NCBI RefSeq assembly: GCF_001411805.1
Contig: NZ_CP007213.1
Coordinates: forward strand, 2,108,001-2,172,000
Reading direction: 5' to 3'
Length of the DNA stretch: 64,000 nt
Source: Burkholderia plantarii
GTDB lineage: Bacteria > Pseudomonadota > Gammaproteobacteria > Burkholderiales > Burkholderiaceae
The notes under the pieces were generated by a model. The model did no database searches, was not told the DNA's origin, and worked only from the letters and a program-made list of their open reading frames with translations. Positions 1-64,000 of this stretch are shown piece after piece (positions within the stretch are counted from its first letter, which is position 1; each line of letters starts with the position of its first letter). A program made the position numbers and the translations under genes.

Positions 1-1
1 C

Positions 2-1594
2 GATTTCGACGCGCATCCCGAAGCCGGCTACGACCTCGCCGTCGCGGTCAACGTGCTGCACGACGCGCGCGACGCGGTGGCGTCGCTGCGGCGGATCGGC
101 CGCTTGCTCAAGCCGGATGGCCGGCTGCTGATGATCGAGGCGACCGAGCGCAGCAGCATGCTGCAGCTGGCCAGCATCGGCTTCATCGAAGGCCTGAACG
201 GCTACGACGACCAGCGCACCGTCGACGACAAGCCGATGCTCGACCTGCCGATGTGGCGCGACGCGCTCGCGCGGGCCGGCTTCTCGGTGGAGCTCGTCTG
301 GCCCGATGCCGAGCGCAGCCCGTTGCGCCAGCATCTCGTGCTGGCCCGCGCCGAGCATGGCGGGCGGCTCGATCTGCCGACGCTCGCCGGAGAACTGCGC
401 GCCCGCTTCGGCAATGCGCTGCCGCCCGTGCGGATGCGGCAGTGCGAGCACATCGATCGCTACGCGCCGCTGCGAACCGGCCCCGCCGCCGGCCCGGACC
501 CGCGCGACGAAGGCGGCGATCCCCTCATGGCCGCCCCCGGCCGTGCGGCCCCTCCCCCGGCGCAGCAGGCCGCGCTCGAACGCGAGGTCGGCGCACTCTG
601 GCGCACGCTGCTCGATCGCGACGTCAGCGGCGACAGCGACTTCTTCCAATGCGGCGGCGACAGCCTGATCGCCACGCGCATGGTCGCGCAATTGAGCCGC
701 AGCGGCGTGCGCGGAGCGAATCTGCAGGCGTTGTTCGCCGCTCGCACGCTCGCCGCGTTCTGCGCCACGCTCGCGGCCCCGGCGGCGGCCGATGCAGCGA
801 ATCCGGCCGATTGCATCGTGCCGCTCGCGGCGGGCGAGGCGGCCGACGAGGTGTTCGTGTTCCACGCTTCCGACGGCGAGCTTGCCGCCTATCTGCCGCT
901 CGCGCGGCAGCTGGGATGCCGCGTCCACGGCCTGCGCGCCACCGACGCGCCGTTGCCGGACAGCCTCGACGCGCTGGCGACGCATTATGCGCAGGCGATC
1001 CGCGCAACGCGCAAGCAAGGTCTCTGCACTCTGGTCGGCTGGTCGTTCGGCGCGTTCACCGCGGCCGCGGCCGCGCGCGTGCTGCACGAAGCGGGCGACA
1101 CGGTGGAACTGGTGCTGCTCGACCCCGTATGCCGCGATGATTTCCGTCACGGCGACCGCGCATCGCTGCTGCGGCTGCTCGATCAAGGCCGGGGCGGACT
1201 GACGCTACCCGAGTCGTTCGGCGAACTCGACACCGATGCCCAGCTTGCCTGCTTCACCCAGGCCGCGCGCGAGGCGGGGCTGCTGCCCGCGGCGGCCGGC
1301 ACCGACGATGCCCGCCGCTGGCTGCAACGCGCGGGCGAGCTGCTCGCGCTGCTGACGCGCCATCACGCGCCAGTGCCGCTGCCGATTCGCTGCCTGTGGC
1401 TCACCGCCGAACGCCGCCCGGCGCACTGGCAGCCCGGCGAAGCCGACTGGCACGACTGGCAGGCCCGTGCCGAGCGCCACACGCTCGACGCCGACCATTG
1501 GTCGCTCGTCCTCGACGAAACCAGCGCAGTAAAGGTCGCCACGCTGATCCGGCAGTGGCGGCAGCAAGCTCACAGCTCCTCGGAGGCTTCCTGA
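2..1594 (+). CDS. pchF: Pyochelin synthetase PchF, C-terminal part (methyltransferase end, PCP, thioesterase)
   Basis: This is the 3' end of a nonribosomal peptide synthetase gene that is open at the left edge of the window. About 150 codons match the end of a SAM-dependent methyltransferase domain. A carrier domain follows, with the phosphopantetheine serine in FFQCGGDSL (codon 662-664). A thioesterase domain comes last, with nucleophile motif GWSFG (Ser codon 1043-1045) and a late DADHWS histidine. MT-PCP-TE is the known end of PchF, which loads, cyclises and N-methylates the second cysteine of pyochelin and releases the product. The next gene is a thiazolinyl imine reductase whose ATG overlaps this TGA, which supports PchF over another synthetase. 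The 5' end and the cyclisation and adenylation domains lie outside the window. Confidence 0.88.
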   Translation, partial: DFDAHPEAGYDLAVAVNVLHDARDAVASLRRIGRLLKPDGRLLMIEATERSSMLQLASIGFIEGLNGYDDQRTVDDKPMLDLPMWRDALARAGFSVELVWPDAERSPLRQHLVLARAEHGGRLDLPTLAGELRARFGNALPPVRMRQCEHIDRYAPLRTGPAAGPDPRDEGGDPLMAAPGRAAPPPAQQAALEREVGALWRTLLDRDVSGDSDFFQCGGDSLIATRMVAQLSRSGVRGANLQALFAARTLAAFCATLAAPAAADAANPADCIVPLAAGEAADEVFVFHASDGELAAYLPLARQLGCRVHGLRATDAPLPDSLDALATHYAQAIRATRKQGLCTLVGWSFGAFTAAAAARVLHEAGDTVELVLLDPVCRDDFRHGDRASLLRLLDQGRGGLTLPESFGELDTDAQLACFTQAAREAGLLPAAAGTDDARRWLQRAGELLALLTRHHAPVPLPIRCLWLTAERRPAHWQPGEADWHDWQARAERHTLDADHWSLVLDETSAVKVATLIRQWRQQAHSSSEAS

Positions 1595-2730
1595 TGACAC
1601 CCAACGCGAGATTCGGCGCCGCGCGCAACCGGCGCGTGCTGGTGGTCGGCGCCAAGTTCGGCGAAATCTATCTGAACGCCTTCCTCGAGGCGCGACCGGG
1701 CTTCGAGCTCGCGGGCCTGCTCGCCAACGGCAGCCCGCGCGCGCGGCAGCTCGCCCAGGCCTACGGCATCGCGCTCTACACCTCGCTCGACGAGGTGCCG
1801 CCCGACATCGACATCGCCTGCGTGGTGGTGCGCTCGGCGGTGGTGGGCGGGATGGGTACCGTGCTGGCCCAGGCGATGCTCGAACGCGGCGCCCATGTCG
1901 TGCAGGAGCACCCGCTGCACCCCGACGACATCGTGCGGCTGCAGCGCTTGGCCAGCGAGGTGGGCCGGATCTATTGGGTCAACGGCTTCTACGCACACAC
2001 CGCGGCCGGCCGCTGCTGGATCGAGCAGGCCCGTCGCGTGGCGCTGGCGCTCGGCAACGCGCCGGCCCGTTTCGCCCACCTCGCGACGAGTCGGCAATTG
2101 CTCTACTCGTCGCTCGATCTGCTGCTGCAGGCATGCGGCACAACCAACGCCATCGTCGAGCCGATCCCCGACGACAACCCCGATTTTCAACTGCTGAGCG
2201 TCGGCCTGCCCGGCTGCCGGGCGCTGCTGCGCCTGCAGACCTGGCTCGATCCCGACGACCCGGACCTGCACAGCCTGGTGATGCACCAGCTCACGCTCGG
2301 CTGGCCGTCCGGCTATCTGTCGCTCGACGCCAGCTACGGCCCGGTCGTCTGGACCTCCTCGCCCTACGATCCGCGCCATCGCGACAACCACCACAGCCTG
2401 TATCGGGCCGGCAGCGCGGAGCGTCCCTATCTCGGCTGGCCACCGGCGGCGGTGCTGCATGCGGCGCCGGCGCGCTGGGGCGACGCGTTCGAAATCGATG
2501 CGCCAGCGGGCGTGGCGAGGGTCCTGCACCTGCTCGCGCGTCATCTCGACGGCGCGGCCGTGCCCGCGGCGTTCGATGCCACGTACCAGCTCGCGCTGGC
2601 ACGCCTCTGGCAACGCGCGCTGCAATGCGCCGGACCGGCACGCGAACGCCAGGTCGCGGCACCGCCCGCGCTCGACCCGCGCACGCTCGCGGCCCCGTCG
2701 TCGTCGCCGGACACGGTGAATGCGACATGA
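1594..2730 (+). CDS. pchG: Thiazolinyl imine reductase PchG
   Basis: PchG is the NADPH-dependent reductase that converts the thiazoline ring to thiazolidine while the intermediate is bound to the synthetase. The N-terminus has the VVGAKFGEIYLNAF nucleotide-binding segment typical of the Irp3/YbtU/PchG family, followed by the conserved VQEHPLHPDD and VNGFYAHT segments. The 378-aa length is slightly above the usual roughly 350-370 aa; the extra residues form an Ala/Pro/Ser-rich tail. The start is chosen because ATG at 1594 forms an ATGA overlap with the pchF stop and CGGAGG lies 7 bases upstream (1581-1586). The stop overlaps the ATG of pchC. Expression is presumably iron-controlled with the rest of the operon, but its promoter is outside the window. 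Confidence 0.9.
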   Translation: MTPNARFGAARNRRVLVVGAKFGEIYLNAFLEARPGFELAGLLANGSPRARQLAQAYGIALYTSLDEVPPDIDIACVVVRSAVVGGMGTVLAQAMLERGAHVVQEHPLHPDDIVRLQRLASEVGRIYWVNGFYAHTAAGRCWIEQARRVALALGNAPARFAHLATSRQLLYSSLDLLLQACGTTNAIVEPIPDDNPDFQLLSVGLPGCRALLRLQTWLDPDDPDLHSLVMHQLTLGWPSGYLSLDASYGPVVWTSSPYDPRHRDNHHSLYRAGSAERPYLGWPPAAVLHAAPARWGDAFEIDAPAGVARVLHLLARHLDGAAVPAAFDATYQLALARLWQRALQCAGPARERQVAAPPALDPRTLAAPSSSPDTVNAT

Positions 2731-3491
2731 CGCACGCTCCGATGCTGCGGCCCTGGCTCACATCACCCGAGCCCGCTGCCTGGCTCCTCGTGATGTGTCC
2801 GTTCGCGGGCGGCGGCAGCGGCGCATTCCGAAGCTGGCGCACGATCGACGACGTCGGCCTCGATGCCTCGCTCGCGATCTATCCCGGCCGGGACCACCGG
2901 ATGGGCGAGCCGGGCGCCGCTGATATCAATACACTCGCCAGCCAGCTCGCCGACGAACTCGCGGCGGCGCCACGGCCCGGCAAGCTCGCGCTGGCCGGCC
3001 ACAGCTTGGGCGCGCAGGTCGCGTTCGAGGCTTGCCTGCTTCTCGAACGGCGCGGCGCGGCACCCGATGCGCTGGTGCTGTCGGGCTGCCACGCGCCGCA
3101 TCTGCAGGGGCGCCGACTGCTCAGTCAGCGCAGCGACCGAGCCTTCGTCGAGCAACTGGCCGAGATTGGCGGCACCGACACCAGGTTGCTGTCGGACCCG
3201 GCGCTGCTGTCGATTTTCCTGCCGATGCTGCGCGACGACTTCCGGATCACCGAAGCCTACCGGCGCCTGGCCCCTCCCGCCGTGCCGCCCGTCGCGACGC
3301 GCTCGCTGCTCGTGTGGGGCAGCCGCGATACCGAGGCGTCGTGCGAGGAGGTAGCCGCCTGGCGCGAATGGCTGCGTCATGCAGACGAGCCGATCGCGAT
3401 TTCCGGTGACCATTTCTACGTGACCCGTCGGCCGCGTGCGTTTCTACGCCAGATCACGCGCTGGCTCGAGTCGCTTTCCGCCGGCGGATGA
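2727..3491 (+). CDS. pchC: Type II thioesterase PchC
   Basis: This is a 254-aa alpha/beta-hydrolase of the external (type II) thioesterase family. Such enzymes remove wrong acyl groups from stalled NRPS carrier domains. It has the family's N-terminal CPFAGGG segment, nucleophile motif GHSLG, the RDDF-rich middle and a late catalytic histidine in GDHFYV. ATG at 2727 overlaps the pchG stop by four bases, so translation is probably coupled. Position directly after pchF-pchG identifies it as the pyochelin editing thioesterase. The gene appears complete and is the last in this operon within the window. Confidence 0.87.
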   Translation: MTHAPMLRPWLTSPEPAAWLLVMCPFAGGGSGAFRSWRTIDDVGLDASLAIYPGRDHRMGEPGAADINTLASQLADELAAAPRPGKLALAGHSLGAQVAFEACLLLERRGAAPDALVLSGCHAPHLQGRRLLSQRSDRAFVEQLAEIGGTDTRLLSDPALLSIFLPMLRDDFRITEAYRRLAPPAVPPVATRSLLVWGSRDTEASCEEVAAWREWLRHADEPIAISGDHFYVTRRPRAFLRQITRWLESLSAGG

Positions 3492-4240
3492 CCTGCCGAC
3501 CCGCAGGTGTCCCACCCGGGCGATCGGGATCGGCCGCCGCGTTGCGCGGCAAGGTTGTCCGGGCGCGGATGTCCCCCCTTCGAACGAGCCTTCGCCGATG
3601 CCTCGTCTCACCCGTGCAATGGCCGTTGACCGTCGCGGCCAGGGTCAAGATATTTGGTTCTTCGCGGGAAACCGTGGAGGCTTGAACGCGATTGCGTGGC
3701 CTGACGCCTGGCTTTAAGCCGTTCAGGACGATTCACTCGTTCGCAAGGCACGTCAGGCACCGCGCTGCCGGACCGGCTGCCGGCTGGCGCGGCTGGCGCG
3801 GCCGGAATGCCCGGCGGACCGCCGATGCCGGCGAGCGCCTCGAACGACGGCACTGCGAAGTCCTCGACATCCGCCGGCGAGCTGGCATGCGGTGGCCGCG
3901 TCGCCTTCAGCCGTCCGTAGCCGACCGGGAACGCGTTGGCAAGCCAGGTCGACGCCGTGGCATGCCGCTTCAAAATCGCCGCGTGACGGCGCGATACCAA
4001 TCCCGCACCCGCAGCCATCGGCCGTTCCGCCGAGGCGTCGCCGTCGCCACCACGGCGACCAACCAGTCGATTATCGAGCGGGATCCGTATCCGTTCGCTA
4101 CCGTGGCCATCGACCAGGCCGATTCCCGACACGGCCCGATCGGCCCGGCATCTCAAGCGCACCACGTCACGCGGCGCAGCGGCCCCCTGAGCGTATTCCC
4201 GGGCGAGTAGGTGTTTTCACCGAACGCCATTTGCTTGTGT
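3492..4240. other. Gene-poor stretch after the pyochelin operon
   Basis: About 750 bases hold no gene I can support. Reading frames of 170-185 codons are open on both strands (3692-4210 + and 3608-4165 -). Their translations are Arg/Ala/Gly-rich, lack known motifs and overlap each other on opposite strands, as expected by chance in very GC-rich DNA. The minus frame contains a few segments that look less random (for example LANAFPVGYGRLKAT), so a decayed gene cannot be excluded. No T-tracted terminator was seen after pchC. Confidence 0.5.
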
Positions 4241-4257
4241 TATCAGTCTCCCTGATA
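4241..4257. promoter_or_regulatory. Palindromic operator TATCAG-N5-CTGATA before the MFS/porin/esterase arm
   Basis: The sequence TATCAGTCTCCCTGATA is a perfect 6-5-6 inverted repeat. The same palindrome with the same 5-base spacer lies at 9573-9589, before ech. Both copies sit in locally AT-rich DNA upstream of genes of one pathway, and a MarR-family regulator is encoded between the two arms. I infer that this is the regulator's binding site. It lies about 170 bases before the likely GTG start of the MFS gene. Confidence 0.7.
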
Positions 4258-4428
4258 TTAAATCGAGCCACTGTGAATCCCGGCGTGCTCATCCGGCCAC
4301 CGCGTGTTCGCAGCGCCTCGCGGCGCGCGCGCCGTGCATGAGCCACGAGAACGCGCCGCATCGACAGGCGAGGCAAGCCCGCTTTGTTCCGGCTGTTCGA
4401 ACCGTCACACAATAATCAGGATTGCTAC

Positions 4429-5676
4429 GTGAAAAGAGTTGACTCATCCACCTCGTTCGGCAACAGGAACGGTGGCGCGACGACCGTTCGCGCAAGTGCC
4501 GCCGTGACCCTGGGCCTGTGTTTCGCCGTCGCGCTGCTCGAAGGGCTCGATCTGCAATCGGTCGGCGTCGCGGCACCCCGCATGGCGCGTGAGTTCGGCC
4601 TGTCGGTCGCGCAAATGGGCGTGGTCTTCAGCGCCGGCACGTTCGGCCTGCTGCCGGGCGCGATGCTCGGCGGCCGGCTGGCCGACCGGATCGGCCGCAA
4701 GCGCGTGCTGGTGATTTCCGTATGCCTGTTCGGCGTGCTTTCGATCCTGACCGCGTTCGTCCGCGACCTCCACATGCTGGCAATCGTGCGGATAGTGACC
4801 GGGATCGGCCTGGGCGGCGCCCTGCCGAACCTCATCGCCCTGTCCTCGGAGGCGGTCGAGCCGCGCTCGCGCGGCACGGCCGTCAGCGTGATGTATTGCG
4901 GCATTCCGTTCGGCGGGCTGATCGCGTCGGTGATCGGCATGCTGAGCGTGGGCGACACCGAATGGCGCCATATCTTCTACGTGGGCGGCGCGGGCCCCCT
5001 CGTGCTGGTGCCGCTGTTGCTCGCGTTCCTCGGCAATTCGAGGGCCTTCGCGAAGGCGTCCGATTACGGCCGCGCGAAACCGGCGCCGGTCGGCCGGATT
5101 CTGTTTGGCGAAGCGCGCGCGCCGTCCACCGTGCAGATCTGGGTCAGCTTCTTCTGCACGCTGATCGTCCTCTACTTCCTGCTCAACTGGCTGCCGTCGC
5201 TGATGGCGGCGAGCGGCCTGTCGCGCGTGCAGGTGGGCTACGTGCAGATCTTCTTCAACATCGGCGGCGGGCTCGGCGCGCTGTTCATCGGCACGTTGAT
5301 GGATCGCTTGCGCCCCACGCTGATCGTCTCGGGCATGTATGCCGGCATCATCGCGTCGCTCGCGGCGCTGGCAATGGCGCCCGGCTTCGGCGCGTTCGTC
5401 GCGGCGGCCTTTTTTGCCGGAATGTTCGTGATCGGCGGCCAATCGGTGCTCTACGCGCTGTCGGCGGAGTTCTATCCGACGGCGATGCGCGGCACCGGCG
5501 TCGGCGCGGCGGTGGCGATCGGGCGGCTCGGCTCGGTGGTCGGGCCGCTCGCGGCCGGCCAGTTGCTGGCGATGGGCCGCAGTTCGTCGACGGTGATCGG
5601 CGCGACCATCCCCGTCACGCTGATCGCCGCCGCCGCCGCGCTGATGCTCGTGCGCCGCCCGCGCGCCGCGGACTGA
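4429..5676 (+). CDS. MFS aromatic acid transporter (AAHS family), likely hydroxycinnamate uptake
   Basis: This major facilitator protein of about 415 aa has 12 predicted membrane segments. The signature GGRLADRIGRKRVL lies in the loop between segments 2 and 3, and there is a matching second-half segment around GTLMDRLRPTL. GLDLQSVGVAAPRMAREFGLS at the N-terminus resembles the aromatic acid:H+ symporters (MhpT/PcaK type). The likely start is GTG at 4429, with CAGG 8 bases upstream; an upstream in-frame ATG at 4384 would add a hydrophilic leader unlike the family. It is followed by a porin and a tannase-family esterase on the same strand and preceded by the TATCAG-N5-CTGATA operator. Inferred substrate: ferulate, coumarate or a related ester. 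Confidence 0.8.
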   Translation: MKRVDSSTSFGNRNGGATTVRASAAVTLGLCFAVALLEGLDLQSVGVAAPRMAREFGLSVAQMGVVFSAGTFGLLPGAMLGGRLADRIGRKRVLVISVCLFGVLSILTAFVRDLHMLAIVRIVTGIGLGGALPNLIALSSEAVEPRSRGTAVSVMYCGIPFGGLIASVIGMLSVGDTEWRHIFYVGGAGPLVLVPLLLAFLGNSRAFAKASDYGRAKPAPVGRILFGEARAPSTVQIWVSFFCTLIVLYFLLNWLPSLMAASGLSRVQVGYVQIFFNIGGGLGALFIGTLMDRLRPTLIVSGMYAGIIASLAALAMAPGFGAFVAAAFFAGMFVIGGQSVLYALSAEFYPTAMRGTGVGAAVAIGRLGSVVGPLAAGQLLAMGRSSSTVIGATIPVTLIAAAAALMLVRRPRAAD

Positions 5677-5776
5677 ACGTGAACGCGCGCTCGGGCGCGC
5701 CGCCGACACGAGACACCCATAACAACGAACGACATTGCGAGTCAGGCAAGTCATCAACGGTCTGGAGACACCACCC

Positions 5777-6919
5777 ATGCAAGCATCCGCCAACCTGGTA
5801 CTTTGCGGCGCCTTGTGCGCGATCAGCGGCGCGGCCGCGGCGCAATCGAGCGTCACGCTGTACGGCATCATCGATACCGGGATCGAATACGTATCGCACG
5901 CGAACGCGGCGGGCAAGGGCCTGTTGCGAATGCCGGGCGTCACGGGAGAACTGCCGTCGCGCTGGGGCCTGCGCGGCAACGAGGATCTCGGCGGAGGCTA
6001 CAGCGCGGTGTTCACGCTGGAAAGCGGCTTCAACGTGCGTGCCGGTGATTCGGGCCAGGGCGGCCGGCTGTTCGGACGGCAGGCATTCGTCGGCATCAAG
6101 AGCCCGTATGGCACGCTGACCTTCGGCCGCCAGTACACGATGACCTATCTCGCCCTGATGGGGGCGGACCTGATCGGTCCGGACATCTACGGGCTCGGCT
6201 CACTCGATGCCTACGTGCCGAACGCGCGCGCCGACAGCTCGGTGACTTACCTCGGCAGCTACGCAGGCGTCACGCTCGGGGCGAACTATTCGTTCGGCCG
6301 CGACTCGACCGGCACCGGCAACTCTCCCGGGCAAGGCACCTGCACGGGATCGGTGGCGGGACGCCCGACGGAGTGCCGCGAGTGGTCGCTGATGCTGAAG
6401 TACGACACGCCGCTGTTCGGCGTCGCGGCCTCGTATGAGGAACAGCGCGGCGGCAGCAGCGCGGCGGCGAATTTCTTCGACGGCATCGCGCCGACGCCGC
6501 TGGTCGATGCCGCCGACAAGGACGTCCGCACGCACGTGAGCGCCTACGCGAACCTCGGCAGCAAGACGAAATTCAGCCTCGGCTGGCTGAACCGGCGCGT
6601 CGAGCCGATCTCGGCCTCGCTCGCCGGGGTGCGCACCAACCTGTTCTTCGTCGCGGCGTCGTACTTCGTCACGCCCGCTTTCATCGTCGACGGCGAGGTC
6701 TATCACATCGACAACCCGCAGCACGACACGCGCGCGACGATGGGCACGCTGCGCGGCACCTATCTGCTGTCGAAGCGCACGGCCGTCTATGCCCAGGCCT
6801 CCTATCTCGGCAACAGTGCGAAGGCCCGCTATTCCGTCAGCGGCGGCGGCGGCGGCACGACGCCCGCGGCCGGCGTGGGCCAGACCGGCGTGATGCTCGG
6901 CATGCGCCACACGTTCTAG
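5777..6919 (+). CDS. Outer-membrane porin, OmpC/Gram-negative porin family
   Basis: This porin of about 380 aa has a clear signal peptide ending in AAAAQ, followed at once by the SSVTLYGIIDTG start typical of Burkholderiales general porins. LGGGYSAVFTLESGF, FGRQAFVGI and TLTFGRQYT follow, and the C-terminal residue is phenylalanine (MRHTF), as needed for outer-membrane assembly. ATG at 5777 is preferred because GGAG lies about 9 bases upstream and the signal peptide begins there. The gene lies 100 bases after the MFS gene and 18 before the esterase, so it is probably co-transcribed. It may admit hydroxycinnamate esters, but the sequence does not prove specificity. Confidence 0.88.
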   Translation: MQASANLVLCGALCAISGAAAAQSSVTLYGIIDTGIEYVSHANAAGKGLLRMPGVTGELPSRWGLRGNEDLGGGYSAVFTLESGFNVRAGDSGQGGRLFGRQAFVGIKSPYGTLTFGRQYTMTYLALMGADLIGPDIYGLGSLDAYVPNARADSSVTYLGSYAGVTLGANYSFGRDSTGTGNSPGQGTCTGSVAGRPTECREWSLMLKYDTPLFGVAASYEEQRGGSSAAANFFDGIAPTPLVDAADKDVRTHVSAYANLGSKTKFSLGWLNRRVEPISASLAGVRTNLFFVAASYFVTPAFIVDGEVYHIDNPQHDTRATMGTLRGTYLLSKRTAVYAQASYLGNSAKARYSVSGGGGGTTPAAGVGQTGVMLGMRHTF

Positions 6920-6937
6920 ACACTCCGGAGTTCCCCC

Positions 6938-8671
6938 ATGAACCACACATCGATCGCCGCCGCGGTGGCGGCCCTGCTCACGCTCACGCTCGCGGCCTGC
7001 GGCGGCAGCGACGGCGCCCCGGATGCTTCCGCCGGCACCGGCACGCTGCCGCAACTGAGCGCCGCCACGCCCGGCACGCTCGCCGGCAATTGCGCGGCGC
7101 TGGGCGCGAGGCTCACGTTCGCCAATACGGTATTCAGTTCCGTGACCGACGTGGCCGCGGGCACCCTGACGGTGGCGGGCAAGCCGATCGCCGAGCACTG
7201 CCTGATCCAGGGCAGCATGAACCAGCGGGTCAGCAGCGTGGACGGCAAGACCTACGCGATCGGCTTCGAGATGCGTCTGCCGCTCGCCTGGAACGGGCGC
7301 TTCTTCTACCAGGCCAACGGCGGGCTCGACGGCAGCGTGGTCACGGCCACCGGCGAAATCGGCGGCGGCGGTCCGACCAACGACGCGCTCAACATGGGCT
7401 TCGCCGTGATCAGCTCGGACTCGGGGCACAGCGCCTCGCAAAATCCGCTGTTCGGGCTCGATCCGCAGGCGCGCCTCGACTACGGCTACACGGCCGTCGA
7501 CACGCTCACGCCGATGGCCAAGCAGGTGATCAAGCTCGCCTACGGCAAGGCGCCGGACCGCAGCTATTTCGACGGCTGCTCGAACGGCGGGCGCCATGCC
7601 ATGGTCACGGCCGCGCGCTCGTCGGGCGAATATGACGGCATCATCGCCGGCGATCCGGGCTTTCATCTGCCGAAGGCGGCGATCGGTGAAATGTGGAGCG
7701 CGCAGCAACTGGCGAAAGTGGCCACGGCGACCACTGCGAACGGCCTGCCCGACATCACCACCGGCTTCACCGCGGCCGAGCGCCAGATGGTGGCGTCGGC
7801 AATCCTCGCGAAGTGCGACGCGCTCGATGGCGTCGCCGACGGGCTGATCCAGGACATCAAGGCATGTCAGGCGAATTTCAGTCTCGCGAACGACGTGCCC
7901 ACCTGCGCGGGGAACGTGCGTGACGGCACCTGCCTGAGCGGCGCGCAGAAGGACGCGATCGGCAACGTGTTTTCCGGCGCGCGCGACAGCGCGGGCAACG
8001 CGCTCTATGCGAGCTTTCCGTACGATGCGGGGCTCGGCGCCGGCTGGTCGGCATGGAAGCAGGGCAACTCGATCACGCTCGACCCGGCGGCCGCGGCCTT
8101 CGTGTTCTCGACGCCGCCACAAGGCGCGTCGGAGCTGAGCCGGCTGTCGTCATACGCGCTGAACTTCAGCATGGACAGCGACGCGCCGAAGATCTTCGCG
8201 ACGAGCGGCGTCTACACCGAATCCGCGTGGTCGTTCATGACGCCGCCGGACGAAACCAACCTGAGCGCCTTCAAGCGGCGCGGCGCGAAGCTGATGGTGT
8301 ATCACGGCACGAGCGACCCGGTGTTTTCGTCCAACGACACGACCGACTGGTATCAGCGGCTTGCCGGCGCGAACGGCGGCGACGCGACGAATTTCGCGCG
8401 GCTCTACACGATTGCCGGCATGAATCATTGCAGCGGCGGACCGAGCACCGACCAGTTCGACATGCTGACGCCGTTGATCGCCTGGGTCGAACAGGGCAAG
8501 GCACCGGACAGCGTGACGGCCACCGCGCGCGATGCGAGCAATGTCACGCCGAATCCGGACGTGCCGGCGAGCTGGGGCCAGGGGCGCACGCGGCCATTGT
8601 GCGCCTACCCGAAGGTAGCGCGCTATACGGGCGGCGACGTGAACCGCGCGAGCAGCTTCGCATGCCGTTGA
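6938..8671 (+). CDS. Tannase/feruloyl esterase family lipoprotein
   Basis: This 577-aa protein has a lipoprotein signal (LTLTLAACGG). The tannase-fold catalytic residues are visible: nucleophile Ser in GCSNGG, Asp in YHGTSDPVF and His in GMNHCSGG. The cysteines beside Ser and His form the CS-D-HC pattern known for this family, in which a disulfide brings Ser and His together. Members cleave phenolic esters such as feruloyl, chlorogenate or gallate esters. Located 18 bases behind a porin and in one locus with the feruloyl-CoA pathway, it probably releases ferulate or coumarate outside the cytoplasm for uptake by the MFS protein. A very strong hairpin follows directly. Confidence 0.85.
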   Translation: MNHTSIAAAVAALLTLTLAACGGSDGAPDASAGTGTLPQLSAATPGTLAGNCAALGARLTFANTVFSSVTDVAAGTLTVAGKPIAEHCLIQGSMNQRVSSVDGKTYAIGFEMRLPLAWNGRFFYQANGGLDGSVVTATGEIGGGGPTNDALNMGFAVISSDSGHSASQNPLFGLDPQARLDYGYTAVDTLTPMAKQVIKLAYGKAPDRSYFDGCSNGGRHAMVTAARSSGEYDGIIAGDPGFHLPKAAIGEMWSAQQLAKVATATTANGLPDITTGFTAAERQMVASAILAKCDALDGVADGLIQDIKACQANFSLANDVPTCAGNVRDGTCLSGAQKDAIGNVFSGARDSAGNALYASFPYDAGLGAGWSAWKQGNSITLDPAAAAFVFSTPPQGASELSRLSSYALNFSMDSDAPKIFATSGVYTESAWSFMTPPDETNLSAFKRRGAKLMVYHGTSDPVFSSNDTTDWYQRLAGANGGDATNFARLYTIAGMNHCSGGPSTDQFDMLTPLIAWVEQGKAPDSVTATARDASNVTPNPDVPASWGQGRTRPLCAYPKVARYTGGDVNRASSFACR

Positions 8672-8678
8672 GCGGCAT

Positions 8679-8725
8679 GCCGCGGGCCTTCGCGCCGCGA
8701 CGGTAGCGGCGCGAAGGCCCGCGGC
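8679..8725. terminator. 20-bp perfect hairpin between convergent esterase and MarR genes
   Basis: The arms 8679-8698 and 8706-8725 are exact reverse complements with a 7-base loop. The hairpin starts 7 bases after the esterase stop and ends 2 bases before the MarR stop on the other strand. No T-tract follows on either side, so it may act as a bidirectional terminator or an RNA 3'-end stabiliser. Confidence 0.7.
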
Positions 8726-8727
8726 GC

Positions 8728-9255
8728 TCAACGCTCCCTGAGATTCTTCACGCAGCCGTGCAGCAGCGCGCGCAGCACCGGCTCGTCGGTGCTCATGTCG
8801 CCCAGCATCGACCGTTCGATCTCGTCGACGCTTTCATTGCAGCGCTTCAAAAGCGCCTTGCCCGCGGGCGTCAGAAGCAGCAGCACGATCCGGCGATTGG
8901 CCGGATCCGGCTCCCGCGTGACCCATCCGTTCGATTCCATCGTCTTGACCACTTCGTTGGCCGACTGCGGCGTGATGAACGAGCGCTCGGCCAACTGCGC
9001 GTTCGACGAACGCCCGCGGCCGTTCAGGACCGACAACGCGGTGAACTGGGGCAGCGTGAGGCCGTGGATGGCGAGCGCCTCGGTGAGGCGCCGCGACACG
9101 ATCCGGTCGAGCTGCCCGATCAGGTAGGTGAGCCGCATCGGCGCATGGACGGCGGGCGCGGCGCCGTTCGGCGCCACGATCCCGGATGCGGTGGAAGCGG
9201 CAGGCGCGGCGGCGGAGGCTGTCTTTTTCGTGGATGCCCGGGGCTTCGTGGTCAT
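8728..9255 (-). CDS. MarR-family transcriptional regulator of the hydroxycinnamate genes
   Basis: This winged-helix MarR regulator of about 175 aa has a long Ala/Thr/Lys-rich N-terminal tail before RLTYLIGQLDRIVSRRL. LTLPQFTALSVL, QLAERSFITPQSANEVVKTME as recognition helix and the wing REPDPANRRIVLLLLTPAG follow. The likely start is ATG at 9255; an in-frame ATG at 9291 adds 12 residues. It lies between the transporter/esterase arm and ech-vdh-fcs and is divergent from ech. MarR proteins of this pathway in other proteobacteria (FerR/FerC/CouR type) repress until feruloyl- or coumaroyl-CoA binds. The two TATCAG-N5-CTGATA palindromes are the expected targets. That link is inference from position and symmetry. 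Confidence 0.85.
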   Translation of the reverse strand: MTTKPRASTKKTASAAAPAASTASGIVAPNGAAPAVHAPMRLTYLIGQLDRIVSRRLTEALAIHGLTLPQFTALSVLNGRGRSSNAQLAERSFITPQSANEVVKTMESNGWVTREPDPANRRIVLLLLTPAGKALLKRCNESVDEIERSMLGDMSTDEPVLRALLHGCVKNLRER

Positions 9256-9572
9256 CGGTTCGCGTGGGTTCGAGGAGTGGAACAGGGTCAATCATAATCC
9301 ACGCCGAACGCCGGGCCGCATGCTGCCGGCCATCCGGCGCGCGGGATCGGCGAGTCGGCGCCGCGCCCCGTTCAGCCGCGCGGCCGCCAAGCGCGGCGCA
9401 CGCACGCGCGTCGCGAAACGCCGCGGCCAACCGCATTCGGCATCGCCGCGCACGCGGCCGTCCGGGCCGGCGGTTCGCGCCCCCGCCCCGCGACGGGCAA
9501 CCCGACGCCGCCTGCACCATGACCCCGGCCCCGTTCAGGGTTTTTACCAGCACCGCGACATTCCACTTTACA

Positions 9573-9589
9573 TATCAGGTAGCCTGATA
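9573..9589. promoter_or_regulatory. Palindromic operator TATCAG-N5-CTGATA before ech
   Basis: The sequence TATCAGGTAGCCTGATA repeats the palindrome seen at 4241-4257, with the same half-sites and spacing; here symmetry extends to 7-3-7. It lies 50 bases before the ech start, in an AT-rich patch that probably contains the promoter. The rest of the roughly 380-base marR-ech gap shows nothing else I can support. Confidence 0.72.
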
Positions 9590-9638
9590 GTAAATTGTTT
9601 TCAGGCCGCACCTGCGGCACCATTCACGGAGAAATGCA

Positions 9639-10466
9639 ATGAGCTATGAAGGTCGCTGGACGACGGTCAAGGTCACGGTCGAGGCGGGCATCGGCTGGGT
9701 GGTACTCAATCGCCCCGAGAAGCGCAACGCGATGAGCCCGACGCTGAACAAGGAAATGATCGACGTGCTCGAAACGCTCGAGCTCGACGACGAGGCGCGG
9801 GTGCTGGTGCTGACCGGCGAAGGCGATGCGTGGACCGCCGGGATGGACCTGAAGGAATATTTCCGCGAGGTCGACGCGGCCTCGGACGTGGTGCAGGAGC
9901 GCATCCGCCGCGACGCGAGCCGCTGGCAATGGCAGCTGCTGCGCATGTATTCGAAGCCGACCATCGCGATGGTCAACGGCTGGTGTTTCGGCGGCGGGTT
10001 CTCGCCGCTCGTCGCCTGCGATCTCGCGATCGCGGCCGACGAAGCCACCTTCGGCCTGTCCGAAATCAACTGGGGCATTCCCCCCGGCAACCTGGTGAGC
10101 AAGGCCATGGCGGACACCGTCGGCCACCGCCAGGCGCTCTACTACATCATGACCGGCGACACCTTCACCGGCACGCAGGCCGCGCAGATGGGCCTCGTCA
10201 ACCAGAGCGTGCCGCGCGCGGCGTTGCGCGAGGCGACCGTCGCGCTCGCGGCCAAGCTGCTCGACAAGAACCCGGTGGTGCTGCGCAACGCGAAGCACGG
10301 CTTCAAGCGTAGCCGCGAACTGACCTGGGAGCAGAACGAGGACTACCTGTACGCCAAGCTCGATCAGGCCAACCATCGCGACAAGGAAGGCGGCCGCGAA
10401 AAGGGCCTCAAGCAGTTTCTCGACGACAAGAGCATCAAGCCGGGCCTGCAGGCCTACAAGCGCTGA
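9639..10466 (+). CDS. ech: p-Hydroxycinnamoyl-CoA hydratase/lyase (feruloyl-CoA to vanillin)
   Basis: This 275-aa crotonase-fold enzyme closely resembles HCHL/Ech. It hydrates feruloyl-CoA or coumaroyl-CoA and cleaves the product to vanillin or 4-hydroxybenzaldehyde plus acetyl-CoA. Visible features are NRPEKRNAMSPTLNKEM, the oxyanion-hole region AGMDLKEYF, VNGWCFGGGFSPLVACD and the segment FGLSEINWGIPPGN carrying the catalytic glutamate. The lysine- and tyrosine-rich C-terminus ending QAYKR is typical of the family. ATG at 9639 is preceded by GGAGAA. The vanillin dehydrogenase gene follows 39 bases later. The operator at 9573-9589 lies in its promoter region. Confidence 0.93.
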   Translation: MSYEGRWTTVKVTVEAGIGWVVLNRPEKRNAMSPTLNKEMIDVLETLELDDEARVLVLTGEGDAWTAGMDLKEYFREVDAASDVVQERIRRDASRWQWQLLRMYSKPTIAMVNGWCFGGGFSPLVACDLAIAADEATFGLSEINWGIPPGNLVSKAMADTVGHRQALYYIMTGDTFTGTQAAQMGLVNQSVPRAALREATVALAAKLLDKNPVVLRNAKHGFKRSRELTWEQNEDYLYAKLDQANHRDKEGGREKGLKQFLDDKSIKPGLQAYKR

Positions 10467-10505
10467 TCCGGTCGGCTCGACCGGGCACACGGAGGAGACA
10501 ACACG

Positions 10506-11957
10506 ATGAACGAGATCGGTCTGTTGATCGACGGTCAGGCTCGGCCGGCGTCGAACGGCGGCACCTTCGAGCGTATCAACCCGGCCACCGGCGCCGTGGC
10601 CACGCGCGCGGCCGCGGCCACGCCGGAGGACGCCGACGCGGCCGTGGCCGCCGCGGCCCGCGCGTTTCCCGGCTGGGCCGCGCTGTCGCCGACCGAGCGC
10701 CGCAAGCGGCTGCTCGCGGCGGCCGACCGGATGGACGCCCGCACCCCGGAGTTCGTCGCGACGGGCGCCGCCGAAACGGGCGCGATGGCGAACTGGTACG
10801 GCTTCAACGTGATGCTCGCCGCCAACATGCTGCGCGAGGCGGCGGCGATGACCACCCAGATCGACGGCGCGGTGATTCCGTCCGACGTGCCCGGCAGCCT
10901 GTCGATGGCGGTGCGCCAGCCGTGCGGCGTGGTGCTCGGCATGGCGCCCTGGAACGCGCCGGTGATTCTCGCCACGCGCGCGCTCGCGATGCCGCTCGCC
11001 TGCGGCAATACCGTGGTACTGAAGGCATCGGAGGGCTGCCCCGGCGTGCATCGGCTGATCGGCCAGGTGCTGCACGAGGCGGGGCTCGGCGACGGCGTCG
11101 TCAACGTGCTCTCGCACGCGCCGCGCGATGCGCCCGCGATCGTCGAGCGGCTGATCGCGAATCCGCTCGTCAGGCGCGTGAACTTCACCGGCTCCACGCG
11201 CGTCGGGCGCATCGTCGCGCAGCTGTCCGCGCGCCACCTCAAGCCCGCGCTGCTCGAACTGGGCGGCAAGGCGCCGGTGCTGGTGCTCGACGACGCCGAT
11301 CTCGACGCGGCGGTGGACGGCATCGCGTTCGGCGCGTTCTTCAACCAGGGGCAAATCTGCATGTCCACGGAACGCGTGATCGTCGATCGGAAGGTTGCCG
11401 ACGCGCTGGTCGACAAGCTGGTGGCGAAGGCGCGCACGCTGAAGGCCGGCGACCCGTCGCAGCCGGGTTCGATTCTCGGCACGCTCGAGAGCGAGGCGTC
11501 GGCGCGGCGCATCCAGGCGCTCGTCGACGACGCGCGCGCGAAGGGGGCACGGCTGCCGCTCGGCTGCGAAGTGAGCGGCGCGATCATGCAGCCCGTGATC
11601 GTCGAGAACGTCACGCGCGACATGAAGCTGTATGCGGACGAATCGTTCGGCCCGGTCGTGACGGTGCAGCGCGTGGACGGCGACGAAGAAGCGCTGCGCG
11701 TGGCCAACGACAGCGAGTACGGCCTGTCGGCGGCGCTGTTCAGCCGCGACATCGGACGGGCGATGAACCTCGCCAGGCGCATCGAATCCGGCATCTGCCA
11801 CATCAACGGTCCGACCGTGCATGACGAAGCGCAGATTCCGTTCGGCGGCGTGAAGGCGAGCGGGTACGGGCGCTTTGGCAGCAAGGCGTCGATCGCGGAG
11901 TTCACCGAACTGCGCTGGATCACGGTGCAGACCACGCCGCGCCACTATCCGATCTGA
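10506..11957 (+). CDS. vdh: Vanillin/salicylaldehyde dehydrogenase
   Basis: This 483-aa NAD(P)-dependent aldehyde dehydrogenase oxidises the aromatic aldehyde made by Ech, giving vanillate or 4-hydroxybenzoate. Landmarks are the cofactor segment GMAPWNAPVILATRA, NFTGSTRVGR, the general-base glutamate in LELGGKAP, the catalytic cysteine in NQGQICMSTER and PFGGVKASGYGRFG near the C-terminus. GGAGGAGAC precedes the ATG. The gene stands between ech and fcs, the usual order of the CoA-dependent non-oxidative ferulate pathway. No vanillate O-demethylase genes are in the window, so the later steps must be encoded elsewhere. Confidence 0.9.
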   Translation: MNEIGLLIDGQARPASNGGTFERINPATGAVATRAAAATPEDADAAVAAAARAFPGWAALSPTERRKRLLAAADRMDARTPEFVATGAAETGAMANWYGFNVMLAANMLREAAAMTTQIDGAVIPSDVPGSLSMAVRQPCGVVLGMAPWNAPVILATRALAMPLACGNTVVLKASEGCPGVHRLIGQVLHEAGLGDGVVNVLSHAPRDAPAIVERLIANPLVRRVNFTGSTRVGRIVAQLSARHLKPALLELGGKAPVLVLDDADLDAAVDGIAFGAFFNQGQICMSTERVIVDRKVADALVDKLVAKARTLKAGDPSQPGSILGTLESEASARRIQALVDDARAKGARLPLGCEVSGAIMQPVIVENVTRDMKLYADESFGPVVTVQRVDGDEEALRVANDSEYGLSAALFSRDIGRAMNLARRIESGICHINGPTVHDEAQIPFGGVKASGYGRFGSKASIAEFTELRWITVQTTPRHYPI

Positions 11958-11996
11958 AGGCGATGGCGGCGCACGCGCCGCGAGTGACCATGCCAT

Positions 11997-12042
11997 GCCG
12001 CGTGCCCCGTCGCGATCGAATCGACGCGACGGGGCACGCGGC
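11997..12042. terminator. 18-bp perfect hairpin inside the operon between vdh and fcs
   Basis: Arms 11997-12014 and 12025-12042 pair perfectly around a 10-base loop. The hairpin starts 40 bases after the vdh stop and ends 10 bases before the fcs ribosome binding site. It has no T-tract. It may attenuate transcription into fcs, stabilise the ech-vdh message, or do both. Confidence 0.6.
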
Positions 12043-12063
12043 GGGCCAACCAGGAGACAGGCC

Positions 12064-13947
12064 TTGGAAACGGACCCGAGCCTTGCATTGGCGAACCCAG
12101 CCGGATACCGGCGTGTCGCCGTCAAGGCCACCTCGCCGCGCATCGAGCGGCGCGGCGAGTGCTGGTACCTGCGCGCGAGCGAGCCGCTCGGCGCTTATCC
12201 GCTGCGTTTGACGGACCGGCTCGTCAGTGGCGCGCAAGCCCACCCCGACCGGCTGCTCGTCGCGCAACGCGACGCGCAAGGTGCCTGGCGCGGCGTGACC
12301 TACGCGCAGATGCTCGAGCACGCGCGTTCGATCGGCGAGGCGCTGCTCGGCCGCGGCCTGAGCGCCGACCGGCCGCTCGCGATTCTGTCCGGCAACAGCA
12401 TCGCGCACATGCAGATGGCACTCGGCGCGATGTGGGCGGGCATTCCCCATGCGCCGATCTCGCCGGCCTACTCGCTGATCTCGGGCGATTTCGGCAAGCT
12501 GCGCCACGTGTTCGACCTGCTCACGCCGGGCCTGGTGTTCGCCGACGACATCGCGGCCTACGCGGCCGGCCTCGATGCGGCCTTGCCCCGCGACGTCGAG
12601 CGGGTGAGCGCGAGCGGCGGCGCGAGCGGCGCGACGCCGTTCGCCGCGCTGCTCGACACGATGCCGCGCGAGGTCGATGCCGCGCATGCGCGGGTCGATG
12701 GCGACACGATCGCGAAATTCCTTTTCACGTCCGGCTCCACGCGTCTGCCGAAGGCCGTGCCGACCACGCACCGGATGCTGTGCGCCAATCAGCAGATGCT
12801 GCTCGAAACCTTTCCGCAGTTCGGTATCGAGCCGCCGGTGCTGGTCGACTGGCTGCCGTGGAATCACACGTTCGGCGGCAGCCATAACGTCGGCATCGTG
12901 CTGTACAACGGCGGCACGCTGTATATCGACGACGGCAAGCCGGTGGCGGGCAAGTTCGACGAGACGGTGCGCAATCTGCGCGAGATCGCGCCGACCGTAT
13001 TCTTCAACGTGCCGAAGGGCTGGGAGGAGCTGACGGCCGCGCTGGAAACCGATGCGGCGCTGCGCGAGCGTTTTTTCTCGCGCGTGAAGATGTACTTCTT
13101 CGCCGGCGCGGGCCTGTCGCAGGCCGCGTGGGAGCGGCTCGAGCGCGTGACGTTCGCGCATTGCGGCGAACGCATCCGCATCATGGCGGGGCTCGGCATG
13201 ACGGAGACCGCGCCCTCGTGCCTGTTCACCACCGGTCCGGTATCGGGCGCGGGCTACATCGGCCTGCCGGCGCCGGGCTGCGAGACGAAGGTCGCGCCGG
13301 TCGACGGCAAGTACGAGGTGCGTTTTCGCGGGCCGAACGTGATGGGCGGCTACTGGCGGATGGCCACGGCCACCTCGGACATGTTCGACGACGAAGGCTA
13401 CTACCGCAGCGGCGACGCCGTGCGTTTCGTCGACGGCGAACGGCCGGAACTGGGTCTCGCCTTCGACGGGCGCATCGCCGAGGACTTCAAGCTTGGCTCG
13501 GGCACCTTCGTGAGCGTCGGGCCGATGCGCGCACGCATCATCTCGGAGGGCGCGCCCTACGTGCAGGATGCGGTCATCACCGGCATGAATCGCGACGAGG
13601 TGGGCGCGATGGTGTTTCCTCGTGTCGATGCCTGCCGCTCGCTCGCGGGGCTGGGCCAGGACGCGAGCGTCGCGGACGTGCTGGACGCGCCGGCGGTGCG
13701 GGACTTCTTCGCGGCGCTGCTCGGCAAACTCAATCGGCACGCCACCGGCGGCGCGACGTTCATCGCCAGGCTGCGGCTGCTGTCGGTGCCGCCTTCCCTC
13801 GATCTCGGCGAGGTGACCGACAAAGGCTCGATCAACCAGCGCGCGGTGCTTCGACATCGCGCGGCGCTGGTCGACGCCATGCACGACGGCGACGACCCGG
13901 ATGTCATTCACGCGCGCGAGCGCCTCGGCCAGGCCGGGAAGCGATGA
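12064..13947 (+). CDS. fcs: Feruloyl-CoA synthetase
   Basis: This 627-aa acyl-adenylate-forming enzyme activates ferulate or p-coumarate with ATP and CoA, the first step before Ech. The ATP-binding P-loop reads FTSGSTRLPKAVPTTH, and LPWNHTFGG and AGLGMTETAPS follow. The C-terminal part has GYYRSGDAV and LAFDGRIAEDFKLGSGTFV, the form typical of feruloyl-CoA synthases rather than acyl-CoA synthetases in general. The start is taken as TTG at 12064 because AGGAGA lies about 7 bases upstream and the product aligns with the family there; no good ATG or GTG is nearby. An 18-bp hairpin separates it from vdh. Confidence 0.88.
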   Translation: METDPSLALANPAGYRRVAVKATSPRIERRGECWYLRASEPLGAYPLRLTDRLVSGAQAHPDRLLVAQRDAQGAWRGVTYAQMLEHARSIGEALLGRGLSADRPLAILSGNSIAHMQMALGAMWAGIPHAPISPAYSLISGDFGKLRHVFDLLTPGLVFADDIAAYAAGLDAALPRDVERVSASGGASGATPFAALLDTMPREVDAAHARVDGDTIAKFLFTSGSTRLPKAVPTTHRMLCANQQMLLETFPQFGIEPPVLVDWLPWNHTFGGSHNVGIVLYNGGTLYIDDGKPVAGKFDETVRNLREIAPTVFFNVPKGWEELTAALETDAALRERFFSRVKMYFFAGAGLSQAAWERLERVTFAHCGERIRIMAGLGMTETAPSCLFTTGPVSGAGYIGLPAPGCETKVAPVDGKYEVRFRGPNVMGGYWRMATATSDMFDDEGYYRSGDAVRFVDGERPELGLAFDGRIAEDFKLGSGTFVSVGPMRARIISEGAPYVQDAVITGMNRDEVGAMVFPRVDACRSLAGLGQDASVADVLDAPAVRDFFAALLGKLNRHATGGATFIARLRLLSVPPSLDLGEVTDKGSINQRAVLRHRAALVDAMHDGDDPDVIHARERLGQAGKR

Positions 13948-14252
13948 CGGCAAGGCGGCGCGCGCCACCGGTCCGGCGCGCACCGCACATCGACGATCCG
14001 CTCTGTCGATGTGCCCGCTACGGGAAGCAACGCTTTCCCCGTGCCCGGCGGCCAATCGACCGGCCATTGGCCGCGAGCCAACGCCGGGGTGCCGCCCGCG
14101 TCGCCGCGTCCGGCGGTCGAGCCTTCGGCCGGGCTTAACGGCCGGTTTATCGAGCGTTAAGCACAACCCACCGATCCGCTCTTATAGTGGGTGGCTGGAA
14201 TGGGCGAGATCGGCGGCCCGCCGCGTGTACCGCATCGTCAGGAGCGAGAGAG
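13948..14252. other. Intergenic region with an inverted repeat
   Basis: There is no gene in these 305 bases. CTTAACG at 14134-14140 and CGTTAAG at 14155-14161 form a 7-14-7 inverted repeat in a locally AT-richer patch. It is followed by TTATAG, which could be a -10 element for the next gene. The spacing suits a repressor or activator site, possibly for the LysR protein encoded at 15895, but this is only a suggestion. Confidence 0.4.
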
Positions 14253-15383
14253 ATGAATCTGGAGTCGTTGAATACCCCCGCCGCGCTGGTCGATGTCGCG
14301 CGCATGAACCGCAACATCGAACGGATGCAGCAGCACATGAATGCGCTCGGCGTGAATTTCCGGCCGCACATCAAGACCACCAAGTGCGCGCCGATCGTCA
14401 TGGCGCAACTCGAGGCCGGCGCGCGAGGCATCACGGTGTCCACGCTCAAGGAAGCCGAGCAGTGCTTCGCGCTCGGCATTCGCGACATCGTCTACGCGGT
14501 CGGCATCGCGCCTGCGAAGCTCGCGCGGGCGCTGGCCTTGCGCCGGCAAGGCTGCGACCTGAAGATCGTCGCCGACAGCGTCGCCTGCGCCGAAACCATC
14601 GTCGCGTTCGGCCGCCGGCACGACGAAAGATTCGAAGTCTGGATCGAGGTCGACGTCGACGGCCATCGCTCGGGCCTCGATCCCGACGACGATGCGCTGC
14701 TCGCGGTCGCGACGGTGCTCGTGAGCGGCGGCATGCAGCTGGGCGGCGTGATGGCGCATGCCGGCTCCAGCTACGACTACGACACCCACGACGCCCTCGT
14801 TCGCCTGGCCGAGCAGGAGCGCTCGCGCAGCGTGCGCGCCGCCGAGCGCATCCGGTCGGCCGGCATGCCGTGCGACGTGGTCAGCATCGGCTCGACGCCG
14901 ACCGCGCTGGCCGCCGAGCGGCTGGACGGCGTGACGGAAGTGCGCGCGGGCGTGTACGTGCTGTTCGATCTCGTCATGCACAACGTGGGCGTGAACCCGA
15001 TGTCCGAGATCGCCTTGAGCGTCCTGACCACGGTGATCGGCCACCAGCGCGAGAAAGGCTGGGCCATCGTCGATGCCGGGTGGATGGCGATGAGCCGGGA
15101 CCGCGGCACCCAGCGCCAGAAACGCGACTTCGGATACGGGCTGGTTTGCCTCGAGAACGGCGAGGTGCCGGGCGACTACCTGATGAGCGGCGCGAACCAG
15201 GAGCACGGTATCGTGTCGCGCTCCGGCGCGCCGGATCACGAAATCGAGCAGCGCTTCCCGATCGGCACGCGTCTGCGCATCCTGCCCAACCACGCATGTG
15301 CCACCGGCGCGCAGCATCCCGCCTACCAGGCCATCAAGCCGGACGGAAGCGTCGAGACCTGGCCGCGGTTCCATGGCTGGTGA
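14253..15383 (+). CDS. D-threonine aldolase/D-serine dehydratase-like PLP enzyme (alanine racemase fold)
   Basis: This 376-aa fold-type III PLP enzyme has the cofactor lysine in FRPHIKTTKC near residue 43. It has the long barrel typical of DSD1/D-threonine aldolases and a C-terminal metal-binding segment ILPNHACATGAQH. These enzymes use PLP and a divalent metal to cleave or dehydrate D-3-hydroxy amino acids. AGGAG lies about 8 bases before ATG 14253. A fragment of a D-amino-acid-oxidase-like gene and a LysR regulator follow, in keeping with a small D-amino acid catabolic locus. The exact substrate (D-Thr, D-Ser or D-hydroxyaspartate) cannot be read from the sequence. Confidence 0.8.
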   Translation: MNLESLNTPAALVDVARMNRNIERMQQHMNALGVNFRPHIKTTKCAPIVMAQLEAGARGITVSTLKEAEQCFALGIRDIVYAVGIAPAKLARALALRRQGCDLKIVADSVACAETIVAFGRRHDERFEVWIEVDVDGHRSGLDPDDDALLAVATVLVSGGMQLGGVMAHAGSSYDYDTHDALVRLAEQERSRSVRAAERIRSAGMPCDVVSIGSTPTALAAERLDGVTEVRAGVYVLFDLVMHNVGVNPMSEIALSVLTTVIGHQREKGWAIVDAGWMAMSRDRGTQRQKRDFGYGLVCLENGEVPGDYLMSGANQEHGIVSRSGAPDHEIEQRFPIGTRLRILPNHACATGAQHPAYQAIKPDGSVETWPRFHGW

Positions 15384-15637
15384 TCGCGGGCCGTCCGCCC
15401 CGCTGCCCGCCGACGCGCCGCCCGGCGCCGCTCCGGTGCGCGGCTGCGCCGGCTTCGTCGCCGGCGATCGCGCCCGGCGGCATGCGCTTCGCCGCGGAAC
15501 ACGGCAGCGTTGCGTCGCTCGCCATGGACGAGACGCCGTGCGTGCCCGAGCGGACGCGGACCGGAACGAAAAAGCCGCGAGCGCGCGGCCGGGTTCCACC
15601 TCACCCGGGCTGTCGCGGCGGCTGCGCGAGATCGGTC

Positions 15638-15760
15638 ATGCCGCCTCCCCGCCACATCGCGCCTTCACCCACCCTGCCTGCCGGCGCCGACGCGGGCATC
15701 ATCGGCGGCGGGATCATCGGCGTGGTCACCGCTGATTGCCTGCCCCGGCGCTGGCACCCG
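15638..15760 (+). pseudogene. Remnant N-terminus of a glycine/D-amino acid oxidase gene
   Basis: From ATG 15638 the translation reads MPPPRHIAPSPTLPAG, then ADAGIIGGGIIGVVTADCL. This matches, nearly residue for residue in spacing, the start of the intact FAD oxidase at 22006-23331 (MSPPLRHIETPATPPASAD, VVVIGGGIIGVFTAYYL). The similarity fades after about 40 codons and no oxidase domain follows. It lies between the D-threonine-aldolase-like gene and the LysR gene. I read it as the leftover of a deleted oxidase gene or of a recombination event. The remainder of 15384-15894 shows no gene. Confidence 0.68.
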
Positions 15761-15894
15761 GCCGGGCCGGCGAAGGCCGCCCCCGCCGTGACGGTGCCGT
15801 TTGCGCCGGCCAACCCGCGCGCGCACGGCATCCATCCCGGAAAAAATATTTTGCCGTGTCTACCATGGGGGAGTGAACCGTCGATGGGGGGGAA

Positions 15895-16815
15895 ATGCTG
15901 CAACTCGAAGACATGCAACTGCTGCGTGCGCTGGGTGCCTCGCCATCGCTCGCGGCCGCCGCCCGGCTGCTGGACCTGACGCCGCCCGCCGTCACGGTCC
16001 GGCTTCAGCGCATCGAGGAACGGGTGGGCGTCAACCTCGCGACGCGCGCGGCGCGGGGCATTTCCCTGACCGACGAGGGGCAGCGCCTGATCCAGGAAGC
16101 CATCGACATCCTCGATCGGATCGAGTCCATTCCGTCCCGCCTCGCCGGAGAGGCGAACGGCGTCGGCGGCCGCCTGCGCGTGGTGGCGCCGTTCGGGTTC
16201 GGGCGCGAATACGTGGCGCCGCTGATCCGCGGCCTGCACCGGTCGCATCCCCGGCTCGCGGTCTCGCTCGTCCTGGTGGAAAGTCCGCTGGCGGCGGCAT
16301 CGGGTGCCGACGTCGTCATTTCCATCGGTCCTGTCAAGGGCTCCTCGTGGATCGGACATTTCCTGGCGCCGAACGAGCGCTTCCTCTGCGCCGGTCCCGC
16401 CCTGGCACGCAGCCTGTCCGGACTCGGGCATCCATCCGAACTCAACCGCTACCCGTACCTCGCGTTGCGGGAGAACGACGAGGAAGTCACCCGGCTGCGC
16501 TTCACGCAGCACGACGCCGCGGGCAAGCGCCTCGGCAAGGCCGTGACGGTGAGGTTGAACAGCGTCCTGTCGTCGAACGACGGCACCGTGGTGCGGGACT
16601 GGGCGGCGGACGGGCTCGGCGTCGTGGCCCGATCCGAATGGGACTGCGCGCGGCTGCTCGCCGAGGGCAGGCTCGCGCGCGTCCTGCCGGCATGGCGGCT
16701 CGAGCCGGCACCGGTGATCGCGCTGGTGCCCACGCGCCAGGGCCTGACGATTCGCCAGCGGGTGTTCCTGGACGCGGCGAAGCGTGCCTTCGATCCCGTA
16801 CCATGGCGGACTTGA
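15895..16815 (+). CDS. LysR-family transcriptional regulator
   Basis: This 306-aa LysR-type regulator has an N-terminal winged helix-turn-helix: LLRALGASPSLAAAARLLDLTPPAVTVRLQRIEERVGVNLATRAARGISLTDEG. A periplasmic-binding-like effector domain starts near residue 90 (GGRLRVVAPFGFGREYV). It is the right length for the family. A run GGGGGGAAA before ATG 15895 serves as ribosome binding site, and an AT-rich stretch (15841-15855) upstream could hold a promoter. It probably regulates the neighbouring D-threonine-aldolase-like gene or the TIM-barrel gene downstream; which one is not shown. Confidence 0.88.
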   Translation: MLQLEDMQLLRALGASPSLAAAARLLDLTPPAVTVRLQRIEERVGVNLATRAARGISLTDEGQRLIQEAIDILDRIESIPSRLAGEANGVGGRLRVVAPFGFGREYVAPLIRGLHRSHPRLAVSLVLVESPLAAASGADVVISIGPVKGSSWIGHFLAPNERFLCAGPALARSLSGLGHPSELNRYPYLALRENDEEVTRLRFTQHDAAGKRLGKAVTVRLNSVLSSNDGTVVRDWAADGLGVVARSEWDCARLLAEGRLARVLPAWRLEPAPVIALVPTRQGLTIRQRVFLDAAKRAFDPVPWRT

Positions 16816-17017
16816 CCCGGCCCGCCACCCCACCGCGATGAACGCCGCCGCGCGGCCCGCCCGATACACGCGTCGGGCGCCGCAAGCGACCGCGCCGGCA
16901 CCGCCTTCGATATCGCGGGCACGGGCGCGGCAGCCACGGCCACGCCTGCGCCCCCCGCCAACCGCGCACCGGCTGGTCCGGCCGCATGCGGCCCTTCATC
17001 CGTAACCGGAGTCCGAC

Positions 17018-17695
17018 ATGTCCCGCTTCATTTTGATGTTGACCGAGAACGACGCCACCGTCAGCGATGCCCTTGCCGTCTACGACGGCCTGCGCGACAG
17101 CCCGGTGCGATTCGTCGGCTTCAAGGACGTCGGCCTGCCGGTGGCGACGCTGAAGCAGTTGGCCCGGCGCATCCGTGCCGATGGCCGCGAAGTCATGCTG
17201 GAAGTGGTCGCCACGAGCCGCGAGGCGGAGCTGGCATCGATCGGCGCGGCGCTCGAGATCGGCGTGGACTACCTGCTCGGCGGCCGCCATGTCGAGGACG
17301 CGCTGCCGCTGCTGCGCGGCACGTCGATCCGGTATTTTCCGTTCGCCGGGCATACCGTCGGCCATCCGACCGTGCTGGCGGGAACCATCGACGAGATCGT
17401 CGACGACGCGCGCCGGCTCGCCTCGCTACCCGGCGTGCATGGCCTCGACCTGCTGGCCTATCGGCTTGCCGGCGGCGGCGAGCCCGCCGAGCTGGCGCGG
17501 CGCGTCGTCGAAGCGGTCGGGCTGCCGGTGATCGCGGCCGGCAGCATCGACGGGCCGGCGCGCGTGATGGCGATACGCGACGCCGCCGCGTGGGGCTTCA
17601 CCGTCGGCAGCGCGCTGTTCCAGCATGCCTTCGGCGCCCGGCCGCTGGCCGCGCAGATCGACGCGATCCTCGGCATCGACGGCGTGACGGCGTGA
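17018..17695 (+). CDS. Hypothetical TIM-barrel protein (ribulose-phosphate-binding-barrel type)
   Basis: I do not recognise a characterised family with certainty. The 225-aa product shows alternating hydrophobic strands and amphipathic helices typical of a small (beta/alpha)8 barrel. A phosphate-binding-type end lies around VIAAGSIDGPARVMAIRDAAAWGFTVGSALF. This recalls HisA/TrpF-like or phosphosugar aldolase barrels. No signal peptide or membrane segment is present. It follows the LysR gene after 200 bases on the same strand. A role in processing the product of the D-3-hydroxy amino acid enzyme at 14253 is possible but unproven. Confidence 0.6.
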   Translation: MSRFILMLTENDATVSDALAVYDGLRDSPVRFVGFKDVGLPVATLKQLARRIRADGREVMLEVVATSREAELASIGAALEIGVDYLLGGRHVEDALPLLRGTSIRYFPFAGHTVGHPTVLAGTIDEIVDDARRLASLPGVHGLDLLAYRLAGGGEPAELARRVVEAVGLPVIAAGSIDGPARVMAIRDAAAWGFTVGSALFQHAFGARPLAAQIDAILGIDGVTA

Positions 17696-17776
17696 TGCGC
17701 CCGCCCCGGCGCTCCACCGCGCCGCGCGGCCGTCACCGCGCGCGGCGTGGCCGGCCTGTCGCGCCGGCCCGGCGCA

Positions 17777-18997
17777 TCAGGGCGCGTGCCGGTAGTAATG
17801 CCGCGCCAGCGCGACCCAATACCGGACGCCGGCCGGGATGATGGCGTCGTTGAAGTCGTATTCCGGATGATGCAGCGCCGCCGCGGCCGCGCCGTCCGGC
17901 GCATTGCCGATCAGCACGTAGGCGCCCGGCCGCGCCTCCAGCATGAAGCCGAAGTCTTCGGACGTCATGTTAGGCGGCACGTCGCGGTGCAGGCGTTCGT
18001 CGCCGAACGTGTCGCGGATCACTGCTTCGCACAACGCCGTCTCGGCCGGCGTGTTGACCGTCGCCGGGTAGTACTGGAAGAACTCCACGTCGGCCTGCGC
18101 GCCCTGGGCCGCGGCCAGCCCCTCGCAGGCCATCCGGATGTCGCGCTGCAGCTTCTGCTGCAGTTCGGACGACAGGGTGCGAATCGTGCCGCGCAGCTCG
18201 GCCGTGTCCGGAATGACGTTGTCCGTCGTGCCCGCATGGAACATGCAGACGGAAATGACGGCGGGATCGACGGGGTCCTTGTGCCGCGCGGCGATGGTCT
18301 GACACTGCAGCACCATCAGGCAGGCGGGCGGCACGGGATCGATGCCCAGATGCGGCTGCGCCGCGTGCGCACCCTTGCCCCGTACCGTGATCCTGAAGCG
18401 CGAGCCCGCGGCCATGATCGGCCCGGTGCGCAGCCCGAACCGCCCGGCCGGCAAGCCGGGCCAGTTGTGCATGCCGAACACCGCTTCGGTGGGATATTGC
18501 TCGAACAGCCCGTCGTCGATCATCTTGCGCGCGCCCGCGCCGCCCTCCTCGCCGGGCTGGAACACGAAATGCACGCTGCCCGGCAGCCGCGGCAGCGACT
18601 TCAGCACGCGCGCGGCGCCGAGCAACATCACCGTATGGCCGTCATGCCCGCACGCATGCATGACCCCCTGCGTGCACGATGCGTGCGCGAAGTCGTTCGC
18701 TTCGTGGATCGGCAGCGCATCCAGATCGGCGCGCAGCACGATGCCGCGGCCCGGGTCGGCCCCGGCCAGGCTCGCGACGACACCGGTGCCGCCCAGCCCG
18801 CGCGACACCGAATAGCCGAGCGACTCCAGTTCGCGGGCGACGATGTCGGCGGTGCGATGCTCCTCGAACCGCAGTTCGGGATGCGCGTGCAGGTCGCGGC
18901 GCAAGCCGGCCCAGTGGGCCTGATGCGGGCTCAGCGACGCGTCGGAAATGACGGCGTGTTCCAATTTCGGCACCTTCGAAAAATAGACGGCATCCAT
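17777..18997 (-). CDS. M20-family amidohydrolase (hippurate hydrolase/N-acyl amino acid hydrolase type)
   Basis: This zinc-dependent M20D peptidase-family hydrolase is 406 aa long. Landmarks are LRRDLHAHPELRFEEHRT, the metal-site segment GVMHACGHDGHTVMLLG, the catalytic EEGG in FQPGEEGGAGA, and the dimerisation-domain segment GKGAHAAQPHLGIDP. A final metal histidine lies in LHHPEYDFND. It removes acyl groups from N-acyl amino compounds. ATG 18997 is the only reasonable start but lacks a good ribosome binding site. It is the last gene of a long minus-strand cluster with an ABC importer, FAD oxidases and an aldehyde dehydrogenase. A 10-bp tandem repeat fills most of the gap to the upstream gene. 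Confidence 0.85.
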   Translation of the reverse strand: MDAVYFSKVPKLEHAVISDASLSPHQAHWAGLRRDLHAHPELRFEEHRTADIVARELESLGYSVSRGLGGTGVVASLAGADPGRGIVLRADLDALPIHEANDFAHASCTQGVMHACGHDGHTVMLLGAARVLKSLPRLPGSVHFVFQPGEEGGAGARKMIDDGLFEQYPTEAVFGMHNWPGLPAGRFGLRTGPIMAAGSRFRITVRGKGAHAAQPHLGIDPVPPACLMVLQCQTIAARHKDPVDPAVISVCMFHAGTTDNVIPDTAELRGTIRTLSSELQQKLQRDIRMACEGLAAAQGAQADVEFFQYYPATVNTPAETALCEAVIRDTFGDERLHRDVPPNMTSEDFGFMLEARPGAYVLIGNAPDGAAAAALHHPEYDFNDAIIPAGVRYWVALARHYYRHAP

Positions 18998-19030
18998 TCC
19001 GTGCTGCCGGCGCGGCGGCGCGGCCGCGTC

Positions 19031-19124
19031 GGTCGTGGTCGGTCGTGGTCGGTCGTGGTCGGTCGTGGTCGGTCGTGGTCGGTCGTGGTCGGTCGTGGTC
19101 GGTCGTGGTCGGTCGTGGTCGGTC
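19031..19124. repeat. Tandem repeat GGTCGTGGTC x 9 (plus a partial copy)
   Basis: Nine identical 10-base units run from 19031 to 19120, and a partial tenth (GGTC) reaches into the stop codon of the aldehyde dehydrogenase gene. The array fills the gap between that stop and the amidohydrolase start, leaving 33 bases. The unit carries no stop codon in any frame and the copies are identical, which suggests recent slippage and possible copy-number variation. Confidence 0.95.
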
Positions 19125-20580
19125 AGTCGTAGTAACCCAGGACCGACTTGACCTCCATGTACTCCTCCATGCCCTCGATCCCGTACTCGCGGCCGTTGCC
19201 CGACTGCTTGTAGCCGCCGAACGGCGCCTGCGGGTCCCATGCCGGATAGTTCAGATGCACCTGCCCCGACCGGATGCGCGCGGCCACCGCGCGCACGCGC
19301 GCCATGTCGGTGCCCTGCACGTGCGCGCCGAGCCCGTACACCGTGTCGTTGGCGATCGCGACCGCTTCGTCCACGGTATCGTAAGGCAGGATCGCGAGCA
19401 CCGGACCGAAGATCTCCTGCTGCGCGATCGTCATGTCCGCGCGCACGTCGGAGAAAATCGTCGGCCGCACGTAAAACCCCTTGTCGAGGCCCGCCGGGCG
19501 CCCCGGCCCGCCGGCGATCAGCTTCGCGCGTTCGTCGCAGCCGGCGTCGATCATCTGCGCGACCCGCCCGAACTGCGCGCGATTGGCGAGCGGCCCGTGC
19601 GTGGTCGCCTCGGCGAACGGATCGCCGACGACGAACGCCCGCGCCGCCGCGACGGCGCGCGCCTCGACCGCGCCGAGCAGGTTGCGCGGCACGATCATGC
19701 GGGTCGGCGCGCTGCACGACTGCCCCATGTTGCGGAACGCGGCCGCCACGCCCGGCGCGACGGCCCGCTCCAGGTCCGCATCGGGCAGCACGAGGTTCGG
19801 CGACTTGCCGCCCAGCTCCTGCGCCACGCGCTTGACGGTGGGCGCAGCCGCCTGCGCCACCAGCACGCCCGCGCGCGTCGATCCGGTGATCGACACCATG
19901 TCGATCTGCGGGTGCGCCGATAGCGCGGCGCCCACCTCCGCACCGCTGCCGCTCACCAGGTTGAATACGCCGGCGGGCACGCCCGCGTCGGCGATCACTT
20001 CCGCGAACAGCAGCGCGCTGAGCGGCGACAGCTCGCTCGGCTTGAGCACCATCGTGCAGCCGGCGGCCAGCGCCGGCCCGACCTTCGCCGTGATCTGGTA
20101 GATCGGCCAGTTCCACGGCGTGATCAGCGCGCACACGCCGATCGGCTCGCGCACGATCGCGGTGGTGCCGCGCCGCGCGACGAACGGGTAATGCGCGAGG
20201 TTGTCGCGCGCGACGCGAACATGCTCGGCCGCGAGCGGCACGTGCGCGCCGCGCGCGTAGCTGATCGGCGCGCCCATTTCCATCGCCAGCGCGGTGGCGA
20301 ACAGCTCCGCGCGCTCGAGGATCAACGCATGGACGCGGTCGAGCACCGCCGCGCGCGCCAGCGGCGGCGTGGCCGACCACGGCTCGAAGGCGCGGCGCGC
20401 GGCACGCACCGCGCGCTCGACGTCGAGCGCGCCGCCGAGCGGAATCTCGCACAGCGTCGCTTCGGTGGACGGGCACACGACGGCGAACCGGTCGCCGCCC
20501 TCGGGCAGGACCCAGGCGCCGTCGATGAAGAAGCGATCCAGCCTGCCGGCTTGCCGCAGGCGAGCAACGGGGGAGTTCAT
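19123..20580 (-). CDS. NAD-dependent aldehyde dehydrogenase (PuuC-like)
   Basis: This 485-aa aldehyde dehydrogenase has cofactor segment TPWNWPIYQI, SITGSTRAG, the base glutamate in QELGGKSPNLV, and the catalytic cysteine in NMGQSCSAPTRM. QQEIFGPVLAI and APFGGYKQSGNGRE follow near the C-terminus. ATG 20580 overlaps the TGA of the upstream FAD oxidase (TTCAT on the plus strand), so the two are coupled. An oxidase followed by an aldehyde dehydrogenase suggests that the oxidase turns an amine into an aldehyde that this enzyme converts to the acid, as PuuB-PuuC do for gamma-glutamylputrescine. The 10-bp tandem repeat starts exactly at its stop codon. Confidence 0.88.
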   Translation of the reverse strand: MNSPVARLRQAGRLDRFFIDGAWVLPEGGDRFAVVCPSTEATLCEIPLGGALDVERAVRAARRAFEPWSATPPLARAAVLDRVHALILERAELFATALAMEMGAPISYARGAHVPLAAEHVRVARDNLAHYPFVARRGTTAIVREPIGVCALITPWNWPIYQITAKVGPALAAGCTMVLKPSELSPLSALLFAEVIADAGVPAGVFNLVSGSGAEVGAALSAHPQIDMVSITGSTRAGVLVAQAAAPTVKRVAQELGGKSPNLVLPDADLERAVAPGVAAAFRNMGQSCSAPTRMIVPRNLLGAVEARAVAAARAFVVGDPFAEATTHGPLANRAQFGRVAQMIDAGCDERAKLIAGGPGRPAGLDKGFYVRPTIFSDVRADMTIAQQEIFGPVLAILPYDTVDEAVAIANDTVYGLGAHVQGTDMARVRAVAARIRSGQVHLNYPAWDPQAPFGGYKQSGNGREYGIEGMEEYMEVKSVLGYYD

Positions 20581-21854
20581 TGCAGGGTGTCCTTGAGTCG
20601 GTACCAGGCGCCAACGAGCGGCAGGAACCAGGGCTTGCCGAAGTGCCCGGGAATCGCCGGCCAGTCGAAATCCCTCCACGGGTTGAGATCGGCGCGCCCG
20701 TCCATGATCTCCGCCATCAGCGTGCCCATCAGCGTGGCCATGTGCGTGCCGTGGCCGCTGTAGCCCATCGAGTAATACACGCCGTCGCGCTCGCCCGCGC
20801 GCGGCAGCCGGTTGGCCGTCATGTCCACCATGCCGCCCCAGCAATAGTCGACGCGCACGTCGGCCATCTCCGGAAACACGGCGACCATCTGCCGCCGCAG
20901 GATCAGGCCGCTCTTCTCGTCCGAACGCGGGTTCGAGGTGGCGAATCGCGCCCGCCCGCCGAACAGCATGCGGTTGTCCGGCGTGGCGCGAAAGAAATTG
21001 ACGAATTGCTTGGTGTCGGTGACCATCCGGCGCGTCGGCAGCAGGCGGTCGAGCCGTTCGCGCGACAGCGGCTCGGTGACGATGATGAACGCGCCGACCG
21101 GCACGATCCTGCGGCGAATCCAGCCGAACGGGCCGACCTGCGAAATGCCGCTGGCAAGCAGCACCTGGGGGGCGCGGATCTCGCCGAGCGGCGTGTGCGC
21201 CACGTAGGTGCCGTCGGTCTGCCGCTTCAGGCCGAGCACCGGCGCATGCTCGAGGATCTGCGCGCCGCGGGCCTGCGCGGCGCGCGCCAGACCGCGCACA
21301 TAGCGGCCCACGTGCATCCCCGCGCTCTTGCCGAACAGCAGCCCGCCGTGATAGCGGTCCGAGCCGATCTCGTCGCGCAGCGCCGCCTTCGTCACCAGCC
21401 GCGTGTCGGGGTCCACGCTCGCCGCGAGCAGCGCCTGGCTGCGCGCGAGCTTGTCATAGTGCTCGGGCTTCGCGGCGAGCTTGAGCTTGCCGCTGCGCGC
21501 GAAGTCGCAATCGATCGACTCCTCCCTGACCAGCCGCTCGACCGTGTCGACGCCCGCATCGAACGCGAGATAGAGCCGGTTGGCCAGTTCGGGACCGATG
21601 CGCCGCGAGAGCGACGCGTAGTCCTGCGCGAAGCCGTTGTTGCACATGCCGCCGTTGCGCCCCGACGCCGCCTGCCCGACGGTGCCCGCCTCGCAGACGG
21701 TCACGCGCGCGCCTTTTTTGGCCAGCGCCAGGGCGGCCGCCGAGCCGGTGATTCCGCCGCCCACCACGATCACGTCGCAGTGACGGTCACGCAGCCCGGT
21801 CGAGCCGCTCGCGAATGGCGCCGACGTATCGAGCCAATAGGAACTGAAACGCAT
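20577..21854 (-). CDS. FAD-dependent amine oxidase (PuuB/DAO family), first paralog
   Basis: This 425-aa member of the glycine/D-amino acid oxidase family resembles gamma-glutamylputrescine oxidase PuuB. The FAD-binding motif is CDVIVVGGGITGSAAALALAKKGARVTVCEA, followed by the family segment GQAASGRNGGMCN. The C-terminal segment YYSMGYSGHGTHMATLMG closes the FAD site. The start at 21854 is chosen because TTTGGAG lies 6 bases upstream; an in-frame ATG at 21875 is possible. It is clearly paralogous to the protein encoded at 24644-25921, with the same length and blocks such as SYWLDT and HFGKPWFLP. The aldehyde dehydrogenase follows with overlap. Confidence 0.85.
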   Translation of the reverse strand: MRFSSYWLDTSAPFASGSTGLRDRHCDVIVVGGGITGSAAALALAKKGARVTVCEAGTVGQAASGRNGGMCNNGFAQDYASLSRRIGPELANRLYLAFDAGVDTVERLVREESIDCDFARSGKLKLAAKPEHYDKLARSQALLAASVDPDTRLVTKAALRDEIGSDRYHGGLLFGKSAGMHVGRYVRGLARAAQARGAQILEHAPVLGLKRQTDGTYVAHTPLGEIRAPQVLLASGISQVGPFGWIRRRIVPVGAFIIVTEPLSRERLDRLLPTRRMVTDTKQFVNFFRATPDNRMLFGGRARFATSNPRSDEKSGLILRRQMVAVFPEMADVRVDYCWGGMVDMTANRLPRAGERDGVYYSMGYSGHGTHMATLMGTLMAEIMDGRADLNPWRDFDWPAIPGHFGKPWFLPLVGAWYRLKDTLQ

Positions 21855-22005
21855 CAGATACTCCAAAGCTGTCACATCCGGCTGCCGGCGCGGCCGCGAG
21901 GCCGATGCACGGCGGCCGCCCCCGTCGGCCGCGCCGGCGCGGGGCGGATCGATCCGCCTCGGCCGGGCCGCCCCGCCGCCGCGCGATGGTCGAGCGCCGG
22001 GCAGG

Positions 22006-23331
22006 CTAGAAATCGGCGACCTTGCCCCACGCCGCGTCGTTGAACCGGCCGGGCCGGTACGGCACCGGGTCGACCAGCGGTGGCGCGCCCGTGGCGAGAT
22101 CGGCGATCAGGTGGCCGGCGCCGGGGCCGATCCCGAAGCCGTGGCCCGAAAAGCCGGCCGCCAGGATCAGCCCCGGCACGCCCGGCACCTCGCCGATGCC
22201 CGGCACGCCGTCCGGCGTGCTGTCCACGAAGCCCGCCCAGGCGTGCGTGATCTTCGCGTCGCGCAGTTCGGGCAGCAGTTCGGCCGCGCGGCGGTAGGTC
22301 TCCCTGACGGTCGGCATGTCGGGCTTCGGGTCCAGGATGCGGACCGCCTCCATCGGCGTCGGCGCGTCGAGCCGCCAGCGCTTCAGCGTCTCGTGGCCGC
22401 CGCGCACCCCCTCGAGGCCGCCCGGCAGCAGATTGCGCCAGCGCTTCGCGAACATCGGCACGAATTGCGGCGCGAAGCGCAGGAACTGCGGCGTCGGGTC
22501 CACGCGCGCGCGGCCGCTGATCGCCAGGGCGTAGCGTCCGTCGCTGCGGCGCGTCACCGACACGCCCGACGTGTACATCGCATCGGGCAGCGGACGCGCG
22601 ACCGGCGCCACGCTCAGGATCGACTGGCGGATCGAGGCCTGCGGAAAGCGGATGCCGAGCTGGCGGCAGAACGACGACGCCCAGGCGCCGCCGGCCAGCA
22701 CCACCGTCCTGGTCTTGATGACGCCGGCTTCCGTCACGACGCCGGCCACCCGCCCGCCCTCGAGTTCGATGCCGCGCGCCGCGCAGAACTGGTGGACGCT
22801 GCCGCCCAGCTTCATCAGCGCGGCGGCCACGGCCGGCGCGGCCTTGCCGGGGTCGGCCGTGCCGTCGCTCGGCGAGAACACGCCGCCCTTCCAGGGCCGC
22901 CCGGTGGCGTGCCCACGCTCGGTGGCCTGCTTGCCGTCGAGCATGCAGGTCGTCACGCCAGCGGTTTTCGCGAATTCGCCCCAGCTGGCCCAGCGCGACA
23001 GCTCGGCGTCGTCATTGCTCAGATACAACAGCCCGCAGCGGCGAAAGCCGGTGTCCTCCCCGGTGTCGGCGGCGAAGCGCTCCCACAGATCGATGCTCTT
23101 GCTCGCCATCGGCAATTCGCGCTCGTCGCGGTTCTGCTGGCGGCACCAGCCCCAGTTGCGGCCCGACTGCTCGGCGCCGATTCGTCCTTTCTCGACGAGC
23201 GCGACCGATACCCCGCGCCGGGCGAGGTAGTAGGCGGTGAACACGCCGATGATGCCGCCGCCGATCACGACGACGTCGGCCGAGGCCGGCGGCGTGGCCG
23301 GGGTTTCAATATGGCGAAGTGGTGGCGACAT
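22006..23331 (-). CDS. FAD-dependent oxidoreductase (glycine/D-amino acid oxidase family), second type
   Basis: This 441-aa DAO-fold oxidase is distinct from the two PuuB-like paralogs around it. It has FAD-binding motif VVVIGGGIIGVFTAYYLARRGVSVALVEK, then SGRNWGWCRQQNRDERELPMA, and a C-terminal GLILAAGFSGHGFGIGPGAGHL. SGRNWG without a flavin-attaching cysteine pattern suggests a non-sarcosine amine or amino acid substrate. ATG 23331 lies 2 bases after the stop of the bicupin gene. Its N-terminal sequence is echoed by a pseudogene fragment at 15638-15760. A role in oxidising the imported amino compound is inferred from context. Confidence 0.85.
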   Translation of the reverse strand: MSPPLRHIETPATPPASADVVVIGGGIIGVFTAYYLARRGVSVALVEKGRIGAEQSGRNWGWCRQQNRDERELPMASKSIDLWERFAADTGEDTGFRRCGLLYLSNDDAELSRWASWGEFAKTAGVTTCMLDGKQATERGHATGRPWKGGVFSPSDGTADPGKAAPAVAAALMKLGGSVHQFCAARGIELEGGRVAGVVTEAGVIKTRTVVLAGGAWASSFCRQLGIRFPQASIRQSILSVAPVARPLPDAMYTSGVSVTRRSDGRYALAISGRARVDPTPQFLRFAPQFVPMFAKRWRNLLPGGLEGVRGGHETLKRWRLDAPTPMEAVRILDPKPDMPTVRETYRRAAELLPELRDAKITHAWAGFVDSTPDGVPGIGEVPGVPGLILAAGFSGHGFGIGPGAGHLIADLATGAPPLVDPVPYRPGRFNDAAWGKVADF

Positions 23332-23333
23332 GT

Positions 23334-24068
23334 TCAGTCTCGCGCGGTGGATGCATCGACGTTCTGCACGACGTAAAACTTGGACACGGGTTCGCTGCTT
23401 TCCCAGCCGACCGGCGTGCCGCGCGGCAGGAACAGCGCGTCGCCGGCCCCCAGCGACAGCACGCTGCCGTCGGGCGCGGCGAACCGTACACCGCCCGCCA
23501 GCAGGAACATGAACTCGTTCACGCGATGGGGGCGCACGATCCGGTGATAGGGCGTGGAATCCCACGTGCCCGCGCAGTACGCGGCGCCGTCGTCGTCGAA
23601 CACGTTGTCGCTACGGCACTGCGGCGCCGGGCCGAGCAGCACGTCTGCCGGCAGCGTCGCCGAGGGCTTGAAATCGGCATCCGCGTGGAGCGCGACGACG
23701 CCGCGCCTGGTCGGTGTCGCGCAGGCGGCCGCGCAGAACACCAGCCGCGCCGGGGACCGCGCGGCGAGGCGAAGCGCGGTGCCGCCGCCGATCACGGCGC
23801 CTTCACGCGGGCCGAGCACCCGGGGCGCCGCCCCGGCCGGTGTGAGCGTCAGCTCGCCCTCGACGACCACGATCGTCTCGACGTGCGGAAAGCTCGGCAC
23901 CTCGATCTCGCCGGCGAAGGTCAGGCGCCCGGCGGCCATCGCGCCGGGCCCTTCCCACGCGATCTCCCGATGTTGCGCGAACGGGTCGTGCGCGCCGAAC
24001 GCCCGCCGGCGAAACGCGGTGGAAGGGGCCGTGCCGTCGGCACGATGCAACACGAACGCTGCGGTCAT
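23334..24068 (-). CDS. Bicupin protein of unknown substrate
   Basis: This 244-aa protein has two cupin halves. The second half carries the clearer motif, with TPYHRIVRPHRVNEFMFLLAGGVRF and GDALFLPRGTPVGWES. The first has SFPHVETIVVVEGELTL. It resembles the DUF861/cupin_3 proteins often found beside amino acid oxidases. These may be enzymes or sensors, and the sequence does not decide which. GGAGCAGAG precedes ATG 24068 at good distance. It lies 2 bases before the oxidase gene at 23331 and 119 bases after the AraC gene, all on the minus strand. Confidence 0.75.
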   Translation of the reverse strand: MTAAFVLHRADGTAPSTAFRRRAFGAHDPFAQHREIAWEGPGAMAAGRLTFAGEIEVPSFPHVETIVVVEGELTLTPAGAAPRVLGPREGAVIGGGTALRLAARSPARLVFCAAACATPTRRGVVALHADADFKPSATLPADVLLGPAPQCRSDNVFDDDGAAYCAGTWDSTPYHRIVRPHRVNEFMFLLAGGVRFAAPDGSVLSLGAGDALFLPRGTPVGWESSEPVSKFYVVQNVDASTARD

Positions 24069-24187
24069 CTCTGCTCCTGTGCGGTGCGCGGCGGCTTCGC
24101 TGAAGGCCGCCGCGCGATATCGTCAAATCGTCGTTGACCGGCCCACGGCCGGAAATCCCCGGGCGGCCCTGCCGCCCATGCCCTTGC

Positions 24188-24619
24188 TTACGCCGCGTGG
24201 CAGGCCGCTTCGCGGCGCCCGGCGGGCGGGCGCGCCGGTGGCCTGCGCGCTGCCGCGCCGCCCGCCCGGGCCACCACGTAATCGCGCGGCGTGATCCCGA
24301 GCTCGCGCCGGAAATGCCGGCACAGATGGCTCTGGTCGAAGAAGCCGACATCGGTCGCGACCACCGACGGCGCGAGCCCGGCACGCAGCAGGTCCTGCGC
24401 GCGCCGTACCCGCACGAGGCACAGATACCGGTGCGGCGACAGCCCGGTTTCGCTGCGAAAGCGCGCGGTGAAGCGCGACACGCTCAGGCCGGCCACCGCC
24501 GCGAGCGTGTCGAGGCTCAGCGGCTGCGCGAACGAGGCTTCGATGGTGCGCAGCACGTCGCCGATCGGCGACGAGACGGGCCGCGCGACGCGAGGCTGGC
24601 CACCGGATTGCACTGTCAT
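24188..24619 (-). CDS. Short AraC-family regulator (DNA-binding domain only)
   Basis: This 143-aa protein is almost entirely an AraC double helix-turn-helix domain. The first helix pair is SLDTLAAVAGLSVSRFTARFRSETGLSPHRYLCLVRVRRAQDLLRAG; the second is VVATDVGFFDQSHLCRHFRRELGITPRDYV. A Pro/Arg/Ala-rich tail follows. It has no N-terminal sensing domain, so ligand sensing, if any, would need a partner; the adjacent bicupin could be that partner (inference). It lies 24 bases after the stop of the oxidase at 24644 and is probably co-transcribed. It is the only obvious regulator inside the ABC transporter/oxidase cluster. Confidence 0.82.
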   Translation of the reverse strand: MTVQSGGQPRVARPVSSPIGDVLRTIEASFAQPLSLDTLAAVAGLSVSRFTARFRSETGLSPHRYLCLVRVRRAQDLLRAGLAPSVVATDVGFFDQSHLCRHFRRELGITPRDYVVARAGGAAARRPPARPPAGRREAACHAA

Positions 24620-24643
24620 GTCGAATTCTCCGCGGCGCCCGCT

Positions 24644-25921
24644 TCAGTGCAGGAAATCCTGCATCCGGTAGTACGCGCCGACGAACGGCAGGAACCACGC
24701 ATGCCCGAAATGGCCCGGCATGGCCGGCCAGTCGAGCTCGCGCCACGGATTCGACGCGCTCGCGCCGTACAGCACGTCGGCCATCACGCGGCCCATGTGT
24801 ACCGACATCTGCACGCCGTGGCCGCTGTAGCCCATCGAGTAATGCAGCCCGTCGTGCATGCCCGCGCGCGGCAGGCGGTCGGCGGTGATGTCGACCAGCC
24901 CGCCCCAGCAGTAGTCGAGTCGCACATCGGCCAGCTCGGGAAAATAGTCGACCATCCCGGCGCGCAGGATGTCGCCGCTCTTCGCGTCCGAGCGCGGGCT
25001 CGACATCGCGAAGCGCGCGCGCCCGCCGAACAGCAGCCGGTTGTCGGGCGTCACGCGGAAGTAGTTGCCGATCTGGCGCGACGTCACGTAGGCGCGGCGC
25101 TGCGGGAGCAGCCGGTCCAGCCGGGCCTCGGCCAGCGGCTCGGTGACCACGATGAAGCTGCCGACCGGCGCGATGCGGCGCCGGAACCACGCGAGCGGCC
25201 CCTGCTGCGACGCGCCGGTGGCGACCAGCACGCGATCGGCGCGGATCGTGCCGCGCGTGCAGGTGAGCACGTGGCGCTCGCCGTCGAGCCGCTCCAGCTT
25301 CGTGACGGCCGCGTGCTCGTAGAGGCGCGCCCCGGCCCGCGCGGCGGCATGCGCGAGCCCGACGCCGAACTTGCCCATGTGCATCTGCAGGCCGTTTCGC
25401 TGCAGCAGCCCGCCGTGAAAGCCGTCGGACGCGACTTCGTCGCGAATCCGCGACGGCTCGATCAGCTCGATGTCGGGATCGATGCCGTGCCGCAGCATCT
25501 CGAAGGTCCTCGCGAGCCCCGCGAAATGCTGCGGCTTCGCGGCCAGCTTCAGCTTGCCCGCGCGCCGCAGGTCGCAGTCGATCGCCTGCCCGGCGACGAT
25601 CGTCTCGACGCTCTTCACGGCGCTTTCGTAGGCGAGATAGAAGCGCTTCGCGGGCTCGATGCCGACGCGCGCGGCGAGCGACGCGAAATCCTGCGCGACG
25701 CCGGTGTTGCACTGGCCGCCGTTGCGGCCCGACGCCTCGCCCGCGACCTGCGCGGCTTCCAGCACCACCACCGACACCCCGCGCTGCGCGAGCGCGAGCG
25801 CCGCCGACAGCCCGGTGAAGCCCCCGCCGATCACGACCACGTCCGCGTGCCCTTCGACCGGCCCTTCGCTGCCGGCGCGAAACGCGGGGCGGGTATCCAG
25901 CCAGTACGATTCCAGTTTCAT
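24644..25921 (-). CDS. FAD-dependent amine oxidase (PuuB/DAO family), second paralog
   Basis: This oxidase of about 425 aa is paralogous to that at 20577-21854. It shares the SYWLDT start, FAD motif ADVVVIGGGFTGLSAALALAQRG, GEASGRNGGQCNTGVAQDF, and HYSMGYSGHGVQMSVHMG near the C-terminus. ATG 25921 has AAGGA 4 bases upstream; an in-frame ATG at 25939 lacks a binding site. Two similar oxidases in one cluster suggest two successive or alternative amine substrates. The gene follows the ABC transporter ATPase after 170 bases. A motif at 25966-25978 in that gap is repeated before the binding-protein gene. Confidence 0.85.
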   Translation of the reverse strand: MKLESYWLDTRPAFRAGSEGPVEGHADVVVIGGGFTGLSAALALAQRGVSVVVLEAAQVAGEASGRNGGQCNTGVAQDFASLAARVGIEPAKRFYLAYESAVKSVETIVAGQAIDCDLRRAGKLKLAAKPQHFAGLARTFEMLRHGIDPDIELIEPSRIRDEVASDGFHGGLLQRNGLQMHMGKFGVGLAHAAARAGARLYEHAAVTKLERLDGERHVLTCTRGTIRADRVLVATGASQQGPLAWFRRRIAPVGSFIVVTEPLAEARLDRLLPQRRAYVTSRQIGNYFRVTPDNRLLFGGRARFAMSSPRSDAKSGDILRAGMVDYFPELADVRLDYCWGGLVDITADRLPRAGMHDGLHYSMGYSGHGVQMSVHMGRVMADVLYGASASNPWRELDWPAMPGHFGHAWFLPFVGAYYRMQDFLH

Positions 25922-25965
25922 CGAATCCTTCGTTTGCATGCCGGTGACGGTGCTTCATCGAGAAT

Positions 25966-25978
25966 CATTTAAACATCG
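25966..25978 (-). promoter_or_regulatory. Shared motif CGATGTTTAAATG upstream of the oxidase gene
   Basis: Read on the minus strand, CGATGTTTAAATG lies 45 bases before the oxidase start. A 12-of-13 match lies at 31647-31659 before the binding-protein gene of the ABC importer. Both are in AT-rich patches. A common regulator site, perhaps for the AraC protein at 24188, is a reasonable guess. Confidence 0.45.
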
Positions 25979-26091
25979 ATAACCAGCGCGTTTACCGCGT
26001 ATTCGCCTCCGGCGCGCGCCTGATTCGCTGTTTTGCGCGGCCGCGGCGGCAGACTATGCGGCACGGCCGGCCGCCGCCGCCGCGGCGCGCG

Positions 26092-27966
26092 CTACCGGCT
26101 CGCCGGCCGCCCCCGCGCGGCGTCGGCTTGCGCCGGCTCCGCCTGGAAGCGCATGAGGTCCGCCTCGCTGCGATGGCAGAGCACCCGCGCGCCGTTGCCG
26201 AGGGTGCGCAGCGCCGGCGCCGTGACGTTGCACACACCGTCCACCCGCATCGCGCAGCGCGCCAGGAACGGACACAGCCCGGCATCGTCCGCGCGCCCGC
26301 CGATCGGCACCAACGGCCGATGGCAGCGCTCGGACGCCGCGTCGAGCCAGCCCGCGCGCAGCTCCGGCGCGGACGACACGAGCAGGTGCGAATACGGGTG
26401 GTAGGGCGGCGCGCACAGCGCGTCGCGGCTGCCGGTCTCCACGCGGCGTCCCGCGTACAGCACGACGATGTCGTCGCTGATCGCGCGCACCTTGGCGATG
26501 TCGTGCGTGATGAACACGTAGGACACGCCGAGCTTCGCCTGCAGGTCGCGCAGCAGGTCCATGATCGCCGCGCCGACCACCGTGTCGAGCGCCGAGGTGA
26601 CCTCGTCGCAGAGGATCAGGTCGGGCTCGGCGGCCAGCGCGCGCGCGAGGTTGACGCGCTGCTTCTGCCCGCCCGACAGCTCGCTGGTGCGCCGCGCGGC
26701 CACCGCCCGCGGCAGCCGCACGAGGTCCAGCAGCTCCGCCACGCGCTGCCGCGCGCGCGCGCCCCTGATGCCGTGGTAGAACGCGAGCGGCCGCGCCAGC
26801 GTGCGCTCGACGGTATGCACCGGATTGAGCGCGGTGTCGGCGTTCTGGAACACGATCTGCACGCGCCGGTGCTGCTCCTTCGTGCGCTTGCCGATGTCGA
26901 GCGCGAGCGGTTCGCCGTCGAGCAGGATCTGGCCGCCCGTGCCCGGCACGAGCCCGGCGATCACCTTCGCGAGCGTCGTCTTGCCGGAGCCGGACTCGCC
27001 GATCACGCCCACCGTCTGCCCGCGGCCGATGCGCAGGTCCACGTCGTGCAGGATCATCTTCGCGGGCCGCCCGTGCCTGTCGCGGCTGCCGTAGCCGGCG
27101 ACCGCGCCGCGCACGTCGAGCAGCGGCGCCGCCGCCGCGGGCGCCGGTTTCGCGTCGCGCGGCCCATCGTTGGGGGTGACCGCCGCGATCAGGCTTTGCG
27201 TATACGGATGCGCCGGCGCGTGCAGGATCTGTCCGGTCTCGCCCGCCTCGCGGATCGCGCCGTCGCTCAGCACGACGATGCGGTCGGCCATCTGCGCGAC
27301 CACCGCCAGGTCGTGCGAGACATAGACGGCGCTCGTGCCGCCGTGCCGGAGCACGCGCTTGAACGCCTGCAGCACGTCGATCTGCGTGGTCACGTCGAGC
27401 GCGGTGGTGGGCTCGTCGAGGATCACGAGATCGGGATCGGTGATCAGCGCCATGGCGGCCATCAGCCGCTGCAGCTGGCCGCCCGACACCTGGTGCGGAT
27501 AGCGCCTGCCGATCGTTTCCGGCTCGGGCAGCGCGAGCGCGCGAAACAGCTCGACGGCCTTCGCCTGCACCTCGCGCCGGCTCGCCGTCCGGTGGATCAG
27601 CGCGCTCTCGATCACCTGATCGAGAATCGTGCGCGACGGATTGAACGCGGCGGCCGCGCTCTGCGCGATGTACGCGATCCTGCGCCCGCGCAGCGCGGCA
27701 AGCGCGGGCGCCGACAGCGTGCGAAGGTCCGTGCCGGCGAACCTCACCGAGCCGCCGGCGATCCGGCAGCCGGCGCGCGCGTGGCCCATCAGCGAGAGCG
27801 CGACGGTGGTCTTGCCGGAGCCGGATTCGCCGATCAGCGCCAGCACCTCGCCGCGCCCGATCTCGAAGTCGATGTCATGGACGATCGTGGTTTCGGCGCC
27901 GCCGGGGCGGCCGCCGACCACGCGCAGCCCGCGCACCTCGACGAGCGGAGTCGATTCATCGCGCAT
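26092..27966 (-). CDS. ABC transporter ATPase with two nucleotide-binding domains (dipeptide/opine type)
   Basis: This 624-aa protein carries two fused ABC ATPase domains, as in GsiA/YejF. The first has Walker [13 protein letters not shown], signature [15 protein letters not shown] and Walker [14 protein letters not shown]. The second has [29 protein letters not shown] and [14 protein letters not shown]. Note DEPT in the first and DEVT in the second. The C-terminal segment [15 protein letters not shown] resembles the cysteine-containing oligopeptide/dipeptide ATPase tail. The start overlaps the end of the permease gene by 11 bases. It powers the importer encoded upstream. Confidence 0.9.
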
Positions 27967-28948
27967 CAGCGTTCTCCGTGGCTGCGCCCCTGCGGCGGCC
28001 GCGATGCGGCAGGCCGTCGATCAACAGGTTGACGCCCACCGTCAGGATCGCGATCGCGACCGCGGGCACGATCGCGACGGCCGAGCCGTCGCCGAGGCTC
28101 GCGATGTTCTCGCGCACGAGCGAGCCGAGGTCCGCATACGGCGGCTGCACGCCGAGCCCCAGAAAGCTCAGGCCGCTCAGCAACAGCACGACGAACGTGA
28201 AGCGCAGCCCCGTGTCGGCCAGCATCGGGTGGATCATGTTCGGCAGCATCTCGACGCACGCGATGTACAGCGCGCTCTCGCCGCGCGCCCGCGCGACCTG
28301 CACGAATTCGAGCGTGCTGAGGTTCACGGCCAGCGCGCGGGCGATCCGGTACGAGCCGGGCATGTAGCTGACGGCGGCGGTCAGGATCAGCAGCGGCAGC
28401 GACGAGCCGAACGCCGCGACGAACATCAGCGCGAACATCTTCGACGGAATCGAGGTGAGCGCATCGAGCAGCCGGCTCATCGTTTCGTCGACCGCGCGGC
28501 CCGACACGGTCGCGAGCAGCCCGAGCGTGGTGCCGGTCAGCGCGGCGAGCAGCACCGCGGCCAGCGCGAGCAGCACGGTCAGCCGCGTGCCGTACAGGAT
28601 CCGGCTCAGCATGTCGCGGCCGAGGTAGTCGGAGCCGAACGGCAGCTTCGCGCTGAACGGCGCGAACACGTCGGTCGTGACGAGCGTGCCGATGTCGTGC
28701 GGCGCGAGCAGCGGCGCGAATGCCGCGAGGGCCAGCATCAGGGCGACCATCGCCAGGCCGACGCGGCCGCCCGCCGTCAGGCCGAGGCGCACGAGGCGGC
28801 GCTTGCGCGGCCGGTCGGCGGAAGTCGCGGCGGGCGGCGTGGCGCCGCTCCACGGTGGGTGTCGGTCGCCGGACGGCGGCAGCGCCTTGCCGCGTCGGGT
28901 GGGTTCGAACGGTTGCATGGGAGGCATCTCGGACGGAGAACGAAACAC
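27956..28948 (-). CDS. ABC transporter permease, DppC type
   Basis: This permease of about 330 aa has a hydrophilic N-terminal extension and six membrane segments. It has the DppC-family marks HDIGTLVTTDVFAPFSAKLPFGSDYLGRDMLSRILYGTR and the ATPase-contact (EAA) loop around ARARGESALYIACVEMLPNMIHP. The stop of the DppB-type gene directly abuts a GTG at 28948; ATG at 28927 is an alternative start. No good ribosome binding site is visible for either, so translational coupling is likely. It forms the channel with the upstream permease. Confidence 0.85.
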   Translation of the reverse strand: MFRSPSEMPPMQPFEPTRRGKALPPSGDRHPPWSGATPPAATSADRPRKRRLVRLGLTAGGRVGLAMVALMLALAAFAPLLAPHDIGTLVTTDVFAPFSAKLPFGSDYLGRDMLSRILYGTRLTVLLALAAVLLAALTGTTLGLLATVSGRAVDETMSRLLDALTSIPSKMFALMFVAAFGSSLPLLILTAAVSYMPGSYRIARALAVNLSTLEFVQVARARGESALYIACVEMLPNMIHPMLADTGLRFTFVVLLLSGLSFLGLGVQPPYADLGSLVRENIASLGDGSAVAIVPAVAIAILTVGVNLLIDGLPHRGRRRGAATENADAR

Positions 28949-29902
28949 TCAGGTGCGCAGTCGCGGGTTCGACACGATCGAGCAGAGATCGGCGAACAGC
29001 ACGAGCGCCAGATAGGCCACGCAGAAGATCAGCGTGCAGGCCTGGATCAGCGGAAAGTCGCGATTGCCCACGGCATCGACCATCAGGCTCGCGAGGCCCG
29101 GATAGTTGAAGATCGTCTCGACGACGATCACGCCGCCGAGCAGATACGACAGGCTCAACGCGATCGCGTTGGCGATCGGCCCGATCGCGTTCGGCAGCGC
29201 GTGACGCAGCACGACGCGCGTGGGGCTCGCCCCCTTGAGCACGGCCATCTCGACGTAGGACGCGCTCAGCTGCTCGATCACGGCGGCGCGCGTCATGCGC
29301 GCCATCTGCGCGATCACGACCGCGCACAGCGTCAGGACCGGCATCGCATAGGCACGCAGGAAGTCGTGCAGGCTGTCGATCGGGCCGCCGTAGGACAGCG
29401 CGGACAGCCAGTGCAGCTTGACGGCCAGCACCAGCACGGCGATCGTCGCGATCAGGAATTCCGGTGTCGCGACGAGCGACAGCGTGCCCAGGCTGATCAC
29501 GCGATCGACCAGCGACTCGCGCCTGACCGCCGCGACGATGCCGAGCAGCAGCGCCGTGGGCACCGACACGGCGGTCGTGATCGCCGCGAGCGTGAGCGAC
29601 TTCGGCAGCCGCCCGCCGATCATCTGCGACACCGGCATGTCGCCGGACAGCGACCGGCCGAAATCGCCGTGCAGCAGCCCCGCGAGCCAGTGCAGGTAGC
29701 GCACGTGCGCCGGCAGGTCGAGGCCGAACTGCAGACGCAGCGCGGCGACCGTCTCCGGGGTGGCCGACTGGCCGAGCGCCGCCTGCGCGGCGTCGCCCGG
29801 CAGCAGGTTGGTGATCGTGAAGATGATCACCGAGACGATCAGCAAGGTCAGCGCGGTGACCGCGATGCGCCGGCCGATCAGGCCGATGAGGGTCCGGTTC
29901 AT
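28949..29902 (-). CDS. ABC transporter permease, DppB type
   Basis: This 317-aa permease begins MNRTLIGLIGRRIAVTALTLLIVSVIIFTITNLLPGDAAQAALG, the usual DppB/OppB first membrane segment with the LPGD motif. The C-terminal half has the contact loop SYVEMAVLKGASPTRVVLRHALPNAIGP. It is of normal length for the family. It lies between the binding-protein gene (50 bases upstream) and the DppC-type permease gene. The importer class transports di- and oligopeptides, opines and related amino compounds. Confidence 0.9.
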   Translation of the reverse strand: MNRTLIGLIGRRIAVTALTLLIVSVIIFTITNLLPGDAAQAALGQSATPETVAALRLQFGLDLPAHVRYLHWLAGLLHGDFGRSLSGDMPVSQMIGGRLPKSLTLAAITTAVSVPTALLLGIVAAVRRESLVDRVISLGTLSLVATPEFLIATIAVLVLAVKLHWLSALSYGGPIDSLHDFLRAYAMPVLTLCAVVIAQMARMTRAAVIEQLSASYVEMAVLKGASPTRVVLRHALPNAIGPIANAIALSLSYLLGGVIVVETIFNYPGLASLMVDAVGNRDFPLIQACTLIFCVAYLALVLFADLCSIVSNPRLRT

Positions 29903-29951
29903 GAAGCGAGGCTCCCGAAAAGGTCGAGCGTGGCGGCGGCGGGCGTCGGGC

Positions 29952-31538
29952 TCAGGCGTTCCACCAGACGTATTCGGCGAACATGCCGCCCATCATCGGG
30001 CCGGTCGGGATCGAGCCCAGCCCGCCGATGCGCTTGTCGTAGCCGTCGAGGAAGCTGATGAAGGCGGGAATCCCGACCCGGCCCTGCTGCGACACGATGG
30101 TCTGCATCTCGCCGTACATCTGCTTGCGCTTCGCGTCGTCGGTTTCGGAGCGGGCGGCCAGCAGCAGCTGGTCGAACCGCGCGTTCTTCCAGCCCGACTC
30201 GTTCCACGGCGCATCCGACTTGAAGAACTGCGTGAACAGCACGTCGGCGCTCGAGCGCGGGTTGATGTTGCCGAACCCGAGCGGGTGCTTCATCCAGTGG
30301 TTCGACCAGTAGCCGTCGGACGATACGCGATTGACCTGCAGGTTCAGCCCGATCTTCTGCCCGGCCTGCTGCAGCAGCACGGCCATCTCGATCGAGCCGT
30401 TCGCGTCCGGCGTCGCGTAGATGGGCGGCAGCGCGGAGCCGAGCGCGCCGGCCTTCTGGAACAGGAATTTCGCCTTGTCCGGATCGTGCGGGCGCTGCGG
30501 CAGCGACGCGTTGAAATAGCGATGTCCCGGCGGAATCGGCTGGTCGTTGCCGATCACCGCGTAGCCGCGGAACACCGCCGAGCGGATCTGCTCGCGATCG
30601 AACAGGTACTTCATCCCTTCGACGAACTCGGGCTTCGCGGTGATCGGGTTTTCGCCGCGCATGATCAGGTCGGTATAGAGGCCCGACTTGGTTTCCTTCA
30701 GCGCATAGCCGGGCGTGGCGTCCACCCGCTGCGTCGAGCGCGGATCGACCGCGTTGACCAGATGCACGTCGCCGGACAGCAGTGCGTTCAGGCGCGCGGC
30801 GCTGTCGCTGATGCCGATCAGCTCGATCTCGTCGAGATACGGCATCCCCGGCTTGAAGTAGCTGTCGTTGCGCACGCCGACGGTCGACACGCCGGGCTGG
30901 AACGACTTCAGCTTGTACGGGCCGCAGCCGATGCCGGTGCTGAAGTCCGTCGCGCCGTCCTTGACGATCACCAGCTGCGGGGTCGCGAGGATCACCGGCA
31001 GGTCGGCGTTGGCGCTCGCGAGCGTCAACGTCACCTCGTCGGGGCCGCTCGCCTTCGCGTCGGCGAACTGGTCGGCGAGCGGCTTGACCTTCGATGCGGT
31101 GGCCGCGTTCTTGTGGCGCATCAGGGAATACACCACGTCGGCCGGCCCGACCGGCTTGCCGTCGTGGAACGTGACGCCCTTGCGCAGCTTGATGACCCAG
31201 GTCTTCGCGTCGGTCGTGTGCAGCGACTCGGCGAGATTCATCTGCGGCGTCAGGCTCTGATCGAGCTGCGTCAGGCCGCTGTAGAACATGAAGAAGCGGA
31301 TGTAGTCCGCGCTCGTCGACCCCTTGGCCGGGTCCAGCGTATCGGCCGTCGAACTCGATTCGTTCGCAACCCGTATCTTCCCGCCGCGCTTCGGCGCGGG
31401 CGCGGCGAGCGCCGCCCCGGGGGCCACCAGCAGTCCGCCGGCGCCGGCTGACATCACGCAGCCCGCCGCCATGATCCGCATCATGTCGCGGCGCGTGAAG
31501 CCGGCCTTGCCGCCGCCATTGTCGATATCGTCGCTCAT
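29952..31538 (-). CDS. ABC transporter substrate-binding protein, family 5 (peptide/opine type), Tat-exported
   Basis: This 528-aa extracytoplasmic solute-binding protein of the DppA/OppA family starts MSDDIDNGGGKAGFTRRDMMRIMAAG. TRRDMM followed by a hydrophobic stretch and AAPAP is a twin-arginine export signal. TAKTWVIKLRKGVTFHDGKPVGPADVVYSL (here with DAKTW) is the classic family segment. AGGAGCAGG before ATG 31538 supports the start. It is the first gene of the importer operon. The Tat rather than Sec signal is fairly common for this family in Burkholderia. The ligand is not evident, but downstream amine oxidases suggest an amino compound. Confidence 0.9.
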   Translation of the reverse strand: MSDDIDNGGGKAGFTRRDMMRIMAAGCVMSAGAGGLLVAPGAALAAPAPKRGGKIRVANESSSTADTLDPAKGSTSADYIRFFMFYSGLTQLDQSLTPQMNLAESLHTTDAKTWVIKLRKGVTFHDGKPVGPADVVYSLMRHKNAATASKVKPLADQFADAKASGPDEVTLTLASANADLPVILATPQLVIVKDGATDFSTGIGCGPYKLKSFQPGVSTVGVRNDSYFKPGMPYLDEIELIGISDSAARLNALLSGDVHLVNAVDPRSTQRVDATPGYALKETKSGLYTDLIMRGENPITAKPEFVEGMKYLFDREQIRSAVFRGYAVIGNDQPIPPGHRYFNASLPQRPHDPDKAKFLFQKAGALGSALPPIYATPDANGSIEMAVLLQQAGQKIGLNLQVNRVSSDGYWSNHWMKHPLGFGNINPRSSADVLFTQFFKSDAPWNESGWKNARFDQLLLAARSETDDAKRKQMYGEMQTIVSQQGRVGIPAFISFLDGYDKRIGGLGSIPTGPMMGGMFAEYVWWNA

Positions 31539-31646
31539 CCGTCCTGCTCCTGACTGTGGTAAGTGGGTCCTGGGGTCCAGCCTGGCTCTTCGATCCCGCC
31601 GCGCCCGACTGCTGGTGGCGGGCGCAACGTCATGCCGATGCGAATT

Positions 31647-31659
31647 CATTTAAGCATCG
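31647..31659 (-). promoter_or_regulatory. Shared motif CGATGCTTAAATG upstream of the importer operon
   Basis: This is the second copy of the motif found at 25966-25978, differing at one base, about 109 bases before the binding-protein start. It is followed on the plus strand by a locally AT-rich stretch. It may be part of a promoter or a site for a common regulator. Confidence 0.45.
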
Positions 31660-32387
31660 CCAAAATGCGGTTTGTCGCGATTCGGGCCGCCCGCACCATC
31701 GGAATCGACCGTTTTGAGCCACCCGCGCAGCATGATTTGCTGCGTGCCCGCGTAGCGCCGCCGGCGCGGCCAGCGAGCCGCGCCGGCGGCGCTTCGCGTG
31801 CCGACGCAGTCCATCGTAAGACGGCACGCACGGCAGATTGCACCGACAAAATTGCCCGTTCGGCATCCGGCGCCCGTTCGACTCGCGCAAACCGCACGTC
31901 CGTGTCGCCCGCGCGCATGCGTGCCCGCTTCGCCGGCGGCACCGGCACTCGCGTGCATGAAAGTCCAGAGGACTGCCACGCGACCGGAGCGGCCGTGCGT
32001 GCAGCCGCCCTGCCCGGGATTCGGGCGCGTGCCGGCGCGGCACGAGGCGGGTGGGGAGGCGGGATGCTGGAGGCGGGATGCGGGATGCTGGAGGCGGGAT
32101 GCGGGATGCGGGAGGGAGAATGCGCGAGATGGGCCGGCTGCCGGCGCACGACGCGAGGCCGTCAGACAGCCGGACAGCCGGACAGCCGCGCAGGCAACCG
32201 GGCAGTCGGGCAGCCGGCCGCGATCGCGATGCGGCGGCCGCCGGTTGCGCGGCCCGCCATCCGGCGCGGCCGCGACGGCCGCCGTCGGCCCGGCGGGCAA
32301 GGCATGGCGCGGGCGGGCGGCTTCGACTGGCGTGATCGCCGGGCCGGCCCGCGCGATCACGCCGCCGCCCGCCGGCGCGGGCGCCGC
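31660..32387. other. Gene-free stretch with 21-bp and shorter degenerate repeats
   Basis: About 730 bases hold no supportable gene. From 32061 to about 32115 a 21-base unit (GGGATGCTGGAGGCGGGATGC) occurs about 2.6 times. Around 32170-32216 there is a looser run of CAGCCGGA/CAGCCGGG-like units. Long open frames here translate to low-complexity Arg/Pro/Ala sequence and are chance products of composition. Confidence 0.7.
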
Positions 32388-33056
32388 CTACAGGCCGAGC
32401 CGCGTGGCGAGATGGCCGATGTCCGACACTTCGTAATAGTTGTAGTACGGCGTGCCCGGCTCGTGGCCGCGATTGACGAACGCCTTGTGCCGGATGCCGA
32501 GATCCTCGGCCGTCATCAGGTCGTAACGCAGGCTCGACGACACGTGCAACACGTCCTCCGGCTTGCAGCCGAGCTTGTCGAACATGTATTCGAAGCCCTG
32601 CATCCGCGGCTTGTACGACTGCGCCTGCTGGGCGGTGAATACCGCATGGAACGGTGCGCCGAGCTTGTCGACGTTGCTCATGATCTGGTCGTCCGACGCA
32701 TTCGACAGGATCACCAGCTTGTACTTCGTCGCGAGCCGCGAGAGGCCCGCGGGCACGTCCGGGTGCGGGCCCCAGGTCGGCACCGCCAGATAGAAGCGCT
32801 CGGCCTCGGCCTCGTCGAACCGCACGCCGACCCGCTGGCAGGTACGCCGGACCGCATTGACGACGACCTCGCGAAACGGCTTCCAGGCGCCGAGCACCTC
32901 GTCGAGCCGGTAGCCGGCGAACGCGCGCACGAACTGTTCGAGCGCGGCCGGCGAGAGCCGGTCGGCATAGACCTCGCGCGCCGTCTCGGCCATCCGGAAG
33001 TGGATCAGCGTGCCATAGCAGTCGAACGTGATGTACTTCGGCTCAAATTGAATCAT
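32388..33056 (-). CDS. HAD-superfamily hydrolase, type II haloacid dehalogenase-like
   Basis: This 222-aa protein has all HAD motifs: nucleophile Asp in YITFDCYGTLIHF (motif I), Ser/Asn in VILSNASDDQ (II), Lys in AQSYKPRMQGF (III), and SSLRYDLMTAEDLG (IV). The spacing fits type II haloacid dehalogenases, which displace halide from L-2-haloacids. Many genomic relatives act on other small phosphates or are of unknown substrate. AGGA lies 8 bases before ATG 33056. It stands alone on the minus strand, divergent from the GNAT gene. The first 40 bases upstream contain a CCCCGGC-AGG-GCCGGGG hairpin (33080-33096). Confidence 0.85.
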   Translation of the reverse strand: MIQFEPKYITFDCYGTLIHFRMAETAREVYADRLSPAALEQFVRAFAGYRLDEVLGAWKPFREVVVNAVRRTCQRVGVRFDEAEAERFYLAVPTWGPHPDVPAGLSRLATKYKLVILSNASDDQIMSNVDKLGAPFHAVFTAQQAQSYKPRMQGFEYMFDKLGCKPEDVLHVSSSLRYDLMTAEDLGIRHKAFVNRGHEPGTPYYNYYEVSDIGHLATRLGL

Positions 33057-33524
33057 GGTGACGTCCTGTCGGTGTGAAGCCCCGGCAGGGCCGGGGACGG
33101 GCTGGGTTCAACGAAATTGGAACAGGGCAAAAAGCCGTTCGCGCGTCGTTTGCCGCCGCGCGAAACGCAGATTCGCCGCGAGTTGCGAAGCACGAACAGC
33201 ACGATCTGCGGCGAGGCCCGGCAACACGCCGCCGGAGCCGGCCGGCGGCCTTCGCGGCCGCGCCGCGGCACGCTCACGAACGCCCCGGCCGCGCCGAGAC
33301 GGTCGTGGCATTCGCGCGGCGTTCGCGCGGCATTGGCATGGCGCAGGCTGCCGGATCGGCATGCCGTGGCGGCACGCACCGGCCCGGTCGCGCGTGCCGG
33401 TCGCGCCCGTTTCCATCGATGTCGGCCCCCGGTCCCGACGGCCGCAAAACAGGCGAATCGTCCTATCCGGGCCGCACCGGCGCTGGCAGAGTGATACGTC
33501 ATTCCTACCGCTTTGGAGTTCCGC
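33057..33524. other. Divergent intergenic region, gene-free
   Basis: There is no credible gene between the HAD and GNAT genes. Apart from the 7-3-7 hairpin at 33080-33096, which would lie in the 5' leader of the HAD gene, I see no repeat, operator or clear promoter. Composition is similar to the coding regions. Confidence 0.6.
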
Positions 33525-34385
33525 GTGGCCGACCTCAATCCTTCCCGCACGCTTACCTATCGCCCGCTCGCCGAAACCGACCTGCCCGCCGCGCATCGGC
33601 TCTCGGTGGCAGTCAAGTGGCCGCACCGGCCCGACGACTGGCGCTTCGTGCATCAGCTCGGCCGCGGCTTCGTCGCCGAGGACGAATCCGGCGTCATCGG
33701 CACCGCGCTCGGCTGGCCGTTCGACGACGCGCACGCCTCGCTCGGCATGGTGATCGTGTCGCCCGAGCACCAGGGCCGCGGCATCGGCCGCGAGCTGTTC
33801 TCGCGCGTCGTCGACAGCCTCGGCACGCGCACCTTGTTCCTGCATGCCACGCCGGCCGGCGAGCCGCTCTACGCGAAGTTCGGTTTCCGGGCGGTCGGCA
33901 CGGTCGATCAGCACCAGGGCGCGGCGTTCCGGCCGCCGCTGATCTCGCTGCCGCCGGGCGAACGCCTGCGCCCGCTCGGGATCAACGACGGCCCGCGCCT
34001 GGCCGCGCTCGCGTCACGCACGGCCGGCTACGAGCGCGGCGTGGTGATCGAGGCGCTGCTCGAGGTGGCAAACGGCATCGCGCTCGATCGCGACGGCGAG
34101 CTGCTCGGCTTCGCGCTGTTCCGCCGCTTCGGACGCGGTCATGTGATCGGCCCGGTGATCGCGCCGGACACGCTGCGCGCGCAGGCGCTCATCAGCCACT
34201 GGCTCGCGCTGCACGAGGAGAAATTCGTGCGCCTGGACGTGCCCGGCGACAGCGGGCTGTCGGAATGGCTGCAGGGGCTCGGCCTGCCGCGCGTCGATAC
34301 CGTGGTGGCAATGGCGCGCGGCGCGGTGCCCGCGCGCGATCCGCAAGCGCGCGCGTTCGGGATCGTGAGCCAGGCACTCGGTTGA
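33525..34385 (+). CDS. Tandem GNAT-family N-acetyltransferase
   Basis: This protein of about 286 aa carries two GNAT folds. The first has the acetyl-CoA loop in MVIVSPEHQGRGIGRELFSRVV and ends near LYAKFGFRAVGT. The second covers roughly residues 145-270 (AGYERGVVIEALLEVANGIALDRDGELLGFALFRRFG) with a weaker cofactor loop, and may be non-catalytic. GTG 33525 is chosen because TTGGAG lies 6 bases upstream; TTG at 33513 is the alternative. It is followed after 11 bases by the reductase gene, so the two form an operon. The substrate is unknown; an amine related to the neighbouring catabolic genes is plausible. Confidence 0.8.
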   Translation: MADLNPSRTLTYRPLAETDLPAAHRLSVAVKWPHRPDDWRFVHQLGRGFVAEDESGVIGTALGWPFDDAHASLGMVIVSPEHQGRGIGRELFSRVVDSLGTRTLFLHATPAGEPLYAKFGFRAVGTVDQHQGAAFRPPLISLPPGERLRPLGINDGPRLAALASRTAGYERGVVIEALLEVANGIALDRDGELLGFALFRRFGRGHVIGPVIAPDTLRAQALISHWLALHEEKFVRLDVPGDSGLSEWLQGLGLPRVDTVVAMARGAVPARDPQARAFGIVSQALG

Positions 34386-34396
34386 AGCCGCGCGCG

Positions 34397-35323
34397 ATGA
34401 GCTTCCTGTACAAATCCGATCCGGTACGCGGCGCGCAATGGGCGCAATGCTTCGCGCAACACGCGCCCGACCTCGCGTTCCACATCTGGCCCGAGATCGG
34501 CGACCCCGCGGCGGTCCGCTATCTCGCCGCCTGGCAGCCGCCGGACGATCCGGTCGCGCTGTTGCCGAACCTCGAGGTGGTGTTCTCGGTGGGCGCCGGC
34601 ATCGACCAGTTCGACCTGTCGCGCGTGCCGGCGCATATTCCCGTCGTGCGGATGATCGAGCCCGGCATCGTCGAGGGCATGGTCGAGTACGTGACGCAGG
34701 CGGTGCTGACCGTGCATCGCGACCTGTTCGACTACGCGGCGCAGCAGCGCGCGCAGGCCTGGCAGGCGAAGGCCGTGCGCGCGGCCGCGTCGCGCCGCGT
34801 CGGCGTGCTCGGGCTCGGCACGCTCGGGCAGGCCGTGCTCGAGATGCTGCGCCGCTTCGGCTTCCCGTGCGCCGGCTGGAGCCGCACGCCGCGCACGCTC
34901 GACGGCGTCGATTGCCACGCGGGCGACGCGGCACTCGAGGCGTTCCTCGCCCGCACCGACATCCTGGTCTGCCTGCTGCCGCTCACCGACGGCACGCGCG
35001 GGCTGCTCGGCGCGCGCGTGTTCGACGCGCTGCCGGCCGGCGCATCGCTCGTGCAGGTCGGCCGCGGCCCTCAGCTCGACGCGGCCGCGCTGCTCGCGGC
35101 GCTCGACAGCGGCCGACTCGACAGCGCCATCCTGGACGTGACCGATCCGGAGCCGCTGCCGGCGGGCCACCCGTTCTGGCGCCATCCGCGCATCCGGATC
35201 ACGCCGCACATCGCCAGCGCGACGCGGCCCGACACGGCGGTGGAGGCCGTGCTCGCGAACCTCGCGCGCCACCGCGCGGGACAGCCGATGATCGGCGTGG
35301 TCGACCGCGCGCGCGGCTACTGA
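34397..35323 (+). CDS. Glyoxylate/hydroxypyruvate reductase A-like 2-hydroxyacid dehydrogenase
   Basis: This 308-aa NAD(P)H-dependent D-2-hydroxyacid dehydrogenase belongs to the GhrA group. The dinucleotide motif is GVLGLGTLGQAVLEML. Catalytic residues appear as Arg in LVQVGRGPQLD, Glu in VTDPEPLPAGHPFW and His in ITPHIASAT. The short N-terminal domain with SVGAGIDQF is typical of GhrA. It reduces glyoxylate or hydroxypyruvate, or another 2-oxoacid, to the hydroxyacid. It is probably co-transcribed with the GNAT gene. The aminotransferase that follows could supply its 2-oxoacid or use the product of the same route. Confidence 0.85.
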   Translation: MSFLYKSDPVRGAQWAQCFAQHAPDLAFHIWPEIGDPAAVRYLAAWQPPDDPVALLPNLEVVFSVGAGIDQFDLSRVPAHIPVVRMIEPGIVEGMVEYVTQAVLTVHRDLFDYAAQQRAQAWQAKAVRAAASRRVGVLGLGTLGQAVLEMLRRFGFPCAGWSRTPRTLDGVDCHAGDAALEAFLARTDILVCLLPLTDGTRGLLGARVFDALPAGASLVQVGRGPQLDAAALLAALDSGRLDSAILDVTDPEPLPAGHPFWRHPRIRITPHIASATRPDTAVEAVLANLARHRAGQPMIGVVDRARGY

Positions 35324-35468
35324 CGCGCGCCCGGCAGCAGAAAATGCCGCGGCGCGCCGTGCAAACGCCGTGTCCATACGTTCCAGGCGGCAAATTGAAG
35401 ACGCATGCGGATTTCTCGCCCGTTAGCATGTCCTCACCGCCGACAACCGACGAGCTCCCGCCCCCGCC

Positions 35469-36860
35469 ATGAACCCAGCCGCGCTGATCGAAGCCGATCG
35501 TCAACACCTGATCCACCCCGTCGTCAACTACCGCACGCACGAGGCGCGCGGCGTCACCGTGCTCGAATCCGCGCACGGCGTATTCCTGCGCGATGCCCAC
35601 GGCCATACGCTGCTCGACGCGTTCTCGGGCCTGTGGTGCGTCAACGTCGGCTACGGCCGCGACAGCATCGTGAAGGCCGCCGCCGAGCAGATGGCGAAAC
35701 TGCCCTACGCGACCGGCTATTTCCATTTCGGCTCGCCGCCCGCAATCGAGCTGGCCGAGCGGCTCGCGTCGCTCGCGCCGCCGTCGCTGAACCGCGTGTA
35801 CTTCACGCTCGGCGGCTCGGATGCGGTGGACTCCGCGGTGCGTTTCATCACGCACTACTTCAACGCGACCGGCCGGCCGTCGAAAAAGCAGATGATTGCG
35901 CTCGAACGCGGGTATCACGGCTCGTCCTCGGTCGGCGCCGGCCTCACCGCGCTGCCGGCCTTTCACCGCCATTTCGACCTGCCGCGCCCGGAGCAGCACC
36001 ATATTCCGTCGCCCTACCCGTACCGCCACCCGCTCGGCGACGATCCCGAGGCGCTGATCGCCGCGTCGGTCGCCGCGCTGGAGGCCAAGGTCGCCGAACT
36101 CGGCGCGGACCACGTCGCGGCGTTCTTCTGCGAGCCCGTGCAGGGCTCGGGCGGCGTGATCGTGCCGCCGGCGGGCTGGCTGCGCGCCATGCGCGACGCG
36201 TGCCGGCGCCTCGGCATCCTGTTCGTCGCCGACGAGGTGATCACCGGCTTCGGCCGCACCGGCCCGCTGTTCGCCTGCGAGGCCGAACGGGTCGAACCGG
36301 ACCTGATGACCGTCGCGAAGGGGCTGACCGCCGGCTATGCGCCGATGGGCGCGGTGCTGATGTCCGACGAAATCTACGAGGGCCTCGCGGGCAGCCGCTC
36401 GGAGTCCGCCGTGGTCGGACACGGCCACACGTATTCCGCGCATCCGGTGAGCGCGGCGATCGGCCTGGAGGTGCTGAGGCTCTATCACGAAGGCGGCCTG
36501 CTCGCGAACGGCCAGGCGATGGCGCCGCGCTTCGCCGCGGGGCTCGACGCGCTGCGCGCGCATCCGCTCGTCGGCGACGCGCGTTCGATAGGCCTGCTCG
36601 GCGCGCTCGAGCTGGTGGCCGACAAGGCGCGCAAGACGCGCTTCGACCCGGCGCTGGACCTGCCCGACCGGATCGCCCGGACCGCCTACGCGAACGGCGT
36701 GACGTTCCGTGCATTCGGCGACGGCGTGCTCGGTTTCGCGCCGGCGCTGAGCTTCTCCGCGGGCGAGTTCGACCTGCTGTTCGAACGCGTGCGCAAGACC
36801 CTCGACGACGTGCTGGCCGACCCGGCCGTGCTGCGCGCGCTGGACCTCGCGCACGCGTAG
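35469..36860 (+). CDS. Class III PLP-dependent aminotransferase (omega-amino acid:pyruvate type)
   Basis: This 463-aa fold-type I aminotransferase has the cofactor lysine in LMTVAKGLTAGYAPMGAVL. The preceding aspartate lies in ILFVADEVITGFGRTG. PLP-contact segments include GGSDAVDSAVR and GYHGSSSVGAG. The GYFHFGSPPAIELAERL segment resembles the SpuC/PuuE-type and omega-amino acid aminotransferases that act on putrescine, beta-alanine or 4-aminobutyrate. The semialdehyde dehydrogenase at 37543 would oxidise the resulting semialdehyde. An Lrp-type regulator lies between them. The exact amine donor is not readable. Confidence 0.87.
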   Translation: MNPAALIEADRQHLIHPVVNYRTHEARGVTVLESAHGVFLRDAHGHTLLDAFSGLWCVNVGYGRDSIVKAAAEQMAKLPYATGYFHFGSPPAIELAERLASLAPPSLNRVYFTLGGSDAVDSAVRFITHYFNATGRPSKKQMIALERGYHGSSSVGAGLTALPAFHRHFDLPRPEQHHIPSPYPYRHPLGDDPEALIAASVAALEAKVAELGADHVAAFFCEPVQGSGGVIVPPAGWLRAMRDACRRLGILFVADEVITGFGRTGPLFACEAERVEPDLMTVAKGLTAGYAPMGAVLMSDEIYEGLAGSRSESAVVGHGHTYSAHPVSAAIGLEVLRLYHEGGLLANGQAMAPRFAAGLDALRAHPLVGDARSIGLLGALELVADKARKTRFDPALDLPDRIARTAYANGVTFRAFGDGVLGFAPALSFSAGEFDLLFERVRKTLDDVLADPAVLRALDLAHA

Positions 36861-36949
36861 CCGCCACCGGCCCGGCGAGGGAAAGCCGGGCTTGTGGCGA
36901 GCATCGATCGACTCTACAGTGACCGGACATTCCATTTACGCCTTCTCAC

Positions 36950-37447
36950 GTGAACATGACGGACAGCAAGCTGGATCGCATCGACCTGCGCATCCTCTCC
37001 CAGTTGCAAAAGCGCGGTCGCATGACCAACGTCGAGCTTGCCGAGGCGGTCGGGCTGTCGCCCAGCCCGTGCCTGATCCGCGTGAAGCGGCTCGAGAAGG
37101 CCGGCTACATCGGCGGCTACGGCGCGCACATCCAGCTCGAGAAACTCGGCGACGTGCAGGTCGTGTTCACCGAGGTCACGCTCGCCGACCACCGGCGCGA
37201 GGATTTCGACCGGTTCGTCGCGGCGATCCGCGTGGTCGACGAGATCGTCGAGTGCCATCTCGCGAGCGGCGGCTACGACTATCTGCTCAAGTTCATCACG
37301 CGCAGCGTGAGCCATTACCAGACGATCGTCGAAGGGCTGCTGGAGCAGAACATCGGCATCGAGAAGTATTTCAGCTACGTGATCATCAAGTCGCCGTTCG
37401 TCAAACGGCACTACCCACTCGAATCGCTGTTCGGCGACCGGCACTGA
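36950..37447 (+). CDS. Lrp/AsnC-family transcriptional regulator
   Basis: This 165-aa Lrp-type regulator has N-terminal helix-turn-helix DRIDLRILSQLQKRGRMTNVELAEAVGLSPSPCLIRVKRLEKAGYIGGY. It is followed by the RAM ligand-binding domain, including VVDEIVECHLASGGYDYLLKFITRS. The GTG at 36950 and ATG at 36956 are both possible starts, and neither has a strong ribosome binding site. It lies between the aminotransferase (89 bases upstream) and the semialdehyde dehydrogenase genes, all on the plus strand. It probably controls these genes in response to an amino acid, as for related BkdR/PutR proteins. Confidence 0.88.
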   Translation: MNMTDSKLDRIDLRILSQLQKRGRMTNVELAEAVGLSPSPCLIRVKRLEKAGYIGGYGAHIQLEKLGDVQVVFTEVTLADHRREDFDRFVAAIRVVDEIVECHLASGGYDYLLKFITRSVSHYQTIVEGLLEQNIGIEKYFSYVIIKSPFVKRHYPLESLFGDRH

Positions 37448-37542
37448 TGGATCGCGGCCGGCAACCTCGAACGCGGCAGTCCGCTGCCCGCGCGGGGCCG
37501 CCGCGCCCCGCGCCGCCGTATCGCCCCATCCAAGGACCCGCC

Positions 37543-39015
37543 ATGCCGCTTACGCTGAACCGAACCGAACTGCTGCGCGCCGCCAACCTGATCGACGGCG
37601 GGTGGCGGGACGCGCTCGACGGCGCGCGCTTCGAGGTCGTCGATCCGGCGACGCTCGAAACCGTCGCCCAGGCCCCCGACAGCGGCGCGGCCGACGCGCG
37701 CGCCGCGACCGACGCGGCCGCGCGCGCGCTGCCCGCGTGGCGCGCGACGCCCGCCCGGGAACGCGCCGCGATCCTGCGCGCCTGGCACGCGGCGATCGTC
37801 GCGCACACCGACGATCTCGCGAAGCTGATGTCGCGCGAACAGGGCAAGCCGCTCGCCGAGGCGCGCGGCGAAGTCGCCTACGGCGCATCCTACGTGCTGT
37901 GGTTCGCGGAGGAGGCCACGCGCGCCTACGGCGACCTGATTCCGCAGCAGCAGCGCGGCAAGCGGCTGAGCGCGGTCAAGGAGCCGATCGGCGTCGTCGC
38001 CGCGATCACGCCGTGGAATTTCCCGCTCGCGATGATCGCGCGCAAGATCGCCCCCGCGCTCGCCGCCGGCTGCACGGTGGTGGCGAAGCCGGCGGAGGAC
38101 ACGCCGCTGACCGCGCTCGCGCTCGCGTTCCTCGCGCAGGAGGCGGGCGTGCCGCCCGGCGTGCTGAACATGATCGCCGCGTCGCGCGAGCACGGCGTGG
38201 CCGCGGTGGCCGACTGGCTCGCGGACGGCCGCGTGCGCAAGATCACGTTCACCGGCTCGACGCCCGTCGGCAAGCTGCTCGCCCGCGAATCGGCCGCGAC
38301 GCTCAAGAAGCTGTCGCTGGAGCTCGGCGGCAATGCGCCCTTCATCGTGTTCGACGACGCCGAACTCGACGCCGCCGTCGACGGGCTGATGGCCGCCAAG
38401 TTCCGCAACGGCGGCCAGACCTGCGTGTCGCCGAATCGCGTGTACGTGCAGGCCGGCGTCTACGAAGCCTTCGCCGCGAAGCTCGCCGGGCGCGTGGCCG
38501 CGCTGAAGGTCGCGCCGGCCACCGACCCGGCCGCGCAAATCGGCCCGATGATCAATGCGCGCGCGGTCGACAAGATCGCGCGCCATGTGGGCGACGCCAT
38601 CGAGCTCGGCGCCCGCGTGCTGACGGGCGGCAGGCGCCTGCCCGAACTCGGGCCGAACTTCTACGCGCCGACCGTGCTGGCCGACGCCGCCGCCGGGATG
38701 CAGCTGAGCTGCGAGGAAACCTTCGGCCCGATCGCCGCGCTGTTTCCGTTCGACACCGAGGACCAGGCGGTGGCCGCCGCGAACGACACGCCGTTCGGGC
38801 TCGCCGCGTATTTCTACACGCAGGACGTGCGGCGCATCGCGCGCGTGTCGGCGCGGCTCGCAACCGGCATCGTCGGGATCAACGAAGGCGCGCTGGCGAG
38901 CGAGGCCGCGCCGTTCGGCGGCGTGAAGGAATCGGGCTACGGCCGCGAAGGCTCGCGCTACGGCCTCGACGACTATCTGTCGATCAAATACCTGTGTCAA
39001 GGCGGACTCGACTGA
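37543..39015 (+). CDS. Succinate-semialdehyde dehydrogenase (GabD-like)
   Basis: This 490-aa aldehyde dehydrogenase starts LLRAANLIDGGWRDAL. It has TPWNFPLAMIARKIAPALAAGC, FTGSTPVGKLL, general base in LELGGNAPFIVFDD and catalytic cysteine in NGGQTCVSPNRVYV. The C-terminus carries EAAPFGGVKESGYGREGSRYG. This pattern is that of GabD/glutarate-semialdehyde dehydrogenases, which oxidise the semialdehyde from 4- or 5-carbon omega-amino acids. AAGGA precedes ATG 37543. It completes an aminotransferase-Lrp-dehydrogenase unit, an arrangement typical of GABA-like amino acid catabolism. Confidence 0.87.
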   Translation: MPLTLNRTELLRAANLIDGGWRDALDGARFEVVDPATLETVAQAPDSGAADARAATDAAARALPAWRATPARERAAILRAWHAAIVAHTDDLAKLMSREQGKPLAEARGEVAYGASYVLWFAEEATRAYGDLIPQQQRGKRLSAVKEPIGVVAAITPWNFPLAMIARKIAPALAAGCTVVAKPAEDTPLTALALAFLAQEAGVPPGVLNMIAASREHGVAAVADWLADGRVRKITFTGSTPVGKLLARESAATLKKLSLELGGNAPFIVFDDAELDAAVDGLMAAKFRNGGQTCVSPNRVYVQAGVYEAFAAKLAGRVAALKVAPATDPAAQIGPMINARAVDKIARHVGDAIELGARVLTGGRRLPELGPNFYAPTVLADAAAGMQLSCEETFGPIAALFPFDTEDQAVAAANDTPFGLAAYFYTQDVRRIARVSARLATGIVGINEGALASEAAPFGGVKESGYGREGSRYGLDDYLSIKYLCQGGLD

Positions 39016-39478
39016 ACGGCGCGACGCCTCGGGCGCCTTGGGCGCCTCGCGTCCGGGAGCGGCCTGCCCGGGCGGCGGCTCGCGCATCCGCCGCCGCGCC
39101 ACGACCCGCAGGCGCCACGCGCCCGTCGCGGCAGGCATGATCGGCCGGCGCCGGCGCAATCGCGGCGCGCCCGCCGCGAGCGAGCCCCGGCAGGCGGCGC
39201 GGCCGCCAGACCCGCGCGGCCGAAACCGGGCGGGACCGCATGCCCGGCAGCGCTTGCGAACGCCCGCCTTGGGGCCCGGCACCGGCCGCGCCCTCGCCCC
39301 TCGCCCCTCGCCCCTCGCCCCTCGCCCCTCGCTCCTCGCGCCGCCGTGCCGACGCCTGCCGTCCGACCGCTTCGGTCCCGGCGCGACAAAGCAAATCACA
39401 AATCCTTGGTTGCCGCGCCCCCGCCGGCATGCCACGCTGACCGGTTTAGACCATCCGCTCCGGCGCGCCGCCCCCACG
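39016..39478. other. Gene-free region with a CGCCCCT heptamer repeat
   Basis: No gene is supported in these 463 bases. At 39295-39336 the heptamer CGCCCCT occurs five times exactly and once as CGCTCCT. Close to the next gene an AT-richer segment contains AAATCCTTGGTT (39400-39411). A similar AAAATCCTTAG (40966-40976) lies before the GntR gene. The heptamer array is about 140 bases upstream of the monooxygenase start and might vary in length. Confidence 0.65.
39295..39336. repeat. Heptamer tandem repeat CGCCCCT x 6
   Basis: Five perfect and one near-perfect copies of CGCCCCT run without gaps. The length of the unit is not a multiple of three and it lies outside genes, upstream of the LLM monooxygenase gene. 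Slippage could change promoter spacing. Confidence 0.9.
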
Positions 39479-40861
39479 ATGACGACCCGCAAGCCGATCC
39501 GCCTGAACGCGTTCAACATGAACTGCGTCGGCCACATCAACCACGGCCTCTGGACGCACCCGCGCGACCGCTCGGCCGACTACCACACGCTCTCGTACTG
39601 GACCGACCTCGCGCGCCTGCTCGAACGCGGGCTGTTCGACGGCCTGTTCATCGCCGACATCGTGGGCGTCTACGACGTATACGGCCAGTCGCTCGACCTC
39701 ACGCTGCGCGAGTCGATCCAGCTGCCCGTCAACGATCCGATGCTGCTGGTCTCGGCGATGGCCGCCGCCACGCGCCACCTCGGCTTCGGCATCACCGTGA
39801 ACCTGACCTACGAGGCGCCCTACCTGCTCGCGCGCCGCTTCTCGACGCTCGACCATCTGAGCGGCGGGCGGATCGGCTGGAACATCGTGACCGGCTACCT
39901 CGACAGCGCCGCGCGCGCGATGGGCCTGACCGGGCAGATCGCGCACGACGAACGCTACGATCGCGCCGACGAATATCTCGAAGTGGCCTACAAGCTCTGG
40001 GAAGGCAGCTGGGAAGACGGCGCCGTGCGGCGCGACCGGGCCGCGCGCGTGTTCGCCGATCCGGCCAGGGTGCATCGCATCGCGCACCACGGCCGCTTCT
40101 ACGAGGTGGACGGCTACCATCTCGCCGAGCCGTCGCCGCAGCGCACGCCGGTGCTGTTCCAGGCCGGCTCGTCGGGGCGCGGCCAGACGTTCGCGGCGCG
40201 CCACGCCGAATGCGTGTTCGTGTCGAGCGGCAGCCGCGAGGGCACGCGCCAGCTGGTGGCCGCGCTGCGCCGGCAGGCCGCCGAGGCGGGCCGCGACCCG
40301 GCCGATCTGAAGATCTTCATGGGCGTGACGGTGATCGTGGGCCGCACCGAGGCCGAGGCGCGCGACAAGCATGCCGAGTACGCGCGCCACGCGAGCCCCG
40401 AGGCCGGCCTCGCGCATTTCGCGGCCGGCACCGGCGTGGACTACGCGGCCTTCGACCTCGACGACGAGATCACGCCGGCCGACGGCAGCAAGCCGCGCGG
40501 CATCGAATCGTCGGTGCAGCGCGTGACCGACGGCCGGCGCGGCATGACCGTGCGCGACCTGCTCGGCCAGATGGCGCTCGGCGGCCGCTACGCGACCATC
40601 GTCGGCGACCCCGTGCAGGTGGCCGACGCGCTGACCGGCTGGATCGACGACACCGACATCGACGGCTTCAACCTCGCGCGCGCCGTCACGCCCGAGAGCT
40701 ACGAGGACTTCATCGACCTCGTGATTCCCGAACTGCAATCGCGCGGCCGCTACAAGACCGAATACGCCGAGGGCACGCTGCGCGAGAAGCTGTTCGGCGC
40801 CGGCCCGACGCTGCCGGACACGCACGCGGGCGCCGGCTACCGGCGCGGCAACGCGCGCTGA
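39479..40861 (+). CDS. LLM-class flavin-dependent monooxygenase (NtaA/SnaA/DszA/SoxA family)
   Basis: This 460-aa luciferase-like monooxygenase belongs to the NtaA/DszA group. It begins RKPIRLNAFNMNCVGHINHGLWTHPRDRSADYHTLSYWTDLARLLERGLFDGLFIADIVG. RFSTLDHLSGGRIGWNIVTGYLDSAARAMG and PVLFQAGSSGRGQTFAARHAECVFV, both typical flavin/substrate segments, follow. Such enzymes use FMNH2 and O2 to attack chelators, sulfones or other organosulfur/nitrogen compounds, and need a separate flavin reductase; none is nearby. ATG 39479 lies close to the family start. The next genes encode a GntR regulator and a redox module, so a link to sulfur scavenging is possible. Confidence 0.85.
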   Translation: MTTRKPIRLNAFNMNCVGHINHGLWTHPRDRSADYHTLSYWTDLARLLERGLFDGLFIADIVGVYDVYGQSLDLTLRESIQLPVNDPMLLVSAMAAATRHLGFGITVNLTYEAPYLLARRFSTLDHLSGGRIGWNIVTGYLDSAARAMGLTGQIAHDERYDRADEYLEVAYKLWEGSWEDGAVRRDRAARVFADPARVHRIAHHGRFYEVDGYHLAEPSPQRTPVLFQAGSSGRGQTFAARHAECVFVSSGSREGTRQLVAALRRQAAEAGRDPADLKIFMGVTVIVGRTEAEARDKHAEYARHASPEAGLAHFAAGTGVDYAAFDLDDEITPADGSKPRGIESSVQRVTDGRRGMTVRDLLGQMALGGRYATIVGDPVQVADALTGWIDDTDIDGFNLARAVTPESYEDFIDLVIPELQSRGRYKTEYAEGTLREKLFGAGPTLPDTHAGAGYRRGNAR

Positions 40862-41016
40862 CGCGAACCGGCGGCGTACCAGCGAACCCACCCGCAAGCG
40901 CGCGCCCGCCCGGGCACGCGCTGCGACGACGCTTTCCACGCCGCGGCATCACCCCTCGCAAACCGAAAATCCTTAGCAGGATCGCTTGGTTTGGCGCGCA
41001 ACGGCCGCCCCCTACA

Positions 41017-41040
41017 CTTGTCATGTCTTGTCATGACAAG
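41017..41040. promoter_or_regulatory. GntR operator: palindrome CTTGTCATGACAAG plus a direct half-site
   Basis: CTTGTCATGACAAG (41027-41040) is a perfect 14-bp palindrome, and its left half CTTGTCATG also occurs at 41017-41025, one 10-bp turn upstream. A promoter TTGGCG-N16-TACACT (40991-40996 and 41013-41018) would place the transcription start inside the palindrome, 20 or so bases before the GntR ATG. This is the layout expected for autorepression by the GntR protein. Confidence 0.7.
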
Positions 41041-41046
41041 TTGACC

Positions 41047-41817
41047 ATGTCGAAAGCCCCTCTCCTTGCGCTGCATCCGCAGCCGCTCTACCAGCAGATC
41101 AAGGACGCACTGCGCGCGCGCATCCTCGACGGCAGCTACGCGCCGCACGGCAGGATGCCGTCCGAGCACGAACTCTGCGCGATGTACGGCGTGAGCCGCA
41201 TCACCGTGCGCCAGGCGCTCGGCGACCTGCAGAAGGAAGGGCTGGTGTTTCGCCTGCACGGCAAGGGCACCTTCGTCTCGAAGCCCAAGGCGTTCCAGAA
41301 CGTGGCGTCGCTGCAAGGCTTTGCCGAGGCGATGTCGTCGATGGGCTACGAGATCGTGAACCAGCTGCGCAGCCTGCGGACGGTCAGGGCGGACCGTCGG
41401 GTGGCCGCGAAGCTCGGCCTGCCCGAGGGCGCCGGCGTGACCGAGATCCACCGCGTGCGGCTGCTCAACCGCGAGCCGGTGTCGCTGGAGGTGACCTGGG
41501 TACCGGAGGCGCTCGGCAGGCGGCTCGCGAACGCGGATCTCGCCACGCGCGACATCTTCCTGATCCTCGAGAACGACTGCGGCGTGCCGCTCGGCCATGC
41601 GGACCTGTCGATCGACGCGATCCTCGCCGACGACGACATCGTCGCGGCGCTGCGCGTGGAGGACGGCAGCCCGGTGCTGCGCATCGAGCGGCTCACGCAC
41701 GACGAGGCGGGCCGGCCGGTGGACTACGAACACCTGTATTTCCGCGGCGACGCGTTCCAGTACCGGCTGCGCGTCGATCGCCGCAAACCTGGCGGACATC
41801 AGAGGAACTCGCGATGA
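41047..41817 (+). CDS. GntR-family regulator, HutC/UTRA subfamily
   Basis: This 256-aa regulator has an N-terminal GntR winged helix (PLYQQIKDALRARILDGSYAPHGRMPSEHELCAMYGVSRITVRQALGDLQKEGLVFRLHGKGTFV). A UTRA effector domain (LQGFAEAMSSMGYEIVNQLRSL to VDYEHLYFRGDAFQYRLRVDR) follows. ATG 41047 lies 6 bases after a perfect palindrome that probably is its operator; no ribosome binding site is visible, so the leader is short. The stop overlaps the ATG of the AprA-like gene (ATGA), which shows that regulator and module are one operon. The effector is unknown. Confidence 0.88.
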   Translation: MSKAPLLALHPQPLYQQIKDALRARILDGSYAPHGRMPSEHELCAMYGVSRITVRQALGDLQKEGLVFRLHGKGTFVSKPKAFQNVASLQGFAEAMSSMGYEIVNQLRSLRTVRADRRVAAKLGLPEGAGVTEIHRVRLLNREPVSLEVTWVPEALGRRLANADLATRDIFLILENDCGVPLGHADLSIDAILADDDIVAALRVEDGSPVLRIERLTHDEAGRPVDYEHLYFRGDAFQYRLRVDRRKPGGHQRNSR

Positions 41818-43589
41818 ACACCGAAGTACACGATTACGACCTGGTGGTGGTGGGCGGCGGCACGGCCGGCCCGATGGCGGCGATCAAGGCGAAGGAGCGC
41901 AACCCGGCGCTGCGCGTGCTGCTGCTGGAGAAAGCCAACGTCAAGCGCAGCGGCGCGATCTCGATGGGCATGGACGGCCTCAACAACGCGATCATCCCCG
42001 GCCACGCCACGCCCGAGCAGTACACGCGCGAGATCACCATCGCCAACGACGGCATCGTCGATCAATCGGCCGTCTACGCCTACGCGAAGCACAGCTTCAC
42101 CACCATCGAGCAGCTCGACCGCTGGGGCGTGAAGTTCGAGAAGGACGGCAACGGCGACTACGCGGTGAAGAAGGTCCACCACATGGGCGCCTACGTGCTG
42201 CCGATGCCGGAGGGCCACGACATCAAGAAGATCCTGTACCGGCAGCTCAAGCGCGCGCGCATCGCGATCACCAACCGGATCGTCGCCACGCGCGTGCTGA
42301 CCGACGCGCAGGGCCGCGCGGCCGGCGTGCTGGGCTTCGACTGCCGCACCGCGCAATTCCACGTGATCCGCGCCAAGGCCGTGATCCTCTGCTGCGGCGC
42401 GGCCGGTCGGCTCGGGCTGCCGGCCTCGGGCTACCTGATGGGCACCTACGAGAACCCGACCAACGCCGGCGACGGCTACGCGATGGCCTATCACGCCGGC
42501 GCCGCGCTCGCGAACCTCGAATGCTTCCAGATCAACCCGCTGATCAAGGACTACAACGGCCCGGCCTGCGCCTACGTGACGGGGCCGCTCGGCGGCTTCA
42601 CCGCGAACGGCAACGGCGAGCGCTTCATCGAATGCGACTACTGGAGCGGCCAGATGATGTGGGAGTTCTACCAGGAGCTGCAAAGCGGGCGCGGCCCGGT
42701 GTTCCTGAAGCTCGACCATCTCGCAGAGGAAACCATCCGCACCATCGAGCAGATCCTGCACACCAACGAGCGGCCGAGCCGCGGCCGCTTCCACGAAGGG
42801 CGCGGCACCGACTACCGGCACCGGATGGTGGAAATGCACATCTCCGAGATCGGCTTGTGCAGCGGCCACAGCGCCTCGGGCGTGTACGTGGACGAGCACG
42901 CTCGCACCACCGTGCCGGGCCTCTACGCGGCCGGCGACATGGCCGCGGTGCCGCACAACTACATGCTGGGCGCGTTCACCTACGGCTGGTTCGCGGGCGC
43001 GCACGCGGCCGACGAGATCGCGGGCCGCGAGCTGGCGCCCGTCGACGACGCGCAGGTGGCGGCCGAGCGCGAGCGCGTGCTGGCGCCGCTGCAACGCGAG
43101 CATGGGCTCGCGCCGGCGCAGGTCGAATACAAGCTGCGGCGCATGGTGAACGACTACCTGCAGCCGCCGAAGGTCACGCGCAAGATGGAGATCGGCCTGC
43201 AGCGCTTCGCCGAGATCGCCGAGGACATCGGCGCGCTCAAGGCCAGCCATCCGCACGAGCTGATGCGCGCCGCCGAGGTCGGCGCGATCCGCGACTGCGC
43301 CGAGATGGCCGCGCGCGCCTCGCTGTTTCGCACCGAAAGCCGCTGGGGGCTCTACCACCATCGCGTCGATCATCCGCGGCGCAACGATCGCGACTGGTTC
43401 TGCCATACCCATCTGCGCCGCGATGCCGACGGCCGCATGGTCAGCGAGAAACGCGCGATCGAGCCTTACGTGGTGCCGGTGTCCGACCACGAACTCGGCG
43501 CCTATTCCCGACTGCGCATCCGCGAGCCGGGCGCGGCGGGCACCGTCACGCCCCCCGCCGCGGCACCCCATCCGCTCACGGCCCACTGA
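41814..43589 (+). CDS. AprA/fumarate-reductase-like FAD flavoprotein subunit
   Basis: This 591-aa flavoprotein belongs to the fumarate reductase/succinate dehydrogenase/APS reductase alpha-subunit superfamily. The FAD motif is YDLVVVGGGTAGPMAAIKAKERNP, followed by NVKRSGAISMGMDGLNNAIIPG, VILCCGAAGRLGLP and GLYAAGDMAAVPHNYMLGAFTYGWFAG. The C-terminal helical part contains ASLFRTESRWGLYHHRVDHP, as in AprA rather than FrdA. It overlaps the GntR gene and is followed after 11 bases by a ferredoxin gene that would be its electron partner, the same pairing as AprA-AprB. However, AprB's C-terminal extension is missing from the partner, and no sat or hdr genes are present, so true APS reductase activity is doubtful. 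Confidence 0.82.
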   Translation: MNTEVHDYDLVVVGGGTAGPMAAIKAKERNPALRVLLLEKANVKRSGAISMGMDGLNNAIIPGHATPEQYTREITIANDGIVDQSAVYAYAKHSFTTIEQLDRWGVKFEKDGNGDYAVKKVHHMGAYVLPMPEGHDIKKILYRQLKRARIAITNRIVATRVLTDAQGRAAGVLGFDCRTAQFHVIRAKAVILCCGAAGRLGLPASGYLMGTYENPTNAGDGYAMAYHAGAALANLECFQINPLIKDYNGPACAYVTGPLGGFTANGNGERFIECDYWSGQMMWEFYQELQSGRGPVFLKLDHLAEETIRTIEQILHTNERPSRGRFHEGRGTDYRHRMVEMHISEIGLCSGHSASGVYVDEHARTTVPGLYAAGDMAAVPHNYMLGAFTYGWFAGAHAADEIAGRELAPVDDAQVAAERERVLAPLQREHGLAPAQVEYKLRRMVNDYLQPPKVTRKMEIGLQRFAEIAEDIGALKASHPHELMRAAEVGAIRDCAEMAARASLFRTESRWGLYHHRVDHPRRNDRDWFCHTHLRRDADGRMVSEKRAIEPYVVPVSDHELGAYSRLRIREPGAAGTVTPPAAAPHPLTAH

Positions 43590-43600
43590 GGAACACCGCC

Positions 43601-43846
43601 ATGCCCACCACGCCGCACGACATCCTGCAACGCAGCAGCGCGCCCGTCACGATCGACGCGGGGCTCTGCATCGCCGACAAGGGCTGCACCGTCTGCGTCG
43701 ACGTCTGCCCGCTCGACCTGCTCGCGATCGACGCCACCACCGGCAAGGCCTACATGCAGTTCGACGAATGCTGGTACTGCCTGCCCTGCGAGCGCGACTG
43801 CCCGACCGGCGCCGTGAAGGTGGCGATTCCGTATCTGCTGCGCTGA
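43601..43846 (+). CDS. Small 2x[4Fe-4S] ferredoxin, AprB-like
   Basis: This 81-aa ferredoxin has two cluster motifs: CIADKGCTVCVDVCP (C-x5-C-x2-C-x3-CP) and CWYCLPCERDCP (C-x2-C-x2-C-x3-CP). Eight cysteines therefore can hold two [4Fe-4S] clusters. The order and the aromatic WY between cysteines resemble the N-terminal part of AprB, but it is shorter. GAGGAAC precedes ATG 43601. It should pass electrons to or from the flavoprotein encoded immediately upstream. Confidence 0.9.
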   Translation: MPTTPHDILQRSSAPVTIDAGLCIADKGCTVCVDVCPLDLLAIDATTGKAYMQFDECWYCLPCERDCPTGAVKVAIPYLLR

Positions 43847-44070
43847 CGGCGCCGCCGACACCACGACGGGCAACCGGCGAAGCCGGCATCGCATGCCCGA
43901 TGCGCCGCGCGCCTTCGATGCGAGGCCGCCCGAGCGCGGCGCCTGGCGCGAACCGGGCCGCCGCTGCCAAGGCGGCGGCCTGAACGGCGGGGCGTCGCCC
44001 AGGCACGCGGCCCGGCATCGACGCGCGCCTGCCCGCCCGATTCCACCGCCCCACACCGAGAAACCGACCG

Positions 44071-45108
44071 ATGACTCTCCTTCCCGCCGCCGCGTTCGCC
44101 TCGCTCGCCGCGTTCGACGCGGCCGATCCCGCCGCGGCGCCGCTGCTGGCCCGCGCGGCCGACGCCGATCCGGCCGTGCGCCGCATCGCGCTGCTCGAAC
44201 TCGCCGATCTCGAGGACCCGGCGCTGGTGCCGGTGTTCGTCGCGCTGCTGGCCGCCGATCCGGCCGCCGAGGTGCGCCGCGAGGCGGCGCTCGCGCTGGC
44301 CGCGTGGGAGCAGCCCGACGCCGTCGACGCGCTGTGCGCGGCACTGCTCGACACCGGCCCCGGCGTGCGCGAGGCGGCCGCGCAAAGCCTGTCCGAACTG
44401 AAGGATCCGGCCTCGGGCGACACGCTGCGGCGCCGGGCCGGCCACCATGACCCGTTCGCCGCGCGCGCGGTGCTGCGCGGCCTGCGCGAGCTGCGCCACC
44501 CGGACGCCTACGCGCCCGCGCTGGCCGCGCTCGATACCGCCGATGCCGAACTGCGGCTCGAGGCGATCGCCGTGCTCGGCTGGCTCAAGGAGCGGCGCGC
44601 GCTGCCGCGTCTGGCCGCGCTGGCGGTGGGCGATCCGCATCCGGCACTGCGCCGCGCGGCGGCCGGCGCGCTCGGCTTCGTCCCCGAGGACGAAGCGGAC
44701 GATTCGGATGAAGTGGACCAAGCCGTCGCCGCCGCCCTGCTGGCCGCGTTGGCGGACGACGCATGGCAGGTGCGCGAGGAAGCGGCCACCACGCTCGGCA
44801 AGCGGCGCGAAATCCGGGCCGTCGAAGCCCTGACGGCGGCGCTCGATGATGCCTACTGGCAGGTACGATTGCGTGCGACGCGCGCGCTGGGCCGCATCGG
44901 CGCGCGCGCGGCCACGCCGGCCGTGGCCGCGCTGCTCGCGCATCCCGTCAGCAACCTGCGCCGGGAAGCGGCGCTCGCGCTCGGCGAGCTGCGCGACCCG
45001 GCCGCGCTCGACGCGCTGCACGCCGCACACCAGGATGCCGATCCGGAAGTCCGCAAGGCGGTGCGGATCGCGCTTCAGCAGATCGAACAGGCCGAAGCGC
45101 GCGAATAG
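44071..45108 (+). CDS. HEAT/PBS-lyase-repeat protein
   Basis: This 345-aa protein consists almost wholly of HEAT-like helical repeats of about 30 residues. Each unit resembles DADPAVRRIALLELADLEDPALVPVFVALLA or DDAYWQVRLRATRALGRIGARAATPAVAALL; about ten can be traced. An acidic insert (EDEADDSDEVDQ) lies near residue 210. There is no signal peptide. Such proteins serve as scaffolds or in cofactor-lyase functions. It lies 224 bases after the ferredoxin gene on the same strand. I infer a partner or assembly factor of the flavoprotein-ferredoxin pair, which I believe recurs with such proteins in other genomes. Confidence 0.82.
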   Translation: MTLLPAAAFASLAAFDAADPAAAPLLARAADADPAVRRIALLELADLEDPALVPVFVALLAADPAAEVRREAALALAAWEQPDAVDALCAALLDTGPGVREAAAQSLSELKDPASGDTLRRRAGHHDPFAARAVLRGLRELRHPDAYAPALAALDTADAELRLEAIAVLGWLKERRALPRLAALAVGDPHPALRRAAAGALGFVPEDEADDSDEVDQAVAAALLAALADDAWQVREEAATTLGKRREIRAVEALTAALDDAYWQVRLRATRALGRIGARAATPAVAALLAHPVSNLRREAALALGELRDPAALDALHAAHQDADPEVRKAVRIALQQIEQAEARE

Positions 45109-45118
45109 TGCGCTTCGG
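45092..45118. terminator. Hairpin between convergent HEAT and efflux genes
   Basis: CCGAAGCGC (45092-45100) and GCGCTTCGG (45110-45118) form a 9-bp stem with a 9-base loop that contains the HEAT-gene stop codon. The efflux operon ends 19 bases further on. It has no T-tract. It is probably a bidirectional terminator, like the hairpins at 8679 and 59190. Confidence 0.55.
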
Positions 45119-45136
45119 TCCGTGCCGCGGAAGCTC

Positions 45137-46813
45137 TCACGCCTCCTGCTCCCGCCCGGCCGTCGCCGGCATCGCGGCCCCGGCCGGCGCGGCACGCGGC
45201 GGCTCGACCGTGGCCGCCGGCGCCGGCGCCGCCACCGGCCGCTTGCCGCGCAGCGCGAACGCCGCCGCGGTACACCCGAGCATCGCGATCCCGGCAAGCA
45301 GGAACGTGTCGCTGTAGGCCATCAGCAGCGCCTCGCGCATCACGCGCTGGTTGATCAGCGCGAGCGCCGTCTGGTGGGGGCCGCCGAACGCGCTGCCCGG
45401 CAGCGCGTCGGCGAGCGGCGCGTGCAGCCGCGAGAGCAGCCGCGTGAGCACCGCCATGCGCTGCTGGAACGCCTCCGAGAACGGCGTGACGGCCTCGCCG
45501 ATGCGCATCGCGTGCAGCTTCTGGCGCTCCACCACGATCTGGCTCGCCACCGCGATGCCGATCGCGCCGCCGACGTTGCGGACCATGTTGAACACGCCCG
45601 AGGCCGAGCCGAGCTGCGCCTTCTCGATGCCGTCCACCGCCATCACCGACAGCGCGATCACCACCAGCGACTGGCCGATGCCGCGCACGATCAGCGACGG
45701 CACGATCACGTTCCAGGCCGCGTCGGCGTCGAGATGGATGTTCATCAGGCAGCCGGCCGCCACCAGCAGGAAGCCGAGCACGATGGTGGTGCGCGCCCCG
45801 ACGCGCCGCATCATCGGCGGCGTCAGGAACGACATCACGAACTGCACGAGCCCGTACGGAATCATCGACAGGCCGATCTGCCGCGCACTGTAGCCGTGCA
45901 GCTCGGCGAAATAGTTCGGCACCAGGAACACCACGCCGAACACCACCGCGCCGAACAGGAAATACATCAGGCTGGCGATGCCGAAGTTGTAGCGGCCGAG
46001 CAGCCCGAGGTTGATGAACGGGTCGGCGCGGCGCAGCTCGATCACGACGAACCCGACCAGCCCGATCGCGGCCACCAGCGACAGCTGCACGATCATGTCG
46101 GAGGCGAACCAGTCCTTGCGCCCGCCCTCCTCGAGCACGATCTGCAGCGCGCTCAGGCCGATCGCCATGGTGGCGATGCCGGCCCAGTCGGCCTGCTTCA
46201 GCTTCTCCAGCTGCATCGGCACCGGCCTGATGGCCCAGCTGATCGCGCCGATCAGCGCGAGCGCGGGCGGGATCTGCAGGTAGAAGATCCAGTTCCACGA
46301 ATACATGTCGGTCAGGTAGCCGCCCATCGACGGCCCGGCCGCCTGCGCGACGTTGTTGGCGACGGCGAACAGCGCCATGCCGAGCGGATGCCGCGACGGC
46401 GGCAGCTCGGTGACGATCAGCTGGAACGACAGCGGGATCAGCACGCCGCCGAACGCGCCCTGCAGCGCGCGCGAGGCGATCATGGTGGAGATGGTGGGCG
46501 CGAACGAACAGGTCAGCGAAAACAGCAGGAACCCGCTGGTGCCCACCAGCAGCACGCGGCGCGCCGAGAACACCTTGACCAGCCAGCCGGTGAGCGGGAT
46601 CACCACGATCTCGGCCACCAGATAGGCGGTGGTGATCCACGAGCCCTCCTCGAAGCTCGCGCCGAGCGAGCCGCGAATGTCGGGCAGCGCCGCGTTCGTG
46701 ACGTGGACGTTCATGCCGGCCATGAAGCAGCCGAACACGCCGCCGAGCACCGCCACCCAGGCGCGCAGCGAGACGGTTTCGTCGTGCGCGGCCGGCGCCG
46801 CGGCAGCCGTCAC
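45137..46813 (-). CDS. MFS drug efflux transporter, DHA2/EmrB type
   Basis: This 558-aa 14-segment MFS exporter is of the EmrB/QacA group. It has the early segment GCFMAGMNVHVTNAALPDIRGSLGASFEEGSWITTAYLVAEIVVIPLTGWLVKVF, and the DHA2 motif-C-like AANVAQAAGPSMGGYLTD (here VANNVAQAAGPSMGG). The start is GTG at 46813, which overlaps the stop of the membrane-fusion gene (GTGA). With the membrane-fusion and outer-membrane genes upstream it forms a tripartite pump. The neighbouring ham cluster raises the possibility that it exports a related compound or gives self-protection, but this is only positional. Confidence 0.9.
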   Translation of the reverse strand: MTAAAAPAAHDETVSLRAWVAVLGGVFGCFMAGMNVHVTNAALPDIRGSLGASFEEGSWITTAYLVAEIVVIPLTGWLVKVFSARRVLLVGTSGFLLFSLTCSFAPTISTMIASRALQGAFGGVLIPLSFQLIVTELPPSRHPLGMALFAVANNVAQAAGPSMGGYLTDMYSWNWIFYLQIPPALALIGAISWAIRPVPMQLEKLKQADWAGIATMAIGLSALQIVLEEGGRKDWFASDMIVQLSLVAAIGLVGFVVIELRRADPFINLGLLGRYNFGIASLMYFLFGAVVFGVVFLVPNYFAELHGYSARQIGLSMIPYGLVQFVMSFLTPPMMRRVGARTTIVLGFLLVAAGCLMNIHLDADAAWNVIVPSLIVRGIGQSLVVIALSVMAVDGIEKAQLGSASGVFNMVRNVGGAIGIAVASQIVVERQKLHAMRIGEAVTPFSEAFQQRMAVLTRLLSRLHAPLADALPGSAFGGPHQTALALINQRVMREALLMAYSDTFLLAGIAMLGCTAAAFALRGKRPVAAPAPAATVEPPRAAPAGAAMPATAGREQEA

Positions 46814-47928
46814 GAGCCGGCTCCCTGGCGCGGATGCGTGTCGACGCGCGCGATCACCGACATGCCGGGCCGCAGCACGACGTCGGCCGGCGTCGCGTCG
46901 AGCCGGATCTTCACCGGCAGGCGCTGCACGATCTTCGTGAAGTTGCCGGTCGCGTTGTCGGGCGGCAGCAGCGCGAACTCGGCGCCGGAGCCCGGCGACA
47001 GGCCGAGCACGCGGCCATGCAGCGTATGGCTCGAATAGGTGTCGACGTCGATCTCGACGGGCTGGCCGTCGCGCATCGCCCCGAGCTGGGTCTCCTTGAA
47101 GTTCGCCACCACGTAGACGTCGTCGAGCGGCACCACGGCCAGCAGCGGCAGCCCCGCCTCCACGTACTGGCCGGCGCGCACCGAGCGCTGCCCGACCGAG
47201 CCGTCGCGCGTGGCGCGGATCACCGTGTGCTCGAGATCGAGGCCGGCCAGCTCGAGCTTCGCGCGGGCGGCCTCGACGCGCGCGCGCGCCTGGCCGATCA
47301 CCGCCGTGCTCTGCTCACGGCGCCGGCGCAGCACGGTCTCCTGGTCGGTCTGCGCCTGCAGCGCCGCGCCCGCGCGCGCCAGCTGCGCGCGCGCCGTCAT
47401 CGCCTCGGCATGGGCCTGCTCCCAGCGCTGGTCGCTGGCGGCCGATTCGGCCAGCAGCGCCTTGTAGCGCGCGGCGTCGGTGTCGCGCCGGGTGGCCTCG
47501 ACGCGCGCGGCGTCCACGTCGGCGCGCGCCTGCGCGATCACGCTGTGCTGCTGGCCGACCTGCGCGTCGAGCGTCGCGGCCGCGGCCTGCTCGGCCGCGA
47601 GCGTCGCCTCGGCGGCATCCACCGCGGCCTGCGCGTCGGCCACCTTCGCGCGGTAGTCGCGGTCGTCGAGCCGCACCAGCACGTCGCCGCGATGCACCGG
47701 CTGGTCGTCGTCCACCGCCACCCGCGTCACGTAACCCGACACGCGCGGGCTGACCGTCACGATGTCGGCACGCACGTAGGCGTCGTCGGTGCTCTGGATG
47801 AAGCGGCCCACCGTCCACCAGCGCCAGCCGAACAGGGCCAGCGCGACGACGCCGATCACGGCGCCGGCGACGATCCAGTGGCGCTTCGTGAGTCGGGCGG
47901 TTTTCTCGGGTACGGCGGTCGTGCTCAT
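46810..47928 (-). CDS. Membrane fusion protein, EmrA/HlyD type
   Basis: This 372-aa periplasmic adaptor has an N-terminal membrane anchor (HWIVAGAVIGVVALALFGW). A lipoyl/barrel-sandwich half-motif follows (STDDAYVRADIVTVSPRVSGYVTRVAVDDDQPVHRGDVLVRLD). A long Ala-rich coiled coil spans about residues 85-215, and the second half-motif and beta-barrel follow (IRATRDGSVGQRSVRAGQYVEAGLPLLAVVPLDDVYVVANFKETQL). This is the EmrA pattern. It bridges the EmrB-type exporter and the outer-membrane protein encoded on either side. Confidence 0.9.
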   Translation of the reverse strand: MSTTAVPEKTARLTKRHWIVAGAVIGVVALALFGWRWWTVGRFIQSTDDAYVRADIVTVSPRVSGYVTRVAVDDDQPVHRGDVLVRLDDRDYRAKVADAQAAVDAAEATLAAEQAAAATLDAQVGQQHSVIAQARADVDAARVEATRRDTDAARYKALLAESAASDQRWEQAHAEAMTARAQLARAGAALQAQTDQETVLRRRREQSTAVIGQARARVEAARAKLELAGLDLEHTVIRATRDGSVGQRSVRAGQYVEAGLPLLAVVPLDDVYVVANFKETQLGAMRDGQPVEIDVDTYSSHTLHGRVLGLSPGSGAEFALLPPDNATGNFTKIVQRLPVKIRLDATPADVVLRPGMSVIARVDTHPRQGAGS

Positions 47929-47988
47929 GATCGGAGTCGGGATGAAGGGGTTGGAGACGAAATGCCGGAATGCCGGCGCGGGATCCGG

Positions 47989-49485
47989 CTACTGCTGCCA
48001 GCCGCCGCCCAGCGCCTTGAAGACGGCCACCTGGTCCAGCGCCACCTGCTGGGTCGAGACGGCCAGCGCCGAATCGGCCGCCACCAGGCTGCGCTGCGCG
48101 TCGAGCACGCCGAGGAAATCGAGCGCGCCGGCCTTGTAGTTCGCCTCGGCGAGCCGGTAGGCGCGCGCGTGCTCGCCGCGCGCCGTCTCGATCGCGGTGT
48201 GCTGGCGCCAGGCGGCGCCGTACAGCGTCAGCGCCTGCTCGGTCTCCTTCAGCGCGCGCAGCACCTGCGCATCGAACGAGGCGCGCGCGGCCGCGTCGTC
48301 CGCATGCGCCTGGGCGAGCTGGGCGCGGTTGGCCGCGAGGTTCGGGAAATGCCAGGTGATGAGCGGGCCGACGCCCCACGCGATCGCGTACTTGTTGCCG
48401 AGCGTGGACGGGTCGCCCGTGGTCGAGAGCCAGTTCACCGAGCCGCCGAGCTGGATCGACGGATAGAGATCGGCGGTGGCCACGCCGATCCGCGCGTTGG
48501 CGGCGGCCAGCCGGCGCTCGCTCTCGCGCACGTCGGGGCGGCGCCGCAGCAGCGCGGCGCCGTCGCCGACCGGGAACGGCCGGGCCAGCACCGGGGTGGC
48601 GTGGCAGGCCGCGGCGGCGGCCGGGATCTGGTCGGGCGGGCGGCCGGTCAGCACCGCGAGTTCGTAGAGCGCGGCGCGGCGCGCGCCGGCCAGCGCCGGC
48701 AGCGCGGTGCGCGTGTCGTCGGCGAACGCGCGCGAGCGCGCCACCTCCAGGTCCGAGACGAGGCCGTGGGTGCGCTGCTTGCCGGTCAGCGCGGCCAGCC
48801 GGTCGGCGATGTCGATCGAGCGCTCGGCCACGTCGATCCGCTCGCCGTAGGCGCAGGCCCGCACGTAGGCGGCGGTGGTCTCGCTCGCCACCTCCACGCG
48901 CATCGCGTCGGAGGCGGCCTGCATCGCCTGGGCGTCGGCGCGCGCGGCATCGACGAGGTGGCGCACGCGCCCCCACAGGTCGACTTCCCACGAGAACGCG
49001 AACGACGGCGCGAAACCCCAGCGCGTCGGGGCGCGGGTGCCGTCGGCGGCGGCCTCGATCTGGTCGGCGTCGTGCTTGCCGTAGTCGACGCCGAAGCCGG
49101 CTTGCGTATCCGGCAGCCGCGCGGCGCCGGCCTCGTCGAGCACGGCGCGCGCGCGCTGGACGCGCGCCGCCGCCACCGCCAGGTCGCGGTTGCCGGCCAG
49201 CGCGTCGCTCACCAGCGCGTCGAGCGCGGAATCGTCGTAGAGCCGCCACCATTGGTCGGGAAGGTCGCCGCCGCTCGTCACGCGCGCCTCGCCGGCGGCA
49301 TCGAACGGCGCGCCGCGGGCCGCGTCGGGCGCGGGCGGCCGGTACGGCTCGCCGACCGAGCAGCCGGCCAGCAGCGCCGCCGCGAACAGCAGGCCGGCCG
49401 CGCCGGCGACGGTGGCAGGCCGCGGCCGGCGCGGCACGGCGCGCGACAAGGCGGAAGCGAGGGACGAAACGGACGGGTCGCGCAT
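47989..49485 (-). CDS. Outer-membrane efflux lipoprotein, NodT/OprM family
   Basis: This TolC-like outer-membrane factor of about 498 aa has a lipoprotein signal (AGAAGLLFAAALLAGCSVG). The two repeats of the RND-type OMF family are seen, with DQWWRLYDDSALDALVSDALAGNRDLAVAAARVQRARAVLDEAGAARLP and RRRPDVRESERRLAAANARIGVATADLYPSIQLGGS. ATG 49485 begins just before the signal; no strong ribosome binding site is seen. It is the first gene of the three-gene efflux operon and is divergent from an AraC regulator. Confidence 0.9.
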   Translation of the reverse strand: MRDPSVSSLASALSRAVPRRPRPATVAGAAGLLFAAALLAGCSVGEPYRPPAPDAARGAPFDAAGEARVTSGGDLPDQWWRLYDDSALDALVSDALAGNRDLAVAAARVQRARAVLDEAGAARLPDTQAGFGVDYGKHDADQIEAAADGTRAPTRWGFAPSFAFSWEVDLWGRVRHLVDAARADAQAMQAASDAMRVEVASETTAAYVRACAYGERIDVAERSIDIADRLAALTGKQRTHGLVSDLEVARSRAFADDTRTALPALAGARRAALYELAVLTGRPPDQIPAAAAACHATPVLARPFPVGDGAALLRRRPDVRESERRLAAANARIGVATADLYPSIQLGGSVNWLSTTGDPSTLGNKYAIAWGVGPLITWHFPNLAANRAQLAQAHADDAAARASFDAQVLRALKETEQALTLYGAAWRQHTAIETARGEHARAYRLAEANYKAGALDFLGVLDAQRSLVAADSALAVSTQQVALDQVAVFKALGGGWQQ

Positions 49486-49540
49486 CGGAGATCGGGAAAG
49501 AGGCTCGGGCAAGCGGCGGATCGAATCAAACGGTGGACTT

Positions 49541-50380
49541 ATGGTAATTTCGGCACCAATGGTTGGTCTCGCGCGCATCGCGCATTCGTCGTCGAGAAAA
49601 GGACAATTGGACAACTTCTTCGCCGCCCTCGAACGCCTCGACCTGGACAAGCAGATCGCCGCGTTCGCGTCGGACTCGCCGGACGGCGTCGCCTACCCGC
49701 CGCACACGCACCGCCACAACCAGTTGATCCACGCGATCTCGGGCGTGACCATCGTGCATGCCGAAGCGGGCAGCTGGGTGGTGCCGACCGGCCGCGCGGT
49801 GTGGGTGCCGGGCGGCATCGAGCACGAGATCCGCACCGCCGGCGGGGTGCAGCTGCGCACCGTGTTCGTCGGCCCCGAGGTCCGGCCGGGCCTGCCGCGC
49901 GAATGCCGCGTGATCGGCGTCGGCACGCTGCTGCGCGAGTTGATCGTGACCGCCTGCGGGCTACCCGCCGACTACGACCTGACGCGCCGCAGCGGGCGCG
50001 TGCTCGCGCTGATCCTCGACGAGATCGAGATCGCGCCGCCGCTCTCGCTGCACGTGCCGATGCCGCACCAGCCGGTGCTCGCGCGGCTCTGCACGCGGCT
50101 GCTCAACGATCCGTCCTCGACCGTCGCGCTGCCGGACTGGGCCGCCGACGCGCGCATGAACGAGCGCACCTTCGCGCGCCTGTTCAAGCGCGAGACCGGC
50201 ATGACGCACGGCGCCTGGTGCCGCCACGCGCGGCTGCTGCTGAGCCTGCCGCGGCTGGCCGCCGGCACCTCGATCCTCGAACTCGCGCTCGAGCACGGCT
50301 ACGACAGCCCGAGCGCGTTCTCGGCGATGTTCCGCCGCGCGCTGGGCGTGCCGCCGAGCGAGTATTTCGAGCGGCGCTGA
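49541..50380 (+). CDS. AraC-family regulator with cupin domain, divergent from the efflux operon
   Basis: This regulator has an N-terminal cupin domain with metal-type histidines in YPPHTHRHNQLIHAISGVTIVHAEAGSWVVPTGRAVWVPGGIEHEI. A C-terminal AraC domain follows (WAADARMNERTFARLFKRETGMTHGAWCRHARLLLSLPRLAAGTSILELALEHGYDSPSAFSAMFRRALGVPPSEYF). The start is uncertain: ATG 49541, ATG 49559 and TTG 49607 (preceded by AAAAGGA) are all in frame. Divergent placement from the OMF-EmrA-EmrB operon suggests that it controls the pump. An inverted repeat at 49555-49567 would lie inside the gene if the first ATG is used. Confidence 0.83.
   Translation: MVISAPMVGLARIAHSSSRKGQLDNFFAALERLDLDKQIAAFASDSPDGVAYPPHTHRHNQLIHAISGVTIVHAEAGSWVVPTGRAVWVPGGIEHEIRTAGGVQLRTVFVGPEVRPGLPRECRVIGVGTLLRELIVTACGLPADYDLTRRSGRVLALILDEIEIAPPLSLHVPMPHQPVLARLCTRLLNDPSSTVALPDWAADARMNERTFARLFKRETGMTHGAWCRHARLLLSLPRLAAGTSILELALEHGYDSPSAFSAMFRRALGVPPSEYFERR
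49555..49567. promoter_or_regulatory. Inverted repeat ACCAA-TGG-TTGGT between divergent efflux and AraC genes
   Basis: The 5-3-5 inverted repeat lies 70 bases from the OMF start and 40 bases before the TTG candidate start of the AraC gene. It could be an operator for the divergent pair if the AraC protein starts at TTG 49607. Confidence 0.35.
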
Positions 50381-50500
50381 GCGCGCCGGGCCGCCGGGCC
50401 GCCATCTGTCCGTTCCGCGACGATCGCGCGGCGCGGCGCGCGCGAAACACACGAAGCCGACCGAAAGCACGCAGCCCGCCCGGCGCGCCGGGCGCCACCA

Positions 50501-50989
50501 TCACTGCGGCTTGAACAGCGCGCGCAGATTGGTCATCGCCATCTCGAGGAACCCCGTGACGAACGCGTTGAACTCGGGCTGGCGCGCCGCGCCGCCATGC
50601 GACGGCTCGCCGGCGATGTCCCAGGTCACGGTGCAGGCCCGCTCGCCGCGCGGCTCGACCCGCATCAGCGCCCACAGGTTGCCGATGTCGAACGAGGTGT
50701 GAATCAGGCTCCAGGTCATGACCATGGCCGCGTCGTCGTGGCTGTTGAGCTGCTCGACCACGAAGTTGCCGTCGACGAAGCGCTTGACGCGCAGCGCGCG
50801 CACGCCCTCGCCGATCATGTCGGTATGGTCGAGCCCGGTGATGAAGCGGGCGAAGCCGGCGAAGTCGCCGACCACGCGCCAGGCGTCGCGCGCGGGAACC
50901 TCGAGATCGGCGGTGCCCGACAGGATCGGCGTGTCGGGTGCGTAGACCAGGGTGGACGGTCGAACGTCCGGTGCAGTACGTTGCAGCAT
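50501..50989 (-). CDS. hamE: SRPBCC/polyketide-cyclase-like protein, HamE/MgoD/PvfD type
   Basis: This 162-aa protein has a START/Bet v1-like fold: DTPILSGTADLEVPARDAWRVVGDFAGFARFITGLDHTDMIGEGVRALRVKRF, with helix EFNAFVTGFLEMAMTNLRALFKP at the end. ATG 50989 is supported by AAGGAGG 7 bases upstream. It follows the NRPS gene by 55 bases as the last gene of the operon. In the related Pseudomonas mgo/pvf and Burkholderia ham operons a polyketide cyclase-like protein ends the core set and takes part in making the diazeniumdiolate or a derived product; its exact reaction is unclear to me. The symbol is assigned from gene order. Confidence 0.75.
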   Translation of the reverse strand: MLQRTAPDVRPSTLVYAPDTPILSGTADLEVPARDAWRVVGDFAGFARFITGLDHTDMIGEGVRALRVKRFVDGNFVVEQLNSHDDAAMVMTWSLIHTSFDIGNLWALMRVEPRGERACTVTWDIAGEPSHGGAARQPEFNAFVTGFLEMAMTNLRALFKPQ

Positions 50990-51044
50990 GATGCCTCCTT
51001 GAATGATGCGAACCATGAAAAACTCGGGGGGAATGGCGGACCGC

Positions 51045-54000
51045 CTACCAGGCGGGTTCGGGGTCGCGCCGCGCGGCGTCCTCGTGCGACGCGGCGGGCT
51101 CGGGCGGCGGCGGCAGGAACCCGCATTCGACGAGATAGCCGAAATGCGCGGCCAGCAGCCGTTCGTCCTTGTCCGGGTAGCTCACGCCGAGCCGGCGCAG
51201 CACGGCCCCGGTGCGCGCGTGGTCGATCACCGACATGTCGCCGATGTCGTCCTGCCGGTCGTCGAGATAGAACGCCACCACGTCGAACAGCGCGTTCGTT
51301 TCGTCGATCGACAGCAGCCGCTCGCGCCAGCTGTCCTGCGACTCGAATTCGAGCCGGTAGCCGCGCCCGGCCAGCGCGCGCAGGTAGCCGGCCCAGTCGA
51401 GCGGCGCCGGGTTGTGCAGATGGAACACGCGCTCGCTGCGCTCGGCGTCGAGCGTGCAGGCCACGATCGCGCGCGCGAGACAATCCACCGGGCTCAGGTC
51501 GAACTGGCCGCCCTCGCTCGCGAGCGGCGCATAACCGAGCTGGATCGAGCCCTTGAGCAGCAGCAGGATCCGGTTGCGGCCCGGCTGGCACAGGCCGCTT
51601 TGCGCATGGCCGGTGATGTTGCCGGGCCGCAGGATGGTGGTGTCGATGCCGCGCGCGGCGGCCTCGGCCACCAGATGCTCGGACACCCACTTCGTCAGGT
51701 TGTAGCCGTTGTTGACATAGGCGGGGCCGGTATCCGACGGGTTCGCCTCGGGCAGCCGGCCGGCCGCGTCGATCGCGCTCGCGGCCGACAGCGTCGAGAC
51801 GAAATGCAGCGACTTGCGACGCCCGAGGCAGCTAAGGCGCAGCAGTTCGAGCGTCGAGCCGACGTTCTCCGCGTGCAGGAACGGATAGTCGTAGACGTGG
51901 TTGACGTGCGCGCCGTTGTGATAGATCACGCCGACCTCGGCCGCGAGCTGGCGCCACGGCTCGTCGGCCAGGCCCAGGCGCGGCGCGCCGAGTTCGCCGC
52001 GCAGCACGCGCACGCGCGGATGCCCGCACAGGTGGCCGAGCCCGTTGACGAGCGCGGCCTCGTCGAGCCGGCGGCGCGCCGTGGCATCGTCCTCGCCGCG
52101 CACGATGCAGTAGACGGTCTGGCTGGTGCGGCTGACGAGTTCGCTCAGCAGGAAGGTACCGAGAAAGCCGTTCGCGCCCGTCAGCAGCAGCGCGCCCGGC
52201 CCCTCGCCCGCTGCCTGGTCGGCGGCGGGACGCACGTCGTCGGGTAGACGACGATCCTCGTGTACGCGCGGCGGGACGTTGGCGCCGCGCTGAAGCGTGT
52301 CGTCGGTCAACAGCGCGGCCAGCGCCGCCACCGTCGGCCGTTCCATGAAGCGGGCGAGCGCGGCGTTGCCGCCCAGCTCGCGCTTGACGGCCAGCATCAG
52401 GCGCGACACCAGCAGCGAATGGCCGCCCAGCTCGAAGAACGAATCGTCGCGGCCGATCTCGCCGGGCGCGAGTTCGAGCAGCGCCGCCCACATCGCGGCG
52501 AGCCGGATCTCGAGCGGGCCGCGCGGCGGCTCGTGCGCGTCGGCGCCGGCACGCGAGAGCGGCAGCCGCGCCAGCGCCGCGCGGTCGATCTTGCCGTTGG
52601 CGGTGGCCGGGAACACGTCGAGCGCCGTCACGTCGTAAGGCACCATGTAATCGGGCAGCGCGGCCGCGAGCGCGTCGCGCAGCGCCTCGGGCGTGGCGTT
52701 CGCGTCGACCGGCCTGGCCGCGAACAGCCGGATCCGCTTGCGCTCGTCGGCCACCACGGCGCACTGGCGATAAAGGCCCACCGCCAGCGCCGCGTTCTCG
52801 ATCTCGCCCGGCTCGACGCGAAAGCCGCGAATCTTCAGCTGCGTGTCGCGCCGGCCCACGTAGCGCAGCGTGCCGTCGGGCTCCCAGCAGGCGATGTCGC
52901 CGGTCCGGTACATCGTGGCCGCCGGCGTCTCGCCGAAGGGGTCGGCCACGAAGCGCTCGGCGCTGAGCGCCGGCTGCCCGAGATAGCCGAGCCCGACGCC
53001 GGCGCCGGCGATGCAGAGCTCGCCTTCCTCGCCGGTGCGGGCCGGGCGGTCGCCGGCCGCCAGCACGTAGCAGCGCGCGTTCGTGATCGGCAGGCCGATG
53101 CGGCGGTTGCTGTCGCCGGCGCGCAGCTCGCCGGTGGTCGCCAGCACCGTGCATTCGGTCGGGCCGTAGATGTTGTGCAGCCGCCGGCCGGCGCTCCAGC
53201 GCGCGATCGTGTCCGGATCGCAGACGTCGCCGCCCGTCACCAGATGCGCGAGCGAGGGCCATTCGCAGGACGGCAGCGCGGCCAGCAGCGCCGGCGGCAG
53301 GAACGCGTGGGTGATGCGCGTCTCGGCGACGAGCGCCGCGAGCGCGTCGAGCTCGCGGCGCTGCGATTCGGCCGGCACCACCAGCAGCGCGCCGGCCAGC
53401 CAGGTCGGGAACATGTCGAGCAGCGACGCGTCGAACGCCACCGTCGAGAACTGCAGCACGCGCGACGCCGCGTCGAGCGAGACGTAGTCGCGATACCAGT
53501 GGCAGAAATGCACGATGTTCCGATGCGAGAGCATCACGCCCTTCGGCACGCCGGTCGAGCCCGAGGTGTAGATCGCGACCGCGCAGCGCGCGGCGCGCCC
53601 GGCGTCGGCCTCGATCGGCCAGCGTGCGTCGTGGTTGCCTTCGTCGCCGTCGCCGTCGGCCTCGCTGTCGGCCTCGCTACCGGCGTCGTAGTGGATCAGC
53701 TCGATCCCGGCGCCGTCGAGCAGCGCGGGATCGAAGCCGGCATCGACGACGATCGCGTCCGCGCCCGATTCGCGCAGGATCGTGCGGGTGCGCTCGGCCG
53801 GAAACGCCGGGTCGAGCGGCACGCAGGTGGCCCCGCTGCCGAGCACGCCGACGAGCGCCGGATACAGCGCCACGCCCTTGTCGAGCCGCACCGCGACGAC
53901 GCGCGGCGGCTCGCGGCGCGCCGCGAGCCGCGTGGCGAGGCGCATGGCACGCGCCACCAGCGCGCGATAGGTCAGCACGCCGTCGGGCGCGACCAGCGCG

Positions 54001-54623
54001 ATCGTCCCAGGCCGCGTCGCGGCCGCGCGCGAGACCAGTTCGGGCAGCGACGGCTCGCCGGGCCGGTTCGCCGTGTTCAGGTTCGACGCGTGCCAGCCGG
54101 CCAGCCGGTCCAGATCGAGCGCCAGCGCCAGGTCGCCGGACGGCAGCGCGCGCGGTGCCTCGGCCGGCTCGCAAAGGTCACGCGCGATCCGGCTCGTCAC
54201 TTCGTGCAACAGCTCGACCACGGCGGCCGCCAGCGTGTCGGCCAGGTCGGCGCCGTTGCGCGCCGCCTCGAGCAGCAGCGTGTCCTCGGCCAGCACGCGC
54301 GCGTCGCCGGGCGCGACCTCGGTCAGCCAGGCGATGCGTGCGCGCCGCGGCGGGAACGCGTCGCCCGTGATCTCGCAGCGCAGCGGCCGCGCGTTCGCGC
54401 AGGCGAGCGCCGGGTCCGGCTCGCCGCAGGCGATCCACCATTCGGCCGCGTCGAGCAGCGGGCCGGGCGCCGGCACCGGCAGCAGCAGCGCGCCGGCCGC
54501 CTCGCGCAACGGGCCGTCGCGGCCGTCCGCGATGCCGACCTGATGGCCGGTTTCCTCGAGTTCAGCGGCGAGCCGGGCCGCCAGGCGGGTCTGCCCGCCG
54601 ATCGCTATGTTGATCGCTTTCAT
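51045..54623 (-). CDS. hamD: NRPS with adenylation, carrier and thioester-reductase domains, HamD/MgoA/PvfC type
   Basis: This single-module synthetase is 1192 aa long. Residues 1-170 form a Rossmann-like N-terminal region (INIAIGGQTRLAARLAAELEETGHQVG) resembling a degenerate formyltransferase domain. The adenylation domain follows with A3 YTSGSTGVPKG near 351, IYGPTECTV, MYRTGD, GRRDTQLKIRGFRVEPGE and NGKIDR. The carrier serine lies in FFELGGHSLL near 736. A terminal reductase has LLTGANGFLGTFLL near 813 and YNLTKW near 972. There is no condensation domain. My hand-aligned specificity residues are D-A-L-F-V-G-I-V-L, which suggest a branched hydrophobic residue such as Val or Leu. The enzyme loads the amino acid and releases it reductively after N-oxidation. 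An acidic insert (EADSEADGDGDEGN) lies just before A3. Confidence 0.87.
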   Translation of the reverse strand: MKAINIAIGGQTRLAARLAAELEETGHQVGIADGRDGPLREAAGALLLPVPAPGPLLDAAEWWIACGEPDPALACANARPLRCEITGDAFPPRRARIAWLTEVAPGDARVLAEDTLLLEAARNGADLADTLAAAVVELLHEVTSRIARDLCEPAEAPRALPSGDLALALDLDRLAGWHASNLNTANRPGEPSLPELVSRAAATRPGTIALVAPDGVLTYRALVARAMRLATRLAARREPPRVVAVRLDKGVALYPALVGVLGSGATCVPLDPAFPAERTRTILRESGADAIVVDAGFDPALLDGAGIELIHYDAGSEADSEADGDGDEGNHDARWPIEADAGRAARCAVAIYTSGSTGVPKGVMLSHRNIVHFCHWYRDYVSLDAASRVLQFSTVAFDASLLDMFPTWLAGALLVVPAESQRRELDALAALVAETRITHAFLPPALLAALPSCEWPSLAHLVTGGDVCDPDTIARWSAGRRLHNIYGPTECTVLATTGELRAGDSNRRIGLPITNARCYVLAAGDRPARTGEEGELCIAGAGVGLGYLGQPALSAERFVADPFGETPAATMYRTGDIACWEPDGTLRYVGRRDTQLKIRGFRVEPGEIENAALAVGLYRQCAVVADERKRIRLFAARPVDANATPEALRDALAAALPDYMVPYDVTALDVFPATANGKIDRAALARLPLSRAGADAHEPPRGPLEIRLAAMWAALLELAPGEIGRDDSFFELGGHSLLVSRLMLAVKRELGGNAALARFMERPTVAALAALLTDDTLQRGANVPPRVHEDRRLPDDVRPAADQAAGEGPGALLLTGANGFLGTFLLSELVSRTSQTVYCIVRGEDDATARRRLDEAALVNGLGHLCGHPRVRVLRGELGAPRLGLADEPWRQLAAEVGVIYHNGAHVNHVYDYPFLHAENVGSTLELLRLSCLGRRKSLHFVSTLSAASAIDAAGRLPEANPSDTGPAYVNNGYNLTKWVSEHLVAEAAARGIDTTILRPGNITGHAQSGLCQPGRNRILLLLKGSIQLGYAPLASEGGQFDLSPVDCLARAIVACTLDAERSERVFHLHNPAPLDWAGYLRALAGRGYRLEFESQDSWRERLLSIDETNALFDVVAFYLDDRQDDIGDMSVIDHARTGAVLRRLGVSYPDKDERLLAAHFGYLVECGFLPPPPEPAASHEDAARRDPEPAW

Positions 54624-54632
54624 CGCCGCCGC

Positions 54633-55559
54633 TCACAGGTAATCGGACAACGCCGCGCGGGTCGGCGCGTGATCCAGCAGCCCGCTCATCTCGAAGAACT
54701 GCCGGATGTTGACGATCATCGGATGCTGGCTCGTGATCGGATACGCGCCGACCATGTCGGCCGCGATCCGTGCTCGGGTTCCGGCGGGCAGATCGAGCGA
54801 CTCGATCAGCCGGCGGTCGAACTGCAGTTGCAGGTCGGCGCTCAGGTACTCCTGCAGGAAGCACGGCAGCCCCTCGCCGAGCGCGAGCCGCGTGCTTTCG
54901 TCGATCTGCGACCAGTAGAGTTTGACGAGACTGATCCAGAAGCTCGAATGGCGCCCCTCGTCGGCCAGATGGTCGGACATCACGCCCTTCACCGAGCGCT
55001 TGAGCGTGGCGTCGCGCGCGAACGCGGCGACCTCGGCCGTGACGGTATTCTCGGAGATCGCCACGCAGAGCAGGTCCATGCCGTCGCGATGGGCCGGCCC
55101 GACGCGCTCGATCGCGCGCGGGATCGCGCGTGACAGCTCGATCTCCTGGTTCGGCGGCAGCGGCGCGATGCCGGTGCTCTCCTCCACCTGCCGCAGGTAG
55201 TCCATCGCCACGTAGGCGTGGTAATCCTCGTCGATCACCACCGTCATCGCGTCCTGGCGGCAGGCGAACGGGAACGGATGCGCGAAGCGTCCGCGCGCGA
55301 TGCGCAGCGCCGTCGCGTTGACGATCTCCGTCTCGAAGATGATCACGTCCTGGATGTACTTGTAGAAGCTCTGCAGCAGCACGTAGTCGCGCACCGCGTC
55401 GCCCGCGTCGACGATCGCGGGATGCGCGCAGAGCGGCTGGCGATCGATCGGGTAATAGTGCAGCGCGTCGTCCTCCACGACGCGGCGCGGGCGCGAGCGC
55501 ACCGTCGCGCGCGCCTCCCAGCGATCGGCGTGGCTGACGTAGGGCGTGGCGGCGGTCAT
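54633..55559 (-). CDS. hamC: AurF-like diiron N-oxygenase, HamC/MgoC/PvfB type
   Basis: This 308-aa ferritin-like diiron oxygenase shows the AurF ligand pattern: Glu in VIIFETEIVNATA, ExxH in IDEDYHAYVAM, Glu in AISENTVTAEV, and HxxxExxH in SDHLADEGRHSSFW. AurF-type enzymes oxidise amines to hydroxylamine or nitro groups. In this pathway it is thought to N-oxidise the amino acid on the carrier protein. ATG 55559 overlaps the hamB stop (ATGA), and the NRPS gene follows after 9 bases, so the set is tightly coupled. Confidence 0.88.
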   Translation of the reverse strand: MTAATPYVSHADRWEARATVRSRPRRVVEDDALHYYPIDRQPLCAHPAIVDAGDAVRDYVLLQSFYKYIQDVIIFETEIVNATALRIARGRFAHPFPFACRQDAMTVVIDEDYHAYVAMDYLRQVEESTGIAPLPPNQEIELSRAIPRAIERVGPAHRDGMDLLCVAISENTVTAEVAAFARDATLKRSVKGVMSDHLADEGRHSSFWISLVKLYWSQIDESTRLALGEGLPCFLQEYLSADLQLQFDRRLIESLDLPAGTRARIAADMVGAYPITSQHPMIVNIRQFFEMSGLLDHAPTRAALSDYL

Positions 55560-55942
55560 CGCGCGTCCTCCCGGTGGCCGTAATAGTGGATCTCCAGCAG
55601 CAGGCAGCCCGCGTCGCTGCACAGCGGGCCGTGCGGCGTGCCGGCCGGGCGCACGAAATAGCTGCCCGGCTGGTAGGTCTCGAAACGCACCTGGGACCCC
55701 ACGTCGTAGCGGCTCTGGTCGCCGGTGATCAGGTAGACCTCCTCGTGGTAGTCATGCACGAACGGCACCAGCGTGCCGCGGCCCGGCGCGAAGCGCACGA
55801 TGCGCGTGCGCATGCCGCGCTTCGCGTGCTCGTCGAGCGTATCGACCAGCACCACCTGGTCGATGCCCTCGTCGAAATGCGGCGGGTGCTCCCAGTCGAG
55901 CGCGCCGAAGTCGACGATCTTCTCGATCAGCGCGGGCTTCAT
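55556..55942 (-). CDS. hamB: Small cupin protein, HamB type
   Basis: This 128-aa single-domain cupin has metal-site motif [17 protein letters not shown] and second motif [18 protein letters not shown]. Small cupins in N-N bond-forming pathways have been shown or proposed to take part in N-oxygenation or N-N coupling, which fits the diazeniumdiolate group. ATG 55942 overlaps the hamA stop by four bases and its stop overlaps the hamC start by four. The core mgo operon of Pseudomonas, as I recall, lacks this gene, so its presence favours a ham-type rather than mgo-type cluster. Confidence 0.82.
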
Positions 55943-56721
55943 GCCGTCACCAGCTTGCGCGTCTCGCCGAGGTGCGCGAGCAGGCCGTCCCACAGCCGCA
56001 GGCGTTCCTCGATCGCGTCCAGGCCGGCCTGCAGCGCCTCCTCGAACTTCGCCGGATCGCCGCCCGCGGCTTCGCGGATCATGGCGCGCGCGGCCGGGCC
56101 GTGCTCGCCCGAATCGACCTCGATATGGCGATCGAGGTAGTAGGCCAGCAGCGGGATCGATTCGCGGTCGATCTTCCATTCGTCGAGCAGCGTGCGGAAC
56201 ATGTCCGGGATCACGTTCTCGCGGCCGTAGAAGAAGTTGCCGAGCACCTGATGCGTCTCGCCGGCCGTGCAGGCGTTGAGCGTGGCTTCGACGAAGCGCG
56301 CCACCGGCGCCGGCGCATCCACCGTCTTCAGCGCCGCCGACACCGAGAAGCCCGAGCGCACCAGCGCGATCATCTCCTCGATGCGCGCCGTCGAGGCGCC
56401 GACCTCGCGCATCGAGTGCAGATACAGGTCGTAGTGGCTCATGTGGCCTTTCGGCGTTTCATCGGATTCCTCACCAAGCACGATCTCGTTGATCAGGCGC
56501 GCGGCGTTCGGATTCGCGGGCGCGACCCACGGCAGCGTGACGGTGGTCAGGTCGAGCTGCAGCCGCTTGACGAGCGACATGAAATCCCACACCGCGAACA
56601 CGTGCCATTCCATGAAGACACGCAGCTCGTCGATGGTCCGGATCGATCCGAATACCGGGTGATGCGCGAGGCGCTCGTGCTGCTCGCTGATTTTCCGTTC
56701 CAATGCTTCGACTTGATTCAC
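55939..56721 (-). CDS. hamA: Heme-oxygenase-like (DUF3050) diiron protein, HamA/MgoB/PvfA type
   Basis: This 260-aa all-helical protein is of the DUF3050/heme-oxygenase-like diiron oxidase group. Likely ligands are in [45 protein letters not shown] and [20 protein letters not shown]. The start is taken as GTG 56721 with GAGGAG 7 bases upstream; an upstream in-frame ATG-like start at 56772 lacks a binding site. It is the first gene of the operon. The family acts in diazeniumdiolate signal formation together with the AurF-like enzyme. A 725-base gene-free, AT-richer leader precedes it. Confidence 0.84.
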
Positions 56722-57445
56722 GGCACTCTCCTCTCGGTGTCCAATCAGGCAAAAACCAGATGTTCCGAACAACGTCGCCGACCACTGTTTCGCGGCTTCG
56801 CCATCGGGCGTTCAACAATAACGAGCGTTGATACTAAATAACCGCACAAAACCGCGCCTATCCGGATCGGACATCCTCATATTCTTTCCGGACCAGATTT
56901 TCACGGACCGCCCGCAGAGCCCCACCGGACTTGAAGTTCAGCCAATTCACGCCAAATCGCCGGGATTTGACACGAATGCCTCCGGCTGAATAGCATAGAT
57001 GTCGACGTCCGAAAAAATGAAACTGACGATTCGACTTTTCAATCAATTAAAACCGGGCCAAAAATCACGATAAATATTTGAATGAATTCGGCGGGCGTGG
57101 CGGCCCCCGGCGATATCGGACCACCGCGGCTTGTCGTGCGGGTGAGGAAGAAACGGGAAAACCGGCGTGCAGCACCGGTTCCAGGCACGCGTCACGGCGC
57201 TGCCGCGCAAGCGCGCGGCGGCGCGGCGGCCGGCGCAACGGAAACGCACGACGGCAACATGGCGCCGGCGCGGCGGCCGCGTCGACGAGGTGCTTCGTGG
57301 TACGAACGGAATGGCCGGCGCGCACGCAACGGTCGCGCTGGTCGCGCTGGTCGCGTCAGGGTGGCGCGATGCGCGAGCGCGCGGGGATCGGCGAACGCGT
57401 TTGCAGGCGCAACGGCAGGCGCGAACGCCGGGGCGTCCTCGACGC
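56722..57445. other. AT-richer gap upstream of hamA (promoter region; expected site of hamG-hamF)
   Basis: There is no gene in these 724 bases. From about 56800 to 57085 the sequence is much more AT-rich than the rest of the window, with segments such as AATAACGAGCGTTGATACTAA and TCAATTAAAAC. This should hold the ham promoter. In the B. cenocepacia arrangement as I recall it, hamG and hamF lie between the AraC gene and hamA, exactly where this gap is. I see no remnant of either gene here. Confidence 0.6.
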
Positions 57446-58282
57446 TCAGCGCGCGGCGTCCTCCGGGGTCGCGAAGTACTGGCTCGGCGCCACGCCGAAC
57501 GCGCGCTTGAACGTCGCCGCGTAGGTGGTCGGGCTGCGATAGCCGACCTGATGCGCGACCTGCGTGACCGGCATGCCGTCGGCCAGCAGCGCGAGCGACA
57601 TCGACAGCCGCAGTTGCTGGCGCCACGCGGCGACGCTCATGCCGGTCGCCTGGCGAAACAGCCGGGCCAGATGGCGCGCGCTTAGCGCGACGTCGCTGGC
57701 CAGCGTATCGAGCGGCAGATCGCAATACGGCTCGCGCTGCAGCCGCTCGCACAACTTCAGCAGGCGGCGGTCGCGCGGCATCGGCAGCGACAGCGGGAGC
57801 TGCGCCTGCTGCTGCAGTTCGTCGATGCAAAGGCGCGCCACCGGATCGTGGGCGCGCTCGCAGTCGAGCGGCGCATCGACCCGGCTCGCCAGTTCGCGCA
57901 GCAGCGGCGAGACGGCCATCGCGCTCAGCTGCGCGGGCAGCCGCGCGCCGAGCGTGGCACCCACGTAGAGCGCGCAGATCCGCACGTCTCCCAGCGCGCG
58001 GATCGCATGCACGGTGCGCGGCGGAATCCAGATCGCGCGCAGCGGCGGCACGATCCAGCACCGCCCGTCGATGTCGATCACCAGCACGCCGCGCGTCGTG
58101 AACAGCAGTTGCCCGTACGCGTGCGCGTGCGGCGCGTACTCGATCGCAACCGGCAGCCCCGCACCGGCGCCAGGCGCGCGCGGCGTCGCGATCGCACGAA
58201 TGCCGCCCGCCGGAAACGCGTGCATCGCGTTGGGGTGGAGCGTGCTGCGCGATCGAATGGGCAAGTCGGAAACGCTCGTCAT
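57446..58282 (-). CDS. AraC-family regulator upstream of the ham operon
   Basis: This 278-aa regulator has an N-terminal cupin-like sensor domain (IEYAPHAHAYGQLLFTTRGVLVIDIDGRCWIVPPLRAIWIPPRTVHAI). A C-terminal AraC domain follows (LDTLASDVALSARHLARLFRQATGMSVAAWRQQLRLSMSLALLADGMPVTQVAHQVGYRSPTTYAATFKRAFGVAPSQYF). The likely start is ATG 58282; an in-frame codon at 58384 is less likely. It is transcribed toward hamA and divergently from the LuxR gene. This is the layout of BCAM0189 beside cepR2 and the ham cluster in B. cenocepacia, where the AraC protein is known as a regulator of that cluster (recalled, not checked). Confidence 0.86.
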   Translation of the reverse strand: MTSVSDLPIRSRSTLHPNAMHAFPAGGIRAIATPRAPGAGAGLPVAIEYAPHAHAYGQLLFTTRGVLVIDIDGRCWIVPPLRAIWIPPRTVHAIRALGDVRICALYVGATLGARLPAQLSAMAVSPLLRELASRVDAPLDCERAHDPVARLCIDELQQQAQLPLSLPMPRDRRLLKLCERLQREPYCDLPLDTLASDVALSARHLARLFRQATGMSVAAWRQQLRLSMSLALLADGMPVTQVAHQVGYRSPTTYAATFKRAFGVAPSQYFATPEDAAR

Positions 58283-58403
58283 GATCGGATCTACCGGAGG
58301 TGAAATCAGAAAGCACGGCAACGGCTGAAGCCGTCTGGCACACGGCTCGCCGAGGACAGAACGCGAGCCGCCGCCATTAAACATGTATTTGCAACTGCTT
58401 TAA

Positions 58404-58423
58404 AACTGCCCTTTTGAACAGGA
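58404..58423. promoter_or_regulatory. Candidate lux box AACTGCCCTTTTGAACAGGA
   Basis: The 20-base site fits the lux-box core CTG-N10-CAG and keeps A at position 1 and GG-like flank on the right. It lies 50 bases before the LuxR start in the LuxR-AraC divergent region. A second element, ACGGCT-GA-AGCCGT (58321-58334), is a 6-2-6 inverted repeat in the same region. Either could be the site of the LuxR or AraC protein. Confidence 0.4.
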
Positions 58424-58473
58424 TGAGCGGATCGCCATGCACGATGCCCGCCACATGCCCGAGGATTTTCCCC

Positions 58474-59187
58474 ATGGATTTGACGACGCTTTACGAGTGC
58501 TTCGAGGCGCTGCAGCGCGCCCTGACGGCGGACACCGCACTCGATGCCATCACCACGGCCGCGGCCGCGCTCGGCTTCCCGCATTGCCTGTACCGGCTGC
58601 GCCGCACGCTGCCGCTCGCGCGCCCCGAGGTGCGCTTCGTCGGCAATCACCCGGTCGCATGGGAACGCGGTTACGAGAAGTTCGGCTACGTCGCGATCGA
58701 CCCCGTGATGCGGCGCCTCGCAAACGATCCACGGCCGGTGGTCTGGAATTCGCTCGACGAGCGCGGCGACGCCGCGTTCTGGGACGACGCGGCGCGCCAC
58801 GGCCTGCGATATGGCTGGTCGCACGGCTGCTTCGATCGCACCGGCAACCTGGGCGTGCTGACGCTGGCCCGCGATACGGCGCCGCTCGACGCCGAGGAAA
58901 GCGCGCAGTTATACGCGCCGTGCGCGAGCCTCGCGCTGGCCGCGCATGCGTACCTGATGCCGCGCCTGGCGGCACCGGCCGGGCCGCCGGACGGCGGGCT
59001 GACCTTGCGTGAACGTGAGGTGCTGACGTGGACGGCCGACGGCAAGACGGCCTATGAGATCGGCAGGATCGTCGGGATTACCGAACGTACCGTGAAGTTT
59101 CACTTGCAGAACGCGGTCATGAAACTGGATGCGATGAACAAGACGCATGCCGCCGCCAAGGCGGCCATGCTGAGGCTGCTGCCGTGA
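58474..59187 (+). CDS. Orphan LuxR-family quorum-sensing regulator (CepR2-like)
   Basis: This 237-aa LuxR protein has an N-terminal autoinducer-binding domain. Conserved aromatic and acidic positions are in ERGYEKFGYVAIDPVMRR, VWNSLDE and WSHGCFDRTGNLGVLTLAR. The C-terminal GerE helix-turn-helix is LTLREREVLTWTADGKTAYEIGRIVGITERTVKFHLQNAVMKLDAMNKTHAAAKA. No LuxI synthase gene is in the window. ATG 58474 follows GAGGA. Divergence from the AraC gene next to ham genes matches B. cenocepacia CepR2, an unpaired LuxR regulator reported to act on that cluster. It ends before a double hairpin. Confidence 0.87.
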   Translation: MDLTTLYECFEALQRALTADTALDAITTAAAALGFPHCLYRLRRTLPLARPEVRFVGNHPVAWERGYEKFGYVAIDPVMRRLANDPRPVVWNSLDERGDAAFWDDAARHGLRYGWSHGCFDRTGNLGVLTLARDTAPLDAEESAQLYAPCASLALAAHAYLMPRLAAPAGPPDGGLTLREREVLTWTADGKTAYEIGRIVGITERTVKFHLQNAVMKLDAMNKTHAAAKAAMLRLLP

Positions 59188-59189
59188 GC

Positions 59190-59250
59190 GCGCGACGCAT
59201 CCTTCGCGGGATGCGTCGCGCCGCCCGGCGGCCTTCATGCCGCCGGGCGG
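59190..59250. terminator. Two adjacent hairpins between convergent luxR and leuA
   Basis: The first stem pairs 59190-59202 with 59209-59221 (13 bp, 6-base loop). The second pairs 59221-59232 with 59239-59250 (12 bp, 6-base loop). They share one base and fill the gap between the two convergent stop codons. Neither has a T-tract. They are probably a bidirectional terminator. Confidence 0.65.
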
Positions 59251-59264
59251 CCGGATGCCGACGC

Positions 59265-60977
59265 TCAGGCCACTTCGCTCGCGGCCGGCTGCACGGCGAA
59301 GAAGCCGTCCCGCGCCGCCTGGTCGGCGCGAGCGTAGGCGCGGTTGATGCCGCTGATCACGGCGCGGATCGACGCGGTGGTCAGGTTCGCGTCGATGCCG
59401 ACGCCGAACGCGCTGCCCGGCACGCCCTCGCCCGCCAGTTCCGCGATCGCCACCGCCTTCGCGTCGGCGCCCTGCGACAGCGCGCGTTCCTCGTAGTGCT
59501 GGATGCGCAGCGGCGTGCGCAGCGCGTTCATCAGCGCGTCGAGCGGGCCGTTGCCCTCGCCGCGCAGTTCGCGCCGCTCGCCGTGGATCTCGGCGCTCAG
59601 CACGATCAGCTCGCGGCCGTCGCGCTCGCTCAGCTCATGGCCGACGTAGCGCAGCGGCGCCTGGTTCGCGACGTACTCGGATTCGAACAGCGCCCAGATC
59701 TGCGCGGCCGAGACTTCCTGGCCGCTCTCGTCGGTCAGGCGCTGCACGGCGCCGCTGAAATCCACCTGCAGGCGGCGCGGCAGCACCACGCCGTAGCCCT
59801 GTTCGAGCAGGTAGGCGATGCCGCCCTTGCCCGACTGGCTGTTGACGCGAATGATCGAATCATAGGCGCGGCCGAGATCGCTCGGATCGATCGGCAGGTA
59901 CGGCACTTCCCAGACCGCGTCGGGGCGCTGCACCGCGAAGCCCTTCTTGATCGCGTCCTGGTGCGAGCCCGAGAACGCCGTGAAGACCAGATCGCCGACA
60001 TACGGATGACGCGGATGCACCGGCAGCTGCGTGCATTCCTCGGAGGTGCGCGCGATGGTGTTGATCTGCGAGAAATCGAGGCCCGGATCGACGCCCTGCG
60101 TGTAGAGGTTCAGCGCGAGCGTGACCAGGTCGACGTTGCCGGTGCGCTCGCCGTTGCCGAACAGGCAGCCCTCGATGCGATCGGCGCCGGCCATCACGGC
60201 CAGCTCGGCCGCCGCCACCGCGGTGCCGCGGTCGTTGTGCGGATGCACCGACAGGATCAGCGAATCGCGGCGCGCGAGATTGCGGTGCATCCACTCGATC
60301 TGGTCGGCGTAGTAGTTCGGCGTGCCCACCTCGACGGTGGCCGGCAGGTTCACGATCGACTTGCGCCCGGGCGTCGGCTGCCAGACGTCGAACACCGCGT
60401 CGCAGACTTCCTTGGCGAAATCGAGTTCGGTCGCCGTGAAGGTTTCCGGGCTGTATTGGAGCGTGAACTGCGTGTCGGTGGCCGCGTCGGCCAGCCGCTT
60501 GATGGTGCGCGCCGCGTTCACCGCCAGCTGCTTCACGCCCTCGCGCTCGAGGCCGAACACGATGCGGCGGAATTCGGGCGCGGTCGCGTTGTAGAGGTGG
60601 ACGATCGCGCGCCTGGCGCCGCGCAGCGACGCGAAGGTGCGCTCGATCAGGTCGTCGCGCGCCTGCGTCAGCACTTCGATCGTCACGTCGTCGGGAATGT
60701 GGCCGCCCTCGATCAGCTCGCGCACGAAATTGAAATCGGTGTCCGAGGCCGACGGGAACGCCACCTCGATTTCCTTGAAGCCGATCGCGACCAGCGTCTT
60801 GAACATGCGCATCTTGCGCGCCGCGTCCATCGGCTCGAACAGCGCCTGGTTGCCGTCGCGCAGGTCGGTGCTCATCCAGATCGGCGCGCGCGTGATGGTG
60901 CGCGACGGCCACTGGCGATCGGTCAGGTTGATCGGCGTGAACGGGCGGTACTTGGTGGCGGGGTTCTTGAGCATCAT
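59265..60977 (-). CDS. leuA: 2-Isopropylmalate synthase, long form (LeuA)
   Basis: This 570-aa enzyme condenses 2-oxoisovalerate with acetyl-CoA, the first committed step of leucine synthesis. It has the catalytic start [64 protein letters not shown] with the metal HxH-type segment, and [16 protein letters not shown]-terminal LeuA allosteric domain runs from about residue 440. Length and [10 protein letters not shown] at the N-terminus mark the long LeuA form. GAGGA lies 6 bases before ATG 60977; a second ATG follows at once. Its transcript has a roughly 300-base leader with a Leu-rich peptide ORF, so attenuation by leucine supply is expected. Confidence 0.93.
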
Positions 60978-61190
60978 GATCGGTCCTCGGTCAGGTTTTC
61001 GTAAGCGTCGCGGCGGGCCGGGAATCCGGGGTACGGATCGGGAAACACGCGCGACGATGAAACGGCACAACGGCAAAGCGGCGAATACTGGCTGGCCTTG
61101 GGGGTTGTGCGACGGGAACCTGGAGGGAGAATCAATGCGGGCACCGGTCGACAACCGGGGCCAGGCGTGATGCGGGGAAACGCTGGCGCT

Positions 61191-61286
61191 TCAGGAACGA
61201 AGCAGGGAGAACGCGCGCAGCCGCAGACCTAGCCCGGATAGCGGGGCTAGTAGTCGTAGCGAGAAAAGGATCTGGGCGGCTTGCAT
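61191..61286 (-). CDS. Leucine-rich leader peptide upstream of leuA (attenuator ORF)
   Basis: A 31-codon ORF starts ATG CAA GCC GCC CAG and ends with TGA at 61191-61193. Ten of its 31 residues are leucine, and five of these use CTA, a codon rarely used by the neighbouring GC-rich genes. Three CTA codons fall in a cluster of four (CTA CGA CTA CTA) at codons 10-13. The ATG lies 7-8 bases after the predicted -10 element, so the message would begin at or within a base or two of the ATG. There is no ribosome binding site, so it is probably translated as a leaderless message. A 7-8-7 hairpin covers codons 13-20. These are the features of a leuL-type attenuation leader. It is too short for usual gene calling. 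Confidence 0.82.
   Translation of the reverse strand: MQAAQILFSLRLLAPLSGLGLRLRAFSLLRS
61229..61250 (-). promoter_or_regulatory. Hairpin within the leuA leader ORF
   Basis: CTAGCCC and GGGCTAG (61229-61235 and 61244-61250) form a 7-bp stem with an 8-base loop. On the transcript the arms carry leucine CTA codons of the leader ORF. A ribosome paused at the earlier CTA codons would open this stem. No U-tracted terminator is seen in the 210 bases before leuA, so the downstream effect may be Rho-dependent or act on translation. Confidence 0.6.
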
Positions 61287-61293
61287 GGCCGCA

Positions 61294-61323
61294 ATAAAAC
61301 CACGCCGGGCACCCCGCTGTCAA
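61294..61323 (-). promoter_or_regulatory. leuA: Predicted leuA promoter (TTGACA-N18-TTTTAT)
   Basis: On the minus strand a perfect -35 TTGACA (61323-61318) is followed after 18 bases by TTTTAT (61299-61294; four of six consensus bases). The transcription start would fall near 61287-61286, at the ATG of the leader peptide. Confidence 0.75.
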
Positions 61324-61756
61324 CCGGATTTTTGGCCCGCGCGGGGACGCGGTCCGGTGCCGGGCGCGGCGATGGTTTCGGCTGTTGCGGATCGTGCCCC
61401 ATCGTGACGCATCGGCCGCCGGCCACGCGAGGCGGCCGGCCCGGGCCGGCTTCGCGAGTCCCGCCCCTGTCGCGCGCAGGCCTCACTTCGCGCCCGGCCC
61501 ATCGATCAAGTTTTCCTGACGATTCCATCGGCGCCGCATAAGCGACCGCGCCGCTTGCCAGATCGATGTATCCGCAACGAGATTCGTCAGCATTCCGACA
61601 GATTGTCCGGTCGCGCGCGGCGAAGCGGCGATGGCCGCCGCGAACCATCAAATTCTGCTTTTCAAATCCCGCATCGTCGGTTCCGCGCCGCGCGCCGCCC
61701 GCCTAGCATCGTCTGGCTTTCCCCCAACTCGCACACTCACAACAACGAGGAAAACC
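61324..61756. other. Divergent region between leuA promoter and porin gene
   Basis: There is no supportable gene in about 430 bases. Open frames are low-complexity Arg/Pro/Ala sequence. I see no clear operator; the porin promoter must lie here, but no -35/-10 pair stands out. Confidence 0.5.
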
Positions 61757-62938
61757 ATGCTGAAGCAAACCCTGGCGTTTGGCGGCGCCTTCGCGGCGTC
61801 GCTGGCCGCCCACGCGCAAAGCTCGGTCACGCTGTACGGCATCGTCGATGCCGGCGTGGCCTACACCAACAACCAGAAAGGCGCCGCGAACCTGCAGCAG
61901 ACGAGCGGCAAGCTGTCGGGCAGCCGCTGGGGCCTGAAAGGCACCGAGGATCTGGGCGGCGGCCTGTCGGCCGTGTTCACGCTCGAGAACGGCTTTCGGA
62001 CCAACGACGGGACGCTCGGCCAGGGCGGCCGCGAGTTCGGCCGGCAGGCGTTCGTCGGGCTCGCCAGGGCCGGCCTCGGCACGCTCAGCTTCGGCCGCCA
62101 GTACGAGCCGCTGTCGGACCTCGTGGCCCAATACGCGGGGCCGGGCTTCTGGTCGCCCGCGACCCACGTCGGCGACAACGACAACCTGAACCAGACGTTT
62201 CGCATCAACAACGCCGTGAAGTTCCGCAGCGATACGTTCGCCGGCTTCACCGTCGACGCGCTCTACGCGTTCAGCAACCAGGCCGGCTCGGGCGGCGGCA
62301 CCGGCTTCGGCAACAACCGGGCCTGGGGGATCGCGGCGACCTACGCCAACGGGCCGCTGTCGCTGGGCGGCGGCTACCTCGTGCTGAACCACCCGAACGC
62401 GGCCGGCAACGCCGGCGGCGCGATCGGCGGCGCCAGCCCCACCACCGGCGACGACTACGGCGGCGCGTTCTTCTACGGACTCGACGGCGGCGTGACGAAG
62501 CAGCAGATCGCCGTGGCCGGCGCGAACTACACGGCGGGCGCCGCGATCGTCGGCTTCGCCTGGAGCCATACGCAGCTGGACTACGTGGACGGCTCGTCGC
62601 GCAAGCTCGACAACTACGACCTGAACGCGCGCTACCGACTCACGCCGGCCACCACGCTGGTCGGCATCTACGCGTTCACCGACGGCCGCGCGAGCGGCCT
62701 GCCCGGCGCCGGCGGCACGCTCAAGCCGCGCTGGCACCAGTTCACGCTCGGCCTCGACTACGCGCTGTCCAAGCGCACCGAGCTGTATCTGTCGGGCGTC
62801 TACCAGCTCGCGGCCGGCGACGCGAGTACCTCGGCCGGCGGCGGCTACCGCGCGATCGCGGCGATCGCCGACGCCGGCACCGCATCGTCGACGAACCGCC
62901 AGGTGGCCGCGTTCGGCGGGATTCGCGTGAAGTTCTGA
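61757..62938 (+). CDS. Outer-membrane porin, OmpC/Gram-negative porin family (second copy)
   Basis: This 393-aa porin has a signal peptide ending in SLAAHAQ, followed by SSVTLYGIVDAGVAYTNN. The SRWGLKGTEDLGGGLSAVFTLENGF, GREFGRQAFVGL and TLSFGRQYEPLSDLVAQY blocks follow, and the C-terminal residue is phenylalanine. It is paralogous to the porin at 5777. ATG 61757 is preceded by GAGGAAAA. It stands alone, divergent from leuA. It is a general diffusion porin as far as can be told. Confidence 0.9.
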   Translation: MLKQTLAFGGAFAASLAAHAQSSVTLYGIVDAGVAYTNNQKGAANLQQTSGKLSGSRWGLKGTEDLGGGLSAVFTLENGFRTNDGTLGQGGREFGRQAFVGLARAGLGTLSFGRQYEPLSDLVAQYAGPGFWSPATHVGDNDNLNQTFRINNAVKFRSDTFAGFTVDALYAFSNQAGSGGGTGFGNNRAWGIAATYANGPLSLGGGYLVLNHPNAAGNAGGAIGGASPTTGDDYGGAFFYGLDGGVTKQQIAVAGANYTAGAAIVGFAWSHTQLDYVDGSSRKLDNYDLNARYRLTPATTLVGIYAFTDGRASGLPGAGGTLKPRWHQFTLGLDYALSKRTELYLSGVYQLAAGDASTSAGGGYRAIAAIADAGTASSTNRQVAAFGGIRVKF

Positions 62939-63068
62939 CGGCCGGCGGCGGCTGCAAGGACCGTAGCGATCACGACAACCGTCGCCGCCGCGGGCGGCCC
63001 GCCGGCTCGCCCGCCGCCCGCCATTGCAGCCGCTTCCTCCGCCGTCGCCGGCGCGGCGCGCCGCCCTC

Positions 63069-64000
63069 CTACTCGTCCGCGTCCGGCATCCAGGCGGCGC
63101 GGGCCGCGTCGGCACGGCGGAACGCCGGGAACTTCGCGCCGAGTTCGGCGATGTTGTGGATGTCGAGCTTCTGCAGGTCGGCGCGCGTGATCAGCGTCGG
63201 CTTCACCTCGATGCGGTGCCCCGGGTCCTGCCCGGCCACCAGCAGCGCCGCGGCGCGCACCGACACGGCGCCCACCACGGCCGGGTTGGTGGCTGCGGTG
63301 GCCACCCACGGGCTGTCCGGCGCGCGGATCGCCTGGATGTCGGCGGTCGAGATGTCGGCGCTGTAGATCCGCAGCTTCGCGGCGATGCCGTTCTCGTCGG
63401 CGGCCAGCTTCGCGCCGCGCGCGAATTCGTCGTAGGGGGCGAACACCACGCGCACGCCCGGATGCGCGCGGAACGCGGCCGCCGCCTGGTTCGCCACCGA
63501 CTGCGCGATCGGATTGTCGACGGTGCCGAAGCGGGCGCTTTCCTTCACGCCCGGATGCGCGGCCTTGAACGCCTGCCAGACCGCGTCGCGGCGATCGAGC
63601 GGCGCGAAGCCGGCCACGTAGACGTAGGCCGCCTCGAACGCCGTGCCGTTGTCCTTCACGGCCTGCCCGAGCAGCAGCGTGGCGAGGTCGTGGTCGCTCT
63701 GCTCGATCTGCGGCACCTTCGGGTTCGCCAGATCGACGTCGAACGCCACCACCTTGATGCCCTTGTCGAGCGCGCGCTGCACGACGTCCTTCAGCGATTC
63801 GGGCAGGCCGTGATTGACGACGATCGCCGCCACGCCGAGATCGATCGCCTGCTGGATCTGGTCGCGCTGCTGCGCGGCGTCCTGGCGGCCCTCGAACACG
63901 CGCAGGTCGATGCCGAGCGCCTTCGCCTGCTTCTGCGCGCCGGCCTCGTAGGCCTGGAAGAAATCGCCGGCCGACAGGTAGTTGACGAGCGCGACCTTGA
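63069..64000 (-). CDS. Sugar-type ABC transporter periplasmic binding protein, partial (N-terminus beyond window)
   Basis: The gene is open at the right edge; about 310 codons are present. The frame begins with KVALVNYLSAGDFFQAYEAGAQKQAKALGIDLRVFEGRQDAAQQRDQIQQAIDLGVAAIVVNHG, the classic start of RbsB-like (peripla_BP_4) proteins, with the DxxxQ-type hinge segments. VVAFDVDLANPKVPQIEQSDHDLATLLLGQA and VVFAPYDEFARGAKLA follow. The C-terminus ends with DADE at the TAG at 63069. Signal peptide and partner permease and ATPase genes are outside the window. Ligand: a sugar or a related small molecule, not decided here. Confidence 0.87.
   Translation of the reverse strand, partial: KVALVNYLSAGDFFQAYEAGAQKQAKALGIDLRVFEGRQDAAQQRDQIQQAIDLGVAAIVVNHGLPESLKDVVQRALDKGIKVVAFDVDLANPKVPQIEQSDHDLATLLLGQAVKDNGTAFEAAYVYVAGFAPLDRRDAVWQAFKAAHPGVKESARFGTVDNPIAQSVANQAAAAFRAHPGVRVVFAPYDEFARGAKLAADENGIAAKLRIYSADISTADIQAIRAPDSPWVATAATNPAVVGAVSVRAAALLVAGQDPGHRIEVKPTLITRADLQKLDIHNIAELGAKFPAFRRADAARAAWMPDADE

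What the first reader, a model, noticed from the sequence alone, without database searches (positions are those of the whole stretch)
61191..61323. Leaderless leucine leader peptide controlling leuA
Seen: TTGACA-N18-TTTTAT puts the transcription start at the ATG of a 31-codon ORF that has 10 leucines, 5 of them CTA. There is no ribosome binding site, and a hairpin overlaps the CTA codons, about 300 bases before leuA. Known: enteric leuL operons use Leu-rich leader peptides for attenuation, and leaderless Leu-rich leaders occur in some actinobacteria. Inferred: this gene uses a leaderless attenuation peptide, read with rare CTA codons as the sensor. The absence of a U-tracted terminator suggests a different downstream step (Rho or translation). 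I do not know of a description for Burkholderia.
Basis: partly seen in the sequence, partly recalled or inferred. Interest (0 to 1): 0.75.

Follow-up and report, generated by a model that had tools for sequence, protein, structure and literature searches.

The report
Leaderless leucine-sensing leader before leuA
Just upstream of a leucine-synthesis gene lies a tiny gene whose message appears to begin exactly at its own start codon and whose rare leucine codons look like a leucine gauge; a number of relatives in other bacteria keep a similar peptide and a similar RNA fold.

Summary
The minus-strand ORF 61286-61191 has 10 leucines, 5 of them CTA; CTA is 7 of 1420 leucine codons in 30 window genes, and no other of 391 short ATG frames here has more than one CTA. 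Of 30 genus loci, the window's included, 29 keep the leader intact. Related leaders precede leuA in other betaproteobacteria, in one class-mate outside the order and in cyanobacteria; 14 of 18 non-self hits of three covariance-model scans lie upstream of leuA. In 17 of 17 proteobacterial members examined the best sigma-70 -10 box ends 6-9 nt before the leader ATG; in 4 of 4 cyanobacteria 25-31 nt. The leader has no clear Shine-Dalgarno site, forms a two-stem structure from its own codons with compensatory changes, matches no Rfam family, and no intrinsic terminator follows. Best reading: a leaderless, leucine-responsive attenuator whose last step is probably Rho-dependent termination or translational control. 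Nothing was measured in cells. New variant of a known kind.

The parts
61318..61323 (-). -35 box TTGACA
   Evidence: Sequence; aligned in genus relatives
61294..61299 (-). -10 box TTTTAT, 18-nt spacer, ends 7 nt before the leader ATG
   Evidence: TCTGAT or TTTGAT stands there in most relatives printed (one, L103, has a spacer shorter by one base)
61191..61286 (-). Leader ORF, 31 codons, MQAAQILFSLRLLAPLSGLGLRLRAFSLLRS, start codon at the predicted transcription start, no clear Shine-Dalgarno site
61248..61259 (-). Control codons 10-13 CTA CGA CTA CTA (further CTA at codons 16 and 19)
   Evidence: Unchanged in 28 aligned leaders but for one CTC
61270..61277 (-). Stem I, 5' arm (within codons 4-6)
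   Evidence: Double changes across families and one in the genus
61244..61250 (-). Inner hairpin, 5' arm CTAGCCC
   Evidence: 99.4% of cells paired in 23 distinct genus sequences
61229..61235 (-). Inner hairpin, 3' arm GGGCTAG
61221..61228 (-). Stem I, 3' arm GTCTGCGG
61158..61165 (-). Region 3, CCTGGCCC, complementary to GGGCTAGG of the leader (alternative pairing)
   Evidence: Duplex energy p 0.025-0.040 in four genus sequences; of 13 other sequences only L026 is below 0.05
61140..61162 (-). Hairpin GGC.CCGGT-TGTCG-ACCGG.GCC without U-tract
   Evidence: Conserved in the genus; mean pairing probability falls in the simulated stall, but not in the window's own sequence
61100..61179 (-). C-rich, G-poor 80-nt stretch just after the leader stop, candidate Rho loading region
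   Evidence: C minus G 0.25, reached by 2% of 556 tiles; maximum at 11-13 nt after the stop in the 8 orthologues printed
60984..60988 (-). leuA Shine-Dalgarno GAGGA, predicted largely paired
59265..60977 (-). leuA, 2-isopropylmalate synthase, long (TIGR00970) type
   Evidence: TIGR00970 767.6 bits, cut-off 697.4

Best explanation
A leaderless leucine attenuator. RNA polymerase starts at the A of the leader ATG, so that the ribosome loads on the bare 5' AUG (inferred from promoter position). It translates a leucine-rich peptide whose CTA CGA CTA CTA run uses rare codons. With leucine plentiful it runs to the stop codon, hairpin 61162-61140 forms, the C-rich RNA behind the stop is naked, and transcription ends before leuA, most likely through Rho. 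When charged leucine tRNA is scarce the ribosome stalls on codons 10-13, covers the 5' arms of stem I and of the inner hairpin, and frees GGGCTAGGTC to pair with CCTGGCCC; hairpin 61162-61140 is disfavoured and leuA is expressed. Shown here: the ORF, its codons, its conservation, promoter position, lack of a clear Shine-Dalgarno site, and the structure by comparison. Inferred: start site, stalling, the switch, and Rho.
For: CTA enrichment and frame conservation. Promoter position: -10 box ends 6-8 nt before the ATG in 19 of 35 leaders of the first set and 14 of 19 in a second set against 6 of 110 control ATGs (9 of these 19 are near-identical, without them 5 of 10); 6-9 nt in 17 of 17 proteobacterial members of this type examined. 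Shine-Dalgarno: 2 of 29 leaders below -4 kcal, 63 of 81 leuA starts, 18% of random 17-mers. Structure: 18 doubly changed cells against 8.3 shuffled, 1 of 500; 15 against 9.1, 12 of 500; in one genus member an A-U to G-C change in stem I that alters both amino acids, Q5R and L21P (20 of 500 shuffles reach this). Simulated stall: mean hairpin probability 0.51, against 0.76 free, 0.86 with a ribosome at the stop and 0.89 with the leader blocked, over 28 sequences. C-over-G peak just after the stop. A second leuA of the same genome also has a CTA-rich leader with its -10 box 7 nt before the ATG.
Against: No start-site, stalling or expression data. The leader alone folds no better than shuffles (z -0.64). 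Both fitted alignments favour the model; on the unfitted, hand-trimmed alignment A3 the double changes are weaker (11 against 7.1, 41 of 500). Within the genus two of eight stem I pairs never form and a third forms only in the window's sequence; 62% of stem I cells pair. The alternative pairing has p 0.145 and 0.235 in the two nearest relatives outside the genus set and is weak in most other families; genus sequences are not independent. In the window's own sequence the simulated stall does not change the hairpin (0.99 in all four states). Cyanobacterial members are not leaderless. The window leader's upstream pairs with the anti-Shine-Dalgarno at -3.2 kcal, above the -4 threshold but stronger than the random median of -1.7. 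One of 30 genus loci (L106) has other sequence in place of the leader's 5' half, near a contig end. C-richness is weak evidence for Rho.
Confidence: 0.55

Rival explanations
1. Same leaderless leucine leader, but the output is translation of leuA: the leuA Shine-Dalgarno is paired by default and is opened when the leader ribosome stalls.
For: GAGGA is predicted about 80% paired on average in 28 genus sequences, in most of them with a C-rich stretch roughly 150-170 nt before the end of the fold, in the window with TCTCCCTCC. Leuleaders before leuA in actinobacteria are reported as leaderless in Streptomyces lividans and without a typical terminator (PMC8079986 passages), and the LEU element model pairs Leu codons with the leuA Shine-Dalgarno (PMC1262725 parts 1 and 2 of 3).
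Against: The simulated stall hardly changes site accessibility (mean 0.20 to 0.25); no set of ordinary genes was folded as a control; the predicted partner differs between the window and most orthologues.
Confidence: 0.25
2. The leader peptide is real and leucine-responsive but not leaderless: another promoter gives it a 5' untranslated region.
For: The -10 match TTTTAT lacks the usual A at position 2; cyanobacterial members have the -10 box 25-31 nt upstream; L001 and L116 have weak -10 matches.
Against: Promoter position is kept across unlike leader sequences; no clear Shine-Dalgarno site.
Confidence: 0.1
3. The RNA structure is bound by a protein or ligand, and the reading frame is incidental or the finished peptide acts.
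For: Structure conserved, with one double change altering both amino acids; the authors of the LEU element paper favoured a regulatory protein there (PMC1262725).
Against: Rare CTA codons nearly invariant, no indel in the frame in 28 aligned leaders, variable columns 6/9/13 by codon position.
Confidence: 0.07
4. A decayed or inactive leader kept by drift.
For: The second element found in many relatives was not found here.
Against: 29 of 30 genus loci keep an intact leader.
Confidence: 0.03

Closest known systems
Enteric leuL attenuator (Rfam Leu_leader)
   Same: Leucine-rich leader peptide before leuA; that the enteric leader uses rare CUA codons is recalled, not looked up.
   Different: No Rfam match, no U-tracted terminator between leader and leuA, no clear Shine-Dalgarno site and a start codon at the predicted transcript end.
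Actinobacterial leuA leader / LEU element (PMC1262725, parts 1 and 2 of 3 read; PMC8079986, passages)
   Same: Short leucine-rich leader before leuA; in Streptomyces lividans described as transcribed leaderless and lacking a typical Rho-independent terminator.
   Different: Peptide MRFGLLLLSCRGEGL there; pseudoknot with Leu codons pairing to the leuA Shine-Dalgarno there. Here a stem and inner hairpin inside a 31-codon ORF with CTA codons. No actinobacterial sequence was compared here.
Campylobacter jejuni LeuL (PMC3847290, passages)
   Same: 28-residue leader with rare leucine codons (CUA, CUC, CUG) before leuABCD.
   Different: Found there by looking for ORFs with a ribosome binding site; the RNA there ends shortly after the stop codon.
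Leaderless transcripts of Burkholderia cenocepacia (PMC4603805, passages)
   Different: A term search of the main text found no leuA, leucine, isopropylmalate or attenuation; supplementary tables were not readable here.

Membership tests
Enteric-type leuL attenuator | Match to the Rfam Leu_leader covariance model | tested here: not met
   Not among the matches for window 60000-64000 at E up to 5; no family matched in 20 related loci at gathering score
Enteric-type leuL attenuator | Leucine-rich leader ORF with rare control codons before leuA | tested here: met
Enteric-type leuL attenuator | Intrinsic terminator (hairpin plus U-tract) between leader and leuA | tested here: not met
   The two terminator-like sites are at 61899-61882 on the minus strand (upstream of the promoter) and on the plus strand; none on the minus strand between 61191 and 60977
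Enteric-type leuL attenuator | Ribosome stalling in leucine starvation | not testable with these tools
   Needs ribosome profiling or reporters
Actinobacterial LEU element | Leader with leucine codons before leuA, no terminator | tested here: met
Actinobacterial LEU element | Base stem between Leu codons and the leuA Shine-Dalgarno | tested here: not met
   Predicted partner of GAGGA in the window is TCTCCCTCC downstream of the leader in all four simulated states; thermodynamic prediction only
Actinobacterial LEU element | Conserved pseudoknot | tested here: inconclusive
   A hairpin with a weak pseudoknot helix (66% of cells) occurs in 30 of the 80 relatives but was not found in the window genome; no actinobacterial sequence was compared
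Leaderless mRNA | Promoter placed so that transcription starts at the start codon | tested here: met
Leaderless mRNA | No Shine-Dalgarno site | tested here: met
   Window leader -3.2 kcal against a threshold of -4; 2 of 29 leaders below it
Leaderless mRNA | Mapped 5' end at the start codon | not testable with these tools
   No transcript data held

The most novel reading that the evidence does not exclude
A so far undescribed class of leucine leader: in proteobacteria the start codon of a CTA-rich control peptide is itself the transcript end, the control codons build the RNA switch, and in many relatives this leader is followed by a second leucine leader with its own conserved hairpin directly before leuA, so that leuA is gated twice; the cassette was exchanged between proteobacteria and cyanobacteria together with leuA.
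Probability: 0.4. Interest if true: 0.75.

Novelty: new variant of a known kind. Interest (0 to 1): 0.6.

Why it matters
Leader-peptide attenuation is textbook, but it is usually described with a Shine-Dalgarno-led leader and an intrinsic terminator. Here both seem absent in a conserved leuA leader, which asks how a ribosome that loads on a bare 5' AUG couples to the polymerase just in front of it, and what replaces the terminator. The promoter position (6-9 nt before the ATG in 17 of 17 proteobacterial members examined) is a sharp, testable prediction for many species, and the models built here find leaders that Rfam did not match in the 20 related loci scanned.

Tried and rejected
Rejected or without result: Rfam membership. 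Intrinsic terminator. A second leader in the window's own lineage: model R2 found no clear match in the 14 genus loci given to it (of 30) nor in the window genome. Sequestration of the leuA Shine-Dalgarno by CGGTCGCTC as a conserved switch: the sequence is present in most orthologues, not in the window. Leader-to-downstream pairing as a rule for all families: of 17 sequences tested only the four genus ones and L026 are below p 0.05. Alignments A1 and A2 misplaced the 5' arm and were replaced by A3, for which I trimmed the sequences by hand so that the arms start level. The first genus alignment had unturned minus-strand loci and was redone. Plasmid search: no match.

Literature: nine searches listed no description of this leader in Burkholderia or of leaders of this type in other betaproteobacteria or cyanobacteria within the held open-access library; this rests on listings, on parts of one paper (PMC1262725) and on passages of PMC3847290, PMC8079986, PMC4046766, PMC6123439, PMC4603805, PMC7563307 and PMC2965389. 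Subscription papers were not readable, among them the 2004 paper of Vitreschak and colleagues on attenuation cited (its scope is recalled), so a description there is possible.

Rows dropped: two of 30 genus loci were left out of alignment A5 (L101 missed by my pattern, added later in A9; L106 with other sequence in place of the 5' half). Five of 60 fetched regions dropped as duplicates. Six of 35 leaders (second-element peptides) left out of the Shine-Dalgarno count. Weaker members L014, L046 and L077, and L037 and L045, were not in the promoter list; L037 and L046 have their best -10 box 38 and 33 nt upstream.

Full report
What is there. On the minus strand, TTGACA (61323-61318), 18 bases, TTTTAT (61299-61294), seven bases, then an ATG at 61286 that opens a 31-codon frame ending at 61191. 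The next gene, from ATG 60977 with GAGGA before it, is a 2-isopropylmalate synthase of the long type (TIGR00970, 767.6 bits over a cut-off of 697.4). The finding's coordinates, counts and codons are right.

More than chance. In 30 genes picked from the window by length and G+C at codon positions, CTA makes 7 of 1420 leucine codons. The leader has 5 CTA of 10 leucines (binomial about 7e-10), and among 391 ATG frames of 15-60 codons on both strands no other has more than one CTA.

Conservation in the genus. All 65 genus genomes searched have some leuA relative; 32 have a LeuA scoring over 1150 bits, the window's included, and loci of 30 of these are held. Twenty-eight aligned leaders have no indel inside the frame while every row has gaps downstream; codons 10-13 CTA CGA CTA CTA are unchanged but for one CTC; variable columns by codon position are 6, 9, 13. 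A 29th (L101) is intact too; in the 30th (L106) other sequence stands in place of the 5' half, near a contig end.

Distant relatives. Among 80 named leuA loci plus the two long-type leuA genes of this genome, 35 of 82 have a strongly Leu/CTA-rich ATG frame upstream by a fixed score. In a second set of 55 leuA regions 19 have one; shuffled regions give one in 4 of 300. Several kinds of peptide occur; the window's kind ends in a GLGLLLR-like run and recurs in Methylobacillus, Zoogloea, Chitinimonas and cyanobacteria such as Chlorogloeopsis and Scytonematopsis, with a shortened form in Calothrix.

Model searches. Model R1 gave 12 hits in 300 genomes of the order, the window's among them; 10 of the 12 lie upstream of leuA, two do not (L124, L125). 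Two of the ten, L120 and L126, precede the other, short LeuA type. In the class it gave 5 hits in 321 genomes: the window, two upstream of leuA (L193, L194, of one genus outside the order), and two without leuA nearby (L195, L196, which look like coding sequence). In 244 genomes of the phylum of L005 it gave 3: L005's own and two new ones, both upstream of leuA. Without the window that is 9 of 11, 2 of 4 and 3 of 3, together 14 of 18. At least two of the 14 (L197, the place of L005; L117, whose upstream is identical to L012) were already in the model's training set. The stricter filters used for large sets lose weak matches, so these are lower bounds.

Leaderless reading. For each leader I took the best sigma-70 match among 41 distances from the ATG. 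In the first set the -10 box ends 6-8 nt before the ATG in 19 of 35, where an even spread would give 3 of 41. In the second set it is 14 of 19, control ATGs in the same regions 6 of 110; nine of the 19 are near-identical leaders of the second leuA in this genus, and without them it is 5 of 10. Among members of the window's own type it is 6-9 nt in 17 of 17 proteobacteria examined and 25-31 nt in 4 of 4 cyanobacteria. Leaders show no Shine-Dalgarno enrichment: 2 of 29 below -4 kcal, random 17-mers 18%, leuA starts 63 of 81; the window's own leader has -3.2. Leaderless transcripts are documented in B. cenocepacia (PMC4603805, passages) and Cupriavidus metallidurans (PMC7563307, passages).

Structure. 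Codons near the 5' end pair with the last leucine codons (stem I), and CTAGCCC with GGGCTAG inside it; the CTA run lies between the two 5' arms and reaches into the second. Across families 18 cells change on both sides against 8.3 in shuffles (1 of 500), in a second, overlapping set 15 against 9.1 (12 of 500). Both alignments were fitted to the model, which favours it; on the unfitted, hand-trimmed alignment A3 the count is 11 against 7.1 (41 of 500). Within the genus the inner hairpin is paired in 99.4% of cells, stem I in 62%, and one member changes A-U to G-C in stem I while altering both amino acids.

How it may work. In the genus, GGGCTAGGTC (mostly GGGCTGGGTC) can pair instead with CCTGGCCC just before a conserved hairpin, and in a simulated stall the mean probability of that hairpin is 0.51, against 0.76-0.89 in the other three states; the window's own sequence stays at 0.99. 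No terminator follows. An 80-nt stretch starting 11 nt after the stop is richer in C over G than 98% of 556 tiles, as Rho would like. The leuA Shine-Dalgarno is predicted mostly paired, and the stall changes that little (mean unpaired 0.20 to 0.25). I therefore favour leucine-responsive attenuation with Rho as the likeliest last step, and translational control as the chief rival; neither is shown.

Placement. A leaderless leucine leader without a typical terminator before leuA is reported in Streptomyces lividans and said to be described in other actinobacteria (PMC8079986 passages; compare PMC1262725 parts 1 and 2 of 3), and rare leucine codons in a leader in Campylobacter (PMC3847290 passages). 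The present element works like these, but matched no Rfam family, and nine literature searches listed no description of it.

Noticed in passing
L004:1397-1454 and the 29 further loci listed: A conserved hairpin GGTTGCC...GGCAGCC directly before leuA, mostly behind leucine codons of a second short ORF, in 30 of the 80 relatives (betaproteobacteria, cyanobacteria, unclassified). The hairpin is 95.9% paired; 24 doubly changed cells in the whole structure against 8.2 shuffled, 0 of 500. Where such an ORF was found its start has a Shine-Dalgarno below -4 kcal in 14 of 26. All 7 hits of model R2 among 274 class genomes lie upstream of leuA. It resembles the actinobacterial LEU element but was not compared with it; not found in the window genome.
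   Followed up: partly
L082:1201-1275 (second long leuA of the same genome, G000:C1:3781290): A different CTA-rich leader, MRSLPNPLRITSGRLARSLSLRLA, with TTGACA-18-TAAAGT ending 7 nt before its ATG; ten further genus genomes were fetched for it, nine show close copies and the tenth was dropped as a near-duplicate.
   Followed up: partly
L120:1501-1565 and L126:1501-1562: The window's leader type also stands before the short kind of leuA, so the leader is not tied to one LeuA family.
   Followed up: partly
L200:1501-1563: In this cyanobacterium the leader's end forms TGCGCC-TTG-GGCGCA followed by AATAATTTTTT, like an intrinsic terminator overlapping the stop codon.
   Followed up: no
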